NCBI GenBank assembly: GCA_963205295.1
Contig: CAUJIY010000025.1
Coordinates: 1-64,000 of the forward strand
Reading direction: 5' to 3'
DNA length: 64,000 bases
Source: Pseudomonadota bacterium
GTDB taxonomy: Bacteria; Pseudomonadota; Gammaproteobacteria; Steroidobacterales; GCA-2729495
The notes below the pieces were generated by a model. The model worked only from the letters and a program-made list of their open reading frames with translations. It ran no database searches and was not told where the DNA came from. Both the position numbers and the translations under genes were made by a program. Of this stretch, positions 1 to 64,000 are shown in pieces (position 1 is the first letter of the stretch; each line of letters begins with the position of its first letter).

Positions 1-30
1 GGTGGCGTCCCCGGACGTGGTGTACGAGTG
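1..30 (+). repeat. Left terminal inverted repeat of the IS256-family element
   Basis: Its inner 13 bases GTGGTGTACGAGT (17-29) recur in inverted form at the right end. The outer boundary may lie a few bases to the left, outside the window. Confidence 0.75.
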
Positions 31-155
31 ATGGGCTGAGCCGGCGGCGGTCGTCGCCGGAGTTCAGGCCGGTCGGGCCGCCGGGCAGGCGGCCATCGTG
101 GGTCCTGGTTTAAGGTTGGGTTACCAGACCTATCCCTGAACCGGAGAACACCACG

Positions 156-1352
156 ATGACCAAGTCCAGCATTGCACTTGTCGACCTTCTCGAAAAGGGG
201 GCGGATACCGATCTGCTGCGGGAAATGATCACCCACGTCGTCGAGCGGGTGATGCAGTTCGACGTCGAGAATCTCTGCGCTGCCGGCTACGGCGAGCGCA
301 CGCCGCAGCGGCAGAACAGCCGCAACGGCTACCGCGAGCGGCTGTGGGAGACGCGTGCCGGCTCGATCGCGGTGAAGATCCCGAAGCTGCGCTCGGGGAG
401 CTACTTCCCGCCGTTCCTGGAGCCCCGCCGGACCGCGGAGAAAGCCCTGGCTGCGGTGATCCAGGAGGCCTACGTGCAGGGCGTGTCCACCCGCTCGGTG
501 GACGAGCTGGTGAAGGCGATGGGCATGAGCGGCATCTCCAGGAGCCAGGTGTCACGGCTGTGCGCGGAGATTGACGAGCGGGTCAACGCCTTTCTCAGCC
601 GGCCGCTCGAAGGCGACTGGCCGTACCTGTGGATCGATGCGACCTACGTGAAGGGCCGGGAGGCCGGCCGGATCGTCTCCAAGGCGGTAATAATCGCCGT
701 CGCCGTGAACGCCGAGGGCGTGCGCGAACTCCTCGGCATGGCGATCGGCCCCTCGGAGGCCGAGCCCTTCTGGACGGACTTCCTGCGCTCGCTGACGCGC
801 CGCGGGCTGCGCGGTGTGAAGCTGGTGATCTCCGATGCGCACGAGGGGCTGAAGGCCGCCGCCGCCAAGGTGCTCGCCGCCACCTGGCGGCGCTGCAAGG
901 TGCACTTCCTCAGGAACGCACTCGCCCACGCCGGCAAGGGCCAGCGGCAGATGGTGCTCGCGGCGATCAACACCGCATTCGCCCAGGAGTCGTTCGATAC
1001 CGCGAGCGCGCAGTGGCGCCTGGTCGCCGATCAGCTGCGTGGCAAGTTCCCGAAGCTCGCCGAGCTGATGGACGGCGCAGAGACCGACGTGCTCGCGTAC
1101 ATGACCTTCCCCAAGGCGCATCGCACGCAGATCCACTCCACCAACCCGCTGGAGCGGCTCAACGCCGAGATCAAGCGGCGCACCGACGCGGTCGGCATCT
1201 TCCCGAACGAGGCCTCGATCACGCGGCTCGTCGGCGCGCTGCTGCTCGAGCAGAACGACGAGTGGCAACTGCAACGGCGCTACATGTCGCTTGAGGCGCT
1301 GCGGACCCTGAGCGACAATCAACCCGCTCGGCTGTCCGCCGTGGTCAACTGA
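156..1352 (+). CDS. IS256-family transposase
   Basis: 398 aa mutator-type transposase (Transposase_mut), the usual length for the family. The DDE catalytic core is recognisable. WIDATYVK (around residue 160) carries the first Asp. VISDAHEGLK (around 227) carries the second. The conserved STNPLERLNAEIKRR block (around 330) carries the catalytic Glu. The N-terminal part has the usual RNGYRERLWETRAG-type segment before the core. The frame is intact from ATG to stop, so the element looks potentially active. It is read outward from the left repeat and is flanked closely by both repeats. It has no functional link to the chromosomal genes beside it. Confidence 0.95.
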   Translation: MTKSSIALVDLLEKGADTDLLREMITHVVERVMQFDVENLCAAGYGERTPQRQNSRNGYRERLWETRAGSIAVKIPKLRSGSYFPPFLEPRRTAEKALAAVIQEAYVQGVSTRSVDELVKAMGMSGISRSQVSRLCAEIDERVNAFLSRPLEGDWPYLWIDATYVKGREAGRIVSKAVIIAVAVNAEGVRELLGMAIGPSEAEPFWTDFLRSLTRRGLRGVKLVISDAHEGLKAAAAKVLAATWRRCKVHFLRNALAHAGKGQRQMVLAAINTAFAQESFDTASAQWRLVADQLRGKFPKLAELMDGAETDVLAYMTFPKAHRTQIHSTNPLERLNAEIKRRTDAVGIFPNEASITRLVGALLLEQNDEWQLQRRYMSLEALRTLSDNQPARLSAVVN

Positions 1353-1380
1353 GCACGAGTCCAGCCAGACCAGGACTCAC

Positions 1381-1410
1381 GACTCGTACACCACTCCGCG
1401 GGACGCGACC
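1381..1410 (-). repeat. Right terminal inverted repeat of the IS256-family element
   Basis: The reverse complement matches the left end at 24 of 30 positions. It lies 28 bases after the transposase stop codon. The next bases (from 1411) belong to a different, broken transposase frame, which places the element's end at about 1410. Confidence 0.75.
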
Positions 1411-1476
1411 GACAAACTCGATGTCATGTTCGCAGCGTTCATCTGCTTTGCCTTGGTCATCGAGGCGCTACGCTAG
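1411..1476 (+). pseudogene. 3' remnant of an IS5-like transposase
   Basis: Directly after the IS256 right end, a frame of 21 codons plus stop reads DKLDVMFAAFICFALVIEAL and a final R. This resembles the C-terminus of many IS5-family transposases, which commonly end in DKLDVMF...FAL...ALR. No start or catalytic core is present on this side. The simplest reading is that the IS256-family element inserted into, or recombined with, an older IS5-like copy whose 5' part lies left of the window. TTAACAGGCCCT at 1479-1490 could be a remnant of that element's own terminal repeat. The family assignment rests on a short segment. Confidence 0.55.
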
Positions 1477-1490
1477 TGTTAACAGGCCCT

Positions 1491-1667
<177 letters not shown>

Positions 1668-1694
1668 GCTGCTATCCATCCGCGACGGGGCCGC

Positions 1695-1723
1695 AGCGTA
1701 ACCGACCACGCGATGCCCATCAA
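1695..1723 (-). promoter_or_regulatory. Possible tRNA-Ser promoter
   Basis: On the minus strand, TTGATG (1723-1718) and TACGCT (1700-1695) are separated by 17 bases. The expected start lies about 20 bases before the tRNA. The -35 overlaps the stop codon of the upstream lipoprotein gene. The -10 is weak (3 of 6 consensus bases), so read-through from dapA is an alternative. Confidence 0.35.
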
Positions 1724-2016
1724 TCGTCCGCTGGTACGGCGAGCGGCTTGTCGAAAAAACTGGGTGGTTGCTGCAGGCAGGCTACCTGTGCCGACAGCGG
1801 CTTGTCCGACAGTGGTCCGGCCGGGATCGCCAGCCTGGTGCTCTCGTCGGGCTGGTCGAGCCCTGGGGGAATCGTGATCGCCGCGACACCCCGTGCCTGC
1901 TGGTACTCCTCCTCGGACTGACACTCCACGGCCGGGTCTTCCTCTCCCCACAGAGAACAGCCGCCGATGGCCAGCATCGCGACCAGGCAAGCCGCGCGGC
2001 ATGCTGTCCGCCACAT
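1720..2016 (-). CDS. Short BamC-like (NlpB-like) outer-membrane lipoprotein
   Basis: 98 aa with a lipoprotein signal peptide: MWRTAC start, hydrophobic core, lipobox LAIGGC with Cys20. The mature part is only about 79 residues. It contains EEYQQARG followed by ITIPPGLDQPDESTRLAIPAG, which resembles the extended N-terminal segment of BamC that lies against BamD in the beta-barrel assembly complex. The two helix-grip domains of full BamC (about 340 aa) are absent. The gene starts within the stop codon of dapA (TGATG), and dapA-nlpB is the classic enterobacterial order, which supports the BamC reading. The gene ends cleanly before tRNA-Ser, and I see no frame continuing the missing domains. The assignment is inferred from position and motif, not from full-length similarity. 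Confidence 0.6.
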   Translation of the reverse strand: MWRTACRAACLVAMLAIGGCSLWGEEDPAVECQSEEEYQQARGVAAITIPPGLDQPDESTRLAIPAGPLSDKPLSAQVACLQQPPSFFDKPLAVPADD

Positions 2017-2891
2017 CACCGGACACCAGCCCGGTGCAGGGCAGCCTCGACCCGCGGCCGGGCAGCCGCCGAGAGCGGCGTCAGCGGCAGGCGTATGCCA
2101 GCCGGAATCCGGCCCATGCGCTCGAGCGCCCACTTCACCGGGATTGGATTGGCCTCGAGGAACAGGTCGCGATGCAGGTCGGCGAGCGTGGCATCGAGCC
2201 GCGCTGCTTCGTCCGCATTTCCGGCAAGCGCCGCACGACACATCTGCGCCATCGCGGCGGGTACCACGTTGGCAGTAACCGATACGACGCCGTGCCCACC
2301 GAGATTGATGAACTCGCGGGCCGAAGCATCGTCGCCGCTGTACAGGCGGAATTCCGTACCACAGAGCCGGCGAATCGATGCGACTCGGTCGAGCTCGCCG
2401 GTGGCTTCCTTGATGCCGAAGATCCGCGGATGTCGCGCGAGGCGTGCGACCGTCTCCGGCTGCAGATCGGCCACCGTGCGCCCGGGCACGTTGTAGAGCA
2501 TGACCGGCTGCTCGACAGCATCGGCCACCGCCCAGAAATGCCGGTACAGGCCCTCCTGGGTCGGTTTGTTGTAGTACGGCACGACGACGAGGTAGCCGGC
2601 AATCGGCAGCCGGGCAACGGCGCGGGAGAGATCGATCGTCTGCGCGGTCGAATTCGAGCCGGTGCCGGCTATCACCGGAATCCGCCCGGCGGCCCGCGCT
2701 GCGGCAACGCGCACGACCTCGATGTGCTCGTCACGTCCGAGCGTGGGCGACTCCCCGGTCGTGCCGGCGATCACCAGCGCATCGGTACCCTCGCCCACGT
2801 GCCAGTCGACGAGCCGCTCGAGGCAGGCGAAATCGACTGCTCCATCCGGGGTCATGGGTGTGACGAGGGCGACCAGGCTGCCGCGGAACAT
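2016..2891 (-). CDS. dapA: 4-hydroxy-tetrahydrodipicolinate synthase
   Basis: 291 aa. It condenses pyruvate with aspartate semialdehyde in the lysine/diaminopimelate pathway. A TIM-barrel DHDPS fold is evident from the MFRGSLVALVTPM start, GTTGESPTL (around residues 46-54, substrate threonines), LYNVPGRT (around 134, catalytic Tyr and Arg) and FGIKEATGEL (around 164), where Lys forms the Schiff base. I chose the internal ATG at 2891 because it matches the conserved family start. The longer frame upstream has no family similarity. It is divergent from gcvR and overlaps the downstream BamC-like gene by one base (TGATG), so the two are probably translationally coupled. Confidence 0.97.
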   Translation of the reverse strand: MFRGSLVALVTPMTPDGAVDFACLERLVDWHVGEGTDALVIAGTTGESPTLGRDEHIEVVRVAAARAAGRIPVIAGTGSNSTAQTIDLSRAVARLPIAGYLVVVPYYNKPTQEGLYRHFWAVADAVEQPVMLYNVPGRTVADLQPETVARLARHPRIFGIKEATGELDRVASIRRLCGTEFRLYSGDDASAREFINLGGHGVVSVTANVVPAAMAQMCRAALAGNADEAARLDATLADLHRDLFLEANPIPVKWALERMGRIPAGIRLPLTPLSAAARPRVEAALHRAGVR

Positions 2892-2964
2892 GGTGGAACG
2901 ACCGGTGGTGTCGGAGCGGGGAACGGGATGGTACGTTTGAGCCGCACCTGGCCGCAAGAGCGGC

Positions 2965-2992
2965 TTGATGCCCGGGGTTTTCCCGGTACACT
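2965..2992 (+). promoter_or_regulatory. Predicted promoter of the gcvR operon
   Basis: TTGATG (2965-2970) and TACACT (2987-2992) are separated by 16 bases in the dapA-gcvR divergent region. The predicted start lies about 12-24 bases before the gcvR start candidates. This is sequence match only. Confidence 0.4.
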
Positions 2993-3010
2993 GCCGACCT
3001 TTCCTCACCC

Positions 3011-3550
3011 ATGGTAGCGTCGATGGACAAGCTGCTGGCGATCACCGCAATCGGGCCGGATCGCGCCGGCCTGATCCGCGACCTGAGCCAGGCGGTTACC
3101 GCCTCCGGTGGCAGCATCCGCGAGAGCCGGATGATTGCGCTCGGCTCGGAGTTCGCCGTGCTGATGCTCGTGGCTGGCAACTGGCACACGGTCGCCAAGA
3201 TCCGGGACCGCCTGGCGCAGATCGAGCGCGAGGCAAACCTGACCCTGACCGTACGGGACACCGAGCCACGCGTCCTCGAGCCACTGGCTCCGTACAGCAT
3301 CGATGTCGTGGCGCTCGACCAGGAGGGCATTGTCCTGCGGCTGTCGAGCTTCTTCGCGAACCGCAGCCTGGAGATCGCCGAACTCAACACGCGCCGCTAC
3401 AACGCTCCACACACCGGCGCCACGATGTTTTCCGTGCAATTGACGGTCAACCTGCCGGCGCACATCCACGTGGCGACCCTGCGGGAAGAGTTTCTCGACT
3501 TCTGCGACGAGCACAACCTCGACGCCATCATGGAACCCGCCCAGCGCTAG
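3011..3550 (+). CDS. gcvR: Glycine cleavage system repressor-like double-ACT protein
   Basis: 179 aa with two ACT domains. The first begins at LLAITAIGPDRAGLIRDL (around residues 8-25). The second runs from about YSIDVVALDQEGIVLRLSSF (around 96). In enterobacteria GcvR binds GcvA and represses the glycine cleavage operon. Neither partner is in this window, so only the family role is known. A second ATG at 3023 (MDKLL) would remove four residues and is closer to typical family starts. The gcvR-bcp order next to dapA is common in gammaproteobacteria. It heads a same-strand run with bcp, bepA and mlaA. Confidence 0.85.
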   Translation: MVASMDKLLAITAIGPDRAGLIRDLSQAVTASGGSIRESRMIALGSEFAVLMLVAGNWHTVAKIRDRLAQIEREANLTLTVRDTEPRVLEPLAPYSIDVVALDQEGIVLRLSSFFANRSLEIAELNTRRYNAPHTGATMFSVQLTVNLPAHIHVATLREEFLDFCDEHNLDAIMEPAQR

Positions 3551-3597
3551 GGAAGCGCTGGTGCTGTCGCGATCCTGATGCCAGGAAGACCATCGCC

Positions 3598-4065
3598 ATG
3601 AGCCGCATCGCCCTTGGCAAGACCGTGCCCGATTTCAGCCTGCCGGCCACCGGTGGACGCGAAATCAGCCTGAAGTCCCTGCGGGGCAGCCCGGTCGTCC
3701 TGTACTTCTATCCGAAGGACCACACTGCGGGATGCACGGCCGAGGGCTGCGATTTTCGCGATCACAGTGCCGCATTCCGCAAGGCTGGGGTGACGATCCT
3801 CGGCGTCTCGCGTGACACCATCGCGTCCCATGAGAAGTTCAGGGCCAGGCACGAGTTTCCGTTCGACCTGGTCGCAGACGGCGACGAAATTCTCTGTCGG
3901 ATGTTCGACGTGATCCGTCCGAAGACCATGTATGGCAGGAAAGTCCGCGGGATCGAGCGCAGCACATTCCTGATCGATGGCCGTGGCGTGTTGCGCAACG
4001 AATGGCGCAAGGTCCGGGTTCCCGGCCACGTCGAGGAAGTGCTCGCAGCGGCCAGGATGCTGTAA
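3598..4065 (+). CDS. bcp: Thioredoxin-dependent peroxiredoxin (Bcp/PrxQ)
   Basis: 155 aa, the standard length for bacterioferritin comigratory protein. The active-site region AGCTAEGCDFRD carries the peroxidatic Cys and the resolving Cys five residues later, the PrxQ pattern. The YFYPKDHTAGC context is typical. It reduces hydrogen and organic peroxides in the cytoplasm using thioredoxin. The start ATG follows an AGGAAG ribosome-binding site at 3583-3588. It is 47 bases downstream of gcvR and 4 bases upstream of bepA. Confidence 0.96.
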   Translation: MSRIALGKTVPDFSLPATGGREISLKSLRGSPVVLYFYPKDHTAGCTAEGCDFRDHSAAFRKAGVTILGVSRDTIASHEKFRARHEFPFDLVADGDEILCRMFDVIRPKTMYGRKVRGIERSTFLIDGRGVLRNEWRKVRVPGHVEEVLAAARML

Positions 4066-4069
4066 CGCC

Positions 4070-5578
4070 ATGGCGAGACCGCCCTCGATACTTCGTCAGG
4101 TCGTAGCCAGCGCCTGCATGGCCGGGTTGGTGGCCGGGCCGGCGCCGGCCGCAACCGAGGACCTGCCCGACATGGGCAGCCCGTCGGACACGGTCCTGTC
4201 GCGCGACCGTGAGATGCAGATCGGGCGGGCGATCTACGCGAGCCTGCGCGACACCGGCCACCTGATCACCGACCCGGAGACGCAGGAGTACATCCAGGAC
4301 ATCGGCCAGAAGCTCGCGGCCCACGCGACGGACACCGGGCAGAAGTTCCGCTTCTTCGTGGTCGACGACCCGGCCATCAACGCATTTGCCCTTCCCGGCG
4401 GCTTCATTGGCGTGCACTCCGGCCTCATTCTCGCCACGGCCAGCGAGAGCGAACTCGCGGGCGTTCTCGCCCACGAAATATCCCACGTCACGCAGCGACA
4501 CATCTCGCGCGCCATCTATGCCAACCAGCGGGCCAGCATCCTCACCATGGCCGCCATGCTCGGCGCAATCCTGCTCGGTGCCGCCACCGGATCCGGCGAT
4601 GCGATCCAGGGCGCGGTGGTAGCCGCGCAAGGCGCCGCGGCCCAGCAGCAGATCAATTTCACCCGCAGCAACGAGTACGAAGCCGACCGCGTCGGCATCG
4701 GCCTGCTGGCCTCCGCCGGGTTCGATCCAGCGGCCATGTCGAGTTTCTTCGAAACACTCGCGCGCCAGACCGGCCCCCTGGCGAGCCAGGCCCCCGAGTT
4801 CCTGCGTACACACCCGGTGACGGTAAACCGCGTCGCCGAAAGCCGGGCTCGCTCAGCCCAGCTGGCGCGACCCGAAGGGATCGTCGACACGGCCGGTTAC
4901 AGCCTGACCCGGGCGCGGTTGCGACTGCTCACCAGCCCGGACCAGGAGGTTGCCATCGCGCGCTTTCGTGCCGAACTCGCCGATCCGGCGCATGCCGCCG
5001 AGATCGGTGCCGCCTACGGCATGGCGCTGGCGCAACTGCAACGCGGCGAATTTCGCGATGCGCGGGAACGGTTCAGCGAACTGCTGCAGTCGAGCACGAG
5101 TACCATTCCGTTTTACACCGGGCTCGCCCAGGCGGAGATGGGGCTCGGTCGCACGGCTGAGGCTTTCCAGACCTACGAACACGCGATGCGCCTTTTTCCG
5201 CGCAACGTGCCGTTGACGGTGCACTACGCCGAAGCGCTGATGCAGCACGACCGGCCCAAGGAAGCCCACCGGGTGCTGCTCGACCTGCTCAACGCCGTGC
5301 CACCGACACCCGAGCAGGTACGCCTGATCGCACTCGCCGCGAGCGCCGCCGGTGATACCGCCGACGCCCACTACTACATGGCGGAGTACCACCTGATGAG
5401 TGGCGATCTCAAGCTCGCTGCCGACGAACTGCGCATTGCCATGGGCATACCTGGGCTCGACAACGTGCAACGTGCACGCTTCAACTCGCGGCTGGCCGAA
5501 ATCCAGGAAGTGCTGGACCGGCTGCAGGCGGAGCGCCGCCGCGACGTGTCCGCCAGCAACGCGGGGAAACGACCATGA
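4070..5578 (+). CDS. bepA: Periplasmic M48 metalloprotease/chaperone BepA (YfgC) with TPR domain
   Basis: 502 aa. A signal peptide (cleavable, ending near GPAPAAT) is followed by an M48 peptidase domain with the zinc motif HEISH at residues 135-139 and the third ligand Glu in NEYEADRVG (around 202). A TPR-rich C-terminal half (about 310-490) follows. BepA proofreads outer-membrane proteins such as LptD and degrades stalled ones. The ATG at 4070 lies 4 bases after the bcp stop, and an upstream extension of the frame lacks similarity. The stop overlaps the mlaA start (ATGA), so the pair is probably cotranslated. Confidence 0.93.
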   Translation: MARPPSILRQVVASACMAGLVAGPAPAATEDLPDMGSPSDTVLSRDREMQIGRAIYASLRDTGHLITDPETQEYIQDIGQKLAAHATDTGQKFRFFVVDDPAINAFALPGGFIGVHSGLILATASESELAGVLAHEISHVTQRHISRAIYANQRASILTMAAMLGAILLGAATGSGDAIQGAVVAAQGAAAQQQINFTRSNEYEADRVGIGLLASAGFDPAAMSSFFETLARQTGPLASQAPEFLRTHPVTVNRVAESRARSAQLARPEGIVDTAGYSLTRARLRLLTSPDQEVAIARFRAELADPAHAAEIGAAYGMALAQLQRGEFRDARERFSELLQSSTSTIPFYTGLAQAEMGLGRTAEAFQTYEHAMRLFPRNVPLTVHYAEALMQHDRPKEAHRVLLDLLNAVPPTPEQVRLIALAASAAGDTADAHYYMAEYHLMSGDLKLAADELRIAMGIPGLDNVQRARFNSRLAEIQEVLDRLQAERRRDVSASNAGKRP

Positions 5579-6339
5579 AGGCCCGGTGGCCGTTGTGGCG
5601 CGTCACCTGCGCCGTCATTGGCATAGCGCTGCTTGGTGGCTGCGCGGCCAGTGGCCCGCAGCGCGCTGAGGGACCGAATCCGGATCCGCTGGAGCCGATG
5701 AACCGTGCGATCTACCGTTTCAACGACGTCGTCGACCGCTACGTCGGCAAACCCGTCGCCCGCGCGTACGGCAAGACTCCGGTGCCCGTACGTACCGGCA
5801 TCGGAAATTTCCTCGACAACCTGCGCTACCCCATTACCATCGTCAACGACTTCCTGCAGGGCAAGGTCCGGCAGGGCGGCGCTGATCTCCTGCGCTTCAC
5901 CGTCAACAGCACCATAGGACTGCTGGGCGTGCTCGACCCGGCAGCCAAGGCCGGGCTACGCGAAAATGACGAGGACTTCGGCCAGACCTTTGCCGTCTGG
6001 GGGCTTGGTGACGGCCCGTACCTCGTGATTCCGATATTCGGTCCCTATACTGCAGGTTCCGTGATAGGCGATCTGGCCGGCACGCAAATTTCACTGCTGA
6101 CGCAGGGACCGAAAGGCAAGACTGCCATTGCGCTGTGGGCCCTGTACCTCGTCGACAAGCGCCACGGTGTGCTCGACTTCGACGAGCAGATCCAGCAGGC
6201 CTTCGACCCGTATCTCTTTATCCGCGACGCCTACCTGCAGAATCGCCGCTACAAGATCTACGATGGCAATGTGCCCGACGACGAACTCTATCCGGAGGAT
6301 GACTTCGCGGACGAGGCCGACGCCGAACCGGCGCCGTGA
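5575..6339 (+). CDS. mlaA: Outer-membrane lipoprotein MlaA (VacJ)
   Basis: 254 aa. The lipoprotein signal has its lipobox LLGGC at Cys23. The MlaA domain shows LEPMNRAIYRFNDVVDRYV, DNLRYPITIVNDFLQGK and the GPYLVIPIFGP segment. MlaA removes misplaced phospholipid from the outer leaflet and passes it to MlaC. The C-terminal tail is acidic (DDELYPEDDFADEAD), and its last 52 bases overlap the 3' end of mlaB on the other strand. It starts inside the bepA stop (ATGA). The rest of the Mla system lies directly downstream in convergent orientation. Confidence 0.96.
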   Translation: MKARWPLWRVTCAVIGIALLGGCAASGPQRAEGPNPDPLEPMNRAIYRFNDVVDRYVGKPVARAYGKTPVPVRTGIGNFLDNLRYPITIVNDFLQGKVRQGGADLLRFTVNSTIGLLGVLDPAAKAGLRENDEDFGQTFAVWGLGDGPYLVIPIFGPYTAGSVIGDLAGTQISLLTQGPKGKTAIALWALYLVDKRHGVLDFDEQIQQAFDPYLFIRDAYLQNRRYKIYDGNVPDDELYPEDDFADEADAEPAP

Positions 6340-6662
6340 GAGCGACCTGAGTCGCCCGTCGCGGATCCGGCTTCGAGGAAGGACTCGACTTCGCTGATCC
6401 GCGCCAGATCGAACAGTTTGGCGGGAGCCCGCAGCAGTTCGAGCTTGCGTCCTGCGGCACGTGCCAGCGCCGACCACTCCAGCACCAGCGCCAGGCCAGC
6501 GCTGTCGATGTGCGTGACGCCGCCCAGATCGATGTGCAGATCGGGGGCTGCAGCCAGAGCAGCACGACTCGAGGCCCAGATCTCGTGCACGGTCTCGAAG
6601 TCGAGCGGACCGCTCACCTGGTAACCGCCCGTCGCAGCAGGTTCGAAGCGCAGCGCTGTCAC
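6288..6662 (-). CDS. mlaB: STAS-domain protein MlaB
   Basis: 124 aa. A STAS fold spans about residues 10-100 with the core DLGGVTHIDSAGLALVLEW, including the conserved Asp-Ser-Ala-Gly switch-like loop. MlaB is the cytoplasmic subunit that stabilises the MlaFEDB ABC transporter. GTG is the start, overlapping the mlaC stop (GTGA). After about residue 100 comes a Ser/Ala/Gly-rich tail that is not part of the STAS fold. This tail is encoded over the mlaA 3' end and may simply reflect a late stop codon. Confidence 0.88.
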   Translation of the reverse strand: MTALRFEPAATGGYQVSGPLDFETVHEIWASSRAALAAAPDLHIDLGGVTHIDSAGLALVLEWSALARAAGRKLELLRAPAKLFDLARISEVESFLEAGSATGDSGRSHGAGSASASSAKSSSG

Positions 6663-7324
6663 GAGCCGGTCCGGCCTGCCGGCGCGAGCCGCTCCGGATC
6701 CTTGCGTCCGGCATCGATGTCGGCCGTGTCCCGTTCGAGCCGTCCGATCAGCGCATCGAGCCCCCTGGCGGCAACTTCGGCATTGAACTGGTTGCGATAG
6801 TTCTGCACGTAGGACACGCCCTCGATACGAACGTCATAGGCCTTCCAGCCGTCCGGCGTGGTGTGCATCGCGTATATCACCGGGACCGTGCTGCCGTCCT
6901 TCATGCGCATCTCGGTCTCCACGACCGTCCGCCCGTCCTTCGGCGGGACGCGCGCGGGGAGAAATCGCACCTGATCCTCATCGAACTTGAGGATCGCCGT
7001 CGAGTAACTGCGCAGCAGGAAATTGTAGAAGGCGTCGACGAACCGCTTGCGCTGCTCGGGCGTCGCGTTCCGCCAGCTCTTGCCGAGAACGAGGCGTCCG
7101 GCGTAGTCGGTATCGAACTTCGGCAACAGCTCGCGGTCGATCAGCGTGTAAAGCTCCCGCCTGTCTGCCGTCAGTTCCGGCCGTCGCTCGGCGATCTGCC
7201 GGGAAATATGCCTGACCGTGGTCTCGACAACCGCTTGGGCCGTGTCCTGCGCCACTGCGGTGGCTGACAGCAGAACGAGGGACAGGCTACTCAGAAGGGC
7301 CTGCATCGGTCGACGATGTCGCAT
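6659..7324 (-). CDS. mlaC: Periplasmic phospholipid-binding protein MlaC
   Basis: 221 aa with a signal peptide (MRHRRPMQALLSSLSLVLLS, cleavage near AVAQ) and an MlaC/Ttg2D domain. It shuttles phospholipid between MlaA at the outer membrane and MlaFEDB at the inner membrane. The start at 7324 is preceded by GGAAAG, and it overlaps the mlaD 3' end by 38 bases. A downstream ATG at 7306 is possible. The last codons overlap mlaB. Confidence 0.94.
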   Translation of the reverse strand: MRHRRPMQALLSSLSLVLLSATAVAQDTAQAVVETTVRHISRQIAERRPELTADRRELYTLIDRELLPKFDTDYAGRLVLGKSWRNATPEQRKRFVDAFYNFLLRSYSTAILKFDEDQVRFLPARVPPKDGRTVVETEMRMKDGSTVPVIYAMHTTPDGWKAYDVRIEGVSYVQNYRNQFNAEVAARGLDALIGRLERDTADIDAGRKDPERLAPAGRTGS

Positions 7325-7790
7325 GATCACTTTCCGTTCCGAACCTGAACAATAATTTACCAATAATATTTTCGAGCACGATCGCAGATTGTGTCAGCTC
7401 GATTCGACTGTTGGCGGCCAGATAGGTTTCCGAGCCCCCAGGTCCAATGCCAACGTACTTGCTGCCGAGCAGACCCGCCGTGAGGATGCTTGCATCGGAG
7501 TCGTCGGGAATACGATTGAACTTCGGTCCGATGCGCATCGTCACCACGGCATTCAGGCCATCGGGATCGAACTCGATCTTTTCGACACGCCCGATCGTCA
7601 CCCCCGCCATAGTGACCGGGGCACGCTCCTTGAGGCCAGCCACGTCCTCGAACGTGGCCGTGACGAGGTAACCGTCCTCGTTGATGTAGCTCTCGATGTT
7701 CGTGGTCTGTGTCGCCAGGAAGAAGAGTGCTGCAAAGCCAAGCAGGACAAACATTCCTGCGCCGAGTTCCCTTGCCGGTGTACTTTCCAT
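7287..7790 (-). CDS. mlaD: MCE-domain substrate-binding subunit MlaD
   Basis: 167 aa. One N-terminal membrane anchor (GMFVLLGFAALFFLATQ, about residues 12-28) is followed by a single MCE domain with TATFEDVAGLKERAPVTMAG and the ILTAGLLGSKYVGIGPGG segment. MlaD forms a hexameric ring on the periplasmic face of MlaE. Length is typical. It lies 17 bases after mlaE and overlaps mlaC. Confidence 0.96.
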   Translation of the reverse strand: MESTPARELGAGMFVLLGFAALFFLATQTTNIESYINEDGYLVTATFEDVAGLKERAPVTMAGVTIGRVEKIEFDPDGLNAVVTMRIGPKFNRIPDDSDASILTAGLLGSKYVGIGPGGSETYLAANSRIELTQSAIVLENIIGKLLFRFGTESDHATSSTDAGPSE

Positions 7791-7807
7791 CGTCGCCTCT
7801 GTCGCTG

Positions 7808-8590
7808 TTAGAGCAGGAACGCCGTGATCATGTAATCGAGGATCAGCACGAGGACCGAGGTGATGACCACCGTGCGCGTGGTAGCCAGCCCGACGCCTTC
7901 GGCGGTCCGCTCCGAGGTGTAACCCTCGAACACGGCCACGAGGCTGGCGGCCACACCGAACACGGCACTTTTCAGGACCCCTTCCCAGACATCTTCCGAT
8001 TCCACGTATTCCTGCATCTGGGACCAGAAGGCGCCATTGTCCACGCCCATGAGCTGAACGCCAACGAAGTAGGCGCCGAGGATGCCGATGCTGCTGAACA
8101 CGGCAGTCAGCAGCGGCACGGAAATGACGCCACCGAGAAAGCGCGGTACCGCGATCCGCCCCATGGGATCGACCGCCATCACCTCCATCGCCGAGAGCTG
8201 ATCCGTGGCGCGCATCAGGCCGATCTCGGCGGTCAGGGCCGTACCGGCACGTCCGGCGAACAGGAGTGCCGTCACCACCGGGCCGAGTTCCTTGAGCAGC
8301 GTCAGGGCGGCACCGGCACCGAGCAGGTCCTCCTGGCGCAGGCGGGAAAATGCGTCATAGCCCTGCAGCCCGATCACCATGCCGACGAAGAAACCCGAGG
8401 TCATGATGATGACGAGCGAGAGCACGCCGGCATTGTGGACCTGGCGCCACACGAGCGCCGGGCGGCGCATGGCGTAGGGCAATGCGCGAAGCATGGCCAT
8501 GAGAAAGAACGCGACGGCGCCGAGCTTGCGCACGGCCGCACCGAGCCGGCGGCCGGCCTGGCCGATAGTGCCGGCTTCAGGCGCCGCCAT
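7808..8590 (-). CDS. mlaE: Phospholipid ABC transporter permease MlaE
   Basis: 260 aa with five to six hydrophobic segments and the MlaE family block ELGPVVTALLFAGRAGTALTAEIGLM. The ATG at 8590 is 7 bases after AGGAGGAG and overlaps the mlaF end by 14 bases. The longer upstream frame runs through mlaF and was not used. Confidence 0.96.
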   Translation of the reverse strand: MAAPEAGTIGQAGRRLGAAVRKLGAVAFFLMAMLRALPYAMRRPALVWRQVHNAGVLSLVIIMTSGFFVGMVIGLQGYDAFSRLRQEDLLGAGAALTLLKELGPVVTALLFAGRAGTALTAEIGLMRATDQLSAMEVMAVDPMGRIAVPRFLGGVISVPLLTAVFSSIGILGAYFVGVQLMGVDNGAFWSQMQEYVESEDVWEGVLKSAVFGVAASLVAVFEGYTSERTAEGVGLATTRTVVITSVLVLILDYMITAFLL

Positions 8591-9395
8591 CGAACAACTC
8601 CTCCTGGTAATCCCGCGCCGGATAGTGGAACGGCACGGGTCCATCCGCCTCCCCGCTCATGAACTGGCGGATGAGCGGGGAAGCCGAGTCCTGCAACTCA
8701 GCCGGGGTGCCAGCCCCGATGACCCGGCCGCCCGACACCACGTAGCAGTAATCCGCGATGGTGTTGATCTGCTCGACGTCGTGGGACACCACCACACTGG
8801 TAACACCGAGAACATCATTGTTGGCCCGGATCAGACGTAGCACCATGCCCATCGAGATCGGGTCAAGGCCCGCGAACGGCTCGTCATAGAGCAGCAGCTC
8901 CGGATCGAGCACCATGGCACGCGCCAGCGCCACGCGCCGCGCCATGCCACCGGAGAGCTCAGCCGGCATCAACGCCGCCGCCCCGCGCAACCCGACCGCG
9001 TGCAGCTTGGTCAGCACCACAGTACGAACCAGCGGCTCCGGCAACCGGGTGTGCTCGCGCAACGGAAAAGCGACGTTCTCGAAAACCGAGTAGTCGGTCA
9101 GCAGGGCCGAGTTCTGGAACAGCATGCCCATGCGGCGACGCAGGGCGTAGAGCCCCGCCCGGTCGAGGGCGGCGACGTCCTCGCCGTCGACCAGCAGCCG
9201 GCCGGCTGCCGGCCTGATCTGGCCCGTGATCATGCGCAGCAGTGTGGTCTTGCCGGTGCCGCTCGGGCCCATGATGGCAGTCACGCCACCGCGCGGCACC
9301 GTCAGCGACAGGCCATCGAAAATCACCCGGCCCGTGCCCGTTGCGTAACGCAGGCCATCGACGGCGATCATGGGTTGTAACGACCCGGCTGTCAT
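8577..9395 (-). CDS. mlaF: Phospholipid ABC transporter ATPase MlaF
   Basis: About 272 aa. An ABC ATPase with Walker A GPSGTGKTT, signature LSGGM, Walker B LLLYDEPF and the H-loop SHDV. It powers MlaFEDB. The first gene of mlaFEDCB. Candidate starts are ATG at 9395 and 9371, neither with a strong ribosome-binding site, so the N-terminus is uncertain by 8 residues. Its promoter should lie in the 277-base gap shared with sufR, where I saw no clear minus-strand promoter. Confidence 0.95.
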   Translation of the reverse strand: MTAGSLQPMIAVDGLRYATGTGRVIFDGLSLTVPRGGVTAIMGPSGTGKTTLLRMITGQIRPAAGRLLVDGEDVAALDRAGLYALRRRMGMLFQNSALLTDYSVFENVAFPLREHTRLPEPLVRTVVLTKLHAVGLRGAAALMPAELSGGMARRVALARAMVLDPELLLYDEPFAGLDPISMGMVLRLIRANNDVLGVTSVVVSHDVEQINTIADYCYVVSGGRVIGAGTPAELQDSASPLIRQFMSGEADGPVPFHYPARDYQEELFDGGA

Positions 9396-9623
9396 GCGCA
9401 CCAACCGCTGAGACTCCGGCTCAGGAGACCGCCATCGTGGACCGGCTGCCCGTCGGCGGTCCGTTCCGGACGATACACGCAGCCCAACCAGCCCAATGCC
9501 CAGCCTGCATGGCTGAATTCTCCAGCGACAAGCGGTGATCGCAGGTCACCATGTGGTGGCGCCTGACGGGAAGCGCGCAGGATACCAGATTGAATGAGCC
9601 CGCTCCCCTGCCAGGCGAGCGGC

Positions 9624-9652
9624 TTGCCCGGTCCTTCAATTCGGACTAATAT
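9624..9652 (+). promoter_or_regulatory. Predicted promoter of the suf operon
   Basis: TTGCCC (9624-9629) and TAATAT (9647-9652) have the ideal 17-base spacer. The expected transcription start is near 9659, about 23 bases before the sufR ATG. The -10 lies inside an Rrf2-type operator. The rest of the 9396-9623 gap shows no gene. Confidence 0.7.
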
Positions 9653-9662
9653 GGTCCCATAT
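9638..9662 (+). promoter_or_regulatory. IscR/SufR-type (Rrf2) operator overlapping the suf -10
   Basis: The core GACTAATATGGTC (9644-9656) fits the IscR type 1 core GACT-RWWWY-AGTC with one mismatch, and the right arm ends in TAT like the consensus. Over the full 25 bases about 17 positions match. Inside it, ATATGGTCCCATAT (9649-9662) is a perfect palindrome. It covers the predicted -10, as expected for autorepression by the first gene, an Rrf2 regulator. This is inference from the motif. Confidence 0.6.
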
Positions 9663-9681
9663 CAACGGCAGGCATCCGCCA

Positions 9682-10151
9682 ATGCTGCGCATCAGCCGCA
9701 TCACGGACTACGGCACCATGATCCTCGTGCACCTCGCTGCACGCGACGGACGGGTGTGCTCGGCCAGCGACGTAGCCGCCGGGACCCACGTGGCGCTGCC
9801 GACGGTGCAGAAAATTCTCAAGCTGCTGACCCGCTCCGGGCTCGTCGTGTCGAGTCGCGGGGCCGACGGCGGCTATTCGCTGGGGCGCCGTGCCGAAGCG
9901 ATCAGTGCAGCCGAAATTCTCGACGTCCTCGACGGCCCGGTCGCAATCACCGAGTGCAGCCACAGCAACAGCCAGTGCGAACTCGAGTCGCTGTGCCAGG
10001 TCGGTGGCGCCTGGCAGAAGATCAACAAGGCGATCCACGCCGCTCTCGATGACATTACGCTGGCGGATCTGGCGCGCCCGGCACGCGACCTGCCGGTGCA
10101 CGCACTCACCCATGGCATCACCCGCACCGTGCACCGCCACGATCGCAACCG

Positions 10152-10155
<4 letters not shown>
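9682..10155 (+). CDS. Rrf2-family regulator of the SUF operon
   Basis: 157 aa Rrf2/IscR-type winged-helix regulator. The N-terminal DNA-binding part is [19 protein letters not shown] with the recognition segment [18 protein letters not shown] (about 39-56). The wing [10 protein letters not shown] follows. A cluster [16 protein letters not shown] (about 92-107) supplies three cysteines, as in [2Fe-2S]-binding family members, so it probably senses Fe-S status and represses its own operon. It is the first gene of the operon and overlaps sufB by ATGA. It belongs to the group annotated as SUF system Fe-S cluster assembly regulator, distinct from cyanobacterial SufR. Confidence 0.92.
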
Positions 10156-11600
<1,445 letters not shown>

Positions 11601-11620
11601 AACCCGGCCCGGAACAAGCC

Positions 11621-12376
11621 ATGCTGCTCATCATCGACAACCTGCACGTCAGCGTGGGTGGCAACGCCATCCTCAAGGGCCTGTCGCTGGAGGTCGGGGC
11701 CGGCGAAGTGCACGCCATCATGGGGCCGAACGGTTCCGGCAAGAGCACGCTCGCTCATGTGCTCGCCGGACGCGACGGCTACGAAGTCACGGCCGGCACC
11801 GTGACGTATCGCGACCGTGACCTGCTGACGATGCCCCCCGAGGAACGGGCCCGCGAGGGCGTGTTCCTGGGATTCCAGTACCCGGTGGAAATCCCCGGGG
11901 TCAACAATCTCTACCTGCTGCGTGCCGCGCTCAATGCCCGTCGCCGCCATCGCGGCGAACAGGAAATCGACGCGATCGCCTTCATGAAGCTCGCCCGCGA
12001 GAAGGCGAAACTGATGCAGATGGGCGAGCAATTCATGAGCCGCGGCGTGAACGAGGGTTTCTCCGGCGGCGAAAAGAAGCGCAACGAGATCTTCCAGATG
12101 ACGATGCTCGAGCCTGAGCTCGCCGTCCTCGACGAGACCGATTCCGGGCTTGACATCGACGCGCTGAAGGTCGTCGCCAACGGCGTGAACAGCCTGCGGA
12201 ACAGCCAGCACGGATTCCTCCTGGTGACCCACTACCAGCGTCTGCTCGACCATATCGCCCCGGACGTCGTGCATGTCCTTGCCGACGGCCGCATCGTGCG
12301 CAGCGGCGACAAGGGCCTGGCGACCGAACTCGAATCGCGCGGCTACGACTGGCTGCGCGCCGGCGCCCCGGCCTGA
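11621..12376 (+). CDS. sufC: Fe-S assembly ATPase SufC
   Basis: 251 aa ABC-type ATPase with Walker A GPNGSGKST (about 34-42), the SufC-specific signature FSGGEKKRNE and Walker B LAVLDETDSGLD. It drives conformational change in the SufBCD complex. It starts 20 bases after sufB, and its stop shares one base with the sufD start (TGATG). Confidence 0.98.
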   Translation: MLLIIDNLHVSVGGNAILKGLSLEVGAGEVHAIMGPNGSGKSTLAHVLAGRDGYEVTAGTVTYRDRDLLTMPPEERAREGVFLGFQYPVEIPGVNNLYLLRAALNARRRHRGEQEIDAIAFMKLAREKAKLMQMGEQFMSRGVNEGFSGGEKKRNEIFQMTMLEPELAVLDETDSGLDIDALKVVANGVNSLRNSQHGFLLVTHYQRLLDHIAPDVVHVLADGRIVRSGDKGLATELESRGYDWLRAGAPA

Positions 12377-13689
12377 TGAGTGAACGTATGGATCCCGGTG
12401 CCTTGAACCGTGCCGTCCGCGACCTCGCAGCGCGTGCTGGTGGTCCGGCCTGGCTGGCGGCCCAGCGGGCGACGGCCCTGCATGAGTTCGAGCAATACGG
12501 CCTGCCGGGTACCGCGACGGAAGACTGGCGCTACACGAACCTCGGCCCCGTAGCGCAGCGCATCGTCGCCGCCAGCAGTGCAGCGGCTGGCCCCGCCGAC
12601 AGCAGCAACGCGGTTCGCGCCCAGATCCCGGCCATAGCAGACGGTGACCTGGCCGTTTTTGTCGATGGCCAGTTCCGCTCCGATCTTTCAAGACTCGGCC
12701 GGGTAGCGGGAGCGGCCTGGGCCGAGGCAGGGACCGCACTGACCGGTCTTCTGGCACCGCCCCCGCAGGACGTTGCAACAGCGGATTCCGGACGCGGGGT
12801 GACGGCTCTCAAGACCGCCCTGCTGCGCGATGGTCTGGTCGTGGATATCGCCGAAAGCGTCGTTCTCGATGCGCCATTGCACCTCGTCTTCCTGCACTCC
12901 CGAAGTACCGCAGCCCATGCGGGCGTGGTCGTGAGGCTCGGCGCGAACAGCATCGCGACCGTGATCGAACATCATCTGGGCTCGGCGTCGGCGGTCGGCA
13001 TGTCGACGACGAAGCTCGCCTGCGCCGCCAGGTCCCGCCTGGCGTTCGTCAAGCTGCAGACCCTTGGCGAGGCGGCCTGCCACCTCGGGACCCAACAGCT
13101 CACCGTCGGCGCCGAGGCCGCCGTCGATCTGCTCCACCTGGATCTCGGCGGACGCCTGGCACGCAACGACCTGACGGTCGAACTGGCAGGTCCCGGCGCC
13201 ACGGTGGTGAGCCACGGACTGTTTTTCGCCGACGGAGCCCGCCACCTCGACAACCACACACGTATCGACCACCGCGCCCCCCGGACCCGCAGCCTCGAGG
13301 TCTATCGCGGTATCGCCGACGACTCCGGCCGCGGTGTCTTCAACGGCCGGATCGTGGTTCACCCCGGCGCCAACCAGACCGACGCCAGGCTGACCAACCA
13401 GAACCTGCTGCTGTCGAACCTCGCCGAGATCGACACCAAACCGGAGCTGGAGATCTATGCGGACGACGTGCGCTGCAGCCACGGCGCCACCACCGGCCAA
13501 CTCGACCGTAACGCCGTGTTTTACCTGCGCTCGCGCGGCATCGGCGCCGAGGAGGCCCGACAGCTGCTGATCGCGTCGTTCGCGCGCGAGATCGTGCGCC
13601 ATCTGCCACCCGGCGGCCTCGAAGCACAGGTCATCGGGATCCTCGAATCGCGACTGCCGGGACTGGCAGCTGCCGGGGCCCGTCCGTGA
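12376..13689 (+). CDS. sufD: Fe-S cluster assembly protein SufD
   Basis: 437 aa. The C-terminal UPF0051 beta-helix contains VRCSHGATTGQLDRNAVFYL, with the Cys and His that in E. coli SufD help hold the nascent cluster at the SufB-SufD interface. The N-terminal part (EDWRYTNL) is typical. It begins in the sufC stop and ends overlapping the sufS GTG start (GTGA). Confidence 0.96.
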   Translation: MSERMDPGALNRAVRDLAARAGGPAWLAAQRATALHEFEQYGLPGTATEDWRYTNLGPVAQRIVAASSAAAGPADSSNAVRAQIPAIADGDLAVFVDGQFRSDLSRLGRVAGAAWAEAGTALTGLLAPPPQDVATADSGRGVTALKTALLRDGLVVDIAESVVLDAPLHLVFLHSRSTAAHAGVVVRLGANSIATVIEHHLGSASAVGMSTTKLACAARSRLAFVKLQTLGEAACHLGTQQLTVGAEAAVDLLHLDLGGRLARNDLTVELAGPGATVVSHGLFFADGARHLDNHTRIDHRAPRTRSLEVYRGIADDSGRGVFNGRIVVHPGANQTDARLTNQNLLLSNLAEIDTKPELEIYADDVRCSHGATTGQLDRNAVFYLRSRGIGAEEARQLLIASFAREIVRHLPPGGLEAQVIGILESRLPGLAAAGARP

Positions 13690-14942
13690 ACCAGCCCAGC
13701 GCGCACGAGCGAGGTGCAGCACCGGTGTTCGATGTCGGGCGTATCCGCGCCGACTTCCCGATCCTGCACGAGGCCATCAACGGTCACCCGCTCGCCTATC
13801 TCGACAATGCCGCCTCGTACCAGCACCCCCGCACGGTGATCGAGGCGATCAGCCGCTACTACGAGCACGATCACGCCAACGTGCATCGCGGCGTGCACAC
13901 GCTCAGCCACCGCGCCACCGAAGCCCAGGAACGCGGCCGCGAGGCGGCCCGACGACTGCTCAACGCCCGCAGCGTACGCGAGATCGTCTTTACCCGTGGC
14001 ACCACCGAAGCCATCAACCTCGTTGCAGCCACCCTCGGCCAGTCACTGCGCCCCGGTGACGAGATCCTCATCTCGCACATGGAGCACCACTCCAACATCG
14101 TGCCGTGGCAACTCGTCTGCGAGCGCAGCAGCGCACGTCTCGTGGTCGTACCAATCAACGACCGTGGCGAGATCCTGCTCGATGAGTACCACCGCCTGCT
14201 CAGTGAGCGCACGCGCCTGGTGGCGATGGCGCACGTATCCAATGCGCTGGGCACCGTCAACCCGGTGGCCGCGATCGTCGCTGCCGCCCGTCAGCGCAAC
14301 ATCCCCGTGCTCCTCGACGGCGCCCAGGCCGTAGCCCACCAGCGCGTGGACGTGCGTGCACTCGACTGCGATTTCTACGCTTTTTCCGGACACAAGATGT
14401 GCGGCCCGACCGGAATCGGTGTCCTCTACGGACGCGAGGAATGGCTGCAGCGACTGCCGCCGTACCAGGGCGGCGGTGACATGATCCTGAGCGTCAGTTT
14501 CAGCGGCACGGTCTACAACGAGCTGCCGTACCGGTTCGAGGCCGGCACCCCGCACGTCGCCGGCGCCGTCGGGCTCGGCGCTGCCATCGAGTACCTGGAG
14601 GCAGTCGGACTCGAGCGGATCGAGCACTACGAGGCCGGCCTGCTGGCCTATGCCACGGAGGCGATCGGCGCCGTTTCCGGTGTGCGGATCATCGGTCAGG
14701 CGGCCCACAAGGCCGGTGTCGTATCGTTCACGGTCGACGGCATCCATCCACACGATCTCGGCACAGTACTCGATCACCAGGGTGTGGCGATCCGTACCGG
14801 ACACCACTGCGCCATGCCGGTCATGGAACGTTTCGGCCTCGCCGGCACGGCGCGCGCTTCGTTTGCGTTCTACAACACCACGGCCGAGATCGACCGGCTG
14901 GTGGCCGCCCTGGCAGTCGCCAGACGGATGCTGCAACCGTGA
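13686..14942 (+). CDS. sufS: Cysteine desulfurase SufS
   Basis: 418 aa class V aminotransferase fold. The PLP lysine is in FSGHKMCGP (about 235), and RTGHHCAMP (about 373) carries the persulfide Cys. The GHHC loop without a long insertion is typical of type II desulfurases. The GTG start overlaps the sufD stop. Its sulfur acceptor here is probably SufU, encoded next. Confidence 0.97.
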   Translation: MNQPSAHERGAAPVFDVGRIRADFPILHEAINGHPLAYLDNAASYQHPRTVIEAISRYYEHDHANVHRGVHTLSHRATEAQERGREAARRLLNARSVREIVFTRGTTEAINLVAATLGQSLRPGDEILISHMEHHSNIVPWQLVCERSSARLVVVPINDRGEILLDEYHRLLSERTRLVAMAHVSNALGTVNPVAAIVAAARQRNIPVLLDGAQAVAHQRVDVRALDCDFYAFSGHKMCGPTGIGVLYGREEWLQRLPPYQGGGDMILSVSFSGTVYNELPYRFEAGTPHVAGAVGLGAAIEYLEAVGLERIEHYEAGLLAYATEAIGAVSGVRIIGQAAHKAGVVSFTVDGIHPHDLGTVLDHQGVAIRTGHHCAMPVMERFGLAGTARASFAFYNTTAEIDRLVAALAVARRMLQP

Positions 14943-15400
14943 CGACGGATGCGCAGCTCAGCCGGCTGTATCAGGACATCGTCCTGCGCCACAGCCGCAA
15001 CCCGCACAACCAGCGCCGCATAGAGGCGGCACAGGCGCACGCCGACGGTCACAACCCGCTGTGCGGCGACCGGATAACCGTCTATCTGCAACTGGAGCAC
15101 GGGCACATCCGCGAAGCCGCATTCGAAGCCGTCGGCTGCGCCATCTCGCTGGCGTCAGCTTCGATGCTGACGGATGCGATCACCGGGTGCAGCACTGCCG
15201 AGGCGCTGAACCTCGCCGGCGAAGTCGAGGCACGGCTGGCCGGACAGCCGGCAACGCGGGATCTCGGCGAGATCGAGGCCCTGTCGGGCGTGCGCGCCTA
15301 CCCGGCGCGGGTGCGCTGCGCCACGCTGCCCTGGCGGACGCTGCAGGCGGCACTGACCGGCGCGGCACAGACGGTCAGCACCGAGGCGGAAACGCGATGA
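14939..15400 (+). CDS. sufU: Zinc-dependent sulfurtransferase SufU
   Basis: 153 aa IscU-like fold. The ligand residues are visible: Cys in NPLCGDR (about 42), Cys in EAVGCAISLAS (about 67) and Cys in RVRCATLPW (about 128). The insertion between the second and third Cys regions and the adjacent sufS are typical of SufU, which takes persulfide from SufS, rather than scaffold IscU. No sufE is in the operon. The GTG start overlaps the sufS stop, and its end overlaps sufT. Confidence 0.92.
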   Translation: MTTDAQLSRLYQDIVLRHSRNPHNQRRIEAAQAHADGHNPLCGDRITVYLQLEHGHIREAAFEAVGCAISLASASMLTDAITGCSTAEALNLAGEVEARLAGQPATRDLGEIEALSGVRAYPARVRCATLPWRTLQAALTGAAQTVSTEAETR

Positions 15401-15954
15401 TGTTCGGCCCCATGAACGAACCGGTGACGCTCAGGCGCGATCTGGATGCACTGACCGTACCTGCGGGGATCCCGGAGCGGCTCGAACGCAGCTCCCTCGT
15501 CTACATCACGCAGGCCATGGGAGGCAGTTTCACCATTTACTTCGAGGGCAATCTCTATCGGGTCGCCGGTAAGGATGCCGATGCACTCGGTCGCGAAGTA
15601 CCGCCGGTACCGGTGCTGCAACCGGGTGCCACGGATGATGATTTCCGCACGCTGGTCTGGGACCAGATGCGCACGGTCTATGATCCGGAGATCCCGATCA
15701 ATATCGTCGACCTCGGGCTGGTTTACGATTGCCACATCGTCAAGGACCCCCAGTCGGGCTCGCGCGCCGTCGACGTCCAGATGACCGTCACGGCACCCGG
15801 CTGCGGCATGGGCGAGATTCTCGTCGAGGAGGTGCGCGAGAAGATCAGCCTGTTGCCGACGGTCACCGCGGTGGCCGTCGAACTGGTCTACGACCCACCC
15901 TGGAACCAGAGCATGATGTCGGAAGCTGCCCGGCTCGAAGCCGGCCTGCTCTGA
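15397..15954 (+). CDS. sufT: Fe-S assembly protein SufT (MIP18/DUF59 family)
   Basis: 185 aa. The C-terminal DUF59 domain (about 85-175) has VYDPEIPINIVDLGLVYDC and MTVTAPGCGMGEILVEEV, with the conserved Asp-Pro-Glu and the single Cys. SufT family members help mature Fe-S proteins. It begins in the sufU stop (ATGATGA), and a second ATG one codon later is equally possible. It is the last Fe-S gene of the operon, and the phosphatase gene follows after 8 bases. Confidence 0.93.
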   Translation: MMFGPMNEPVTLRRDLDALTVPAGIPERLERSSLVYITQAMGGSFTIYFEGNLYRVAGKDADALGREVPPVPVLQPGATDDDFRTLVWDQMRTVYDPEIPINIVDLGLVYDCHIVKDPQSGSRAVDVQMTVTAPGCGMGEILVEEVREKISLLPTVTAVAVELVYDPPWNQSMMSEAARLEAGLL

Positions 15955-15962
15955 CCGCGATC

Positions 15963-16469
15963 ATGGCGGCAGCCAGGCGACTCACGCTCCTGCGGCACGC
16001 CAGCGCCGCGCCAGCCGACTCCGGCACTCCGGACCAGCAGCGCCCGCTCGACGAATCAGGCGAGCGCGACGCGCCGCTGATGGGACAACGCCTGCGTGAC
16101 AGTGGGGCACGGCCGTCGCTGCTGCTGACGAGTCCGGCACGGCGCGCGCTGCAGACGGCGTACTTCGTGGCGCAGGAACTCGCTTATCCCCGCGAGTTCC
16201 TCCAGCGGGAAGCCGAACTGTACCTGGCGCCACCGAAGCTGATCCTCGAGGTGCTGGCGCGCCAGGACGAAGCGTTCCACGATATCCTGGTCTGCGGCCA
16301 CAACCCGGGCCTCACGGACCTTGCCAACCGGCTGACGGGCGCCGGTATCGGCAACATTCCGCCCTGCGGGCTGGTCGTGATCGAAGCGCCGATCACGCAG
16401 TGGTGCGACCTCGATACCGGCGCACGCCTGGTCCTGTTCGACTATCCGGGGCGTATCCCGACACCATGA
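15963..16469 (+). CDS. SixA-like phosphohistidine phosphatase (histidine phosphatase superfamily)
   Basis: 168 aa with the phosphohistidine motif LLRHASAA near the N-terminus (RHA, about residues 10-12) and the second catalytic His in VCGHNPGLTDL (about 114). SixA removes phosphate from HPt or NPr proteins in E. coli. The substrate here is unknown. It is close behind sufT on the same strand and probably rides on the suf transcript. It converges on sppA with a 22-base gap. Confidence 0.85.
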   Translation: MAAARRLTLLRHASAAPADSGTPDQQRPLDESGERDAPLMGQRLRDSGARPSLLLTSPARRALQTAYFVAQELAYPREFLQREAELYLAPPKLILEVLARQDEAFHDILVCGHNPGLTDLANRLTGAGIGNIPPCGLVVIEAPITQWCDLDTGARLVLFDYPGRIPTP

Positions 16470-16491
16470 ACCCCCGCCACGTCGCCCACCA

Positions 16492-18351
16492 TCACGGCGT
16501 CGCGCAGTTGCACAGGTAATACAGGCCACGCGGATCGTTCAACGCCGCCAGTTCCTGCCAGCCATCCCCGGCGGCCCGCAGCAGTTCCTGCGCCGGCGAG
16601 GACTCCGCCGACCACCGCAGCCCGAGGCGTGCGAAGTTGCCAAGGATGCGCACTCCGTACTGGCGCACCAGCTGCTCGAACAGCGAGAGTTCCGGCTCGA
16701 CGTACTCGATGGTGTAACTGCCCTCAGCCAGGCTGGCCCGCTGCGCTGCCGCCGCGAGCGCTGCCGGCAGGTCGCCGAGCGCATCCACCAGGCCGAGTTC
16801 CCTGGCGTCGGTCCCGATCCAGACCCGGCCGCGTGCGATCTCGTCAACCCGCGCCGGATCCATGTCGCGCGCTTCGGCCACGTGGCCGATGAAGATGCGG
16901 TAGGCGTCCTGCACGCTCTGCTCGAGGATGTTGCGCGCCTCGGCACCGAGCGGCCGATCGAGCCGCGCCTGGCCGGCCAGCGCGGTCGTGCCGATGCCGT
17001 CGACGTGGATGCCGAGTGCAGCAAGCCCGCGATCCACGGTCGGCACCAGCGCGCCAACGCCGATCGATCCCGTGATGGTCGCCTCGCTCGCCCAGATCTC
17101 GTCGGCCGGCATCGAGATGTAATAGCCACCCGAGGCCGCCAGGCTACCCATGGACACAACCAGCGGCTTGCCGGTGGCCTTCAGGCTGTCGATTTCGGCG
17201 CGCACGACCTCCGAGGCGAACATGCTCCCACCGGGGCTGTCCACCCGCAGCACGACCGCGCGAATGCCCTCGTCGAGCGCCGCCTGGCGCAGCAGTGCGG
17301 CGAGCGTATCGCCACCGATCTCGCCGGGTGCCGCTTCACCGTCGACGATCTGCCCGGCGGCGACGATCACCCCTACCCTGTCGCCACCCATGGTCGGCGA
17401 CTTCGTGCGCTGCACCACCGCGAGGTAGGAGCGCCAGTCGATGGCGTTGTACCCGGCATCGGTCTGGCCATCGTCTTCGCCCACCAGTTCCGTCATGTGC
17501 TCACGAAACTGCTGGCGGCTCATCAGCTCGTCCACCAGGCCGCGATTGACGGCGACCCGGGCGGCGGAGCCTCCCGCGGCCTGCAGGTGCTGCGGAAAAT
17601 TGTTGGCGTAGTCGTCCAGGCTGCCGGCCGGCAGCTCGCGGGCAGCGACCACATCGCGCTGGTAGACCTGCCACATGCCCTGCAGCCACTGCCGGCTGGC
17701 GGTCTTGTCCTCCTCGGACATGTCGTCGCGGATGAAGGGCTCGACAAAGGACTTGTACTCCCCCACGCGAAAGACGTTCAGGTCCACGCGCAGCTTGTCG
17801 AGGGCACCCTTGAGGAACGTGCGGTAATACCCGAAGCCGTCGATGAATACCGCCCCGAGGTCGTTCAGGTAAACCTCGTCCGCATGCGCCGCGATGTAGT
17901 ACTGGGCCTGATCGTAGGAGTCGCCCAGTGCCACCACCTTCTTGCCGGCTGCCCGCGCGCGCTGCAGGGCCGTGGCGATCGCCTGCAGTTTCGGCACCCC
18001 GTTTGCCTCGAGCAACTCAAGGCGCAGCACGATTGCGGCAATCCGCTCGTCCGCCGCTGCCGCATCGATGGCGTCGACCAGGTCCCGCACCAGGACCTGG
18101 TGGACGCCGTCGCCGCGCAACTCGCCCAGAGCCCGCGTCAGCGGATCGCCAGCCAGTTGCTCGACGAGTTCCCCTTCGGGATCGACGAGCAGGGCGGCAC
18201 CATCCGGCACCGACAGCGGCGGCTCGCCGAGGCCGATGAGCAGGACGGCAAAGATCGCCAGCAGCAGCACGAGGTGCAGCACGCGGCGCAGGGCATTGAG
18301 ACCCCGCCAGAACCAGCTCAGCATGCGGAAGAAAGGATTGGATGATTTCAT
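16492..18351 (-). CDS. sppA: Signal peptide peptidase SppA, 67K type
   Basis: 619 aa. One N-terminal membrane anchor (LHLVLLLAIFAVLLIGLG, about residues 25-42) precedes tandem S49 domains. The general-base Lys is in VGEYKSFVEPF (about 200) of the first domain, and the nucleophile Ser is in MGSLAASGGYY (about 400) of the second, as in E. coli SppA. It degrades cleaved signal peptides in the inner membrane. The start at 18351 follows TGAGG. It lies 20 bases after the PQQ-type dehydrogenase gene. Confidence 0.95.
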   Translation of the reverse strand: MKSSNPFFRMLSWFWRGLNALRRVLHLVLLLAIFAVLLIGLGEPPLSVPDGAALLVDPEGELVEQLAGDPLTRALGELRGDGVHQVLVRDLVDAIDAAAADERIAAIVLRLELLEANGVPKLQAIATALQRARAAGKKVVALGDSYDQAQYYIAAHADEVYLNDLGAVFIDGFGYYRTFLKGALDKLRVDLNVFRVGEYKSFVEPFIRDDMSEEDKTASRQWLQGMWQVYQRDVVAARELPAGSLDDYANNFPQHLQAAGGSAARVAVNRGLVDELMSRQQFREHMTELVGEDDGQTDAGYNAIDWRSYLAVVQRTKSPTMGGDRVGVIVAAGQIVDGEAAPGEIGGDTLAALLRQAALDEGIRAVVLRVDSPGGSMFASEVVRAEIDSLKATGKPLVVSMGSLAASGGYYISMPADEIWASEATITGSIGVGALVPTVDRGLAALGIHVDGIGTTALAGQARLDRPLGAEARNILEQSVQDAYRIFIGHVAEARDMDPARVDEIARGRVWIGTDARELGLVDALGDLPAALAAAAQRASLAEGSYTIEYVEPELSLFEQLVRQYGVRILGNFARLGLRWSAESSPAQELLRAAGDGWQELAALNDPRGLYYLCNCATP

Positions 18352-18371
18352 GTAAACCTCAGGCAATGCCG

Positions 18372-19481
18372 TCAATGCGGAGCACGATAGCTGATGCGGT
18401 AGACGGCCCCGGCCTTGTCGTCGCTCACCAGCAGCGCACCATCCGGTGCGACCAGCAGGTCCACGGGGCGGCCGAGCGCCTCGTCACCGTCGAGAAAACC
18501 GTCCATGAAGGTCTCGTAGGCGACGGCCCGCTGGCCTTCCAGCCGGACCAGGGAGATCCGGTGGCCGGTCTTCCCGGCCCCCTTGCTGCGGTTCCAGGAG
18601 CCGTGCTCGGCGATGAACACCTGGTTGCGATACGGTGCGGGAAACATCTGTCCCGTGTAGAAGCGTACGCCGAGCGGTGCCACATGCGGCCCGAGCGCCT
18701 GCACCGGAGCCACGGCATTCTCGCAACGGCCGAGCTTGCCGAATTCCGGATCGGCCATCACACCACCGTGGCAAAAGGGAAAGCCGAAGTTCAGCCCGGC
18801 GCGTGGTGCCCGGTTCAGTTCGCAGGGTGGCGTATCGTCGCCGAGCAGGTCGCGCCCGTTGTCGGTGAACCAGAACTCTCCGGTCTGCGGATGCCAGGTG
18901 AACCCGACGGAATTGCGCACGCCGCTGGCAAAGACCTCGCGCCCGGACCCGTCTGGATTCATGCGCAGGATGACACCGAACCCCGGCTCATCGCAGATGT
19001 TGCAGGGTGCGCCTACCGGCACGTAGAGACGGCCGTCGGGACCGAAGCCGAGATATTTCCACGCGTGCTGCATGCCCTTGAACGGCAGGTCGGCCACGGC
19101 CACCACCGGCGCCGGCGGATCATCGAGCCGTTGCTCGATCCCGTCGAAGCGCAGGATGCGCTGCGGCTCGGCCACGTACAGGGCACCGCCACGGAACGCG
19201 ACGCCGTTCGGCATCCTGAGGCCCTTCGCAATGGACCTGACCACCGGTGCGCCCCCCGCGGGAGTCTGTACGGCAAACACCTCGCCCGCACCACGCATCG
19301 TGCCGACGAACAGCGTGCCACCGTCGCCGAGGGCGAGTGAACGCGCGCCCGGCACCTGTACGAGCCGTTGCACCGAGAATCCGGGAGGCACCCGCAGGTG
19401 CTCCACCACGTCGGGCGCGGCCGCATGCGCCTGCCAGAAGGACGCCAGGCCAACGAATACCAGGGACAATCGACTCAGCAT
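18372..19481 (-). CDS. Periplasmic PQQ-dependent sugar dehydrogenase-like protein
   Basis: 369 aa. A signal peptide (cleavage near QAHAAAP) precedes a six-bladed beta-propeller of the glucose/sorbosone dehydrogenase family. Characteristic segments are VPPGFSVQRL, LRMPNGVAF, FGPDGRLYVPVG, ASGVRNSVGFTWHP, FIAEHGSWNRS and GRPVDLLVAPDGALLVSDD. Family members oxidise soluble sugars, but many lack a proven substrate. The protein could be periplasmic and calcium-dependent. It lies between the TRAP genes and sppA, and the 28-base gap suggests cotranscription with the transporter. Confidence 0.82.
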   Translation of the reverse strand: MLSRLSLVFVGLASFWQAHAAAPDVVEHLRVPPGFSVQRLVQVPGARSLALGDGGTLFVGTMRGAGEVFAVQTPAGGAPVVRSIAKGLRMPNGVAFRGGALYVAEPQRILRFDGIEQRLDDPPAPVVAVADLPFKGMQHAWKYLGFGPDGRLYVPVGAPCNICDEPGFGVILRMNPDGSGREVFASGVRNSVGFTWHPQTGEFWFTDNGRDLLGDDTPPCELNRAPRAGLNFGFPFCHGGVMADPEFGKLGRCENAVAPVQALGPHVAPLGVRFYTGQMFPAPYRNQVFIAEHGSWNRSKGAGKTGHRISLVRLEGQRAVAYETFMDGFLDGDEALGRPVDLLVAPDGALLVSDDKAGAVYRISYRAPH

Positions 19482-19509
19482 GGCAGGAACTCCTCCCGGC
19501 GTTGCAGCT

Positions 19510-20766
19510 TCAGCGGCCGAGCAGTGCGAGGGACAGCTGCGGCACGAACGTGATGATGACGACGGTCACCAGCAGCACCAGCACGAACGGCAGGGTCGCG
19601 CGGTAGACGCTCAGGATGGGGCGATCGAACCGGTAGCTGGCGACGACCAGGTTACGGCCCATGGGCGGTGCCAGATAGCCCAGCTCCATGTTGGCGACGA
19701 ACAGGATGCCGAGATGCACGGGATCGAGCTGATAGCGACCCGCCACCGTCACGATCAGGGGCACGACGAGGACGAGCGCCGAAAAGATGTCCAGCACCGC
19801 GCCGAGGACCAGCAGGAACGCAAACAGCAATGCCAGGAATGCCAGCTGGCCACCGACGAAATCACTGACCACTGCCACCAGCCGGTCCGGCACCTGCGCG
19901 TCAATCATGACATTGGTCGAGGCGAGCGACACGCCGAGGATCAACAGGATGGCGCCCACCAGCACCATCGACTGGCGAACGATGTGCGGCAGGCGGCCGA
20001 ACGGGATATCACGATGCACGAGCAGTTCGGTTACCAGCACGTACACGACGGTCACGGCTGCTGCCTCGGAGACCGCAAAAACTCCACCGTAGATACCGCC
20101 GAGCACGAGCACGGGCAGCGGGATGTCCAGCCAGGACGCGCGCAGCGCCGCACCGACCTCATGCCAGGAGAACCGGCTGAAGGGCACCCGCAGGTGGCGA
20201 TTGGCCCAGACCGCGTACGCAGCGAGTGCCACCAACATGATCATGCCGGGAACGATGCCGGCGAGAAACATGTCGTCGATCGAGGTCTCGGTGATCACGC
20301 CATAGAGGATCAGCGGTAACGACGGCGCAAAGAGCAGTCCGAGGCAGCCCGCCGAGGTAATCAGGCCGAGACTGAAACTTTCGTCGTAACCGGCGCTGAT
20401 CAGGGCCGGGTACAGCGCTGCGCCAAGGGCGATGATCGTCACCCCGGAGCCGCCGGTGAACGCCGTAAAGATCGCACACGCGCCGATCGCCACGATCGCC
20501 ACGCCCCCGGGGAGCCATCCGACCAGCGCCGTTGTCAGTCGTACCAGCCTGTTGGGTGCCTTGCTCTCGGCCAGCACGTAGCCGGCAAATGTGAACAGAG
20601 GAATCGCGAGGAGTATCGGCGTCTCCGCGATACCGAAGATCTCGATGCCAATCGCCGACAGTGGAATCTCGGCGCTCTGGTAGCCAGCCATGGCGCCCAC
20701 CGCGATCACGGCGAACAGCGGCGTACCGAGCAGGATCAGCAGCGCCAGGATGGCCGTGGTGATCAA
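19510..20766 (-). CDS. TRAP transporter large permease (DctM)
   Basis: 418 aa, about twelve hydrophobic segments, typical DctM family. Recognisable blocks are LAIPLFTFAGYVLAES, IFTAFTGGSGVTIIALGAALYPAL and LGYLAPPMGRNLVVASYRF. It forms the sodium-driven elevator domain. The only suitable start is a TTG at 20766 that overlaps the stop of dctQ (TTGA), preceded by GGGAG. Longer upstream frames run through dctQ. It is the last transporter gene before the dehydrogenase. Confidence 0.9.
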   Translation of the reverse strand: MITTAILALLILLGTPLFAVIAVGAMAGYQSAEIPLSAIGIEIFGIAETPILLAIPLFTFAGYVLAESKAPNRLVRLTTALVGWLPGGVAIVAIGACAIFTAFTGGSGVTIIALGAALYPALISAGYDESFSLGLITSAGCLGLLFAPSLPLILYGVITETSIDDMFLAGIVPGMIMLVALAAYAVWANRHLRVPFSRFSWHEVGAALRASWLDIPLPVLVLGGIYGGVFAVSEAAAVTVVYVLVTELLVHRDIPFGRLPHIVRQSMVLVGAILLILGVSLASTNVMIDAQVPDRLVAVVSDFVGGQLAFLALLFAFLLVLGAVLDIFSALVLVVPLIVTVAGRYQLDPVHLGILFVANMELGYLAPPMGRNLVVASYRFDRPILSVYRATLPFVLVLLVTVVIITFVPQLSLALLGR

Positions 20767-21281
20767 TGCGCTGCTCCCGGGCCAGCCGGCGGCTGCCGGC
20801 TGCGAAGGCAGGTCACCAGGTAGCGGTAGCCGAGCAGCCCAAAGGCCACCGGCAGGATCGACTGTACCGACCACGCCGGCACCACACCACCGAGTACGCG
20901 GTCGTCGGCAGCGAGTGAGTCCGCCACGAACAGCCACGAGTACCAGCCCAGTACGAAGCAGACAGCTGCGACAAACGCGTCGAGCGCCCGCCCGACCCCG
21001 CGTCGCCAGCGATGCGGCACGTAGCGCGACAGCGCATCGATGCTCACGTGGCGCTGGTCACGACCGGCTGCAACGGCACCGAGCATGGTCAGCCACAGCA
21101 CCATGATGCGCAGCGCTTCGTCCGCCCAGGCCAATCCGCCGCCCCAGACATTGCGCAGGGCGATCTGCGCAGCGGCAAGCACGATCATTGCCGCCAGCAC
21201 CAGTGCCATCAGCGCGGTCTCGACGACGCGACCCAGGCGCTCGGCGCGATCACCCACCGACAACCGCATCGCGGCGCTCAC
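20763..21281 (-). CDS. TRAP transporter small permease (DctQ)
   Basis: 172 aa with four predicted membrane segments and the DctQ pattern AQIALRNVWGGGLAWADEALRIMVLWLTMLG. It is the membrane scaffold of the TRAP permease. GTG start, overlapping the dctP stop (GTGA); its own stop overlaps dctM. Confidence 0.92.
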   Translation of the reverse strand: MSAAMRLSVGDRAERLGRVVETALMALVLAAMIVLAAAQIALRNVWGGGLAWADEALRIMVLWLTMLGAVAAGRDQRHVSIDALSRYVPHRWRRGVGRALDAFVAAVCFVLGWYSWLFVADSLAADDRVLGGVVPAWSVQSILPVAFGLLGYRYLVTCLRSRQPPAGPGAAH

Positions 21282-22333
21282 TGCCGCGCGGCGGCGTCGG
21301 CCGCCGGATGCTGCCGGCGATAGTCCTGCAAATGCCCCTGCAACTCCTCGAGCAGCCGCGGGCTGTAGACGCCCTGCGCGCCCAGATCACGATTGACGGT
21401 CACCATGGCGTCCTGCCACGCCGTGACGTCAGCCACATTCGCCTCGACCACGCGGATGCCGGCCGCCTGGATCGCATCGCGCGCCGCCTTGTCGTCGGCG
21501 ATGCTCTGCTGGTCGAAGCGACGATATACCGCGCTCATGACCTCCCGGAATACAGCCTGGTCGGCAGGCGACAAGCGTTTGAAGGCCTTGGCGTCCACGG
21601 CCATGAGGCCACAGCTGTACATCATCGGCTGGGTCGTCATGTACCTGACACGCGTGTGCCACTGCAGGGCAATCACCCCCACCGGCGGTGCAGCGATGAT
21701 GTCGAGCAGGCCGGTCTGCAGTCCGGTCAGCACATCGGTGATCGGCAGTGCCACCGGCGACAGGTGCAAGGCCTGCATTGCCGCGGCGCTGATGAGATCC
21801 CCGTCGGGAACCCAGACCTTGCGCCCGCGCAGGCTCTCGGTCCCCGTGACCGGCTCATTGCCGAAGATGCGCGCGAAACCGCCACCGGCTATACCGAAGG
21901 AAACGAAGCCGGCCGCCTCCAGCCCGCGTGCGAGCTCGCCATCCATGCGCTCGCGCACGAAGGTCACCTCGGCCGGCGAGCGGAAGACCAGTGGCAGGCC
22001 ATAGATGACGATGTCCGGGTACGTCTGCGCGAGACCACCGGCGGTAAAGGCGCCGCCGTGCAGCTGTCCGACACGGATCTTGCGCAGGACCTGCTTCTCA
22101 TTGCCCATGACGCCGCCGCCATAGAGCTTGATCGTCACGCGGCTCTGGGTCCGGTCGCGGATCTCGCCAGCGGCTGCGCGGATGTCCTGCATCCACTGCG
22201 ATCCTTCCGGCGCAACGGTGGCGATCTTGAACTCGGCCGCCATCGCGCTCCCGGCTGCAAGGACGCCGCCGAGCACGATCCCCACGAGCAGGCGGGCAAC
22301 AGCGGCCAGACGCATTGGCGCATCCTTATTCAT
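21278..22333 (-). CDS. TRAP transporter substrate-binding protein (DctP)
   Basis: 351 aa. A signal peptide (cleavage near SAMAAEF) precedes a DctP/TAXI-like binding fold beginning FKIATVAPEGSQW and containing GGVMGNEKQVLRKIRVGQLHG and the Trp/Arg region SLRGRKVWVPDG, where a carboxylate-binding Arg is expected. The ligand cannot be told from sequence alone. The ATG at 22333 follows GAGGAACAGG. It is preceded by the tatT gene with a 10-base gap. Confidence 0.93.
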   Translation of the reverse strand: MNKDAPMRLAAVARLLVGIVLGGVLAAGSAMAAEFKIATVAPEGSQWMQDIRAAAGEIRDRTQSRVTIKLYGGGVMGNEKQVLRKIRVGQLHGGAFTAGGLAQTYPDIVIYGLPLVFRSPAEVTFVRERMDGELARGLEAAGFVSFGIAGGGFARIFGNEPVTGTESLRGRKVWVPDGDLISAAAMQALHLSPVALPITDVLTGLQTGLLDIIAAPPVGVIALQWHTRVRYMTTQPMMYSCGLMAVDAKAFKRLSPADQAVFREVMSAVYRRFDQQSIADDKAARDAIQAAGIRVVEANVADVTAWQDAMVTVNRDLGAQGVYSPRLLEELQGHLQDYRRQHPAADAAARQ

Positions 22334-22343
22334 GACCTGTTCC

Positions 22344-23255
22344 TCAGAAATAATCGTTGGCCGAAGCGAGCAGGTTCGCAGCCTCACGCCTGGCGATCGC
22401 ATTGAACAGCGTGTGGCCTTCGCTGCGTACCGGGGCTGCCAGTACCTCGTTCAGGAGCCGGTCGTGGAGTTCACGATCATAGACCAGCCGCGCATAGCCG
22501 CGGGCGAACTCGACTTTGGCGGTCAGGTCCTGCCCGTCGCTGAGTTCGATTGCCTTCTCGAAAAACGCCCGTCCCTCTTCGGGCCGTCCGCCGAGAGCCG
22601 GAGGCCGCAACGTATTGAGGATCCCGAGATACATGTTCACGCTCGCCAGGTTGCCTGCGGCCGGCAGATCGAGCAGATGACGCAATGCGTGCTCGGCCTG
22701 TGGCAGACCGGCTATGGCGCTCCACTCGCCACTGTGGCCGCGGATGTACGCGAGTGAACCGACCGCATAGCTGAACAGCGCGTCGGCATCGCTGCTGCCA
22801 ATGCCATCCACCACGGCTGCGAAGGCGTCGAAGTCGAGCGCATCGAGCCCGCAGGCATGCGCTTCGGCACTGCAGAGCGCACGCCGGCCGTAGTCCCGTG
22901 CCTGCCGGGTGAGCAATCCGGCGCGCTGCGGATCCGTCGTGAAGGCGATTCCATAGGCCGCGTACAACTGGGCCGCTGCGCCCAGATTCCGCGGATTATC
23001 CGGATCGGACCGGACCAGCGCATCGAGCAGGATCAGGTAGGCGGGCAGTCCCTCGCGCACGAGGTCGGGATCCTCCTGATCGAGGATTGCCGCGGAGAGG
23101 TTGTCGGCAAAGCCGCTGGCAGCCGAGCCCGCGAGCGCAGCGCAGCCAGCCGACAGCAGCGCCATGGCGCCAAGCCCGGCGAGTGCAACTCCCCGCAGCC
23201 ACGCGCACCGGTGACGCGGACCCTGGTCCTGCCCGGAGGGTGCTGCGTGGCTCAC
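22344..23255 (-). CDS. TRAP-associated lipoprotein TatT
   Basis: 303 aa with a lipoprotein signal (LLSAGC, Cys38) and a helical TPR-like body (LPAYLILLDALVRSDPDNPRNLGAAAQLYAAYG) matching the TatT component family. In Treponema TatT forms a trimer that binds the DctP-like protein and is thought to pass hydrophobic ligands. GTG start. Its position at the head of tatT-dctP-dctQ-dctM supports the name. It points to a TPR-associated (TPAT) TRAP system, which may handle a hydrophobic or amphipathic substrate. Confidence 0.87.
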   Translation of the reverse strand: MSHAAPSGQDQGPRHRCAWLRGVALAGLGAMALLSAGCAALAGSAASGFADNLSAAILDQEDPDLVREGLPAYLILLDALVRSDPDNPRNLGAAAQLYAAYGIAFTTDPQRAGLLTRQARDYGRRALCSAEAHACGLDALDFDAFAAVVDGIGSSDADALFSYAVGSLAYIRGHSGEWSAIAGLPQAEHALRHLLDLPAAGNLASVNMYLGILNTLRPPALGGRPEEGRAFFEKAIELSDGQDLTAKVEFARGYARLVYDRELHDRLLNEVLAAPVRSEGHTLFNAIARREAANLLASANDYF

Positions 23256-23269
23256 GACGCGTAGCCGGC

Positions 23270-23614
23270 TCAGACCTTCTCTTTAATGCGGGCAGACTTG
23301 CCGCTGCGATCGCGCAGGTAGTACAGCTTGCCGCGACGCACGTCGCCGCGCCGCTTCACCTTGATCTCGGCAACAGTCGGGCTGTGGATCGGAAAAACGC
23401 GCTCCACACCCTCGCCATGCGAGATCTTGCGGACCGTAAACGAAGAACTCGCCCCGCGATTGCGCCTGGCGATGACTACGCCCTCGAAGGCCTGCAGGCG
23501 CTCGCGGTCACCTTCCTTGATGCGGACCTGCACCACCACTGTATCGCCGGGGCCGAATTCCGGGACATCCTTGCGGATCATCTCCGCTTCCAGCTGCTGA
23601 ATGATCTTGCTCAT
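23270..23614 (-). CDS. rplS: 50S ribosomal protein L19
   Basis: 114 aa, standard length. The [20 protein letters not shown] start and the [20 protein letters not shown] and [20 protein letters not shown] blocks are diagnostic. It sits at the 30S-50S interface. It is the last gene of rpsP-rimM-trmD-rplS, separated from trmD by a 55-base gap that follows a perfect hairpin. Confidence 0.99.
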
Positions 23615-23669
23615 CGTCGTTCACCCTCAAGTTACACCGGCGTGCGCGTACGTCCCGCACACATTGTCG

Positions 23670-24434
23670 TCACCTGCCCGGCAAGTCCTTGCCGGGCCTC
23701 TCCTGCCCGGCGAGGTAATCACCGAGCAGCTTGCGTTCTTCTGCCACCAGCCCGCGTCGTTCCAGCAGGTCCGGCCGCCGGGTCAGCGTGCGGCCAAGGG
23801 ACTGCTGCAGCCGCCACCGGCGGATCGCCGCGTGGTCGCCGCCGAGCAGGACCGCCGGCACGACACGTCCATCGACCTCCTCCGGGCGCGTGTACTGCGG
23901 GCAGTCGAGCAGGCCATCGGTAAACGAGTCCTGGTCTGCCGACGCCTCGTCACCCAGCGCTCCGGGCAGCAACCTCACCACGGCGTCGATCACTGCGAGC
24001 GCCGCGAACTCCCCACCGCTCAGCACGAAGTCGCCGAGCGACAGCTCCACATCGGCATCGGCTTCGACGTTGCGCTCATCAAAGCCCTCGTAGCGGCCCG
24101 CCACCAGGACGAAACCGGACCAGTCCCGCATCTCGCGCGCCATGGCCTGGTCGAACTTTCGCCCCTGCGGGCTCAGAAATACCACCCGGGCCCCGGCCGG
24201 CAAGGCCCGCCGCGCCGCGAGAATGGCGTCCCGCAGCGGCGCGTACTTGAGCACCATTCCCGGCCCGCCGCCATAGGGCCGATCGTCGACGGTGCGATGG
24301 ATGTCGGTCGCAAAATCGCGCGGATTGACGACACCGACCTGCGCCAACCCTCGCGCGAACGCCCGCCCGCACACGCCGACCGCGAGCGATCCCGTGATCA
24401 GGTCCGGAAACAGCGACACCACCTGGATCTGCAT
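23670..24434 (-). CDS. trmD: tRNA (guanine37-N1)-methyltransferase
   Basis: 254 aa SPOUT methyltransferase. VVSLFPDLI starts the domain. DRPYGGGPGMVLKYAP, LSPQGRKFDQ, AGRYEGFDER and SLGDFVLSGGEFAALAVIDAV form the knotted AdoMet site, and the C-terminal domain contains the catalytic Asp region. It adds m1G37 to prevent frameshifting. The start ATG is 20 bases after rimM. The last codons form one arm of the hairpin at 23676-23697. Confidence 0.99.
   Translation of the reverse strand: MQIQVVSLFPDLITGSLAVGVCGRAFARGLAQVGVVNPRDFATDIHRTVDDRPYGGGPGMVLKYAPLRDAILAARRALPAGARVVFLSPQGRKFDQAMAREMRDWSGFVLVAGRYEGFDERNVEADADVELSLGDFVLSGGEFAALAVIDAVVRLLPGALGDEASADQDSFTDGLLDCPQYTRPEEVDGRVVPAVLLGGDHAAIRRWRLQQSLGRTLTRRPDLLERRGLVAEERKLLGDYLAGQERPGKDLPGR
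23676..23697 (-). other. Perfect 10-bp inverted repeat at the trmD 3' end
   Basis: GCCCGGCAAG and CTTGCCGGGC are separated by two bases. The repeat spans the last codons of trmD (PGKDLPG) just before the gap to rplS. There is no T-run after it, so it does not look like a classic terminator. It may be an RNA processing or attenuation element between trmD and the much more needed rplS. Confidence 0.6.
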
Positions 24435-24453
24435 GACCCATTTCCCGCCGGAC

Positions 24454-24975
24454 TCAGAACTCGGGGTCCCAATCGACCGTGATGCGTCCGGCATCGAGGT
24501 CGACAGCCCGGATGATGGTGTCGGGCACGAAAGGCACCAGACGGCGTCGATCACCCTGCAGGACGAGCACGTCGTTGGCGCCTGTCGCAAACATTTCCTG
24601 CACGCGCCCCATGCCTGCCCCTGCCAGGTTCACCACCTCCAGACCCACGAGATCCGACCAGTAGTACTCGCCTGCGCCTGCCGGTCCGAACCGGTCGCGT
24701 CGCGCGCGGACAGTGCTGCCGATCAGCAGCCTTGCCGCGTCGCGATCATCGACGCCGGCCAGATGTGCCACCACACCACGACCATGCACGGCACCGTCCG
24801 TGATGTCATAACACCGCATGCCTGAATCCTCGCCAACCTGCCACGGCCCGTAGCGGAGGATGTTCGCCGGCGGATCCGTATACGAGAACACGCGCACCCA
24901 GCCCCGCACCCCGAACACACCGGAAATCCGGCCGACGACGATGGCACGCTCCCCGGATTGGACCGTGGGTGACAT
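24454..24975 (-). CDS. rimM: Ribosome maturation factor RimM
   Basis: 173 aa. The N-terminal RimM barrel has VVGRISGVFGVRGWVRVFSYTDPP, and the PRC-barrel follows with EYYWSDLVGLEV and LVPFVPDTIIRAVDLDAGRI. It assists 30S head assembly through S19. The ATG at 24975 matches the family start. The longer upstream frame crosses rpsP and was discarded. Confidence 0.98.
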   Translation of the reverse strand: MSPTVQSGERAIVVGRISGVFGVRGWVRVFSYTDPPANILRYGPWQVGEDSGMRCYDITDGAVHGRGVVAHLAGVDDRDAARLLIGSTVRARRDRFGPAGAGEYYWSDLVGLEVVNLAGAGMGRVQEMFATGANDVLVLQGDRRRLVPFVPDTIIRAVDLDAGRITVDWDPEF

Positions 24976-25015
24976 GCCGTGTCTCCGGTCACCGGCTGCC
25001 GGCGCCGGCAGCGGG

Positions 25016-25291
25016 TCAGGCAGCGGCCTGGCCCGTCGCTGCGCCAGCCGCTGCCCGATACGAATCGACCAGGTCGGCCACGCGGGTCGACAACTGGGCG
25101 CCGTTGCCGACCCAGTAGTCCACCCGACCGAGGTCAATCTGCAGGGCGGCATCCTTCCCGGTGGCGATGGGATTGAAGAATCCCAGGCGCTCCAGGTATC
25201 GGCCATCCCGCCGGTTGCGGCTGTCGGTCGCGACGATGTGGTAGAAGGGCCGCTTGATCGTCCCACCGCGGCTCAGTCGAATCGTTACCAT
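25016..25291 (-). CDS. rpsP: 30S ribosomal protein S16
   Basis: 91 aa. [20 protein letters not shown] and [13 protein letters not shown] are diagnostic. An Ala-rich C-terminal tail follows. The ATG is preceded by GAGGAAAAG. First gene of the rpsP-rimM-trmD-rplS operon. The 117-base gap from ffh should hold its promoter, but I could not fix one. Confidence 0.99.
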
Positions 25292-25408
25292 GCTTGGTCT
25301 TTTCCTCTGACAGTCGGCGCGCCGCCCGTCGGGCCGGCAGGCCCCGGTGACGCAAACGGCGGATTTTACGGGAAACTTGCCCCGTCTGCCCAGCCCCCGA
25401 TAGCGGTA

Positions 25409-26770
25409 TCAGCGCCCCGGGAAGCGCGGCCCGCCGGCGGGCATCTGGCGCAGGGCGCGCTGCAATCCGCCCTTCGAAAAACGCTTCATCATCTTCTGCA
25501 TCTGCTCGTGCTGCTTGAGCAGCCGGTTCACGTCCGGCACGCCGACTCCGGCACCGGCCGCGATGCGTTGCCGACGTGAGCCGTTGATCGTCTTGGGAAA
25601 ACGACGCTCCGAGGGCGTCATCGAGTTGATGATGCCGATTTGCCGTCGGATCGCCCTGGGATCGACCTGCCCGGCAAGCTTGTCGGGGGATACCCCCCCT
25701 GGCAGCGGCAGCTTGGCGAGCAGGCTCTCCAGCCCGCCCAGCCCGAGCATCTGCTGGAGCTGCTCGCGCAGATCGCCAAGATCGAAGCCCTGTCCCTTGC
25801 CGACCTTGCGTGCGAGCCGCTCGGCCTGCTCGCGATCGACCTTCTGGCCAAGCTCTTCGACGAGTCCGACGACGTCCCCCATGCCGAGGATCCGCGAGGC
25901 CATGCGCTCGGGAACGAAAGGCTCGAGGGCGACCAGCTTCTCGCCGGTGCCGAGGAACTTGATCGGCTGGCCGGTAACGGCACGCGCCGACAACGCAGCG
26001 CCACCGCGCGCATCGCCGTCGGTCTTGGTCAGGACGATGCCGGTCAGCGGCAGCGCCTCGGCAAATGCCCGGGCAGCATTGACCGCGTCCTGGCCTGCCA
26101 TGCTGTCGAGCACATAGAGGGTCTCTGCCGGCGACAGCAGCCCGGAAAGCATGCGCAGCTCATCCAGCAGCTCGTCTTCGAGGCGCGTGCGGCCGGCGGT
26201 GTCGACGATGAGCACCTCAGCCTGCTCGCGCCGCGCCTGGTCGAGCGCCTGGCGGGCGATGTCGGCAGGCGCCTGCTCGGGTGACGCAGGCGCGCAGTCG
26301 ACACCGATCTGTCCGGCTATCCGCGCAAGTTGCAGCATCGCTGCCGGACGGCGGGTATCCAAGCTGACCAGCAGCGGTTTGCGTCGCAGCTGATCCTTCA
26401 GGTGCAGTGCCAGCTTGCCCGATGTCGTCGTCTTGCCGCCGCCCTGCAGGCCGACCATCAGGATGACGACTGGCGGCTGCTGACGCAGGTTGAGCGGCGC
26501 TGCATCACCACCGAGCGCGGCCACCAGTTCCTGGTGGAGCATGCCGATGAAGGCCTGACCAGGTGTCAGGCTGCGATTCAGCTCGGTGCCGACGGCACGC
26601 TGTTGCACACGGCTGACGAAATCGCGAACCACGGGTACCGCGACGTCGGCCTCGATCAGAGCCCGGCGCACGTCGCGCACGGCCTCCTCGATGTTTTCGT
26701 CCGTCAGCCGGCCGCGGCCGCGGACACGGTCCGCCACGCCTTTCAGGCGGTCAGTCAGATTCGCAAACAA
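25409..26770 (-). CDS. ffh: Signal recognition particle GTPase Ffh
   Basis: 453 aa. The N-domain starts MFANLTDRLKGV. G-domain motifs are GLQGGGKTTTSGKLA (P-loop), DTAGR, TKTDGDARGG and LGTGE. The M-domain has the methionine-rich end MQKMMKRF and LGGLESLL. It targets nascent membrane proteins with 4.5S RNA. The start codon is TTG, 8 bases after AGGAG, and the conserved N-terminus leaves no other choice. It is divergent from the CorB-like gene across 176 bases. Confidence 0.98.
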   Translation of the reverse strand: MFANLTDRLKGVADRVRGRGRLTDENIEEAVRDVRRALIEADVAVPVVRDFVSRVQQRAVGTELNRSLTPGQAFIGMLHQELVAALGGDAAPLNLRQQPPVVILMVGLQGGGKTTTSGKLALHLKDQLRRKPLLVSLDTRRPAAMLQLARIAGQIGVDCAPASPEQAPADIARQALDQARREQAEVLIVDTAGRTRLEDELLDELRMLSGLLSPAETLYVLDSMAGQDAVNAARAFAEALPLTGIVLTKTDGDARGGAALSARAVTGQPIKFLGTGEKLVALEPFVPERMASRILGMGDVVGLVEELGQKVDREQAERLARKVGKGQGFDLGDLREQLQQMLGLGGLESLLAKLPLPGGVSPDKLAGQVDPRAIRRQIGIINSMTPSERRFPKTINGSRRQRIAAGAGVGVPDVNRLLKQHEQMQKMMKRFSKGGLQRALRQMPAGGPRFPGR

Positions 26771-26946
26771 TCAGTCGCTCCTGTCAATGCGGGCACGGCA
26801 TGAAATGCCGACATTTTCCGGAGATTTTACCGTCAATTCGCGCCAACTTGATGGTTTTCCGCACGCTTTCGGCGGGACGGCGCCTTGACATGCCACAGAG
26901 CCATTCGCAAACATGACGGCCGGGCAGCGCGTGGAGACAGCAGTCT

Positions 26947-28248
26947 TTGAGTGAAGATATTTCCCTGGCATCCCTGCTGGGTCTGTTTATCCTCCTGCTG
27001 CTCTGCTCCGCCTTCTTCTCGGGTACGGAAACTGCGCTGATGACGCTGAACCGGTATCGGTTGCGGCATCTCGCCAGCCAGGGGCATCGCGGTGCCCGAT
27101 TGACCGAGGCGCTGCTCAAGCGCCCGGATCGGCTGATCGGCATCATTCTCTTCGGCAATAACCTGGTAAACAGTGCCGCGGCAGCGCTGGCCACGCTGGT
27201 TGCGCTACGCCTCGGCGGCCCGGCCGCGGTCGCCTTCGGAACGGTCGCAGTGACCGTCCTGCTTCTGTTGTTCGGCGAAGTCACGCCGAAAACCCTGGGG
27301 GCGATCCGGCCGGAGCGCCTGGCGTACCCCGGCGCCTATGTCTACGCTTTCGTGCTGCGCTTCCTGCCCCCGGTCAGCTGGTCGGTACAGCTGATCACGC
27401 TGTTCTCCAACGGACTGCTGCGACTCGCCGGGATAAATCCGTCGCAGGCCGCAGCACACAATCTGACGATCGAGGAGCTGCGGACCATCCTCGCCGAGTC
27501 CGGCGCACTGCTGCCGCGCAAACGCCACGAAATCATGATGCGCGTGCTGGAACTCGGCGAAATCACCGTCGACGACATCATGATCCCGCAGAACGAGGTC
27601 GTCGGCATCGACCTGGACGGCGACTGGGAACAGGCCCTCGAAGTCATCCGGGCCAGCGGCTACACGCGGCTGCCGGTGTATCGGGAATCCATCGACAATG
27701 TCGTCGGTATTCTGCACGTCAAGCGCCTGGTCCAGCAGGCGGCCGTCCAGGAACTGACGCCGGCGACCCTCGAGGCGTTGCTCGAGGAGCCGTACTTCGT
27801 CCCCGAAAGCACGCCCCTCAACAAGCAGCTGGTGCAGTTCCAGCGTGCCAAACAACGCACGGCCTTCGTGGTCGACGAGTACGGCGACATCCAGGGGATC
27901 GTTACCCTCGAGGACCTGCTGGAAGAAATCGTCGGCGAATTCACGAGTGAACCGGATGCCGGGGGCAGTGACCTGCAGCGCGACGAGGTGGCCGGCGGTT
28001 TCATCGTCGACGCCAGCACGAACGTGCGGGTCCTCAACCGGACCATGAACTGGAAGCTGCCGACCGACGGTCCGAAGACGCTCAACGGGCTGATCCTCGA
28101 ACAGCTCGAAACGATTCCACGCAAGGGCACCGGACTGATGCTCAACGATTACGCCGTGGAGATCCTCCAGACCAGCGGTAACGTCGTCGAGAAGGTCCGC
28201 ATCCGGGAACCAGGCAGCGCACCGACCCGCAGCGCTGCCGGCGGCTGA
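26947..28248 (+). CDS. CNNM/CBS-domain membrane protein, CorB-CorC (YfjD) family
   Basis: 433 aa. The N-terminal CNNM transmembrane domain has SAFFSGTETALMTLNRYRLRHLA and the FGEVTPKTLGA block. A CBS pair follows (MIPQNEVVGIDLDGDW to about residue 330, with AFVVDEYGDIQGIVTLEDLLEEIVGEF). A CorC/HlyC C-terminal domain ends the protein. The family is implicated in magnesium and cobalt transport. The start is TTG; the conserved SEDISL...SAFFSG N-terminus fits it. In many gammaproteobacteria the cytochrome-assembly gene ypjD lies between ffh and this gene, but it is absent here. It ends 4 bases from the radA end. Confidence 0.92.
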   Translation: MSEDISLASLLGLFILLLLCSAFFSGTETALMTLNRYRLRHLASQGHRGARLTEALLKRPDRLIGIILFGNNLVNSAAAALATLVALRLGGPAAVAFGTVAVTVLLLLFGEVTPKTLGAIRPERLAYPGAYVYAFVLRFLPPVSWSVQLITLFSNGLLRLAGINPSQAAAHNLTIEELRTILAESGALLPRKRHEIMMRVLELGEITVDDIMIPQNEVVGIDLDGDWEQALEVIRASGYTRLPVYRESIDNVVGILHVKRLVQQAAVQELTPATLEALLEEPYFVPESTPLNKQLVQFQRAKQRTAFVVDEYGDIQGIVTLEDLLEEIVGEFTSEPDAGGSDLQRDEVAGGFIVDASTNVRVLNRTMNWKLPTDGPKTLNGLILEQLETIPRKGTGLMLNDYAVEILQTSGNVVEKVRIREPGSAPTRSAAGG

Positions 28249-28252
28249 GCTT

Positions 28253-29617
28253 TCAGTCGCTCCCGCTGCCAGACTGGCGGCGCAACGCCTCCGACACGCT
28301 GGCTACGCCGACGACCTCGATGCCACCGATCGGGCGGCGCGGCACGTTCGCGGACGCGACGATGGCGTGCCCGAAGCCGAGCTTCGCCGCCTCGCGTATG
28401 CGCTCCTCGCCATAGGCCACCGGGCGGATCTCGCCGCCGAGGCCAACCTCGCCGAACACCACGGTCTGCCGGGCCACTGGCCGCGACAGGCGGCTCGAGA
28501 CCACGGCGAGCAGCAGGGCCAGGTCGGCTGCGGTCTCGGCGACACGAATGCCGCCAACGACGTTCACGAAGACGTCATCCTCGTGCACGGCGATGCCGGC
28601 GTGCCGATGCAGCACCGCGAGCAGCATCGCGAGCCTGTTCGGATCCGCGCCGACGGCCAGGCGCCGCGCCGGACCATTGCCACCGCTGTCGGTCAGCGCC
28701 TGCACCTCGACCAGCAGCGGTCGTGTCCCCTGGTGCAGGACGGTGACGACGCTGCCGGGTGTTTCCGCAACCGGCCGCGACAGGAATATCGCCGAGGGAT
28801 TGCGCACCTCGCGCAGACCGCTCTCACCCATGGCGAAGATGCCGAGTTCATTGGCAGCACCGAAACGGTTCTTCACCGAGCGCAGCAACCGGTAGCGGCT
28901 CCCCGCCTCGTCCTCGAAATAAAGCACCACGTCGACCATGTGCTCCAGCAGCCGCGGTCCGGCGATGAGCCCCTCCTTGGTGACGTGGCCGACCAGCACC
29001 ACGGCAGTACCGGTCGCCTTGGCGAACTGCACGAGCCGCCCGGCACACTCCCGCAGCTGGTTGGGCGAACCCGGCACCGAAGGCACCGAACCTGCCATCA
29101 TCGTCTGGATCGAATCGACGATGAGGCAACGACAGCGCATCACCTGCGCCGACTCGATCACCTCGTCGACATCTGTCGTCGCGACCAGGCTGATCGCTGT
29201 GGGTGCGAGGCCGAGCCGCTGCACGCGCAATGCGATCTGCTCCGCCGATTCCTCGCCACTCGCGTACAGCGTACCCGCCTCTTCTGCTCCGGCCGCGGCA
29301 ACCTGCAGCAACAGCGTCGATTTGCCGATTCCAGGTGGCCCGCCAACGAGCACCACCGAACCGGCGACGAGGCCGCCGCCGAGCACGCGATCGAGTTCGC
29401 CAAGTCCGGTGGAACGCCGCCCGGCTGGCGTGGTGCGCAGTTCGGCCAGCCGCACCACGCCCGCAGCCCCCCGTCGGGCACGCCCGGCCGGAGTTTCACC
29501 CGTAGCCGCCGTGGCCTCGAGCGTATTCCACTCGCCACAGGCCACACACTGACCCTGCCACTTCAGACTCACGCCGCCGCAGCGCGAGCACACGTAAGCC
29601 ACCTGGGATTTCGCCAT
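28253..29617 (-). CDS. radA: DNA repair protein RadA
   Basis: 454 aa. The N-terminal zinc finger is CSRCGGVSLKWQGQCVACG (about 9-27). The RecA-like ATPase has Walker A GGPPGIGKST, the RadA-specific KNRFG (VKNRFGAANELGIF) and a Lon-like C-terminal domain. It promotes branch migration during recombination. The start at 29617 matches the MAKSQVAYVC family start. It is convergent with the CorB-like gene and divergent from the kinase gene. Confidence 0.97.
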   Translation of the reverse strand: MAKSQVAYVCSRCGGVSLKWQGQCVACGEWNTLEATAATGETPAGRARRGAAGVVRLAELRTTPAGRRSTGLGELDRVLGGGLVAGSVVLVGGPPGIGKSTLLLQVAAAGAEEAGTLYASGEESAEQIALRVQRLGLAPTAISLVATTDVDEVIESAQVMRCRCLIVDSIQTMMAGSVPSVPGSPNQLRECAGRLVQFAKATGTAVVLVGHVTKEGLIAGPRLLEHMVDVVLYFEDEAGSRYRLLRSVKNRFGAANELGIFAMGESGLREVRNPSAIFLSRPVAETPGSVVTVLHQGTRPLLVEVQALTDSGGNGPARRLAVGADPNRLAMLLAVLHRHAGIAVHEDDVFVNVVGGIRVAETAADLALLLAVVSSRLSRPVARQTVVFGEVGLGGEIRPVAYGEERIREAAKLGFGHAIVASANVPRRPIGGIEVVGVASVSEALRRQSGSGSD

Positions 29618-29757
29618 GACAGACAGCCGCCCGCTCCGGGGATAATGTGACTCTGCTCTCAATGCCGCGGCCGTCCTTGGCTGCGGATCGGGTATCTCGC
29701 CCCGGAACCTCTACGCGGTTCTCACCACGTGCCGGAGGCCACCGATACTATGTCGAA

Positions 29758-32310
29758 ATGCGTGCGTGGGACAGCGTCACACAGGGTGATTCGCTGCGGC
29801 CGGGTCCGGCTGCGCTGACCATTTTGCTCATTGGTCTGCTGCTGTCGCTCGCCCCGGTGTCACACAGGCTCGAGACCACCTACTACGACTTCCTGGCTAC
29901 GGCGCGCGATCGCGCCGGCAGCAGCGAGGTCGTGATCGTCGACACGCACGATCTGGCAACGGATGGTCGCAGCGCCTGGGAAGCGAGCGCGTTCCCCGAA
30001 CTCCTGCAGGCGTTGCGACAGGCCGGTGCACGCCTGGTCGTGGCGGCCGAACCCCCCCCGCTCGGCGTAGCCCTGCCGGATGCGGCCCAGCTGGCGACGC
30101 TGGCCACGATCGAGGAGCGACGCGGCGCTGCCGGCCACAGCGGCAATGCCAGTACATTCGCGACCCAGCTGGCGGCCCTGCGGACCCGCTCCGAGTTGCA
30201 TCAGCGCACCATCGCGGCCATCGCCGGCATGCGCAACCTGGTGGTCGCCGTGCCGACGTTCGACGGCAGCAGAGCCTCGGCCGACACCGGAATCTGCAGC
30301 AAACAGGTCCTCGCCTCCGGGACTGGAGAGGACCCAGGCGTACATGCCGACATGCGCCGTGTGCGTGCCATTGCCGCACCGCCTGACAGCCTGTGCGCTG
30401 CCGTGCTGGCCGCCGGTCACAACGGGTTCTGGCCGGATGACGACGGTGTCGTGCGCCGCGTCGACCTGCTGGTCGACGCGGCCGGAAAAACCGTCCCGGC
30501 GGCGGCCCTGCGCGCCGTGATGGCGCTCAGCTACCCCGATACCCAGTCACTCACCGTCACTGCCGGCAGCATCTCCTGGGACAACCGCCGGATCCGCACG
30601 ACTGACGGCCCTCACGGCCTGCTGCGGTTCTACCCCGGCGAGCGGCCCGCAGCCGCCTTCACCACCGTGCGGGCAAGGGACCTGCTGGCCGACCCGGCTG
30701 CCGCACCACGGGTGTCCGGCCGAATCGTGGTACTCGGACCTGCCGAGGTCCGTGACGGCGAACCGGGTTACGTCTCCCCGCTTGGCGACCATACGTCGAC
30801 CACCGAGCTGACGGCGACTGCCATTTCCAACCTGCTGCAGCAGAACTTCGTGGTGCGGCCCGCGTGGCTGGCCTGGGCGGAAACGGGCCTGCTGATTGCC
30901 ATGGGCGTGGCTGCGCTCCTGTGGGGTACGCGACTGGTACCGGCGCTGGCACTGACATCCGGCCTGGGAGCCGCTGTGGCTCTGCTGGGAGCGGAAGCCT
31001 GGCTCGTTATCGGCGCAGGGATCTGGGCCGAGCTCGCCACACCAGCCGCCTTCGTCATCCTGGCCCTGGCCGCGACCTGGTTCGTCCAGGCACAGCGGCC
31101 GGCCCTGCCGGCCCTTCAGCCCGCCCTGGCTGGTGCCGCCCCATCAGCACCTGTCGGCGGCAGCGTACGACCCGAGGACGAGCTGGATCTGGCGTTTTCC
31201 ATGCTGCGCCATCAGCCGCCAAGCGAACAGGTCAAGCAACGCCTGTATGACCTCGCCGTCGAGCATGCGCGCCAGCGCGATCTGGCCAAGGCCGAGCGCG
31301 TACTGCGGCACCTGGCAGGCGTCGATCCCGATTTCCGCAGTGCCGGCGACAAGCTCCAGAAACTCGCCGGTCTGCGCCGCGGTGCCACCCCGGAACCCGC
31401 CCCGCGACGGCAAGCGCCCCCCGTCGTGACGCCCATGCCGCAGGTCGAGGGCCTGGCCGGGCAGACGATTGGCCGTTACCAGATCGAGCAGCCGATCGGC
31501 CGCGGCGCCATGGCGACCGTCTACCTGGGACGGGATCCGAAGATCAACCGCCGTGTCGCGATCAAGACCATCGCTCTCGCCGAGGAATTCACCGATTCCG
31601 ATCTGGTCAACGCCAGGACCCAGTTCCTGCGCGAAGCCGAATCGGCGGGTCGCCTGAACCACCCGAACATCATCAGCATCTACGACGCTGGCGAAGACGG
31701 TGCCGTCGCGTACCTCGCGATGGAGTACTTCCCCGGCAAGCCGCTCAGCCACTATGCGCAACACGGACAACTCCTGCCGCCGGCGCAGGCGCTGGAACTG
31801 ATGGCCCGTGCCGCGGAAGCCCTGCACTACGCCCACGCCCAGCATGTGGTGCACCGTGACGTGAAGCCTGCCAACCTGATGTACGACATCGATACGGACA
31901 CGCTCAAGATCACCGACTTCGGGATTGCGCGCCTCACGGACTCGAGCCGGACCAAGACGGGCATCATCCTCGGTACGCCGTCGTACATGTCGCCGGAGCA
32001 GCTGGCCGGCACCACGGTCTCCGGGCAGTCCGACCTGTTCTCTCTCGGGATCACGCTCTACCAGCTCCTCGCCGGTGCGCCACCGTTTCGCGCCGACTCG
32101 ATCCCGCAGCTGATGCAGAAGATCGCCCACGAGCGGCACCCGCCGATCCGCGCGCTGCGCCCCGACCTCCCGGTCTGCGTCGACGAACTCCTCGATCGCG
32201 CCCTGGCCAAGGACCCGGCCGACCGCTTCGAGAGCGGGCGGGCCATGGCATTGGCGCTGCGTGACTGTTGTAGTAGCTTGGAGTCTTCACCGGCAGTCGT
32301 GGCGCGATGA
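29758..32310 (+). CDS. CHASE2-domain transmembrane serine/threonine protein kinase
   Basis: 850 aa from the ATG at 29758; a GTG at 29647 would add 37 residues without similarity. The layout is: first membrane segment about 15-35; an extracytoplasmic CHASE2-type sensor with YYDFLATARDR and VVIVDTHDLATDG; three membrane segments about 375-445; a helical linker with LYDLAVEHARQRDLAKAERVL; and a Hanks-type kinase domain about 571-840. Kinase motifs are IGRGAMATVYLGR, VAIKT, HRDVKPANL (about 699), DFG (720-722) and GTPSYMSPEQ. All catalytic residues are present, so it should be active. It likely senses an envelope signal. The stop overlaps the phosphatase start (ATGA). Confidence 0.92.
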   Translation: MRAWDSVTQGDSLRPGPAALTILLIGLLLSLAPVSHRLETTYYDFLATARDRAGSSEVVIVDTHDLATDGRSAWEASAFPELLQALRQAGARLVVAAEPPPLGVALPDAAQLATLATIEERRGAAGHSGNASTFATQLAALRTRSELHQRTIAAIAGMRNLVVAVPTFDGSRASADTGICSKQVLASGTGEDPGVHADMRRVRAIAAPPDSLCAAVLAAGHNGFWPDDDGVVRRVDLLVDAAGKTVPAAALRAVMALSYPDTQSLTVTAGSISWDNRRIRTTDGPHGLLRFYPGERPAAAFTTVRARDLLADPAAAPRVSGRIVVLGPAEVRDGEPGYVSPLGDHTSTTELTATAISNLLQQNFVVRPAWLAWAETGLLIAMGVAALLWGTRLVPALALTSGLGAAVALLGAEAWLVIGAGIWAELATPAAFVILALAATWFVQAQRPALPALQPALAGAAPSAPVGGSVRPEDELDLAFSMLRHQPPSEQVKQRLYDLAVEHARQRDLAKAERVLRHLAGVDPDFRSAGDKLQKLAGLRRGATPEPAPRRQAPPVVTPMPQVEGLAGQTIGRYQIEQPIGRGAMATVYLGRDPKINRRVAIKTIALAEEFTDSDLVNARTQFLREAESAGRLNHPNIISIYDAGEDGAVAYLAMEYFPGKPLSHYAQHGQLLPPAQALELMARAAEALHYAHAQHVVHRDVKPANLMYDIDTDTLKITDFGIARLTDSSRTKTGIILGTPSYMSPEQLAGTTVSGQSDLFSLGITLYQLLAGAPPFRADSIPQLMQKIAHERHPPIRALRPDLPVCVDELLDRALAKDPADRFESGRAMALALRDCCSSLESSPAVVAR

Positions 32311-33131
32311 GCCTGCGTAGCAAGATCAGTGCGGTTCAGCTGACCGACGTCGGCCGGGTGCGCGAGCACAACGAGGACGCCATCGGCACCAACCTCGACA
32401 TCGGCCTGCTGGTGCTCGCCGACGGCATGGGCGGTTACAACGCCGGCGAGGTTGCCAGCGGTATCGCCGTCAAGACCGTCCTGGAATTCGTGGGCGAGGG
32501 CTGCCTGCGCGAGGACCGGCGGGCCCTCGACCCGGAAACGCACCTGATGCGCCAGACCATCGTCCTGCGTGACGCGGTGGCCCGCGCGAACAAGATCATT
32601 CATCAGACGGCGCGCAGCCAGCCGCAGTGCGAGGGCATGGGGACGACCATCGCCGCCTGCCTGTTCTACGACAACCGGGTTTCCCTGGCCCACGTGGGAG
32701 ATTCACGGATCTACCGGCTGCGGCGCAACCGGTTCGAGCAGCTGACCATGGATCACTCCCTGCTCCAGGAGCTGGTCGACCGGGGCTACTACTCCCAGGA
32801 GGAGGCCGCCCGGTCGACCAATCGCAACTACGTCACCAGGGCACTGGGGGTCGAGGCCGCGGTCCAGGTCGAACTGCAGGAAGACGAGGCCCTTCCGGGC
32901 GACGTCTACCTGATGTGCTCCGACGGCCTCTGCGATATGGTCGAGGACGAAGACATTCACTTAACCATCAGCACTTTTAATGCTAATCTTGACGTTGTTG
33001 GTCAGCAGCTGATCCAGCTCAGCAACGACCATGGGGGCAAGGATAACGTCTCGGTCATCCTGGCACAGGTTCTGGAAGCCTTCCCGGCGCGCCGGAGCCT
33101 GACCAGCAGGGTCAAGGACATTTTCAGGTAG
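32307..33131 (+). CDS. PP2C-family protein serine/threonine phosphatase
   Basis: 274 aa, soluble. It carries the PP2C metal-binding motifs GRVREHNEDAIG, LVLADGMGGYNAGEVAS, LAHVGDSRIYRLR, MCSDGLCDMV and GGKDNVSVILAQ. It should remove phosphate from Ser/Thr, most likely on the kinase encoded just upstream or its targets. It is translationally coupled to that kinase by a 4-base overlap. A short C-terminal tail ending in VKDIFR follows the catalytic domain. The FHA gene begins 8 bases downstream. Confidence 0.94.
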   Translation: MSLRSKISAVQLTDVGRVREHNEDAIGTNLDIGLLVLADGMGGYNAGEVASGIAVKTVLEFVGEGCLREDRRALDPETHLMRQTIVLRDAVARANKIIHQTARSQPQCEGMGTTIAACLFYDNRVSLAHVGDSRIYRLRRNRFEQLTMDHSLLQELVDRGYYSQEEAARSTNRNYVTRALGVEAAVQVELQEDEALPGDVYLMCSDGLCDMVEDEDIHLTISTFNANLDVVGQQLIQLSNDHGGKDNVSVILAQVLEAFPARRSLTSRVKDIFR

Positions 33132-33139
33132 CTCACGCT

Positions 33140-33835
33140 ATGGCACGTCTCATCCTCAGTCTCGACGGCCAGGTCCTCGCCGAATACAACATGATGAAGG
33201 AGCGGTACACCGTCGGCCGCCTCCAGGACAACGACGTCCGGATCGACAACCCGACGGTGAGCGGCCATCACTCGCTGATCATCAACATCCTCAATGACTC
33301 GTTCCTCGAGGATCTGAACAGCACCAACGGCACGTACGTCAACGGCAAGCTGATCAAGAAGCATGCCCTGCAGAACGGCGATGTCATCACCGTCGGCCGC
33401 CACCAGCTGCGCTTCGTCGACAGCGCAAGCGACGAAGAACAGGATGAGTTCGCCCAGACCATGGTCCTGTCGAAGTCGGATATGGCCGCGAGTGGGGTAC
33501 ACCCGACCCCGCCAGCTCCGGTCAATGGTGGTCGCCCTGGGACCTCCCCGGCGGCGCCGCCGGCGGCTGCGGCCAAGATCCAGGTCCTCAACGGTACCTT
33601 TGCCGGCCGCGAAGTGGCGTTGAACAAGGCACTGACGACCATGGGGCAGCCCGGCGTCCAGGTGATCGCGATCACCCGGCGGGCGGACGGCTATCACCTG
33701 GTCCAGGTCGAGAATGCGCCCAACCGCGAGCCACCAAAGGTCAATGGCCAGCCTGTCGGCAGCCAGGCCCGACGGCTCAACGACAACGACGTCATCGAGC
33801 TGGTGGGCATCAAGATGGGATTCTTCCTCGACTGA
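33140..33835 (+). CDS. Protein with two FHA domains
   Basis: 231 aa. The N-terminal half is a canonical FHA domain with YTVGRLQDNDVRIDNPTVSGHH and LEDLNSTNGTYVNGKLI (Gly-Arg, Ser-x-x-His and Thr-Asn-Gly motifs, about 24-70), so it can bind phosphothreonine. A Pro/Ala-rich linker (about 120-148) follows. The C-terminal part from about 150 (IQVLNGTFAGREVALNKALTTMG ... NGQPVG) looks like a second FHA fold whose phosphate-binding residues are mostly lost. It is probably the reader of the kinase upstream. The gene ends 35 bases from alr, convergent. Confidence 0.88.
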   Translation: MARLILSLDGQVLAEYNMMKERYTVGRLQDNDVRIDNPTVSGHHSLIINILNDSFLEDLNSTNGTYVNGKLIKKHALQNGDVITVGRHQLRFVDSASDEEQDEFAQTMVLSKSDMAASGVHPTPPAPVNGGRPGTSPAAPPAAAAKIQVLNGTFAGREVALNKALTTMGQPGVQVIAITRRADGYHLVQVENAPNREPPKVNGQPVGSQARRLNDNDVIELVGIKMGFFLD

Positions 33836-33870
33836 CGGATGCCCGGGCCCTGGACGGCCCGACGCGCCGT

Positions 33871-34977
33871 TCAGGCTTCGAGCTGGCGCACCACGCGCGG
33901 GCTCATCCCTGCCAGCAGCTCGTAGGGAATCGTCCCGGCCCTGGCAGCCACCTCCTCCACCGGCAGCCGCTCGCCCCACAGCACGACCCGGTCCCCGGGA
34001 CGCGGCCGGGGCAGGTCCGTGAGGTCGATACTCAGCATGTCCATGGACACCCGCCCTACTACCGGGGCCCGCTGTCCATTGACGAGTACCTCGGTCTGCG
34101 CCGGCACGTGCCACGGATAGCCGTCGGCATAGCCGGCTGCGGCGACCCCAATCACGCTGTCGCGGGCCGCCCGCCAGGCGCCACCGTAGCCGACGCAACG
34201 GCCCGCGGGCAGGTTCCTCACCGCAATCAGGCGGGTCTCGAAACTCATGGCCGGCTGCAGGCCGAGGGTGGCAGCGAACCGCCCGGGCAACGGCGACACA
34301 CCGTAGAGCATCAGTCCCGGCCGCACCCAGTCGCAGTGCCCCGATGTGCCGGCGGCGCAGAGCCGCGACGCCGGCCATTGCAGGATGGCTGCCGAGTTGG
34401 CGACGCTGACGTCATCGCGCCAGTCGCGCCCCAGCAGGGCAAACCGGGCCAGTTGCCCGGCAGTCGCCGCATCATCCGCCACGTCGGCCGAGGCGAGGTG
34501 TGTCATCAGCCGCAACCGGCCCCGCCCGGCAAGCCAGCGCCCGAGGCGGTCACGGGCTGCGCCGAGTGCACCTGGCTCGATACCGAGACGACCCATGCCG
34601 GTGTCGACCTTGAGCCAGAGATCGGGCGGTGCAGGCGACGGATTGGCCTCCAGCAGCGACACCTGGTCGAGGTCGTGAATCACCAGGTCGAGCCCCAGCC
34701 GGTCCGCCTCGGCGACTTCGTCGGCGTCGACGCAGCCGCCGAGCAGGACGATCCGTCGCGAGATGCCGGCATCGCGCAGCTGCCGTGCCTCCTCGAGGCG
34801 CGCCACGGCGTAGCCGTCGGCATCGGCGAGAATCTGCGCCACGGCGACGAGGCCGTGTCCGTAGGCATTGGCCTTGACGACCGCCAGCACCCGGCAGCCA
34901 GGGGCGGCATGACGGACCACCTCGAGATTGTTGCGCAGCGCTGCCGGACGGATGACGGCGATCGCCGCCGGGGTCAC
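33871..34977 (-). CDS. alr: Alanine racemase
   Basis: 368 aa fold-type III PLP enzyme. AVVKANAYGHG (about 37) carries the PLP Lys, and GYADGYP carries the catalytic Tyr from the second subunit's site. KVDTGMGRLG and RPGLMLYGVSP are typical. It makes D-alanine for peptidoglycan. The start is GTG overlapping the dnaB stop (GTGA); there is no nearby ATG. It is the last gene of the rnr-to-alr run. Confidence 0.96.
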   Translation of the reverse strand: MTPAAIAVIRPAALRNNLEVVRHAAPGCRVLAVVKANAYGHGLVAVAQILADADGYAVARLEEARQLRDAGISRRIVLLGGCVDADEVAEADRLGLDLVIHDLDQVSLLEANPSPAPPDLWLKVDTGMGRLGIEPGALGAARDRLGRWLAGRGRLRLMTHLASADVADDAATAGQLARFALLGRDWRDDVSVANSAAILQWPASRLCAAGTSGHCDWVRPGLMLYGVSPLPGRFAATLGLQPAMSFETRLIAVRNLPAGRCVGYGGAWRAARDSVIGVAAAGYADGYPWHVPAQTEVLVNGQRAPVVGRVSMDMLSIDLTDLPRPRPGDRVVLWGERLPVEEVAARAGTIPYELLAGMSPRVVRQLEA

Positions 34978-36362
34978 GAAAACACCTCGACCTCGGGCGC
35001 GTAGTTCTCGAAGCGGGTGTACTTGCCGAGGAAGGTGAGCGGGAACTCGCCGGTAGGCCCATTGCGCTGCTTCGCAATAGTGATGTCGGCGATGCCCTTG
35101 CGCGGGGTGTTCTGGTTGTACACCTCCTCGCGATAGATGAACACGATCATGTCGGCATCCTGCTCGATGGCGCCGGATTCGCGCAGGTCGGACATCACCG
35201 GCTTCTTGTCCTGGCGTTGCTCGACGCTGCGGTTGAGCTGGGACAACGCGATCACCGGCACCTTCAGTTCGCGTGCCAGGGCTTTCAGCGAGCGGGAAAT
35301 CTCCGAGATCTCCGTGGCACGGTTCTCGGTGTTCCCGGCAACCCGCATGAGTTGCAGGTAATCGAGCACGATCAGCTCGAGCCCATGCTCGCGCTGCAGG
35401 CGCCGCGCCCGCGAGCGGACCTCGGTCGGCGTCATGGCGGGCGTATCGTCGATGAAGATACGCGCCTCGGCCATCTGCCGGATGGCGCCGTTGATGCGCG
35501 GCCACTCGTCGTCGGCGAAGCGGCCATTGCGCAGATGCGCCTGGTCGACCCGACCGAGCGAGGAGATCATCCGGAACGCCAGCTGCTCGACCGACATTTC
35601 CATGCTGAACACGGCCACCGGCAGGCGCGCCCCGAGTGCGGCATTTTCCGCGATGTTCAGTGCCAGCGTCGTCTTGCCCATCGACGGACGCCCCGCAATC
35701 ACGATCAGGTCGCCCTTCTGCAGACCGGCCGTGAAATCGTCGAAGCGGTTGAACCCGGTCGACACTCCGGTGATGGCGCCGCCGGCCTGGTGCAACGCAT
35801 CGATGCGGTCGATCGTCTGGCCGAGGATGTCACGCAGGTAAACGAAGCCGGAACCCTGTCGCTGACCGCGTTGCGCGATCTCGAGGATGCGCCGTTCGGC
35901 CTCGTCGACCAACTCGGTGGCCGGTCGCCCTTCGGTGTGGAAGGCGCTGCGCACGATGTCGTTGCCCGTCTCGATGAGCTCGCGCAGCAGCGCACGGTCA
36001 CGGATGATGCGTCCGTAGTCGGCCACGTTGGCCGCGCTTGGCGTATCGCGCACCAACGTACCGAGGTAGCCGAGCCCACCGGCATCGGCCGCCTCGCCGC
36101 GGCTCTCCAGGTACTCGGAGATGGTGACGGCATCGAATGGCTGGCGCCGCTCGGACAACGTGCGGATGGCCGCGAATATGAGGCGGTGATCGGGGCGGTA
36201 GAAATCCACCTCGGTCACCAGGTCGGCAACCTTGTCCCAGGCGCTGTTGTCCAGCATCAGCCCGCCGAGCAGGGCCTGCTCGGCCTGTACCGACCCCGGC
36301 GGCAGGTTCAGCCGGTCGAAACTGGACGGGGCAGGCTCAGTTGCGGGCAGGGCGCTCGGCAT
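34974..36362 (-). CDS. dnaB: Replicative DNA helicase DnaB
   Basis: 462 aa. The N-terminal DnaB domain has SVQAEQALLGGLMLD. The RecA-like C-terminal domain has Walker A AGRPSMGKTT (about 230), Walker B LIVLDYLQLM, and SQLNRSVEQRQDKKPVMSDLRESGAIEQDAD. No intein is present. It unwinds the replication fork as a hexamer. It lies 19 bases downstream of rplI and overlaps alr by 4. Confidence 0.99.
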   Translation of the reverse strand: MPSALPATEPAPSSFDRLNLPPGSVQAEQALLGGLMLDNSAWDKVADLVTEVDFYRPDHRLIFAAIRTLSERRQPFDAVTISEYLESRGEAADAGGLGYLGTLVRDTPSAANVADYGRIIRDRALLRELIETGNDIVRSAFHTEGRPATELVDEAERRILEIAQRGQRQGSGFVYLRDILGQTIDRIDALHQAGGAITGVSTGFNRFDDFTAGLQKGDLIVIAGRPSMGKTTLALNIAENAALGARLPVAVFSMEMSVEQLAFRMISSLGRVDQAHLRNGRFADDEWPRINGAIRQMAEARIFIDDTPAMTPTEVRSRARRLQREHGLELIVLDYLQLMRVAGNTENRATEISEISRSLKALARELKVPVIALSQLNRSVEQRQDKKPVMSDLRESGAIEQDADMIVFIYREEVYNQNTPRKGIADITIAKQRNGPTGEFPLTFLGKYTRFENYAPEVEVFS

Positions 36363-36381
36363 GGCGGCTGGCGCCGCGTCG

Positions 36382-36843
36382 TCAGGTCGCAGCCGCGTCT
36401 TCGGCCACGACTTCGATCGTCACCGAGGCGGTCACATCAGCATGCAGATGCAGCTCCACGTGGTGCTCGCCGAGCATGCGGATCGGCCCGCCTGGCAGGC
36501 GCACTTCGCTGCGCGCCACGGGCACCCCGGCGGCCGTGCAGGCTTCGGCGATGTCGACCGTACCGAGGGAGCCGAACAGCTTGCCCTCGCTCCCGGCCTT
36601 GGCAGGGAGGCGCAACCGCAGCTGTTCGATGCGCACGACACGCTCGCGTGCCCCGGCGAGTTCGGCAGCCTGTTTCTGTTCGAGCTCCGCGCGGCGGGCC
36701 TCGAACAGCGCGATGTTGGCAGCCGTGGCGAGGGTCGCCTTGCCCTGCGGCAGCAGGAAATTGCGCCCGTAGCCCGGTTTGACCTTGACGCGATCGCCGA
36801 TGTTGCCGAGGTTGGCGATCTTCTCCATGAGAATCACTTCCAT
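36382..36843 (-). CDS. rplI: 50S ribosomal protein L9
   Basis: 153 aa. [19 protein letters not shown] and the [13 protein letters not shown] block are diagnostic, followed by the long connecting helix and the C-terminal domain. ATG start. It is preceded by the DUF2232 membrane protein gene and followed by dnaB. Confidence 0.99.
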
Positions 36844-36894
36844 GACACGTCTCTCTCGTCGTTCTGTTTGGCCCGTTGCCGGGACCTGTTCACA

Positions 36895-37776
36895 TTACAC
36901 CACGTTGTTGCCGTAGCGGCGCAACCGGTAGCCGTTGTCCGCAAGGCCAAGCAGGGCCAGGGCCAGCAGTTCCAGCGCCGCCAGGGCCGGGACCAGTGCC
37001 AGCGGCAGGTATACCGCGACCGGCCACAGCCGCGGCCAGCCGCGACGGGCCCCGTGCCAGTGCAGGACGGCGAGCCCCTGCACCACGAAGCCCAGCCCCA
37101 GAACGAGCAACAGGTCGTCCACCAGCGGGCGCAGGCCCGTCAGCAGCAACAGACCCACCACGCCGGCAATGCCGCCGAGCACCCGACCCATGCGCAGGGC
37201 CTGGAACTCGTCGGCGAAGCGCCGTCCATCCCGGGCCCCGGCCCACCAGCTGCCGAGGAACAATGCCCCCAGGGCGCTGCCTACGGCGCTGGCCGACATC
37301 ATCCCCGTCATCAGCTGCGCCGCTTCCGGCACCAGATCGTCAGCTCCCAGCTCCAGTCCGAGCGCGCGGGCGCGATCGACGAGATCCACCAGCACGCTTT
37401 CCCAGTAGGCCTGTGGATCCCGGCTCCAGGCCGTGAAAGCCACCACGGCAACGAAGCCGAGCAACACCGCCGACTGCACCGCCAGGTCGAGAGAACCGAC
37501 CCGGCGCAGCTGTCCGAGCATTGCCGCCAGACCCCAGGTCAGGGCTGCACCCAGACCAATCTGCATCCAGAATCCGCCGCTGGCAGCAGTCAGGATCGCA
37601 AGCAGGGCGGCGGCCGCGATGCCGTCCGTGATGGCCACGCGGAATCCCTGCGTGGTCGCCGTCGACACGGCAATCGCCGCACTCACGATAGCCAGCAGCG
37701 GCAGCGGGAACAGCAGCGCCATCAGCGCTATACGTGGCCCACGCCGGTCCAGCAACCAAGCGTTCGCGCCCGCCAT
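36895..37776 (-). CDS. DUF2232/YybS-like polytopic membrane protein
   Basis: 293 aa with about eight hydrophobic segments and few charged loops. It resembles the DUF2232 (YybS) family, which in many gammaproteobacteria lies between rpsR and rplI as here. The molecular function is unknown. The ATG at 37776 fits the start of the first hydrophobic region. The family call rests on topology and position more than on a motif. Confidence 0.65.
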   Translation of the reverse strand: MAGANAWLLDRRGPRIALMALLFPLPLLAIVSAAIAVSTATTQGFRVAITDGIAAAALLAILTAASGGFWMQIGLGAALTWGLAAMLGQLRRVGSLDLAVQSAVLLGFVAVVAFTAWSRDPQAYWESVLVDLVDRARALGLELGADDLVPEAAQLMTGMMSASAVGSALGALFLGSWWAGARDGRRFADEFQALRMGRVLGGIAGVVGLLLLTGLRPLVDDLLLVLGLGFVVQGLAVLHWHGARRGWPRLWPVAVYLPLALVPALAALELLALALLGLADNGYRLRRYGNNVV

Positions 37777-37830
37777 GACTCCCCGTGGACCCTGGACAGG
37801 CCGGATGGTCCGCCTGCCCGCTGCGGCCCG

Positions 37831-38055
37831 TCAGTGCTTGTCCGTGTAGGGCAGCAACGCGAGGTAGCGGGCCCGCTTCACCGCCAGCGTCAGCTGGCGC
37901 TGGTAGCCGGCTCCGGTGCCGGTGATCCGGCTCGGGACGATCTTGCCGGTCTCGGTCACGTACTGGCGCAGCGTCTCGAGATCCTTGTAATCGATCTCCT
38001 TGACGCCTTCGGCGGAAAACTTGCAGAACTTGCGACGCCTGAAAAAACGACTCAT
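37831..38055 (-). CDS. rpsR: 30S ribosomal protein S18
   Basis: 74 aa. [22 protein letters not shown] and the [30 protein letters not shown] block are diagnostic. Basic N-terminus [10 protein letters not shown]. It pairs with S6, encoded 33 bases upstream. Confidence 0.99.
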
Positions 38056-38088
38056 CTGGAATAACTCCCCGCAGGTCCGGCGCGGCCG

Positions 38089-38505
38089 CTAAGCGGCGCC
38101 AGCTGCCGACTCCTCGATTGGTTCCTGCTCGGCCGGGCGCACCGGCTCGGCGGTGGCCTTGCCGGCGGACTCGCGCGAGTCGTCCTCGGCGCCGCGGGCA
38201 AGGAACGAAGGCTCCGTGATCGCCTCGTCACGACGCATGACGAGATGGCGAAGCACGGCATCACTGAACCGGAACGCGTCGATCAGCTCATCGAGCGTGG
38301 CCTTGCCGCATTCGACATTGAGCAGGACGTAGTGGGCCTTGTGGACCTTGGCGATGGTATGGGCAAGCTGGCGTCGGCCCCAGTCCTCCAGTCGATGGAC
38401 GGTGCCACCGCCTGCCGCGACGAGGCTCTTGTAGCGCTCGATCATGGCAGGCACCTGCTCGCTCTGGTCCGGATGAACCAGAAACACGATCTCGTAGTGC
38501 CTCAT
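38089..38505 (-). CDS. rpsF: 30S ribosomal protein S6
   Basis: 138 aa. [18 protein letters not shown] is the family start. The ferredoxin-like domain includes [10 protein letters not shown], and the [23 protein letters not shown] segment follows. An acidic, Glu/Ala-rich C-terminal tail (about 100-138) is where RimK adds glutamates in other species. The ATG follows AGGGAG. A promoter precedes it. Confidence 0.98.
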
Positions 38506-38520
38506 TGTTGCTCCCTGTGG

Positions 38521-38549
38521 GTTACAGCCACCCGCATGCGGTGTGGCAA
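38521..38549 (-). promoter_or_regulatory. Predicted rpsF promoter
   Basis: On the minus strand TTGCCA (38549-38544) and TGTAAC (38526-38521) have a 17-base spacer, which contains the palindrome CCGCATGCGG. The start codon is about 16 bases beyond the -10. It would let the ribosomal genes be transcribed independently of rnr-rlmB. Confidence 0.45.
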
Positions 38550-38599
38550 GGAGTTTTCGGCAGCAGCGTCTGACGCCGCTCCCGACAGGACGCGGCATC

Positions 38600-39358
38600 C
38601 TACCGGACACCCACCCCGGCTGCAAGGCGCTGGCGGGCCGCCTCGAACAGGCAGACACCAGCAGCAACCGCCACGTTCAGGCTCTCGACGGCACCGGCCA
38701 TTGGGATACGGACCAGCTGGTCACAGCGCTCCCGGGTCAGGCGGCGCATGCCCTCGCCCTCGGCACCGAGGATGAGGGCCACCGGCCCGGCCAGGTTGCA
38801 TTCGAATATGGTCGTCGGGGCAGCTTCGTCCGTACCGACCAGGTGCACTCCGGCGCCGGCGAGGAATTCGAGGAATCGCGCCAGATTACCCACCTCGGCC
38901 AGCGGCTGACTCTCCACCGCCCCGCAGGCTACCTTGCTCACCACCGGCGTTATGCCCACGTTGCGGTTGCGGGCCGTTACGACGAGATCGACGCCGGCGG
39001 CATCGGCCGTCCGCAGCAGTGCGCCGAAATTGCGCGGGTCCTGGATACCGTCGAGCACAAGCAGCAACGGTCGCTCGAGCCCCAGGACCGCATCGTGCGC
39101 CTCGCGCTCGGACAGGCTCGCACTGCCGCTGACACGCGCCGCGACCCCCTGGTGCTTTTCGGTTCCGGTCAGGCGGTGCAGTTCTGCCGCCGGGCAGCGC
39201 TCGATCGGCACGGTGCTGCGTTCGAGTTCGGCCGCCAGGCGTCCGAGCCGTTTCGGGCCAAGGTCATCCTGCAGGTACACGCGAGCGGCCCGGCCGCGCA
39301 GCAGAGCCTGGCGGACGGCCTGCATGCCGTAGGCGATGCGCGCCGGTGCGGCCACCAT
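38600..39358 (-). CDS. rlmB: 23S rRNA (guanosine2251-2'-O)-methyltransferase
   Basis: 252 aa. The N-terminal substrate-binding domain ([13 protein letters not shown]) precedes a SPOUT domain with [33 protein letters not shown] and [18 protein letters not shown]. It methylates G2251 in the peptidyl-transferase loop. The ATG at 39358 overlaps the rnr stop (TGATG); a GTG three bases upstream is also possible. Confidence 0.96.
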
Positions 39359-41598
39359 CACCGCCGCCGCCGGTTGCGGGACTCGCGGGCAGCACCGCGC
39401 GCCTGTGGCCGCACTGCACCCGGCTGCGGCTCGAGTGCGAGATCGATCTTCGCGTTGTCGACATCGACCCGCACGATCCGGACGCGCAGCCGATCACCGA
39501 GGCCGAAACTGTGCCCGGTGCGCTCCCCTTCGAGCCGCAGGCCGCCATGGCGCAGGTGGAAGTAGTCGTGCCCGAGGCCCGTGATGTGGACCAGGCCATC
39601 GAGGTTCATGTCCGCCAGGGTCACGAACAGGCCGAAGTGCGTGACACCGGTCACCACACCGTCGAACAGGTCGCCGACGTGGTCGCGCGCATAGATGCAC
39701 TTATAGCGCGCTTCCACGTGCCGCGCAGCTTCCTCGGCGCGCCGCTCCCGGGTCGATGACACCTTGCCCAGGTGCTCCATGGTGGCAGCATCGTAGGCAA
39801 AACCACCCGGCTTGCCCCGGTCGAGCACGTGGCCGATGCCGCGGTGGACCAGCAGGTCCGGGTAACGGCGTATCGGTGACGTGAAATGGGTGTACACCGG
39901 CAGCGCGAGACCGAAGTGCCCGATGTTCCCGGGTTGATACACGGCTTGTGCCATCGTACGCAGGACACTGGTGGCGAGCATCGGATAGTCAGGCCGGTCC
40001 TGCAGCGCGACGAGAATCTGGTTGAGGTCGCGCGTGCGCTGGCGTGCCTGTGCCGTCACCTTCACGCCAAGCGCCTGGAGCATGAGCCGCAGGATCTCGA
40101 ACTTCTCCTCGTCCGGGCCGTCATGCACCCGGTAGAGCGTCGGCAGGCGGTGGCGACGCAGGAACCGGCCCGCCTGGACATTGGCGGCGATCATGCATTC
40201 CTCGATCAGCCGGTGCGCATCATTGCGCCGGCGCAAGCCGATGCGCTCGATGTGCCCGTTGCTGCCGAGTTCGATCTTCGTTTCCGGCAGTTCCATGTCG
40301 AGCGCGCCGCGCCTGGCACGCGCGCGTGCCAGTCCGGTGTAAACCCCGTAGAGGTTGGCGATCACCGGCAGGACCTGCTGCAACCGCGCGCGTGATTCCG
40401 CATGACCGTCACGCGCTGCCTGGACGTCGTCGTAGACCAGGCGCTGGCGCGAGCGCATCACGCCACGATAGAACGTGGCGTCGCGCACCTCGCCGTCACG
40501 TCCGACCTGCATGTCGCAGACCATGCACAGCCGGTCGACCTGCGGATTGAGCGAGCACAGCCCGTTCGACAACTGCTCGGGCAGCATCGGCACCACGCGG
40601 TCGGGGAAATAGGCCGAGGTGCCGCGGTTTGCCGCTTCCTCGTCCAGGGCGTCGCCACGCCGGACGTAGTGCGATACGTCGGCGATCGCCACCACCAGCC
40701 GCCAGCCGCTGCCGACCGGCTCGGCGAAGACAGCATCGTCGAAGTCGCGCGCGTCCGCGCCGTCGATCGTGACCAGCGGCATATCGCGCAGGTCACGCCG
40801 GCCGGCCTTGTCGGACTCGCGCACCTCACTACCCCACGCGGCCGCGGCCTGTCGGGTCTGCGCGGGCCACGTTGCGGGCAGTCCGAATATCTCCAGGGCC
40901 GCATCCGTCGCGACCGCCGGATCCTCTTCGGGGTTGCCAAGCAGCCGCAGCACCTTGCCCTGGGCCTCGCGCGTGGCGCTCGGCCAGGTGATGATCTCGA
41001 TCTTCACGAACTGACCGGGCTCGGCTGCAGCCCGGTAATGGTCGGGAATGATGTAGTGGCGGGCCGACTTCCCCGCTTCGACGACATAACCGACGCCATG
41101 CTCGCGCACGTAGCGGCCCACCACCGCCTGCTTGCCACGCGCAAGGATCTCGACGACCGCGCCTGCGCGACGCCCACGCGGTCCGCCGCCCACCAGACGC
41201 ACGGCGACGCGATCGCCATCGAGCAGCGGGCGCATTTCGGGGGCTGACAGGTAGACGTCCTCGCCGCCGGCATCGGGCACGAGGAAACCGAAGCCGTCCC
41301 GGTGCGCTGACACCACGCCGATGACCACGGCATCGAGCTTCTCGACGAGGCAGTACTCATCGCGCCTGTTGCACAACAGCCGGCCGGCGGCGGTCAGCTG
41401 CTGCAGGCGGCGGGCGAGTTCCTGACGACGCCGGGCATCGCGCAGGGTCAGTCGCGCGGCCAGATCGTCGAGCGTCGCGGGGACGCCGAGCGCCCTCAGC
41501 GCCGCGATGATGCTCTCGTGGTCGGGTACCGGGTGGCGGTAGGTGGCGGGCGCCTTCGGCCGCCGGGCGCCATGGGCAGGTCGCTTGCGCTCAGGCAA
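39358..41598 (-). CDS. rnr: Ribonuclease R
   Basis: 746 aa. A winged-helix-like N-terminus and cold-shock domains precede the RNB catalytic domain, with TIDGADARDFDDAVFAE carrying the metal-binding Asp cluster and the HFTSPIRRYPDLLVHR motif. An S1 domain follows (LFDGVVTGVTHFGLFVTLADM), then a basic tail rich in Arg. It degrades structured RNA 3'-5'. Length is shorter than the 813 aa of E. coli. The start is a TTG at 41598 with no strong ribosome-binding site, so the N-terminus is uncertain. It is divergent from tRNA-Leu. Confidence 0.94.
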   Translation of the reverse strand: MPERKRPAHGARRPKAPATYRHPVPDHESIIAALRALGVPATLDDLAARLTLRDARRRQELARRLQQLTAAGRLLCNRRDEYCLVEKLDAVVIGVVSAHRDGFGFLVPDAGGEDVYLSAPEMRPLLDGDRVAVRLVGGGPRGRRAGAVVEILARGKQAVVGRYVREHGVGYVVEAGKSARHYIIPDHYRAAAEPGQFVKIEIITWPSATREAQGKVLRLLGNPEEDPAVATDAALEIFGLPATWPAQTRQAAAAWGSEVRESDKAGRRDLRDMPLVTIDGADARDFDDAVFAEPVGSGWRLVVAIADVSHYVRRGDALDEEAANRGTSAYFPDRVVPMLPEQLSNGLCSLNPQVDRLCMVCDMQVGRDGEVRDATFYRGVMRSRQRLVYDDVQAARDGHAESRARLQQVLPVIANLYGVYTGLARARARRGALDMELPETKIELGSNGHIERIGLRRRNDAHRLIEECMIAANVQAGRFLRRHRLPTLYRVHDGPDEEKFEILRLMLQALGVKVTAQARQRTRDLNQILVALQDRPDYPMLATSVLRTMAQAVYQPGNIGHFGLALPVYTHFTSPIRRYPDLLVHRGIGHVLDRGKPGGFAYDAATMEHLGKVSSTRERRAEEAARHVEARYKCIYARDHVGDLFDGVVTGVTHFGLFVTLADMNLDGLVHITGLGHDYFHLRHGGLRLEGERTGHSFGLGDRLRVRIVRVDVDNAKIDLALEPQPGAVRPQARGAARESRNRRRR

Positions 41599-41627
41599 TG
41601 CAGTTCATCGTGGCACGGGACATTTCA

Positions 41628-41656
41628 TTGACAAGCATACAGGCTGCCATTAAATT
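41628..41656 (+). promoter_or_regulatory. Promoter of tRNA-Leu
   Basis: A consensus TTGACA (41628-41633), a 17-base spacer and TAAATT (41651-41656). The tRNA begins 28 bases after the -10. One of the strongest promoter matches in the window. Confidence 0.8.
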
Positions 41657-41684
41657 CCCGCCACTCTCGAGACCGGCCCCCTGT

Positions 41685-41769
41685 GCCCAGGTGGCGGAAT
41701 TGGTAGACGCGCTGGTTTCAGGTACCAGTGGAGCGATCCGTGGAGGTTCGAGTCCTCTCCTGGGCACCA
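41685..41769 (+). tRNA. tRNA-Leu(CAG)
   Basis: Acceptor GCCCAGG pairs with CCTGGGC, followed by discriminator A and an encoded CCA. The anticodon stem-loop CTGGT-TTCAGGT-ACCAG gives anticodon CAG, reading CUG. The variable arm and GGTTCGAGTCC T-loop are present. CUG is expected to be the dominant Leu codon in this GC-rich genome. Confidence 0.97.
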
Positions 41770-41788
41770 TCCGGACGGCGCGTCTGCC

Positions 41789-42229
41789 TCAACGCTCCGC
41801 CTCGTCGACCTCGACCTGTCCGCTCGCGCGGCGCTTCCATACGCCCCAGGACATGCCGACGGCAAGCAGCACAGCCACGCACACCAGCACGATCCACTGC
41901 AGCGCACCCGCCGAAGCGACATCCACGACGTTGAATTCCACCAGCACCCACACCAGGGTGCCGAGAAATATGCTGCCGAGCACGAGACCGAGCACGCCCA
42001 GCGATGCCCATGCCGTGCGCAGGAACACGATCCAGCCGATGAGCAGCGCCACGCCCGCAAGCGCATGGAGCGCACCGGCCTGATCAGTCTCGAGCGCACG
42101 CCGCAGCCAGTGTACGAAAGACAGCCCGGTGGGATTGTAGGTAAGCAGCACGAGCAGCAGCGCCGCCGCAAACCGGAGCAGGAATCCAGGCAGAAAAGCC
42201 CCGTCACCGCTGTCGTTTCGATCCACCAT
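41789..42229 (-). CDS. Small four-helix membrane protein, DUF6524-like
   Basis: 146 aa with four hydrophobic segments. LLRFAAALLLVLLTYNPTGLSFVHWL resembles the N-terminus of the DUF6524 family. The end is charged (KRRASGQVEVDEAER). Function unknown. It stands alone on the minus strand, 19 bases from the end of tRNA-Leu in convergent orientation, and follows no operon partner closely (DUF6279 ends 41 bases away, upstream on the same strand). The family name is from memory of the motif only. Confidence 0.6.
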   Translation of the reverse strand: MVDRNDSGDGAFLPGFLLRFAAALLLVLLTYNPTGLSFVHWLRRALETDQAGALHALAGVALLIGWIVFLRTAWASLGVLGLVLGSIFLGTLVWVLVEFNVVDVASAGALQWIVLVCVAVLLAVGMSWGVWKRRASGQVEVDEAER

Positions 42230-42270
42230 GCTGCCTCCCTTCCCGCACGCCCCGATACCGTCGCGGCATG

Positions 42271-43164
42271 TTATCCGACCTCACCCAGCTGCTGCAGGTC
42301 GCGTGCGTACTCACGGAACTTGTCGCGCAGCCGCACACGCTGTTTCCCGCCAAAGCCAGCGCTCAGCCCGGCAAGCGTACCCAGGACCACGGCACGGTTG
42401 TCCGTGACCTGCCGCCGGTAGTCGGGCGGATCGAACTGGTTCGGGTCGAGCGCCAGGTCGAGAAGTGCCGCGGCCATGACCGGCCCGGACGGTGGGGCTG
42501 CCAGCAGGCCGAGGAAACGTTCCTGCCAGAGTCTGCGGCGGTCGAGCCACGACACGGCCACATCGTGCATCGGCGCCAGGCCGGCAGCGACAAATGCCCG
42601 CTGACCGGCGTCGAGCCGGCCGACAAACCGCTGCAGCACCCGCAGTGCCGCCTTCGTGCGGCGCGTGGCGCGCCGTTCGGCTGTTTCGCCCGCATACTCT
42701 TCCCAGAGTTCGTCGTTGCCTTCCGCCAGCCCCTCACGCAGCTGCGCCACCTGCCCGGGCGACAGGGAAAGCAGCAGCGGTACCGCAGCCGGAACAACCT
42801 GGCGCAGGACGTCGTCGAACAACTCAACCGAGCGCTGGTAGTACCGCTCGAGGTCGACCGCTGTCACCGGCTCATCGGCCGCGGCAGCGAATTCCTCCAG
42901 CAACGCGACGTACCGGGGCAATTGGGTCTGGCGGTGCCAGTGCAACGATTGCCGTACGAGCCGGCGCAACTCCGCTTCCTGCTGCTCGTCGAGGGTCACC
43001 AGCCCGCCGACATACCAGGACACGACCCAGTCGATGCGATCGTAGACGAACCCGGCCATGCAGCCGGTGAGTACCGCCAGCGCCACCAGCGCGATGAGCG
43101 CACCGCGCCAGCCGCGCTGCGCGCCGCAAGCGGGACCCGGACGGCGGGACGCAGCGCGGGACAT
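42271..43164 (-). CDS. DUF6279-like lipoprotein
   Basis: 297 aa. The lipoprotein signal ends VLTGC (Cys35). YDRIDWVVSWYVGGLVTLDEQQEAELRR directly after it matches the start of the DUF6279 family. The rest is helical with WHRQTQLPRYVALLEEF and many Arg/Glu pairs. Function unknown; probably at the outer membrane facing the periplasm. The start at 43164 lies 7 bases after purA, so it is likely cotranscribed with it. Confidence 0.7.
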   Translation of the reverse strand: MSRAASRRPGPACGAQRGWRGALIALVALAVLTGCMAGFVYDRIDWVVSWYVGGLVTLDEQQEAELRRLVRQSLHWHRQTQLPRYVALLEEFAAAADEPVTAVDLERYYQRSVELFDDVLRQVVPAAVPLLLSLSPGQVAQLREGLAEGNDELWEEYAGETAERRATRRTKAALRVLQRFVGRLDAGQRAFVAAGLAPMHDVAVSWLDRRRLWQERFLGLLAAPPSGPVMAAALLDLALDPNQFDPPDYRRQVTDNRAVVLGTLAGLSAGFGGKQRVRLRDKFREYARDLQQLGEVG

Positions 43165-43171
43165 CCGGGTG

Positions 43172-44512
<1,341 letters not shown>

Positions 44513-44710
44513 TCAGGCCGCGCTGCGCACCGCCAGCAGCAGGGTGAGCCCGGCGAGGAGCACCGCAAGTCCGATCATCCGCAGCTGTCCGTCGCTCAGC
44601 TGTCCGAGTTGCGCCAGACCCCGGCGCCAGCCCGATGGGCTGACGAACGGGAGGAGCCCCTCGATGACCAGGTACAGGGCAAATGCCGCCAGCAGGTCAC
44701 CCCAAGCCAT
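44513..44710 (-). CDS. DUF2065 small membrane protein (YjeT-like)
   Basis: 65 aa with two hydrophobic segments: LLAAFALYLVIEGLLPFVSP and IGLAVLLAGLTLLLAV. The EGLLPF...P...WR pattern and its place between hflC and purA match the YjeT/DUF2065 family of E. coli. Function unknown. Confidence 0.9.
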   Translation of the reverse strand: MAWGDLLAAFALYLVIEGLLPFVSPSGWRRGLAQLGQLSDGQLRMIGLAVLLAGLTLLLAVRSAA

Positions 44711-44744
44711 GAGCCCGACCCCTCCCGAGCGACGCGCGCAGGCG

Positions 44745-45614
44745 TCAGCGCTTGCCTTCTGCGTCGCGCAGATAACGGAAGAAGTCGCCCTTGGAATCGA
44801 GGACCATCAGGTCATTCGACTGGCCGAGGGACCGCTTGTACGCAGATATGCTGCGGTAGAAAGCAAAGAAATCGGCGTTGCGGCGGTAGGCGTCTGCATA
44901 AGTCCGCGCCGCCGCCGCATCGCCCTCGCCGCGCAACTTCTCGGCATCGCGGTACGCGGTGGCAATGATCACCGTGCGCTGACGATCTGCGTCGGCGCGG
45001 ATCTGTTCAGCGCTCTCGGCGCCTTGGGCACGAAGTTCCGCGGCCACACGGGCCCGTTCCTGGCGCATGCGGTTGAACACCGAGTCGCTGACTTCGTCGG
45101 AAAACTCGATGCGCTTGACGCGAACGTCGACGATTTCAATGCCGAGCGAAGCAGCCTCGGCACGGGCATTGCTCAGCATGGCATCGAGCAGTTCGCGCCG
45201 TTCGGCGGCCACCACCTGCGGCACCGTGCGCTTGGCGAACTCGCCGCGGATCCCCGCTTTCATGATTTCGAGCAGGCGCTGTGAGGCCAGCGATTCGTTG
45301 CCGCCGCTCGACCGGTAGTACTCCCCGACATTCGTGATGCGCCACTTGACGAAAAAGTCGACCAGCAGGTTCTTCTTCTCGGCCGTCAGGAACTGCTCCT
45401 GCGGAGTGTTGTTGGTCAGGATGCGCCGCGGGTACTTCTCGACGTTGTTGACCAGCGGGATCATGAAGTGCAGCCCGGGCTTGTAGTCGGTCTCGACGAT
45501 CTCGCCGAAGCGGAACTTGACGGCCAAGTCGCGCTCGTCGACGGTAAACACCGACATGGCGACCAGGACCAGTGCCACGCCGATGATGGCCAGGACTGCC
45601 GGTTGCGGTTTCAT
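44745..45614 (-). CDS. hflC: SPFH protein HflC, FtsH modulator
   Basis: 289 aa. One N-terminal membrane segment precedes the SPFH domain with FTVDERDLAVKFRFGEI and the typical YKPGLHFMIPLVNNVEKYPRRI. It forms a cage with HflK around FtsH. The ATG at 45614 overlaps the hflK stop (TGATG) and follows GGAGG by 8 bases. The C-terminus FFRYLRDAEGKR is conserved. Confidence 0.97.
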   Translation of the reverse strand: MKPQPAVLAIIGVALVLVAMSVFTVDERDLAVKFRFGEIVETDYKPGLHFMIPLVNNVEKYPRRILTNNTPQEQFLTAEKKNLLVDFFVKWRITNVGEYYRSSGGNESLASQRLLEIMKAGIRGEFAKRTVPQVVAAERRELLDAMLSNARAEAASLGIEIVDVRVKRIEFSDEVSDSVFNRMRQERARVAAELRAQGAESAEQIRADADRQRTVIIATAYRDAEKLRGEGDAAAARTYADAYRRNADFFAFYRSISAYKRSLGQSNDLMVLDSKGDFFRYLRDAEGKR

Positions 45615-46783
45615 CAACGATCCTCCCTGTTGCGCAGGGCTTCGCGACCACGGATGGCCGTGGCCTCGATTTCCGCGGCTGGCTCGGCCGCCTGGGGTGC
45701 GGGTGCCGGCCGTGCACTGCCGGTGCCGCCCGCCGCCGGCACACGATTCTCGAGCAGCTTGTCGACCGGCAGGTAGATCATGTTGCCGCTGCCGCTGGCA
45801 TCGAGCAGGACCTTGTTCGTGCGGGACATGACATCCTCGACCGCCTCGATGTAGAGGCGTTCGCGCGTGACCGCCGGGGCGCGCTCATACTCGGCCAGCA
45901 GCGCCTCGAAGCGGGCGGCCTCACCCACGGCATCCGCGGTGACGCGCGCCTTGTACGCTTCTGCCTCGGCGAGGCGACGCGCAGCTTCACCGCGCGCCCG
46001 GGGCAGCACGCCATTGGCATAGGCCTCGGCCTCGAAGGCGAGCCGTTCACGATCCTCGCGCGCCTTGATCGCGTCCTGGACCGCAGCATCGACCTGGTCG
46101 GGAAAATTGACGTCCTGCAGGTTCACCTTGGTGACGCGGATGCCGGCGCCATACTCATCGAGGGTCGCCTGGATCAGTTCCTCGGTCTGCAGGGTGATCT
46201 CGCCGCGGCCTTCGCCGAGGGCAAAATCCATCTTGTTCTTGCCGATGATCTCGCGGATGGCGCTCTCGGTCACGTCGGCGATCGTGCCCTCCGGATCGCG
46301 CACATTGAAGAGATACTTGCCCGCGTCGGCCTTCTGGTACTGGACCACGACATCGACGTCGACGATGTTTTCGTCTGCCGTCAACATCCGGGTCTGCTTG
46401 TTGAACGGGCTGATCTCGCTGACGTTGACCACTTCCACCCGTTCGATCGGCCAGGGCAGGTGCCAGCGCAGTCCCGGCATCGTCGTTGCCTTGTACTTGC
46501 CGAACTGCAGGACCACGCCCTGCTCCGCGTCGTCGACCCGGTACAGGCCGGTCAGGACCCAGCCAATGGCGACGAGGGCGACGATGCCCCAGATGCCGGC
46601 GGCACCGGGCCCGGACGGCGTCTGCGCCGGTGTCCGCGGACCCCCGCGGCCGCCGCGCATGAGGCGCGCGAACTTCTGCTGCAGATCGCGGACCAGCCGG
46701 TCCAGGTCCGGTGGACCCTGGCGGTCGCCGCCGCTGCCGCGATCCCACGGATTGCGGCCGTTACCCGATTCATTCCACGCCAT
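45614..46783 (-). CDS. hflK: SPFH protein HflK, FtsH modulator
   Basis: 389 aa. A Gly/Pro-rich N-terminal tail (MAWNESGNGRNPWDRG) is followed by one membrane segment (about 65-82) and the SPFH domain: YRVDDAEQGVVLQFGKYK, LMTADENIVDVDVVVQY-type block, and the long helix rich in Ala/Glu/Arg. Partner of HflC. ATG start, 8 bases after hflX. Confidence 0.97.
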   Translation of the reverse strand: MAWNESGNGRNPWDRGSGGDRQGPPDLDRLVRDLQQKFARLMRGGRGGPRTPAQTPSGPGAAGIWGIVALVAIGWVLTGLYRVDDAEQGVVLQFGKYKATTMPGLRWHLPWPIERVEVVNVSEISPFNKQTRMLTADENIVDVDVVVQYQKADAGKYLFNVRDPEGTIADVTESAIREIIGKNKMDFALGEGRGEITLQTEELIQATLDEYGAGIRVTKVNLQDVNFPDQVDAAVQDAIKAREDRERLAFEAEAYANGVLPRARGEAARRLAEAEAYKARVTADAVGEAARFEALLAEYERAPAVTRERLYIEAVEDVMSRTNKVLLDASGSGNMIYLPVDKLLENRVPAAGGTGSARPAPAPQAAEPAAEIEATAIRGREALRNREDR

Positions 46784-46791
46784 GGCCCGAG

Positions 46792-48117
46792 CTATCCCCT
46801 GCCAGTCTCAATCTGTCGCAGCGCCGCCTGGCCTTCCGGCGCCGCATCGGCCTGCAACTTCAGCCCTTCGGTGCGCTGCAGGCCCTGGAAGTCCGATCGT
46901 TCCATGTCAACCTCGATTTCCCACCCGCCGTCCGGCGCCACCTGCTCGCCACGCACGGCACCGCAGGCGAACAGCAGCGCACGCAATCGCGCCTCGGCGG
47001 CCGTCAGCCTGACCGTTCCACGGACGCGCTCGCGATACAGGAACTCCGCTATACAACCGAGCAGGAGATCGATTCCTTGGCCGGTCGCTGCGGAAAGCCA
47101 CACGCGCGACGGCATCCCGGTGTCGGCCCGGTCGACACGGGGCTCGACGCCGAGTATATCAGTCTTGTTGTAGACCTGAATTGCCGGCAACTGCGCTGCA
47201 CCGATATCGCCGAGCACCTTCTCGACCTGTTCGATGCGTTCGCGATGCGCGGGATCAGCCGCATCGATGACATGCAGCAGCAGCCGCGATTCCCGCGTTT
47301 CCTCCAGCGTCGACTCGAACGCCGCGATCAGCTCGTGCGGCAGGTCGCGCACGAACCCTACCGTGTCGGCCAGCACGATACGCCCGCCACCCGGAACCCC
47401 CACCGCACGCAGGGTCGGGTCCAGCGTCGCAAACAACTGGTCGGCCACCAGCGTGCCGGCATCGGTGAGGCGGTTGAACAGGGTCGACTTGCCGGCATTG
47501 GTGTAGCCGACCAGCGACACCACCGGCATGTCCTGGCGGCGGCGCTGGTGACGGGACAGGTCGCGATGCCGGGCCAGGCGGACCAGCCGTTCCTGCAGCT
47601 GGCGGATGCGCCGGGCCAGCAGGCGGCGATCGGTCTCGAGCTGGGTTTCGCCGGGTCCGCGCAGGCCGATGCCACCCTTCTGTCGCTCCAGGTGCGACCA
47701 GCCGCGGACCAGCCGTGTCGCCAGATGCTCGAGCTGGGCGAGTTCGACCTGCAGCTTGCCTTCGAAGGTTCGCGCCCGCTGCGCGAAGATGTCGAGAATC
47801 AGCCCCGCACGGTCGACCACGCGACGGCCGAGCTCCTTCTCGAGATTGCGCTCCTGCGCCGGCGACAGATGATGGTCGACCAGAACCAGCTCGGCCGCTG
47901 CGTCACTGGCGATCTGGCGGATCTGGGCCAGCTTGCCGGTCCCGATCAGGTAGCGGGGGTTGATATCCCGCAGCGGCGCATCGACGGTGGCAGCCACCTC
48001 GGCCCCTGCGGCGAGTGCCAGTGCCTCGAACTCCTGTTGCTCCTCGGGCAGCGGTGCACGACCCGAGCCGACATGCACCAGGACGGCGCGTTCACCGCGC
48101 TCCGGTCGTTCAAACAA
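46792..48117 (-). CDS. hflX: Ribosome-splitting GTPase HflX
   Basis: 441 aa. The N-terminal HflX domain has DINPRYLIGTGKLAQI and KLQVELAQLEHLATRLVRGW, and the coiled linker has KGGIGLRGPGETQLETD. The G domain has GYTNAGKST, DTVGF and NKTD. It rescues stalled ribosomes under stress. I chose the TTG at 48117 because it gives MFERPERGERAVLVHV, matching the E. coli start, and follows GGGAG. A TTG at 48165 would add 16 residues. Confidence 0.95.
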   Translation of the reverse strand: MFERPERGERAVLVHVGSGRAPLPEEQQEFEALALAAGAEVAATVDAPLRDINPRYLIGTGKLAQIRQIASDAAAELVLVDHHLSPAQERNLEKELGRRVVDRAGLILDIFAQRARTFEGKLQVELAQLEHLATRLVRGWSHLERQKGGIGLRGPGETQLETDRRLLARRIRQLQERLVRLARHRDLSRHQRRRQDMPVVSLVGYTNAGKSTLFNRLTDAGTLVADQLFATLDPTLRAVGVPGGGRIVLADTVGFVRDLPHELIAAFESTLEETRESRLLLHVIDAADPAHRERIEQVEKVLGDIGAAQLPAIQVYNKTDILGVEPRVDRADTGMPSRVWLSAATGQGIDLLLGCIAEFLYRERVRGTVRLTAAEARLRALLFACGAVRGEQVAPDGGWEIEVDMERSDFQGLQRTEGLKLQADAAPEGQAALRQIETGRG

Positions 48118-48188
48118 CCGGCTGCTCCCGGACCTTGCGGCGGGCCTGCCAGCCGCAGACGGCAAGCTGCCCGATGCAGGAATCGTCC

Positions 48189-48428
48189 TCAGTCACCTGC
48201 CTCTTCGTCCTCGGACCCGAGGCGCACGTTTCTCGCCGGCACGACCGTCGAGATTGCGTGCTTGTAGACCATCTGGCTGACGCTGTTCTTGAGCAGCACC
48301 ACGAACTGGTCGAAAGACTCGATCGTCCCCTGCAGCTTGATGCCGTTCACCAGGTAGATCGATACCGGGATCTTTTCTTTACGCAAAGCGTTGAGGAACG
48401 GATCCTGGAGAATCTGCCCCTTGGACAT
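48189..48428 (-). CDS. hfq: RNA chaperone Hfq
   Basis: 79 aa Sm-like protein. [20 protein letters not shown] is the distal-face start, [18 protein letters not shown] the core, and [15 protein letters not shown] the Sm2 motif. A short acidic tail (GSEDEEAGD) replaces the long E. coli C-terminus. The ATG follows GGGAGAA. It lies between miaA and hflX, the standard order. Confidence 0.98.
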
Positions 48429-48505
48429 GCGGTTCTCCCGCGGCTGTTGTTCTGGTTTTTCCGCCTTGTCGGCGGCCACATTCTTCGAAGGAAGGGAAAG
48501 TCTGG

Positions 48506-49504
48506 TCATACCCCGTGTTCCCGGCGTTCCTGACGCCCGCCCATGATATTGCATCCTCGCCCCTCGCGCGACACCCCTGCGGCTGCGAGCCTCCCGGCGA
48601 CGACGGAAAAAGGATCTCCGTCGAGCGGTTCGACCGCCTGGTACGCGGTTTCGGCGCGCAGCCAGGTCAGCTGGCGCTTGGCCAGGCGGCGGGTCGCAAC
48701 CCGGGCCTCGCGCGACGCTTCGGTCAGGCTCGTCACGCCGTCCAGGTGCCGCCAGACCTGCCGATAGCCAACCGCGCGCATGGCGGGTGAGGCCGCTGAC
48801 ATTAGCGACATCTCCCGCAGGCGCGCCACTTCATCGATGAAACCGGCAGCCAGCATTGCCGCGAACCGCTCATCCAGGCGGCGATACAGCGCGTCGCGAT
48901 CCGCAGGTACGAGTGCGATGCGCAGGCACGGCAGCCGGTCCGTTGCCGCGGGGGAGTCCTGCAGGGCCGAGATCGGCCGCCCGGTGATACGGAACACCTC
49001 CAGCGCCCGCTGGATGCGCTGGCGGTCACCTGGGCGGATCCGTGCAGCCGCCACCGGATCGACCTGCCCAAGCTCGCGATGCAGTGCGGCCCAGCCCCGC
49101 CCGGCCGCTTCCCGGTCGATGGCTGCGCGCACGGCGGGCTGTGCCGGCGGCAACGGCGACAACCCGTCGAGCAGCGCACGGAAATACAGCATCGTGCCAC
49201 CCACCAGCAGCGGCACCCGACCGCGGCGGTTGATCGCGGCGATGACCTCGCGGGCGTCGGCGCAGAACTGACCCGCCGAGTAGTTCGTCCACGGCTCGCG
49301 GATGTCGATGAGATGGTGCGGGACGGCGGCGCGGACAGCGGCTGTCGGCTTGGCGGTGCCGATGTCCATGTGCCGGTACACCATGGCCGAGTCGACACTT
49401 ACGATCTCGACCGCGAACTCGGCCGCGAGGCGCAGGGCGAGTGCCGTCTTGCCGGTCCCGGTCGGACCTGCAAGACACACCGCGAGAATCCCGCCGGCGC
49501 TCAC
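48506..49504 (-). CDS. miaA: tRNA dimethylallyltransferase MiaA
   Basis: 332 aa. [16 protein letters not shown] is the P-loop. [18 protein letters not shown] has the catalytic Asp-Ser region and [11 protein letters not shown] follows. [18 protein letters not shown] and the basic [12 protein letters not shown] region bind tRNA. It prenylates A37. The start is GTG at 49504, four bases after the mutL stop, preceded by TGAGAG; no ATG is available. SAMVY replaces the common SALVY. Confidence 0.96.
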
Positions 49505-49508
49505 GCTC

Positions 49509-51275
49509 TCAGCGGCCACGCAGGAACAGTCGGTCGAGTTCCTGCATCGACAGCTCGACCCACGTCGGCCTCCCGTGCCCACACTGGTCGGCCCTGTCGG
49601 TGCCTTCCATCGCCCGCAGCAGCGCATTCATCTCGGGCAGGGTCAGGTCGCGCCTGGCGCGTACGGCGGCATGGCAGGCCGCCGTGGCGAGAATCGCCTC
49701 GCAGCGCTGCTCGACCTGCGCGCTCGTGCCGTGCTCGGACCAGTCGGCGAGGAGATCGCGCAACAGCGCCTCGGCATCCACCGCGGCGAGCAGCGCCGGC
49801 AGCGCCCGGATCACCACCGACTGCGGACCGCCCTGCTCGACCACGAGACCGGACTGCTCCAGTGCGGCGCCGTGCACCTCGAGCAGGCGCAACTCGGCGC
49901 TCGTCACCCGGACGAGCTGCGGCACCAGCAGCTGCTGGCGGGCGATGCCGCCGGCGCGCTGCTGCGCTTTGAGCCGCTCGTACAACACGCGCTCGTGGGC
50001 GGCATGGGCGTCGATGATCGCCAGGCCGCGCTCGGTCTGGGCCAGCACGTAGACGCCGTGAACCTGCGCCAGGGCGCCGCCGAGCGGCGGCTGGCGCTCG
50101 GCCGCGGGCTGCGCTTCCGGTCTGCCCGATACAGCGGGCAGCGCGGCACCGGCGAGGGCCCCGTACACGGCGGCCGCCTCGGCCAGGCGCAGCTCCGCCT
50201 GCTGTGCGGGCGGTGCCGCAACCCAACCCGTCACGCTGCTGATCGACGCCGGCGCTCCTGCGGTGGCCTCTGCCCGGGGACGCGTCGCCGCCAGCGCCGA
50301 TTCGACGGCGCGACGCACGAAATCGTGCACCGCCCCGGGGTCTCGGAAGCGCACCTCGAGCTTGGCCGGATGGGCATTGACGTCGACCCGCGCCGGGTCC
50401 ATCTCGAGGTAGAGCACGAAAGCCGCGTGCCTCCCGTGGTACAGCACGTCCTGGTAGGCGAGCCGCACGGCATTGACGATCAGCCGGTCGCGGATCGCGC
50501 GACCGTTGAGGAAGAAGAACTGCGCGTCGGGCTGGCTGCGTGAAAACGTCGGCCGCCCAACCCAGCCCGCGAGCCGCAGGCCGTCCACTTCCCGCTCAAG
50601 ATACAGCGCCCCATCCACGAATTCCTCGCCGACGATGCGGGCGATGCGCCCCTCCTGCCCGGCGCGCGTGTGCGCACCCGGCAGGTCGAGCACACTGCGC
50701 CGGTTATGCGTCACGTGGAATGCCGTGGCGAAACGGCTGAGCGCGATGCGTTCGATCGTCGCCTGCAGGTGCTGGAACTCGGTGCGCTCCGAGCGCAGGA
50801 AGCGGCGCCGGGCCGGGGTATTGAAAAACAGGTCGCGCACTTCCACGCTCGTGCCCACCGGATGGGCGGCCGGGATCACCGGCCCGGGTTCACCGCCCTC
50901 GGCCTCGACGCTGCAGGCCTGCGCCGCATCCGGTGGACGTGAAACGAGGCGCAGCCGCGACACCGCGGCGATGCTCGGCAGCGCCTCGCCCCGGAAACCG
51001 AGCGAGGCAATCCGCACCAGGTCTTCGAGCGACTCGATCTTGCTCGTGGCGTGTCGCGCCAGGGCAAGCGCAAGTTCCTCGCAGGGGATGCCGACACCGT
51101 CGTCGCGCACCCGCATCAGGCGCGCGCCACCGGCCTCGACCTCGAGCTCGATGCGCCGCGCGCCGGCATCGAGGCTGTTCTCGAGCAACTCTTTCGCCAC
51201 GGAGGCTGGCCGCTCGACGACCTCGCCGGCGGCGATCTGGTTGATCAGCAGGGTCGGCAGCTCGCGGATCGGCAT
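49509..51275 (-). CDS. mutL: Mismatch repair protein MutL with endonuclease motifs
   Basis: 588 aa. GHKL ATPase motifs: ELLENSLDAGA, VRDDGVGI, ASLGFRGEAL and FFNTPARRRF. The C-terminal dimerisation domain carries DAHAAHERVLYE (the D-x-HA-xx-E-xxxx-E endonuclease motif, Ala in place of the usual Gln), ACHAAVRA and CGHGRP. This indicates a MutH-independent nicking MutL, as in Pseudomonas and unlike E. coli. The ATG at 51275 gives the conserved MPIRELPTLLINQIAAGEVV start. An ATG at 51335 overlapping the amiC stop (TGATG) would add 20 residues and remains possible. Confidence 0.95.
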   Translation of the reverse strand: MPIRELPTLLINQIAAGEVVERPASVAKELLENSLDAGARRIELEVEAGGARLMRVRDDGVGIPCEELALALARHATSKIESLEDLVRIASLGFRGEALPSIAAVSRLRLVSRPPDAAQACSVEAEGGEPGPVIPAAHPVGTSVEVRDLFFNTPARRRFLRSERTEFQHLQATIERIALSRFATAFHVTHNRRSVLDLPGAHTRAGQEGRIARIVGEEFVDGALYLEREVDGLRLAGWVGRPTFSRSQPDAQFFFLNGRAIRDRLIVNAVRLAYQDVLYHGRHAAFVLYLEMDPARVDVNAHPAKLEVRFRDPGAVHDFVRRAVESALAATRPRAEATAGAPASISSVTGWVAAPPAQQAELRLAEAAAVYGALAGAALPAVSGRPEAQPAAERQPPLGGALAQVHGVYVLAQTERGLAIIDAHAAHERVLYERLKAQQRAGGIARQQLLVPQLVRVTSAELRLLEVHGAALEQSGLVVEQGGPQSVVIRALPALLAAVDAEALLRDLLADWSEHGTSAQVEQRCEAILATAACHAAVRARRDLTLPEMNALLRAMEGTDRADQCGHGRPTWVELSMQELDRLFLRGR

Positions 51276-51334
51276 GCCGCGATTGTTCCAGATGCCCGGG
51301 CGGGTGTCATCGCGCCGCGCCGGCGCCGCCTGCA

Positions 51335-52825
51335 TCAGGTACGGCTGCTGCGCGGGATCTGCAACACCTGTCCGACGACGATGCGGTCACCGGCGAGGCG
51401 GTTCGCCTCGCGGATGCGTACCACGCTCACGTTGTACCGCGCGGCGATCGCCGACAGCGACTCGCCAGGCCGTATCACGTGCTCGACTGCCGTCGCGACC
51501 TGCCCCCGGCTGAGTTCGGCAACGAGCGTGCCGCGCGGCGGGTTGCGGTAGAAGTAGTCGCGTACGCCGGCAAAGATCGCCGTCGCCAGGCGTTGGCGGT
51601 AGGCGCCGGTGTCGAGGCGGCGCTCTTCGTCGGGGTTGGAGATATACGCCGTCTCGACCAGCACCGACGGCACATCCGGCGACTTCAGAACCATGAATGG
51701 CGCCTGCATGACGTGCGGCTTGCGCACGGTGCCGACCCGCGCCATCTGCCGCAGGATGTCGTCGGCCACCTCGATACTCGAGCCCAGCGCAGCGTTCTGC
51801 GACAGGTCGAGCAACACCGAAGCCAGCATCGGATCGCGATCGCCGAGCGACACCCCGCCGATCAGGTCGGCGGCGTTCTCGCGCGCTGCCAGGCGGCGTG
51901 CCGCTTCGTCGGTGGCGCCCTTCTCGTTCAGCACGTACACGGATGCACCGCGGACGCTGCGGTTGCGCACGGCGTCGGCGTGGACCGAGACGAACAGGTC
52001 GGCCTGTGCGGCGCGTGCGCGCTCCATGCGCAGGCGCAGGGGAATGAACTCGTCGCGACCGCGGGTGAGGACCCCGCGCATGCCCGGTTCTGCATCGATC
52101 GCCGCCACCAGCTCGCGCGCGATGCGCAGCGTGATCTCCTTCTCGAGCACCCCACGCGGTCCGTGTGCCCCCGGATCCTTGCCACCATGGCCCGCGTCGA
52201 CGGCGATGACAACGTCACGGCCACGGACCGGAGTCACGGCCGGCCCGTCGTGAACCACCGGTGCCCGTGTGTCGCCGGTCGGGGCCGGTGGCGACGCGGC
52301 CGGTTCCTGTGGAGCCGGGGTAGCGGGCATCGGTGCTGGTGCCGGTACCGGTACCGGTACCGCTGCCGCTACCGGTGCGGGTGCGGATGCGGGTGCAGGA
52401 ACGCTGGCCTGCACCGGTTCAACCGGTACCTCGACGACGATACGCGGCGCACTGCCAGCGGTCGCGGGATGCAGCCTGGCGCGCGGCTGCGCTGTCGTCG
52501 ACGTGTCGAGCACCAGCCTCACCGAACCATCGGGGCGGTTAGCGGCCCGCAGCTGGCGCACGGGTCCGGTGCCTGCCGGCAGTGGCAGGGCCGACGCCGC
52601 GAGCCGTGCCGGCAGCACGTCGAGGACGATGCGATCCGGGTTCGCCAGAGTAAAAAGACGGAACTGCGCCGGGGCATCGAGTGCCACGGTAAGCTGGACG
52701 GCAGCGGGTTGTCGGGTGATTTCGAGCCGTTCCACCCGTGGCGGGGCGGCGACTGCAACCGTGAGCATGGATGCCCACAGCCCACTCGCCCACCAAGTCC
52801 GACAGCAACCCATCTCCACCCCCAT
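51335..52825 (-). CDS. amiC: N-acetylmuramoyl-L-alanine amidase with AMIN and LysM domains
   Basis: 496 aa. A signal peptide is followed by an AMIN domain (about 27-130, cell-wall and septum targeting), a Pro/Ala/Val-rich linker (about 135-185), and an Amidase_3 domain (about 205-430) with zinc His in DAGHGGKDPGA, Glu in VLEKEITLRIA, His in VSVHAD and catalytic Glu in VLVETAYISNP. One C-terminal LysM (HVIRPGESLSAIAARYNV) ends it. It cleaves septal peptidoglycan. The tsaE-amiC-mutL order is typical. A second ATG at 52813 is possible. The gene symbol covers the AmiA/B/C group; AMIN makes AmiB/C the better match. Confidence 0.94.
   Translation of the reverse strand: MGVEMGCCRTWWASGLWASMLTVAVAAPPRVERLEITRQPAAVQLTVALDAPAQFRLFTLANPDRIVLDVLPARLAASALPLPAGTGPVRQLRAANRPDGSVRLVLDTSTTAQPRARLHPATAGSAPRIVVEVPVEPVQASVPAPASAPAPVAAAVPVPVPAPAPMPATPAPQEPAASPPAPTGDTRAPVVHDGPAVTPVRGRDVVIAVDAGHGGKDPGAHGPRGVLEKEITLRIARELVAAIDAEPGMRGVLTRGRDEFIPLRLRMERARAAQADLFVSVHADAVRNRSVRGASVYVLNEKGATDEAARRLAARENAADLIGGVSLGDRDPMLASVLLDLSQNAALGSSIEVADDILRQMARVGTVRKPHVMQAPFMVLKSPDVPSVLVETAYISNPDEERRLDTGAYRQRLATAIFAGVRDYFYRNPPRGTLVAELSRGQVATAVEHVIRPGESLSAIAARYNVSVVRIREANRLAGDRIVVGQVLQIPRSSRT
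52326..52416. repeat. Simple repeat encoding the AmiC linker
   Basis: Degenerate 6-base units of the GGTACC/GGTGCC kind in the plus strand encode the alternating Pro-Ala/Pro-Val linker. Four close copies (GGTACCGGTACCGGTACC) stand together around 52344-52361. The tract could change in length by slippage. Confidence 0.7.
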
Positions 52826-52837
52826 CGACGCCCGAAA

Positions 52838-52866
52838 ATTATAGCGGCACCCGGGGCTTTTGCCTA
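52838..52866 (-). promoter_or_regulatory. Predicted amiC promoter
   Basis: On the minus strand TAGGCA (52866-52861) and a perfect TATAAT (52843-52838) have a 17-base spacer. The expected start lies only a few bases before the first amiC ATG, which favours the second ATG at 52813. Confidence 0.5.
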
Positions 52867-52873
52867 CCTTTTA

Positions 52874-52899
52874 TGAGCCTGATTATGAAGATAGGCTCA
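52874..52899. repeat. AT-rich inverted repeat upstream of amiC
   Basis: TGAGCCT (52874-52880) and AGGCTCA (52893-52899) form perfect 7-base arms with a 12-base centre. It lies between the tsaE stop and the predicted amiC -35 in an AT-rich island of an otherwise GC-rich region. No T-run follows on either strand. It could be an operator or a weak terminator for tsaE. Confidence 0.55.
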
Positions 52900-52929
52900 A
52901 ATCATGCGTGCTCATCTCATCGAAGCCGC

Positions 52930-53436
52930 CTAAGGCGCTGCCGGCTCTTGGAGTCCTGGTATCGCCGCCAACAGGTCCACGATGCTGCTGCCAGTCACGG
53001 ACAGCGCCTGGCAGCACAGGTGGCGACCGCTGCCCGACACCTGCAATCCGATCCGCAGGTCGGCAGCCGGGAGGTGCCCGGCACCGTGGTCCGGCCACTC
53101 GACCAGCGTGACCACGGCCGGCCCGAGCGTGTCGCGCAGCCCGAGATCGGCGAGTTCGCGCGGGTCACGGATACGGTAAAGGTCGATGTGGGCGATGCGC
53201 CAGCCCGCCAGGGCATAGGGCTCGGTCAGCGTGTAGGTCGGGCTCGGTACGCGGCCAGCGTGCCCGAGGCGGCGCAGGAATCCGCGCACCAGCGTCGTCT
53301 TGCCGGCGCCAAGATCGCCTTCGAGATGGACGTTCAGCCCGGCAGCACCGGACCTGAGCAGCGCGGTGGCCAGGCGCTCGCCAAACGCCTCGGTCGCCCC
53401 GGCATCCGCCAGATCGAGCGTCAGGGATTCAGCCAT
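52930..53436 (-). CDS. tsaE: tRNA t6A synthesis ATPase TsaE
   Basis: 168 aa. EGDLGAGKTTLVRGFLR is the P-loop, SPTYTLTEPY follows, and LVEWPDHG is typical. It supports threonylcarbamoyl-A37 formation with TsaB/TsaD. The ATG at 53436 overlaps the nnrD end by 16 bases. A longer frame upstream lies inside nnrD and was not used. Confidence 0.96.
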   Translation of the reverse strand: MAESLTLDLADAGATEAFGERLATALLRSGAAGLNVHLEGDLGAGKTTLVRGFLRRLGHAGRVPSPTYTLTEPYALAGWRIAHIDLYRIRDPRELADLGLRDTLGPAVVTLVEWPDHGAGHLPAADLRIGLQVSGSGRHLCCQALSVTGSSIVDLLAAIPGLQEPAAP

Positions 53437-54905
53437 CGCCGCAGCGGTGCTAGCAGGTCGCCGGCGAGCAGGCCGCGCTCGCCCTGGCTCGCAGCTTCGT
53501 CGGCAGCACGGGCATGGAGCCAGGCGGCCGCTGCCGTTACCGTGAGTTGCCCGGTCGCACGGCATTGCGCGAGCAGGCCGGCCACGATGCCGGTCAGCAC
53601 GTCGCCCATGCCGCCACTGGCCATGCCGGGATTGCCTGCATCGATCACGTAGGGAGTCTCCCCTGTCCTGGCGATCAACGTGCCGCGCCCCTTGAGCAGG
53701 GCCACGCCGCCGTGACGTGCCGCCAGCGTCGTGACCGCATGCAGCCGGTCCGCCTGTACGTCGGACGTGGAACACCCGAGCAGCCGTGCCGCCTCGGCCG
53801 GGTGCGGCGTCAACACCCAGTCGTCACGATGCAGGGCGCGTCCTGCCAGGAGGTTGAGCGCATCGGCATCGACCACCAGCGGCAACTCCACCGCAAGGAC
53901 CCGCTCGAGCAAGGCACTGGCCCAGGCATCCCGCCCGAGGCCGGGACCTATGGCGACGACCGTCGCCCGCGCCAGCAATGGTTCGAGGGCCACGACGCTG
54001 TCGATACCACGGCACATGAGTTCGGGTCGCGCCGCGGTTACCGCGGCAACGTTGCCAGGCCGGGTCGCCACGCTGACCAGCCCGGCGCCGGCGCGGGCTG
54101 CCGCCTCCCCGGCCAATCGCGCCGCGCCGCCCATGCCGTCGTTGCCGCCGACGATGAGGACGTGGCCGAACAGGCCCTTGTGTGCGGTACGCGGCCGCGG
54201 CGGCAGCAGCGCTGCAAGATCGTCCGCGCCGAACAGGCGCAGCACCGGCGTGACGTCCCGCAGGCGCCCGGCCGGCACGCCGAGATCGGCAAACACCACC
54301 TGCCCGGCATGATCCGGACCCGCGCCGAGGTACAGGCCCTGTTTGCGTCCGATGAAGGTCACCGTGATGGTGGCCCGTACGGCGGCACCGAGCGCAACGC
54401 CCGACAGGCCGCAGAGACCGCTCGGCACGTCGACGGCCATCACGGGTACGGCAGCCGCGTTCACCGCCTCGATGGCGGACCGCCACGCACCCTCGACCGG
54501 GCGCACCAGACCGGTACCGAGCAGCGCATCGATGATCAGGTCGGCCGACTCGCAGAGGCCGGCGCCGAACGGGACGACGTTGCCGCCCGCGCGCTGGAAT
54601 TCCTGCCAGGCAGCCGCCGCGTCGCCGCGCAGCTGGTGCGGGTCCGACAGCGCCGCCACGGTCACGACGACCCCGGCTGCCGCGGCCAGGCGTGCCACCA
54701 CGTAGCCGTCTCCGGCATTGTTGCCCGCGCCGCACAGGACCAGCCAGCGCCGAGCCTCGGGAAAGCGCGTGCACGCCAGGTCGAAGACACATCGCCCGGC
54801 GCGCGCCATGAGTTCCGCACCGGCGATACCGACCTCTTCGATCGCGATACGATCGAACTCGCGCACCTGCGCGGGAGTGAACACCAGACTGGAAAGTGCC
54901 GACAT
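53421..54905 (-). CDS. nnrD: Bifunctional NAD(P)HX epimerase/dehydratase
   Basis: 494 aa fused repair enzyme. The N-terminal YjeF_N epimerase (about 1-215) has CGAGNNAGDGYVVARL and AVDVPSGL. The C-terminal dehydratase (about 225-490) has KGLFGHVLIVGGNDGMGGAA, IGPGLGRD, DADALNLL, LTPHPAEAARLL and GNPGMASGGMGDVLTGI. It repairs hydrated NAD(P)H. The ATG at 54905 fits the family start. A TATAAT only 8 bases upstream of the ATG suggests a very short or no leader. Often called nnr. Confidence 0.96.
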   Translation of the reverse strand: MSALSSLVFTPAQVREFDRIAIEEVGIAGAELMARAGRCVFDLACTRFPEARRWLVLCGAGNNAGDGYVVARLAAAAGVVVTVAALSDPHQLRGDAAAAWQEFQRAGGNVVPFGAGLCESADLIIDALLGTGLVRPVEGAWRSAIEAVNAAAVPVMAVDVPSGLCGLSGVALGAAVRATITVTFIGRKQGLYLGAGPDHAGQVVFADLGVPAGRLRDVTPVLRLFGADDLAALLPPRPRTAHKGLFGHVLIVGGNDGMGGAARLAGEAAARAGAGLVSVATRPGNVAAVTAARPELMCRGIDSVVALEPLLARATVVAIGPGLGRDAWASALLERVLAVELPLVVDADALNLLAGRALHRDDWVLTPHPAEAARLLGCSTSDVQADRLHAVTTLAARHGGVALLKGRGTLIARTGETPYVIDAGNPGMASGGMGDVLTGIVAGLLAQCRATGQLTVTAAAAWLHARAADEAASQGERGLLAGDLLAPLRRWLNP

Positions 54906-54955
54906 CGGCTTGATTATACTGACGCTGATCTGCCGCCGGCTGTCGTTGCCCTGTC

Positions 54956-56017
54956 GTGACCCCGCCCACACCCGACGCTCAATTTGTCGCTCGTCTCCGC
55001 GAGTGGGCTGCCGAGCTTGGCTTCCAGCAACTCGGGGTGGCCCGGGCCGAACCCGGTCGCGCCGGCGAACGCTTCCGCGAGTGGCTGGAGCGCGGCCTGC
55101 ATGGCGACATGGACTGGCTCGCCGGGCAGGCACCGCTGCGGCTGGCACCCCCGAGCCTGGTTCCCGGCACGGTGCGCGTGATCTCGTTGCGGATGGATTA
55201 CTGGCGCCCCGACGCCTATCCGGCCGCGCGCCTCGCCGACGAACCCGAGCGGGCGTGGATTTCCCGCTATGCGCTCGGACGCGACTACCACCGCGTCATG
55301 CGCCCGCGCCTGCAGCGGCTCGCCGACCGGATCGCGGCGGCCATCGGTCCTTTCGGTTACCGCGTCTTCGTCGACAGCGCGCCGGTGCTGGAGAAACCGT
55401 TCGCGCAGCAGGCGGGACTCGGCTGGATCGGCAAGCAAACCAATCTGATCAGCCGCAACGCCGGGTCCTGGTTCTTCCTCGGCGAGATATTCACCGACCT
55501 GCCGCTGCCGGCCGACGCACCAGCCACGGACCACTGCGGGAGCTGCCGCTCGTGCATCGATGCCTGCCCAACCGGCGCCATCATCGCCCCGTATGTGCTC
55601 GACGCCCGCCGCTGCATTTCCTACCTGACGATCGAGAACCGCGGACCCATTCCCGAACCGCTGCGGGTCGCCATCGGCAATCGCATCTTCGGCTGCGACG
55701 ACTGCCAGCTCGCCTGTCCGTGGAACCGCTTCGCCCGGGCGGCCAGCGAGGCGGATTTCGCCCCGCGCCAGGGACTCGACCGCGCGCTGCTCGTGGACCT
55801 GTTTGGCTGGAGCGAACCTGAGTGGCAGGAGAAGCTGGCCGGCAGCCCGATCCGCCGCGCCGGTTACGAGGGCTGGCTGCGCAACATCGCCGTCGCTCTC
55901 GGCAATGGCCCGCCGAGTCCTGCGGCGATCGGCGCCCTCAGCACCCGCCGCGGGCACCCTTCGGCGCTGGTGCGCGAACACGTCGACTGGGCTCTGCGCC
56001 GCCTCGGTGCGGGTTAA
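54956..56017 (+). CDS. queG: Epoxyqueuosine reductase QueG
   Basis: 353 aa. The N-terminal cobalamin-binding domain precedes two [4Fe-4S] motifs, CGSCRSCIDACPTGAI (about 190-205) and CDDCQLACPWN (about 244). VDSAPVLEKPFAQQAGLGWIGKQTNLIS is typical. It performs the last step of queuosine synthesis. The start is GTG at 54956; no ATG is nearby. It is divergent from nnrD by 50 bases and overlaps panC by 4 bases at its end. Confidence 0.96.
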   Translation: MTPPTPDAQFVARLREWAAELGFQQLGVARAEPGRAGERFREWLERGLHGDMDWLAGQAPLRLAPPSLVPGTVRVISLRMDYWRPDAYPAARLADEPERAWISRYALGRDYHRVMRPRLQRLADRIAAAIGPFGYRVFVDSAPVLEKPFAQQAGLGWIGKQTNLISRNAGSWFFLGEIFTDLPLPADAPATDHCGSCRSCIDACPTGAIIAPYVLDARRCISYLTIENRGPIPEPLRVAIGNRIFGCDDCQLACPWNRFARAASEADFAPRQGLDRALLVDLFGWSEPEWQEKLAGSPIRRAGYEGWLRNIAVALGNGPPSPAAIGALSTRRGHPSALVREHVDWALRRLGAG

Positions 56018-56859
56018 GGCAGGTTGACCGCGATGTTGTCGATCAGGCGGGCACGGCCGAGGCGTGCGGCGGCGAGCACCCGCAGGCGTCGTTCCGCCGG
56101 TGCCGGCATGGCCAGGTCGGCAGCGGCCCGGATCGCCACGTAGTCCGGGCGCAGGCCCGCACGACGCAGCGTCTTCAGCGCGGCGCGTTCGATGCCGCGC
56201 AGGTCGCTGCCACCGGCGAGCAGACGTTGCCGGCAGATGAGCAGCGCCGCGTGCAATTGCGGTGCCACGCCACGCTCGGACGGCGTCAGGTACTGGTTGC
56301 GCGAACTCATCGCCAGTCCATCGGCCTCCCGCACGGTCGCCCCCCCGAGCACCCGCACCGGCAGATGCAGATCGGCACACATGCGCCGGATGATGACGAG
56401 CTGCTGGTAGTCCTTCTCGCCGAACACGGCCACGTCCGGCGTCACGATGTGCAGCAGCCGCAGCACCACCGAAGTGACCCCGTCGAAGTGCCCCGCCCGT
56501 ACGGCGCCACAGAGCTCGCCCGACAGCCCCGGCACGGACACCACGGTACCCGCGCCGGCCGGGTACATCGTCGCCACACCCGGCACCAGCACGGCATGGG
56601 CTCCCGCAGCGCGCAGGCGCCCCAGGTCGGCGGCGAGCGTGCGCGGATAGCTGGCGTAGTCCTCGCGGGGACCAAACTGCGTCGGGTTGACGAAGATGCT
56701 GGCGATCACGCGGTCGGCGCGCCGCCGGGCTAGTGCCACGAGGCTCATGTGGCCCGCGTGCAGGTTGCCCATGGTCGGCACCAGCGCCACGCTGCTGCCG
56801 GCGTGCCGCCACTCCGCCACCAGGCGCCGGGTCGTGCCGATGCCGCGCAGGACCTTCAT
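56014..56859 (-). CDS. panC: Pantothenate synthetase
   Basis: 281 aa. PTMGNLHAGHMSLVALAR contains the nucleotide-binding HxGH signature. FVNPTQFGPREDYASYPRT, FGEKDYQQL and SSRNQYL are conserved. It joins pantoate and beta-alanine. The ATG at 56859 is the family start, 19 bases after panB. It converges with queG. Confidence 0.97.
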   Translation of the reverse strand: MKVLRGIGTTRRLVAEWRHAGSSVALVPTMGNLHAGHMSLVALARRRADRVIASIFVNPTQFGPREDYASYPRTLAADLGRLRAAGAHAVLVPGVATMYPAGAGTVVSVPGLSGELCGAVRAGHFDGVTSVVLRLLHIVTPDVAVFGEKDYQQLVIIRRMCADLHLPVRVLGGATVREADGLAMSSRNQYLTPSERGVAPQLHAALLICRQRLLAGGSDLRGIERAALKTLRRAGLRPDYVAIRAAADLAMPAPAERRLRVLAAARLGRARLIDNIAVNLP

Positions 56860-56878
56860 CGCGAACCCTTGTCTGCGG

Positions 56879-57712
56879 TCAGGAGAAGCAGTGTTCCGGC
56901 GCCGGGTAGGCACGGCTCTTCACGGCCCGCACATACGCCTCGCAGGCCGCGCCGAGCGAACCGGCATCCGCCATGAAGTTCTGCACGAACCGCGGCAGGC
57001 GCCCCTGGGTGATGCCGAGCATGTCGTAGAGGACGAGGATCTGCCCATCGACATGGGGACCGGCGCCGATGCCGATGACCGGCACTTCCACGGCGTCGCG
57101 CACCATTCTGCCAACCTCCGTCGGCACGCATTCGAGCAGCACGATATCGGCACCAGCCTGCTCGAGCGCAGCGGCGTCATCGACCATCTGCCGGGCGTCT
57201 GCCTGCTCGCGCCCCTGCACGCGAAAGCCCCCCAGCTTGTGCACCGACTGCGGCTTGAGCCCGATATGCGCGCACACCGGGATGTCGTGCCGCGCGAGGT
57301 GCTCGACGATACCGACCTGCCCGCTGCCGCCCTCGAGCTTGACCATCATCGCCCCACCCTCCTGCATCAGGCGCACGGCGTTGTCGAGTGCCTGCACCGG
57401 GGTGGTATAGCTCATGAAAGGCATGTCGGCCATCAGGAACGCGCGGCGCAGGCCGCGCGCCACGACCCGGCAGTGATAGATGATGTCCGCCACCGTCACC
57501 GGCACGGTGGTGTCGTGCCCCTGGATCACCATGCCCAGCGAATCGCCGACCAGGACCACGTCGGTGCCGGCCTGATCGACGATGCAGGCCATGCTGGCGT
57601 CGTACGCCGTCAGGCAGGCGATGGGCTCGTGCTCGGCCGCCATCTGCCGCAGGGTCGAGACATTGACGGGCGGCTGCGGCATGCCGCGCTGTTCGAGCTG
57701 CTTGTAAACCAC
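56879..57712 (-). CDS. panB: 3-methyl-2-oxobutanoate hydroxymethyltransferase
   Basis: 277 aa TIM barrel. CLTAYDASMACIVDQAG, VGDSLGMVIQGHDTT and MVKLEGG carry metal and substrate ligands, and IGIGAGPHVDGQILVLYDMLG is the conserved end. It makes ketopantoate. GTG at 57712 follows GGAGAA. A downstream ATG at 57682 lacks a ribosome-binding site. Confidence 0.97.
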   Translation of the reverse strand: MVYKQLEQRGMPQPPVNVSTLRQMAAEHEPIACLTAYDASMACIVDQAGTDVVLVGDSLGMVIQGHDTTVPVTVADIIYHCRVVARGLRRAFLMADMPFMSYTTPVQALDNAVRLMQEGGAMMVKLEGGSGQVGIVEHLARHDIPVCAHIGLKPQSVHKLGGFRVQGREQADARQMVDDAAALEQAGADIVLLECVPTEVGRMVRDAVEVPVIGIGAGPHVDGQILVLYDMLGITQGRLPRFVQNFMADAGSLGAACEAYVRAVKSRAYPAPEHCFS

Positions 57713-57743
57713 GCTGGTTCTCCGCTCGCGAACTGCCGCGCCG

Positions 57744-58391
57744 TCAGGCCAGGGCGGCGGCTACCGGGTTGAAGAAGTGCCGCCCGCTGCGGACACGGTC
57801 GATCTCGTCACGCAACAGGGCGAAATGCGCATCATTATGGACCGGATCGATCGTGGCCGCGTTGACAATCAGGAGCGGAGCGGCGTCGTAGTCGTGGAAG
57901 AACCGGGCGTAGCTTTCCGTGAGCCGCTCCAGGTAACGCCGGTTGATGGCCTGCTCGCAGGCAAGCCCCCGCCGCGCGATCCGGAACAGCAGCGTATCGA
58001 CCGGTGCCTGCAGGTACACCACCAGGTCCGGCACGGGCGGCTCGACCGCGAGCGACTCGCACACCTGGTCGTAGAGCGACAGCTCGTGGCGGTCCAGGTT
58101 GATCCCGGCAAACAACCGGTCCTTCTCGACCATGAAATCGGCGATCCGCGTGGTATTGAACATGTCCGGCTGGTGCAGCTGTTCGATCTGGCGCATACGC
58201 TGGAACAGGAAGAAGAGCTGGGTCGGCAGCGCCGCCCCGCGCGGGTCGAGGTAGAAACGCTCCAGGAACGGGTTGGCCTGCGCTTCCTCGAGCAGGAGCT
58301 CACCGTCGATGTCGGCCGCAAGGCGCCGCGCCAGGCTGGTCTTGCCCACGCCGATCGGGCCCTCGATGACGATGAAGCGTCGTTCTGCCAT
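57744..58391 (-). CDS. Deoxynucleoside kinase (dGK/dCK-like)
   Basis: 215 aa. IEGPIGVGKTSLARRL is the P-loop. The lid and substrate region include EEAQANPFLERFYLDPRGAALPTQLFFL and the ERLTESY segment. It phosphorylates deoxynucleosides, probably dG or dA or dC, for nucleotide salvage. Such kinases are common beside folK and panB in Xanthomonadales-like genomes. Substrate specificity cannot be told. 31 bases upstream of panB. Confidence 0.9.
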   Translation of the reverse strand: MAERRFIVIEGPIGVGKTSLARRLAADIDGELLLEEAQANPFLERFYLDPRGAALPTQLFFLFQRMRQIEQLHQPDMFNTTRIADFMVEKDRLFAGINLDRHELSLYDQVCESLAVEPPVPDLVVYLQAPVDTLLFRIARRGLACEQAINRRYLERLTESYARFFHDYDAAPLLIVNAATIDPVHNDAHFALLRDEIDRVRSGRHFFNPVAAALA

Positions 58392-58418
58392 GCACGGCCC
58401 ATGTTGTTGTCGTTGTCG

Positions 58419-58943
58419 TTACCCGTCGTCGGCCGATGCCGGGCGCACGCACTCGAGGCTCGTGCCATCGACACTGCGCGCCAGCTCCACAGCGCGACCG
58501 CGACCCGGAACACGCACGGCCGGCGCGATCTCCAGCAGTGGGAACAATACAAAATTTCGCTCGCCAATGCCCGGGTGCGGCACCACGAGGCCGGGCTCGT
58601 CGACACGCAGCGAACCATACAGGAGCAGGTCGAGGTCGACGACCCGCGGACCCCAGCGATCGTCCGGCCGGCGTTGGCGGCCCTGCGCTGCCTCGATGCC
58701 CTTCAGCGCCACGAGCAACGCCTGTGGCCCGAGACGGGTCAGCAGGGCGGCGACTGCATTGACGTACCAGGGCTGGTCCTGCGGACCGAGCGGCGGATTG
58801 CGGTAAAACCCGGACGCCGCGACCAGGCGCGTAGACGGCAGCCTGGCCAGTGCTGCCAGGGCCCGCGCGAGCTGTGCCGGCGGATCGTCGAGATTGCTCC
58901 CGAGCCCGATGTAAGCGGGAATCCAGCTGGCCGGCTCGTGCAT
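58419..58943 (-). CDS. folK: HPPK, 6-hydroxymethyl-dihydropterin pyrophosphokinase
   Basis: 174 aa. AYIGLGSNLDDP, FYRNPPLGPQDQPWYVNAVAAL, RWGPRVVDLDLLLYG and PHPGIGERNFVLFPLLEIAP are diagnostic. It works in folate synthesis. I used the ATG at 58943; the frame upstream crosses pcnB. 34 bases after pcnB. Confidence 0.97.
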   Translation of the reverse strand: MHEPASWIPAYIGLGSNLDDPPAQLARALAALARLPSTRLVAASGFYRNPPLGPQDQPWYVNAVAALLTRLGPQALLVALKGIEAAQGRQRRPDDRWGPRVVDLDLLLYGSLRVDEPGLVVPHPGIGERNFVLFPLLEIAPAVRVPGRGRAVELARSVDGTSLECVRPASADDG

Positions 58944-58977
58944 GCGCGCCGTGCACCCCGTGCGTGCGGGGCCGGTG

Positions 58978-60366
58978 TCAACCGCCCTGGTGCTGATCGG
59001 TCGCAGCCGCTTCGCGCGGCGCCCCACCGCGGCGCGGGCCGCGGCGTCGGCGCCGTCCCTGGGCGCCCGGCCGGTCGAGACCGAGCTCGTGTCGCTGTTG
59101 CTCGGGTGGCAGCTGCTGCAGGGTGGTCCACCAGTGCGCCAGCTCGGGATCGGCATTGCCGACCCGCGCGCGCAACACCAGCAGGTCGTAGGCCGCCCGA
59201 AAACGCTTGCTCTCGATGAAGGCCAGGGCGCGTGCGCCACGCGTCTTGTCGAAGCGCGACTGCAGCTGGAGCATTTCACGCATCGGGATGGAATAACGGC
59301 GCGGTACGGCCAGGCGCTCCGTCTGTTCGCGCGTGATGTCGGCAGCCGCCACGGCCAGCGCCTGGAAATCGGTCATGCCGTCGCGGCCGAGCGCTTCGGC
59401 ACGGTCGGCGACCGGCCCCCAGAGAAACACGCCGAGCAGGAACATCGGCGTGACGGGGCGATCCTCGGCGATGCGCGCATCGGTATTGGCGAGCGCCTCC
59501 TCGAGGAAACGCTCCCGCGCATCGCCGCCCGGTCCGAGCCAGCGCGCCGTGGGCGGGAACAGGTGTTCGAACAGCCCGAGCCGGCGCAGCTGGCGATAGC
59601 TCGCCAGGGCGTGGCCGGTCTGGAAGAGCTTGAGGAACTCCTCGAAGAGGCGCGCCGCAGGCACACCATCGACCAGGTGTGCCAGACGCGGCACGAGCGC
59701 TGCGCAGCCGTCCTCGATGGCGAACTCGAGTTTGGCGGCAAAACGCGCCGCCCGCAGCATGCGTACCGGATCCTCGCGAAAGCGGGTCTCCGGATCGCCG
59801 ATGAGCCGCAGCCGGCGCGCCTGCACATCGGCGCCACCTCCGGTGAAGTCCCAGACGGAATAGTCGGCGATGTTGTAGTAAAGCGAATTGGCGGTGAAGT
59901 CACGGCGCCAGACGTCTTCCTCGATCGAGCCGTAGACGTTGTCGCTGATCAGGCGGCCGGTTTCCGCCGAGATTTCGCGATGGCCGCTGCCCTGCTCTTC
60001 CTGGCCCAGCCCGCGGAAGGTCGCGACTTCGATGATCTCGCGGCCGAAGCGCACGTGGGCGAGCCGGAAGCGCCGCCCGATCAGCCGGCAGTTGCCGAAC
60101 AGGGCGCGCACGTCCTCGGGATGCGCGTCGGTAGCGACGTCGAAGTCCTTCGGGTGGCGGCCGAGCAGCAGATCACGCACGCTGCCGCCGACCAGGAACG
60201 CCTGATAGCCCGCGTCCTTGAGGCGGTAGAGGACCTTGAGTGCGTTCTTGGAAATGTCGGCCCGGGAGATGTTGTGTTCGGACCGCGGGATGACCTGGGG
60301 CGCGGGCTGGATGGATTGTGAAACGTCGGACAATAGCTGAACCGCTTGTGGGATTGCTGTCGGCAC
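58978..60366 (-). CDS. pcnB: Poly(A) polymerase I
   Basis: 462 aa class II nucleotidyltransferase. LVGGSVRDLLLGRHPKDFDVATDAHPEDV carries the metal Asp pair. LIGRRFRLAHVRFGREIIEVATFR is the signature that separates PcnB from CCA-adding enzymes. DFTANSLYYN and DPETRFREDPVRMLRAARFAAKL follow. A basic Arg-rich tail may bind RNA. The start is a GTG at 60366; a TTG at residue 13 is an alternative. The tRNA-Glu promoter abuts its 5' end. Confidence 0.94.
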   Translation of the reverse strand: MPTAIPQAVQLLSDVSQSIQPAPQVIPRSEHNISRADISKNALKVLYRLKDAGYQAFLVGGSVRDLLLGRHPKDFDVATDAHPEDVRALFGNCRLIGRRFRLAHVRFGREIIEVATFRGLGQEEQGSGHREISAETGRLISDNVYGSIEEDVWRRDFTANSLYYNIADYSVWDFTGGGADVQARRLRLIGDPETRFREDPVRMLRAARFAAKLEFAIEDGCAALVPRLAHLVDGVPAARLFEEFLKLFQTGHALASYRQLRRLGLFEHLFPPTARWLGPGGDARERFLEEALANTDARIAEDRPVTPMFLLGVFLWGPVADRAEALGRDGMTDFQALAVAAADITREQTERLAVPRRYSIPMREMLQLQSRFDKTRGARALAFIESKRFRAAYDLLVLRARVGNADPELAHWWTTLQQLPPEQQRHELGLDRPGAQGRRRRRGPRRGGAPREAAATDQHQGG

Positions 60367-60373
60367 CTATAAT
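60346..60373 (+). promoter_or_regulatory. Promoter of tRNA-Glu
   Basis: TTGTGG (60346-60351), a 16-base spacer and a perfect TATAAT (60368-60373). The start is expected near 60380, 30 bases before the tRNA. It lies partly within the divergent pcnB start region. Confidence 0.7.
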
Positions 60374-60409
60374 AGCAGCCCGCCCGGCCACGGGCACCGT
60401 CCCGCGCAA

Positions 60410-60485
60410 GCTCCCTTCGTCTAGCGGTCCAGGACGCGGCCCTCTCAAGGCTGAAACATGGGTTCGATTCCCATAGGGAGCGCCA
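60410..60485 (+). tRNA. tRNA-Glu(CTC)
   Basis: Acceptor GCTCCCT pairs with AGGGAGC, followed by discriminator G and an encoded CCA. The anticodon loop CTCTCAA gives CTC, reading GAG. The D-loop TCGTCTAGCGGTCCAGGAC and T-loop GGTTCGATTCC fit tRNA-Glu. This is the less common isoacceptor; most bacteria rely on the TTC form. Confidence 0.93.
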
Positions 60486-60499
60486 TCGTGCGCGACATC

Positions 60500-60970
60500 A
60501 TGCCGGCGCAGCACAATACGATCGCCGCCCGCTTCAGGGAACTGCTGCTGCGCCTGGCGGCCAGCGCCTACGACGTGCTGGTCCTCGCCGGCGTGCTCGC
60601 GCTCGGCTCGCTCGTCATCATCATCGCCCGTGGCGGTGCAGCCATTCCGGCAGGCAATCCCGCTTACCGGCTGTTCCTGCTTGCCCTGACAGCCGCGTAT
60701 TTCATCGGCTTCTGGAGCCGCGGTGGACAGACACCCGGGATGCGCACCTGGAACCTGCGCGTCGAGACTGCCGCGGGCACGCCACTGCCGATAGCGCTGG
60801 CCACCGGTCGCTTCGCGGCCGCGCTGCTGTCTGCGGCATGCCTCGGGATCGGCCTGGCCTGGCTGCTCGTCGATCGTCACCAGCTCGCCTGGCACGACCG
60901 GTTGAGCGGCACGCGTGTCGTGCGCCTCGCCCCGCGCAGAGTGCCGCTCAGCGGGCCCGCACGACCATGA
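60500..60970 (+). CDS. RDD-domain membrane protein
   Basis: 156 aa. AARFRELLLRLAASAYDVLVLAGVLALGS is the first RDD-type segment (Arg before, Asp inside the helix). GFWSRGGQTPGMRTWNLRVET and HDRLSGTRVV are family hallmarks. Three membrane segments are expected. Function unknown in detail. The ATG at 60500 is 15 bases after tRNA-Glu, so the gene is likely read from the tRNA promoter. It overlaps the lptG end by 23 bases on the other strand. Confidence 0.9.
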   Translation: MPAQHNTIAARFRELLLRLAASAYDVLVLAGVLALGSLVIIIARGGAAIPAGNPAYRLFLLALTAAYFIGFWSRGGQTPGMRTWNLRVETAAGTPLPIALATGRFAAALLSAACLGIGLAWLLVDRHQLAWHDRLSGTRVVRLAPRRVPLSGPARP

Positions 60971-62015
60971 ACGCCGCCACGGCTGCCAGCACCAGCGTCG
61001 GCAGCCACCCCACCAGCAGCGGGTCGAGCTTGTAGACCTCCCCACCGTCGGCAAGCCCGCGGCTGGCAAGAAAGTAGGCGAGCCCGATGACGACCCCGAT
61101 GACCATGCGCGCCCCGGTACCGGTCCGGCGCAGCTGGCCGAAGGCAACCGCCAGCGCCAGCACGCACATCGGCGCTGCCGCGAGCGCCGAGGCCATGCGC
61201 CGCCAGAGCTCGACCTCGAAGTGGCGCGAGTCGAGGCCGTTGCGGCGCTGGTAGTCGATGTAGCGCCACAGTGCCAGCCCGTCGAGCGCCTCCGGGCGCA
61301 CGACGGTCAGGCCGAGCAGCTCCGGGCTCAACCCCGCCATCTCGGCGAACCTGCGTTCCCGGCGCAACGTCACGCCATCGGGACCGAAACGCGACTCGGC
61401 ATAATTGTCGAGCGTCCACTCGCGCCCGCCACCGATGCTCGCCGAGTCCGCACGCGCCACGCTCTGCAGCTCGCCGCCGCCCTTCCAGCGGAACAGGTAC
61501 ACACCACCGAACTGCGTAGGGTCGCCAAGGCGACTCAGGTTGAGGATCACGTCGCCATCCCGGACCCATGCGGACTGCGCACTGGCCAACCCCGATGGCC
61601 CGTGCATCGCAAAGGTACGAAACTGCCGCGAGTAGCGCTCGAGCGGCGGCGCCAGGTAGAAACCGAGGGCCAGTGCCAGCAGCGACACCCCGAGGCCGGT
61701 CACCAGGACCGCGCGCGCCAGCGCCACGGGCGAGGCCCCGGCCGCACGCAGCGCCACCAGCTCGCTGCCATTGGCGAGTCCACCGAGCCCGAGCAGCGCC
61801 CCGAGCAGTACGGCCATCGGCAGGAGCATGAATGCCATTTCGGGCAGCTTCATCAGTGCGTAGGCCAGGCCCTGGGCGATGCCATAGCCACCGGCACCGA
61901 CGTCATCGAGCTGGCCGACGAATTCGATGAAGCCGCCGATCGCCAGCAGTACGGCCAGCACCACGGCCGTCGTCACGAGTATCGAGCGCGCCAGGTAGCC
62001 GCGGACGATGTTCAC
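60948..62015 (-). CDS. lptG: LPS export permease LptG
   Basis: 355 aa YjgP/YjgQ permease with six membrane segments, three at each end, around a periplasmic jellyroll (about 120-270). RSILVTTAVVLAVLLAIGGFIEFVGQ, ELVALRAAGASP and the conserved C-terminal helices fit. It extracts LPS with LptB2F. The GTG at 62015 overlaps the lptF stop (GTGA). Confidence 0.96.
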   Translation of the reverse strand: MNIVRGYLARSILVTTAVVLAVLLAIGGFIEFVGQLDDVGAGGYGIAQGLAYALMKLPEMAFMLLPMAVLLGALLGLGGLANGSELVALRAAGASPVALARAVLVTGLGVSLLALALGFYLAPPLERYSRQFRTFAMHGPSGLASAQSAWVRDGDVILNLSRLGDPTQFGGVYLFRWKGGGELQSVARADSASIGGGREWTLDNYAESRFGPDGVTLRRERRFAEMAGLSPELLGLTVVRPEALDGLALWRYIDYQRRNGLDSRHFEVELWRRMASALAAAPMCVLALAVAFGQLRRTGTGARMVIGVVIGLAYFLASRGLADGGEVYKLDPLLVGWLPTLVLAAVAAFMVVRAR

Positions 62016-63106
62016 GGTGTTGCTCCCGCCCGGCGTGGCCAGCGCAGCCTGCCATTGCGTGCCGCGAGTAGCAGCAGCGCCACAGCCGCAAACAGCAGGT
62101 GCACCCACCACAGCCCGAGCAGCGGGGGCAGCTTGCCGCGCTCGAGCCACACCCGCGCTGCGCCCAGCAGGTTGGCATAGGTGATGTACACGAGCACGCC
62201 GGCCCGCAGGCCGGCGTAACGCCCCTGGCGCGGCGAGGAGTGTCCCAGTGGCACCGCCAGCAGGGTCAGGACCACGACCATCACCGGAACCGACAGGCGC
62301 CATTGCAGTTCCGCACGGTCGGCCGGATCGCCAGACGCCAGGAGGGCGGCAATGGAGCGCGACTCCGGCTTGTCGGCGACGTCGATGCGCGACGGCAGGG
62401 AATAGGGGATCCCGTGCCGGCGAAACTCGACGATACGGAAGTTCGGCTGCCCCGGCTCGCCCTCGTAGCGACGCCCGTCGGCGAAGGTCAGCATGCGCAC
62501 GTCGGCATCGGCTGTCAGTTCCTGCCACGCCTCGGCCGCGACGATCACCTCGACACCGGAGTCGTGGCGCCGCTGCACGAACACGTTGTGCAGGTGCCCA
62601 TCACGGGTGACGCTCTCGGCGTATACCACGGCGTCGGCCTGTCCGAAGCTGACGAACCGCCCGGCCTCCATCACGCTCAGGTCGGAACGCGAACGCGCTT
62701 CCTGGGCTATGCGCCGCACCTCGGCGGCAGCGCCCGGCGCCACCACCAGCGCGATGTAGCCGACCAGCGCGGCGAGCGTTCCGGCCAGCATGGCCAGCGG
62801 GCGGTACAGCCGCGCCGGACCGACGCCGCAGGCCATCAGTGCGTACATCTCGCTGTCGCGGTACAGCCGCCCGAGCGCGAGGAGGATCGACAGGAACAGG
62901 CCGACCGGAATCAGGATCGTCAGGTACTGCAGCGAGGTCAGGGCCATCACCTGCAGCAGCGCGTCCTTGGGCAGGCGGCTTGCAGCCGCATCGCCCAGTA
63001 CGCTCGCGAACTGGTTGGTGACGAGGATCAGCAACAGCACCGCCGTGACGGCGAACCAGGTCTGCGCGGCTTCGCGCAGCACGTAGCGGTCAGCGATGCT
63101 GGCCAT
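62012..63106 (-). CDS. lptF: LPS export permease LptF
   Basis: 364 aa. YVLREAAQTWFAVTAVLLLILVTNQFA starts the first helices, and SEMYALMACGVGPARLYRPL is the coupling helix region that contacts LptB. A periplasmic domain and three C-terminal helices follow. Partner of LptG, coupled by a 4-base overlap. It is divergent from pepA, the usual arrangement in gammaproteobacteria. Confidence 0.96.
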   Translation of the reverse strand: MASIADRYVLREAAQTWFAVTAVLLLILVTNQFASVLGDAAASRLPKDALLQVMALTSLQYLTILIPVGLFLSILLALGRLYRDSEMYALMACGVGPARLYRPLAMLAGTLAALVGYIALVVAPGAAAEVRRIAQEARSRSDLSVMEAGRFVSFGQADAVVYAESVTRDGHLHNVFVQRRHDSGVEVIVAAEAWQELTADADVRMLTFADGRRYEGEPGQPNFRIVEFRRHGIPYSLPSRIDVADKPESRSIAALLASGDPADRAELQWRLSVPVMVVVLTLLAVPLGHSSPRQGRYAGLRAGVLVYITYANLLGAARVWLERGKLPPLLGLWWVHLLFAAVALLLLAARNGRLRWPRRAGATP

Positions 63107-63294
63107 GCTGCGTCCCCGGCAGGCGCGTGACCGCGCCGCGTCTGCGCCAGGCTTGCCCTGCAGTCAGTGTCATCCGGTAGACTAGAGCCATCGCGCGGCG
63201 GGGAGAGAACGCGCGCCTTGCTGGCGCGCCGGAGCATCATCCGGCCCGGCTGGCGAGCCCGTCAAGCGGCGCCGCGAGTCATACGGAGACGAGC

Positions 63295-64000
63295 ATGCGT
63301 TTTCAGGTCAAAGCGGGCCCGGCCTCGCGCCAGCGCGCCGACTGCATCATCCTGCCGGCCTACTCGGCGGGCCCCCTGCCGGCGGCAACGCGTGAAGCCG
63401 ACCGCGCGGCGCGCGGCGCGCTGCGCGCCCTCCTGCGCAACGGCGACTTCCGCGGCGAGACCGGCGACACGCTGCTGCTGCCGTCAGTCCGGGGCCTGCG
63501 CTGTCCGCGGGTCCTGCTCGTCGGTCTCGGTGCCCGCGAAAAGTGCGAGCGCAAGGCGCTGCGCAAGGCCACACGCAGCGCGCTCGCAGCCGTCACGCGC
63601 TCAGCCGCTGTCGAGGTGGTGAGCTATCTCGGCACCGAGGACGTGCGCGGTACCGACGCCTACCGGCGCGCCCGCATCGCCGTGGAAGTCTGGCACGACG
63701 CGGCCTACCGCTTCACGGCGCTGAAGACCCGGGCGAGCGAACGCAACCGCACGCCGAAGCAGCGGCTGCTCGGTATCGCCGTCTCCGGCGGCGATACCGC
63801 CGAAGTCCGCCGCGGCATCGCGCACGGTCAGGCCATCGGCGCCGCGATGGCGCTGGCGCGCGACCTCGGCAACCTGCCGGCCAACATCTGCACGCCGGGC
63901 TACCTCGTCGGCCGCGCCCGCGACGTGGCCCGCGGCAACGCCCGCCTGAGCGTCTCCGTGCTCGACGAGGCGCGCATGCGCCGCCTGCGCATGGGCTCGC
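63295..64000 (+). CDS. pepA: Leucyl aminopeptidase PepA, 5' part
   Basis: At least 235 codons, running off the window end. The N-terminal macro-like domain (MRFQVKAGPASRQRADCIILP, GDTLLLPSVRGLRCPRVLLVGLGAREK) is followed by the start of the M17 domain with ALARDLGNLPANICTPGYLV. The metal-binding region lies beyond the window. It cleaves N-terminal Leu and in E. coli also serves in DNA recombination and regulation. ATG at 63295; the 188-base divergent region from lptF holds its promoter. Confidence 0.95.
   Translation, partial: MRFQVKAGPASRQRADCIILPAYSAGPLPAATREADRAARGALRALLRNGDFRGETGDTLLLPSVRGLRCPRVLLVGLGAREKCERKALRKATRSALAAVTRSAAVEVVSYLGTEDVRGTDAYRRARIAVEVWHDAAYRFTALKTRASERNRTPKQRLLGIAVSGGDTAEVRRGIAHGQAIGAAMALARDLGNLPANICTPGYLVGRARDVARGNARLSVSVLDEARMRRLRMGS

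Follow-up and report, generated by a model that had tools for sequence, protein, structure and literature searches.

A palindromic sequence lies directly before the regulator gene of a suf operon, and the question raised by this locus is whether it is the landing site by which the regulator (SufR) controls its own promoter. The original prediction saw here an Rrf2/IscR-type operator on the -10 box of suf and drew from it an autorepression model of Fe-S control in a SUF-only bacterium. Here we surveyed the site in the window (the whole stretch of 64,000 nucleotides that was analysed), in the genome to which it belongs and in related genomes. The site is very probably the operator of a RisR-like SufR on its own promoter, where a cluster-loaded SufR dimer would block RNA polymerase and the apo form would release the DNA.

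The suf operon and the site before sufR

The genes sufR-sufB-sufC-sufD-sufS-sufU-sufT follow one another from 9682 to 15954, with names given by NCBIfam, and are listed in Table 1 along with the elements of the operator and the promoter. The search for IscU over the cut-off found none in the genome of the window, which is 94% complete, and in the class IscU passed the cut-off in 6 of the 78 genomes having sufR and in 108 of the 196 others (Fisher p about 3e-14, with relatedness ignored). The SUF-only Fe-S assembly that had been proposed for this genome is supported by these counts, on the basis of the ISC search (IscU) alone, with NIF outside it.

Table 1. Positions of the suf genes and of the operator and promoter elements in the window
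Feature	Position	Strand	Evidence or remark
ORF on the far side of the sufR upstream region	8577-9404	-	best match MlaF, 371.8 bits, below the cut-off of 441
Predicted -35 hexamer TTGCCC	9624..9629	+	TTG peak across relatives
SufR operator, 25-bp with AT-rich flanks	9638..9662	+	AATTCGGACTAATATGGTCCCATAT; scan pattern AWWTNGKACTADWWTRGTMCNAWWT
Palindromic core GGAC-TAATATG-GTCC	9643..9657	+	GGACTAATATGGTCC; centre 9650
Predicted -10 hexamer TAATAT, inside the operator	9647..9652	+	17-bp spacer from the -35
sufR, Rrf2 regulator, 157 aa, Cys92/99/105, Asp9	9682..10155	+	TIGR02944 147.1 bits, cut-off 110.65
sufB	10152..11600	+	PRK11814 911 bits, cut-off 717; start overlaps the sufR stop
sufC (approximate start)	11621..12376	+	TIGR01978 358.5 bits, cut-off 212.8
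sufD	12376..13689	+	TIGR01981 254.6 bits, cut-off 222
sufS cysteine desulfurase	13686..14942	+	TIGR01979 575.6 bits, cut-off 475.1
sufU	14939..15400	+	TIGR01994 144.1 bits, cut-off 92.5
sufT (exact start approximate; in frame with the ORF ending 15954)	15397..15954	+	TIGR03406 237 bits, cut-off 202.6

The core GACT-AATAT-GGTC is found at 9644-9656, within the 15-mer GGACTAATATGGTCC, whose outer arms GGAC/GTCC are perfectly paired and whose centre stands 32 nt 5′ of sufR, the first gene of the operon. The 14-base palindrome ATATGG-TC-CCATAT is found at 9649-9662, and both elements are thus present within 9638-9662 as they had been described. GGAC-N7-GTCC has a single occurrence in the window, at 9643; GACT-N5-GGTC occurs in 2 places where 2.1 are expected, and within the window alone the operator core is not significant against chance. 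Its significance comes from conservation across relatives and not from the statistics of the window. Inverted repeats of the 6+2+6 shape number 38 in the window, and the 14-base palindrome, which had been taken as part of the operator, is incidental: it is present in 11 of 190 distinct sufR upstream regions and was rejected as a functional unit. The window site has G at position 11 and in this differs from the perfect form, GGACTAWWWTAGTCC.

Conservation of the operator and its overlap with the promoter

The class set was built by a TIGR02944 search of 274 genomes, of which 78 had a protein over the cut-off, and the upstream DNA of all 78 was examined. A site score of at least 11 was reached in 76 of the 78 sufR orthologues, whereas dinucleotide shuffles averaged 2.3 such loci, with 5 at most, and none of 76 coding control stretches had one; at a score of at least 12.5 the count was 49 of the 78 loci against 0.03 in the shuffles. 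The two class loci under 11 are L080 (10.5) and L058 (9.0). The column table of the class took in 77 of the 78 loci (score at least 10.5), and in 11 of 77 loci the centre of the best site is more than 60 nt, and up to 200, from the assigned sufR start. The scoring template was written after inspecting the upstream regions and the core columns and core pairing are therefore partly circular; the flank columns, the TTG asymmetry and the exact scans stand outside that circularity.

The flank columns were read from a set of 190 upstream regions, which are related to one another and not independent; loci were dropped from it if their best site scored under 11, if their upstream end was a repeat of another, or if they had fewer than 60 bases upstream or too little flank. 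Columns -4 (A in 87%) and 20 (T in 92%) are conserved in this set though they lie outside the search template.

At the level of the order, 49 of 51 sufR upstream regions scored at least 12.0 (51 of the 56 genomes over the cut-off), and the two exceptions (L167 and L168, from two genomes of one genus) scored 10.8. Of the five order genomes outside the 51, G000 and G167 were covered with the class set, and in G278, G297 and G324 an exact site was found at sufR. A genome of the same genus as the window (G300) carries GGACTAGCATAGTCC upstream of sufR. Public genome contigs were scanned with protein alignment and the best 80 of 582 relatives were kept, among which 79 scored at least 11 and 79 had sufB inside the fetched DNA. 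The lone score under 11 among the best 80 of 582 came from Cupriavidus laharis (L234, 10.0), and the remaining two Cupriavidus were weak, with 11.3 and 11.0. Two Myxococcaceae (L229, L236) scored 11.5 and have a clear GGAC-N7-GTCC, and the operator therefore extends beyond Gammaproteobacteria. The palindromic site, on whose conservation the original prediction depended, is thus found upstream of orthologous sufR genes in the same genus, in the class and in Myxococcaceae, and in a weaker form in Cupriavidus.

The exact perfect form, GGACTAWWWTAGTCC, was found in 14 of the 274 class genomes, at one place per genome and in all 14 just upstream of sufR. The reversed version of this pattern was found in 9 genomes among the matches listed, so a word so composed is not vanishingly rare; in such genomes CTA/TAG words may fall below the average frequency. 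In the 59 order genomes searched, GGACTADWWTRGTCC occurs at 31 distinct places spread over 29 genomes, and 28 of the 31 are at sufR, including G301:C14, whose contig runs just far enough to show the start of the gene. Two candidates for other targets were rejected. Exact GGACTATTTTGGTCC at the fur-bamE junction of G274 and G288 (L132/L133, about 1501-1515; one genus; gene names by eye) is apparently inside the bamE start and probably due to chance, and the exact match in G301:C31 is off-target, in an apparent transporter frame (by eye).

The operator varies at positions 2 and 14, where the 190 regions hold GGAC...GTCC in 98 cases, GTAC...GTAC in 37, mixed TC in 31, GA in 10 and others in 14; the half-site TAGTACTA is a palindrome in itself. 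The search for a regulator residue behind this G/T choice, done on 81 representatives under 65% identity, gave no clean determinant, and its best columns (51, 80 and 11) are confounded by relatedness. A tandem second operator-like copy (score at least 12) stands upstream of sufR in L054, L020, L055 and L023, suggesting that two-site repression may be at work in some lineages.

The relation to the promoter was taken from the asymmetry of the same 190 regions. TTG starts 19 nt (42 regions) or 20 nt (20 regions) before the core in 62 of the 190, against 0 and 6 (6 of 190) for the mirror-image CAA. This position fits a -35 box with a spacer of 17 or 18 bp to TAnnnT, which occupies core positions 5-10, and the columns concerned are T at 5 (88%), A at 6 (92%) and T at 10 (94%). 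The TTG peak is one-sided where a signal of the palindrome only would be symmetric, which indicates that the operator includes the -10 box. The overlap with the suf -10 that had been claimed is supported by this peak, with TAATAT matching the consensus weakly: the predicted hexamers have 8 of 12 consensus bases (own count), and a strict consensus promoter scan, which required at least 9 of 12, found nothing at them. The assigned sufR start codon is three bases after the operator in 5 of the 190 regions (L181, L182, L184, L200, L246), and the built-in -10 predicts leaderless sufR messages there.

The regulator, its predicted cluster residues and its known relatives

The original label of the regulator was Rrf2/IscR-type. 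The Rrf2 part stands, as SufR passes the NCBIfam model TIGR02944 (SUF system Fe-S cluster assembly regulator; Table 1), and the IscR part was rejected, with 70.2 bits for TIGR02010 against a cut-off of 207.55 and 54.1 for PRK10857 against 275. The IscR ligand His107 aligns with Gly108 of SufR, in a column which is G, R, S, Q, K or A in 126 of 128 orthologues. NsrR was rejected too (59.8 bits against the model cut-off of 182). The protein had also been called a three-Cys regulator; it has four cysteines in total (26, 92, 99 and 105), and the last three make up the cluster motif, with all 128 aligned orthologues having Cys in these columns.

In the column of Asp9, 126 of the 128 orthologues found with the family profile have D and the other 2 have E. 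The best 80 of 582 relatives also all have Asp9, and they are not counted as evidence because the search pattern demanded Thr-Asp-Tyr. By phmmer, Asp9 is aligned with Asp8 of Streptomyces coelicolor NsrR, which is a cluster ligand coming from the other subunit (available text of PMC5411485). We put forward as a tentative proposal, at a little under even probability, that the cluster of SufR and RisR may be held by the three Cys and Asp9 of the partner subunit, as in NsrR. The proposal sits somewhat uneasily with the release of RisR by iron starvation, given that a RirA with Asp at the equivalent position had its cluster stabilised and its iron sensing abolished (available text of PMC10510648). 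A 2024 review, in its available text, calls the fourth ligand of RisR unknown and gives it tentatively as a non-protein ligand (PMC11138216). If the proposal is true, Asp9 would be that fourth ligand, SufR and RisR would sense cluster supply via de novo loading, unlike RirA with its labile fourth iron, and a one-operator homeostat, with its operator fused with the -10 box, would be spread across SUF-only Gammaproteobacteria; Asp9 is the one residue pointed to for how these sensors may hold their cluster. Two orthologues (L079, L080) have Glu for Asp at codon 9; in RsrR, Glu serves as a ligand of the cluster.

Of the experimentally tested relatives in the literature searched, the nearest is Myxococcus xanthus RisR (MXAN_1152), and the operator belongs to the RisR type. 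According to the available text of PMC9973013, a DNase I footprint of RisR gave the motif GAC-N7-GTC on the suf promoter, overlapping the -35/-10; the holo form is the repressor, the cluster-less variant is without repression, and RisR is released by iron starvation; a tag at the N-terminus prevented RisR from binding. In the window, as in that text, an Rrf2 gene heads sufB-C-D-S-U-T and a GAC-N7-GTC operator with AT-rich flanks stands on the suf promoter hexamers, and the three Cys are in the same region of the protein. The two differ in that RisR also represses isc (PMC9973013, available text), whereas the genome of the window is without IscU over the cut-off, and in the spacing of the Cys, 92/99/105 in SufR and 92/102/108 in RisR, the loop of Myxococcaceae being three residues longer. 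For RisR both the binding of a cluster and repression have been measured, and its spectrum points to [4Fe-4S] (same text); for SufR we infer all three.

L229 (Corallococcus), which served as the stand-in for M. xanthus RisR in the family comparison, and L236 (Myxococcaceae) gave 141.3 and 142.3 bits with TIGR02944, match the published RisR Cys positions (92/102/108), and carry the operator GGACTGAATAGGTCC. As the two share the RisR Cys positions, TIGR02944 and the operator, the circuit of the window is likened to that of RisR, and by this analogy it would work in the same way minus the isc branch. That the conserved SufR landing site is real is a sound conclusion, and the site is not of a new kind, as its kind was already shown experimentally in Myxococcus. 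The RisR circuit of M. xanthus, perhaps touched on in X. campestris, is hereby extended to the regulator of many apparently ISC-less, SUF-dependent bacteria, and the consensus operator is specific enough for finding suf promoters by sequence.

The E. coli IscR type-1 site, ATASYYGACTRWWWYAGTCRRSTAT (available text of PMC6599224), is like the SufR operator a 25-bp element with a central GACT...GTC, and 17 of 25 positions fit by a hand count, but its outer bases differ, and SufR fails both IscR models and is without His at the ligand position. In the same available text, Xanthomonas campestris, a SUF-only plant bacterium, has a characterised 'IscR' site which is filed as IscR type-1 (PMC6599224). 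SufR, which passes the NCBIfam model TIGR02944 (suf_reg_Xantho), has sufB as its neighbour; the output of the family model comes without an attached operator, and the name suggests that the X. campestris regulator may be in the same family. Fuangthong 2015 is reportedly the paper on X. campestris IscR, and it may already describe the present operator in that species. NsrR of S. coelicolor (PDB 5n07) is like SufR in its three Cys and in Asp8 aligned with Asp9, but it controls NO detoxification, and SufR is below the NsrR cut-off. The cyanobacterial and mycobacterial SufR have in common with the SufR of the window the name and the repression of the suf operon (here proposed), but they are proteins of another type, whose DNA-binding domain is ArsR-like (available text of PMC9973013). 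In the literature searched, with RegPrecise outside the search, a class-wide description of the TIGR02944 operator was not found.

Proposed mode of action, rival readings and genome scans

The SufR dimer would bind two GKAC/GTMC half-sites, whose centre coincides with TAATAT, the predicted -10 box of the sufR-sufBCDSUT promoter, and bound SufR would exclude RNA polymerase from it. The form that binds DNA would be the one with an Fe-S cluster, probably of the [4Fe-4S] type, whose ligands would be Cys92, Cys99 and Cys105 from one subunit and, perhaps, Asp9 from its partner. With clusters in short supply or damaged, apo-SufR would release the operator and the suf operon would be induced until clusters refill SufR, which would make a one-operator homeostatic loop. 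The part of the earlier autorepression model that stands is an autoregulatory operator, conserved on the -10; that it acts by repression rather than activation is the probable reading by analogy with RisR and from the position of the site.

Among the alternatives the one that survives best, and which is still improbable, is a dual role of SufR on the model of E. coli IscR, in which apo-SufR would bind as well and would either activate suf or just modulate it. SufR is an Rrf2 protein, and suf of E. coli is activated by apo-IscR (available text of PMC8593673), but the operator covers the -10 box, which is a repressor position, SufR is far below the IscR cut-off with Gly at the IscR His ligand, and RisR represses while its cluster-less variant does not (available text of PMC9973013).

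The scans of the genome of the window (2.97-Mb) bear on a second alternative. The 25-bp pattern, with up to 3 mismatches, matches 9638-9662 only; it was derived from the class consensus and shaped to fit the window, and the informative result is its uniqueness. The scan for further copies, which had been suggested for defining the regulon, thus returned the one site, and a wider regulon in this genome was rejected. The 15-mer, with up to 3 mismatches, has four other places, which are chance-like, one of them between purM and a DUF2066-like gene (names by eye). This genome has a second Rrf2 gene (G000:C145:4020-4406, L001), with 129.3 bits for RirA and 125.1 for NsrR, below both cut-offs, and it adjoins an ORF resembling quinol NO reductase (name by eye). 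On these grounds its NsrR/RirA-like product might be the one that binds the palindrome, with suf answering to NO or iron through it; this is very unlikely, as the perfect motif is only at sufR in the 14 class genomes carrying it and the 15-mer scan gave no place on contig C145. That the palindrome is due to chance, or is a promoter with accidental symmetry, is hardly credible despite the non-significance of the core and the 14-base palindrome within the window alone, as the conservation beats shuffles and coding controls, the perfect form is solely at sufR and the flanks outside the template are conserved.

The six class genomes having both sufR and IscU were scanned with the 25-bp pattern at up to 2 mismatches. 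No match was found in G101, G150 and G262; the sufR place alone was found in G136 and G251, and G052 has the sufR place and one further place (G052:C20). The 84%-complete genome G304 has two sufR over the cut-off, on contigs C375 and C407, each with its own exact operator, which may be a second copy or contamination. A sufR of the TIGR02944 family stands before sufB also in L259, a MAG contig titled Klebsiella pneumoniae, and this title may be a misassignment.
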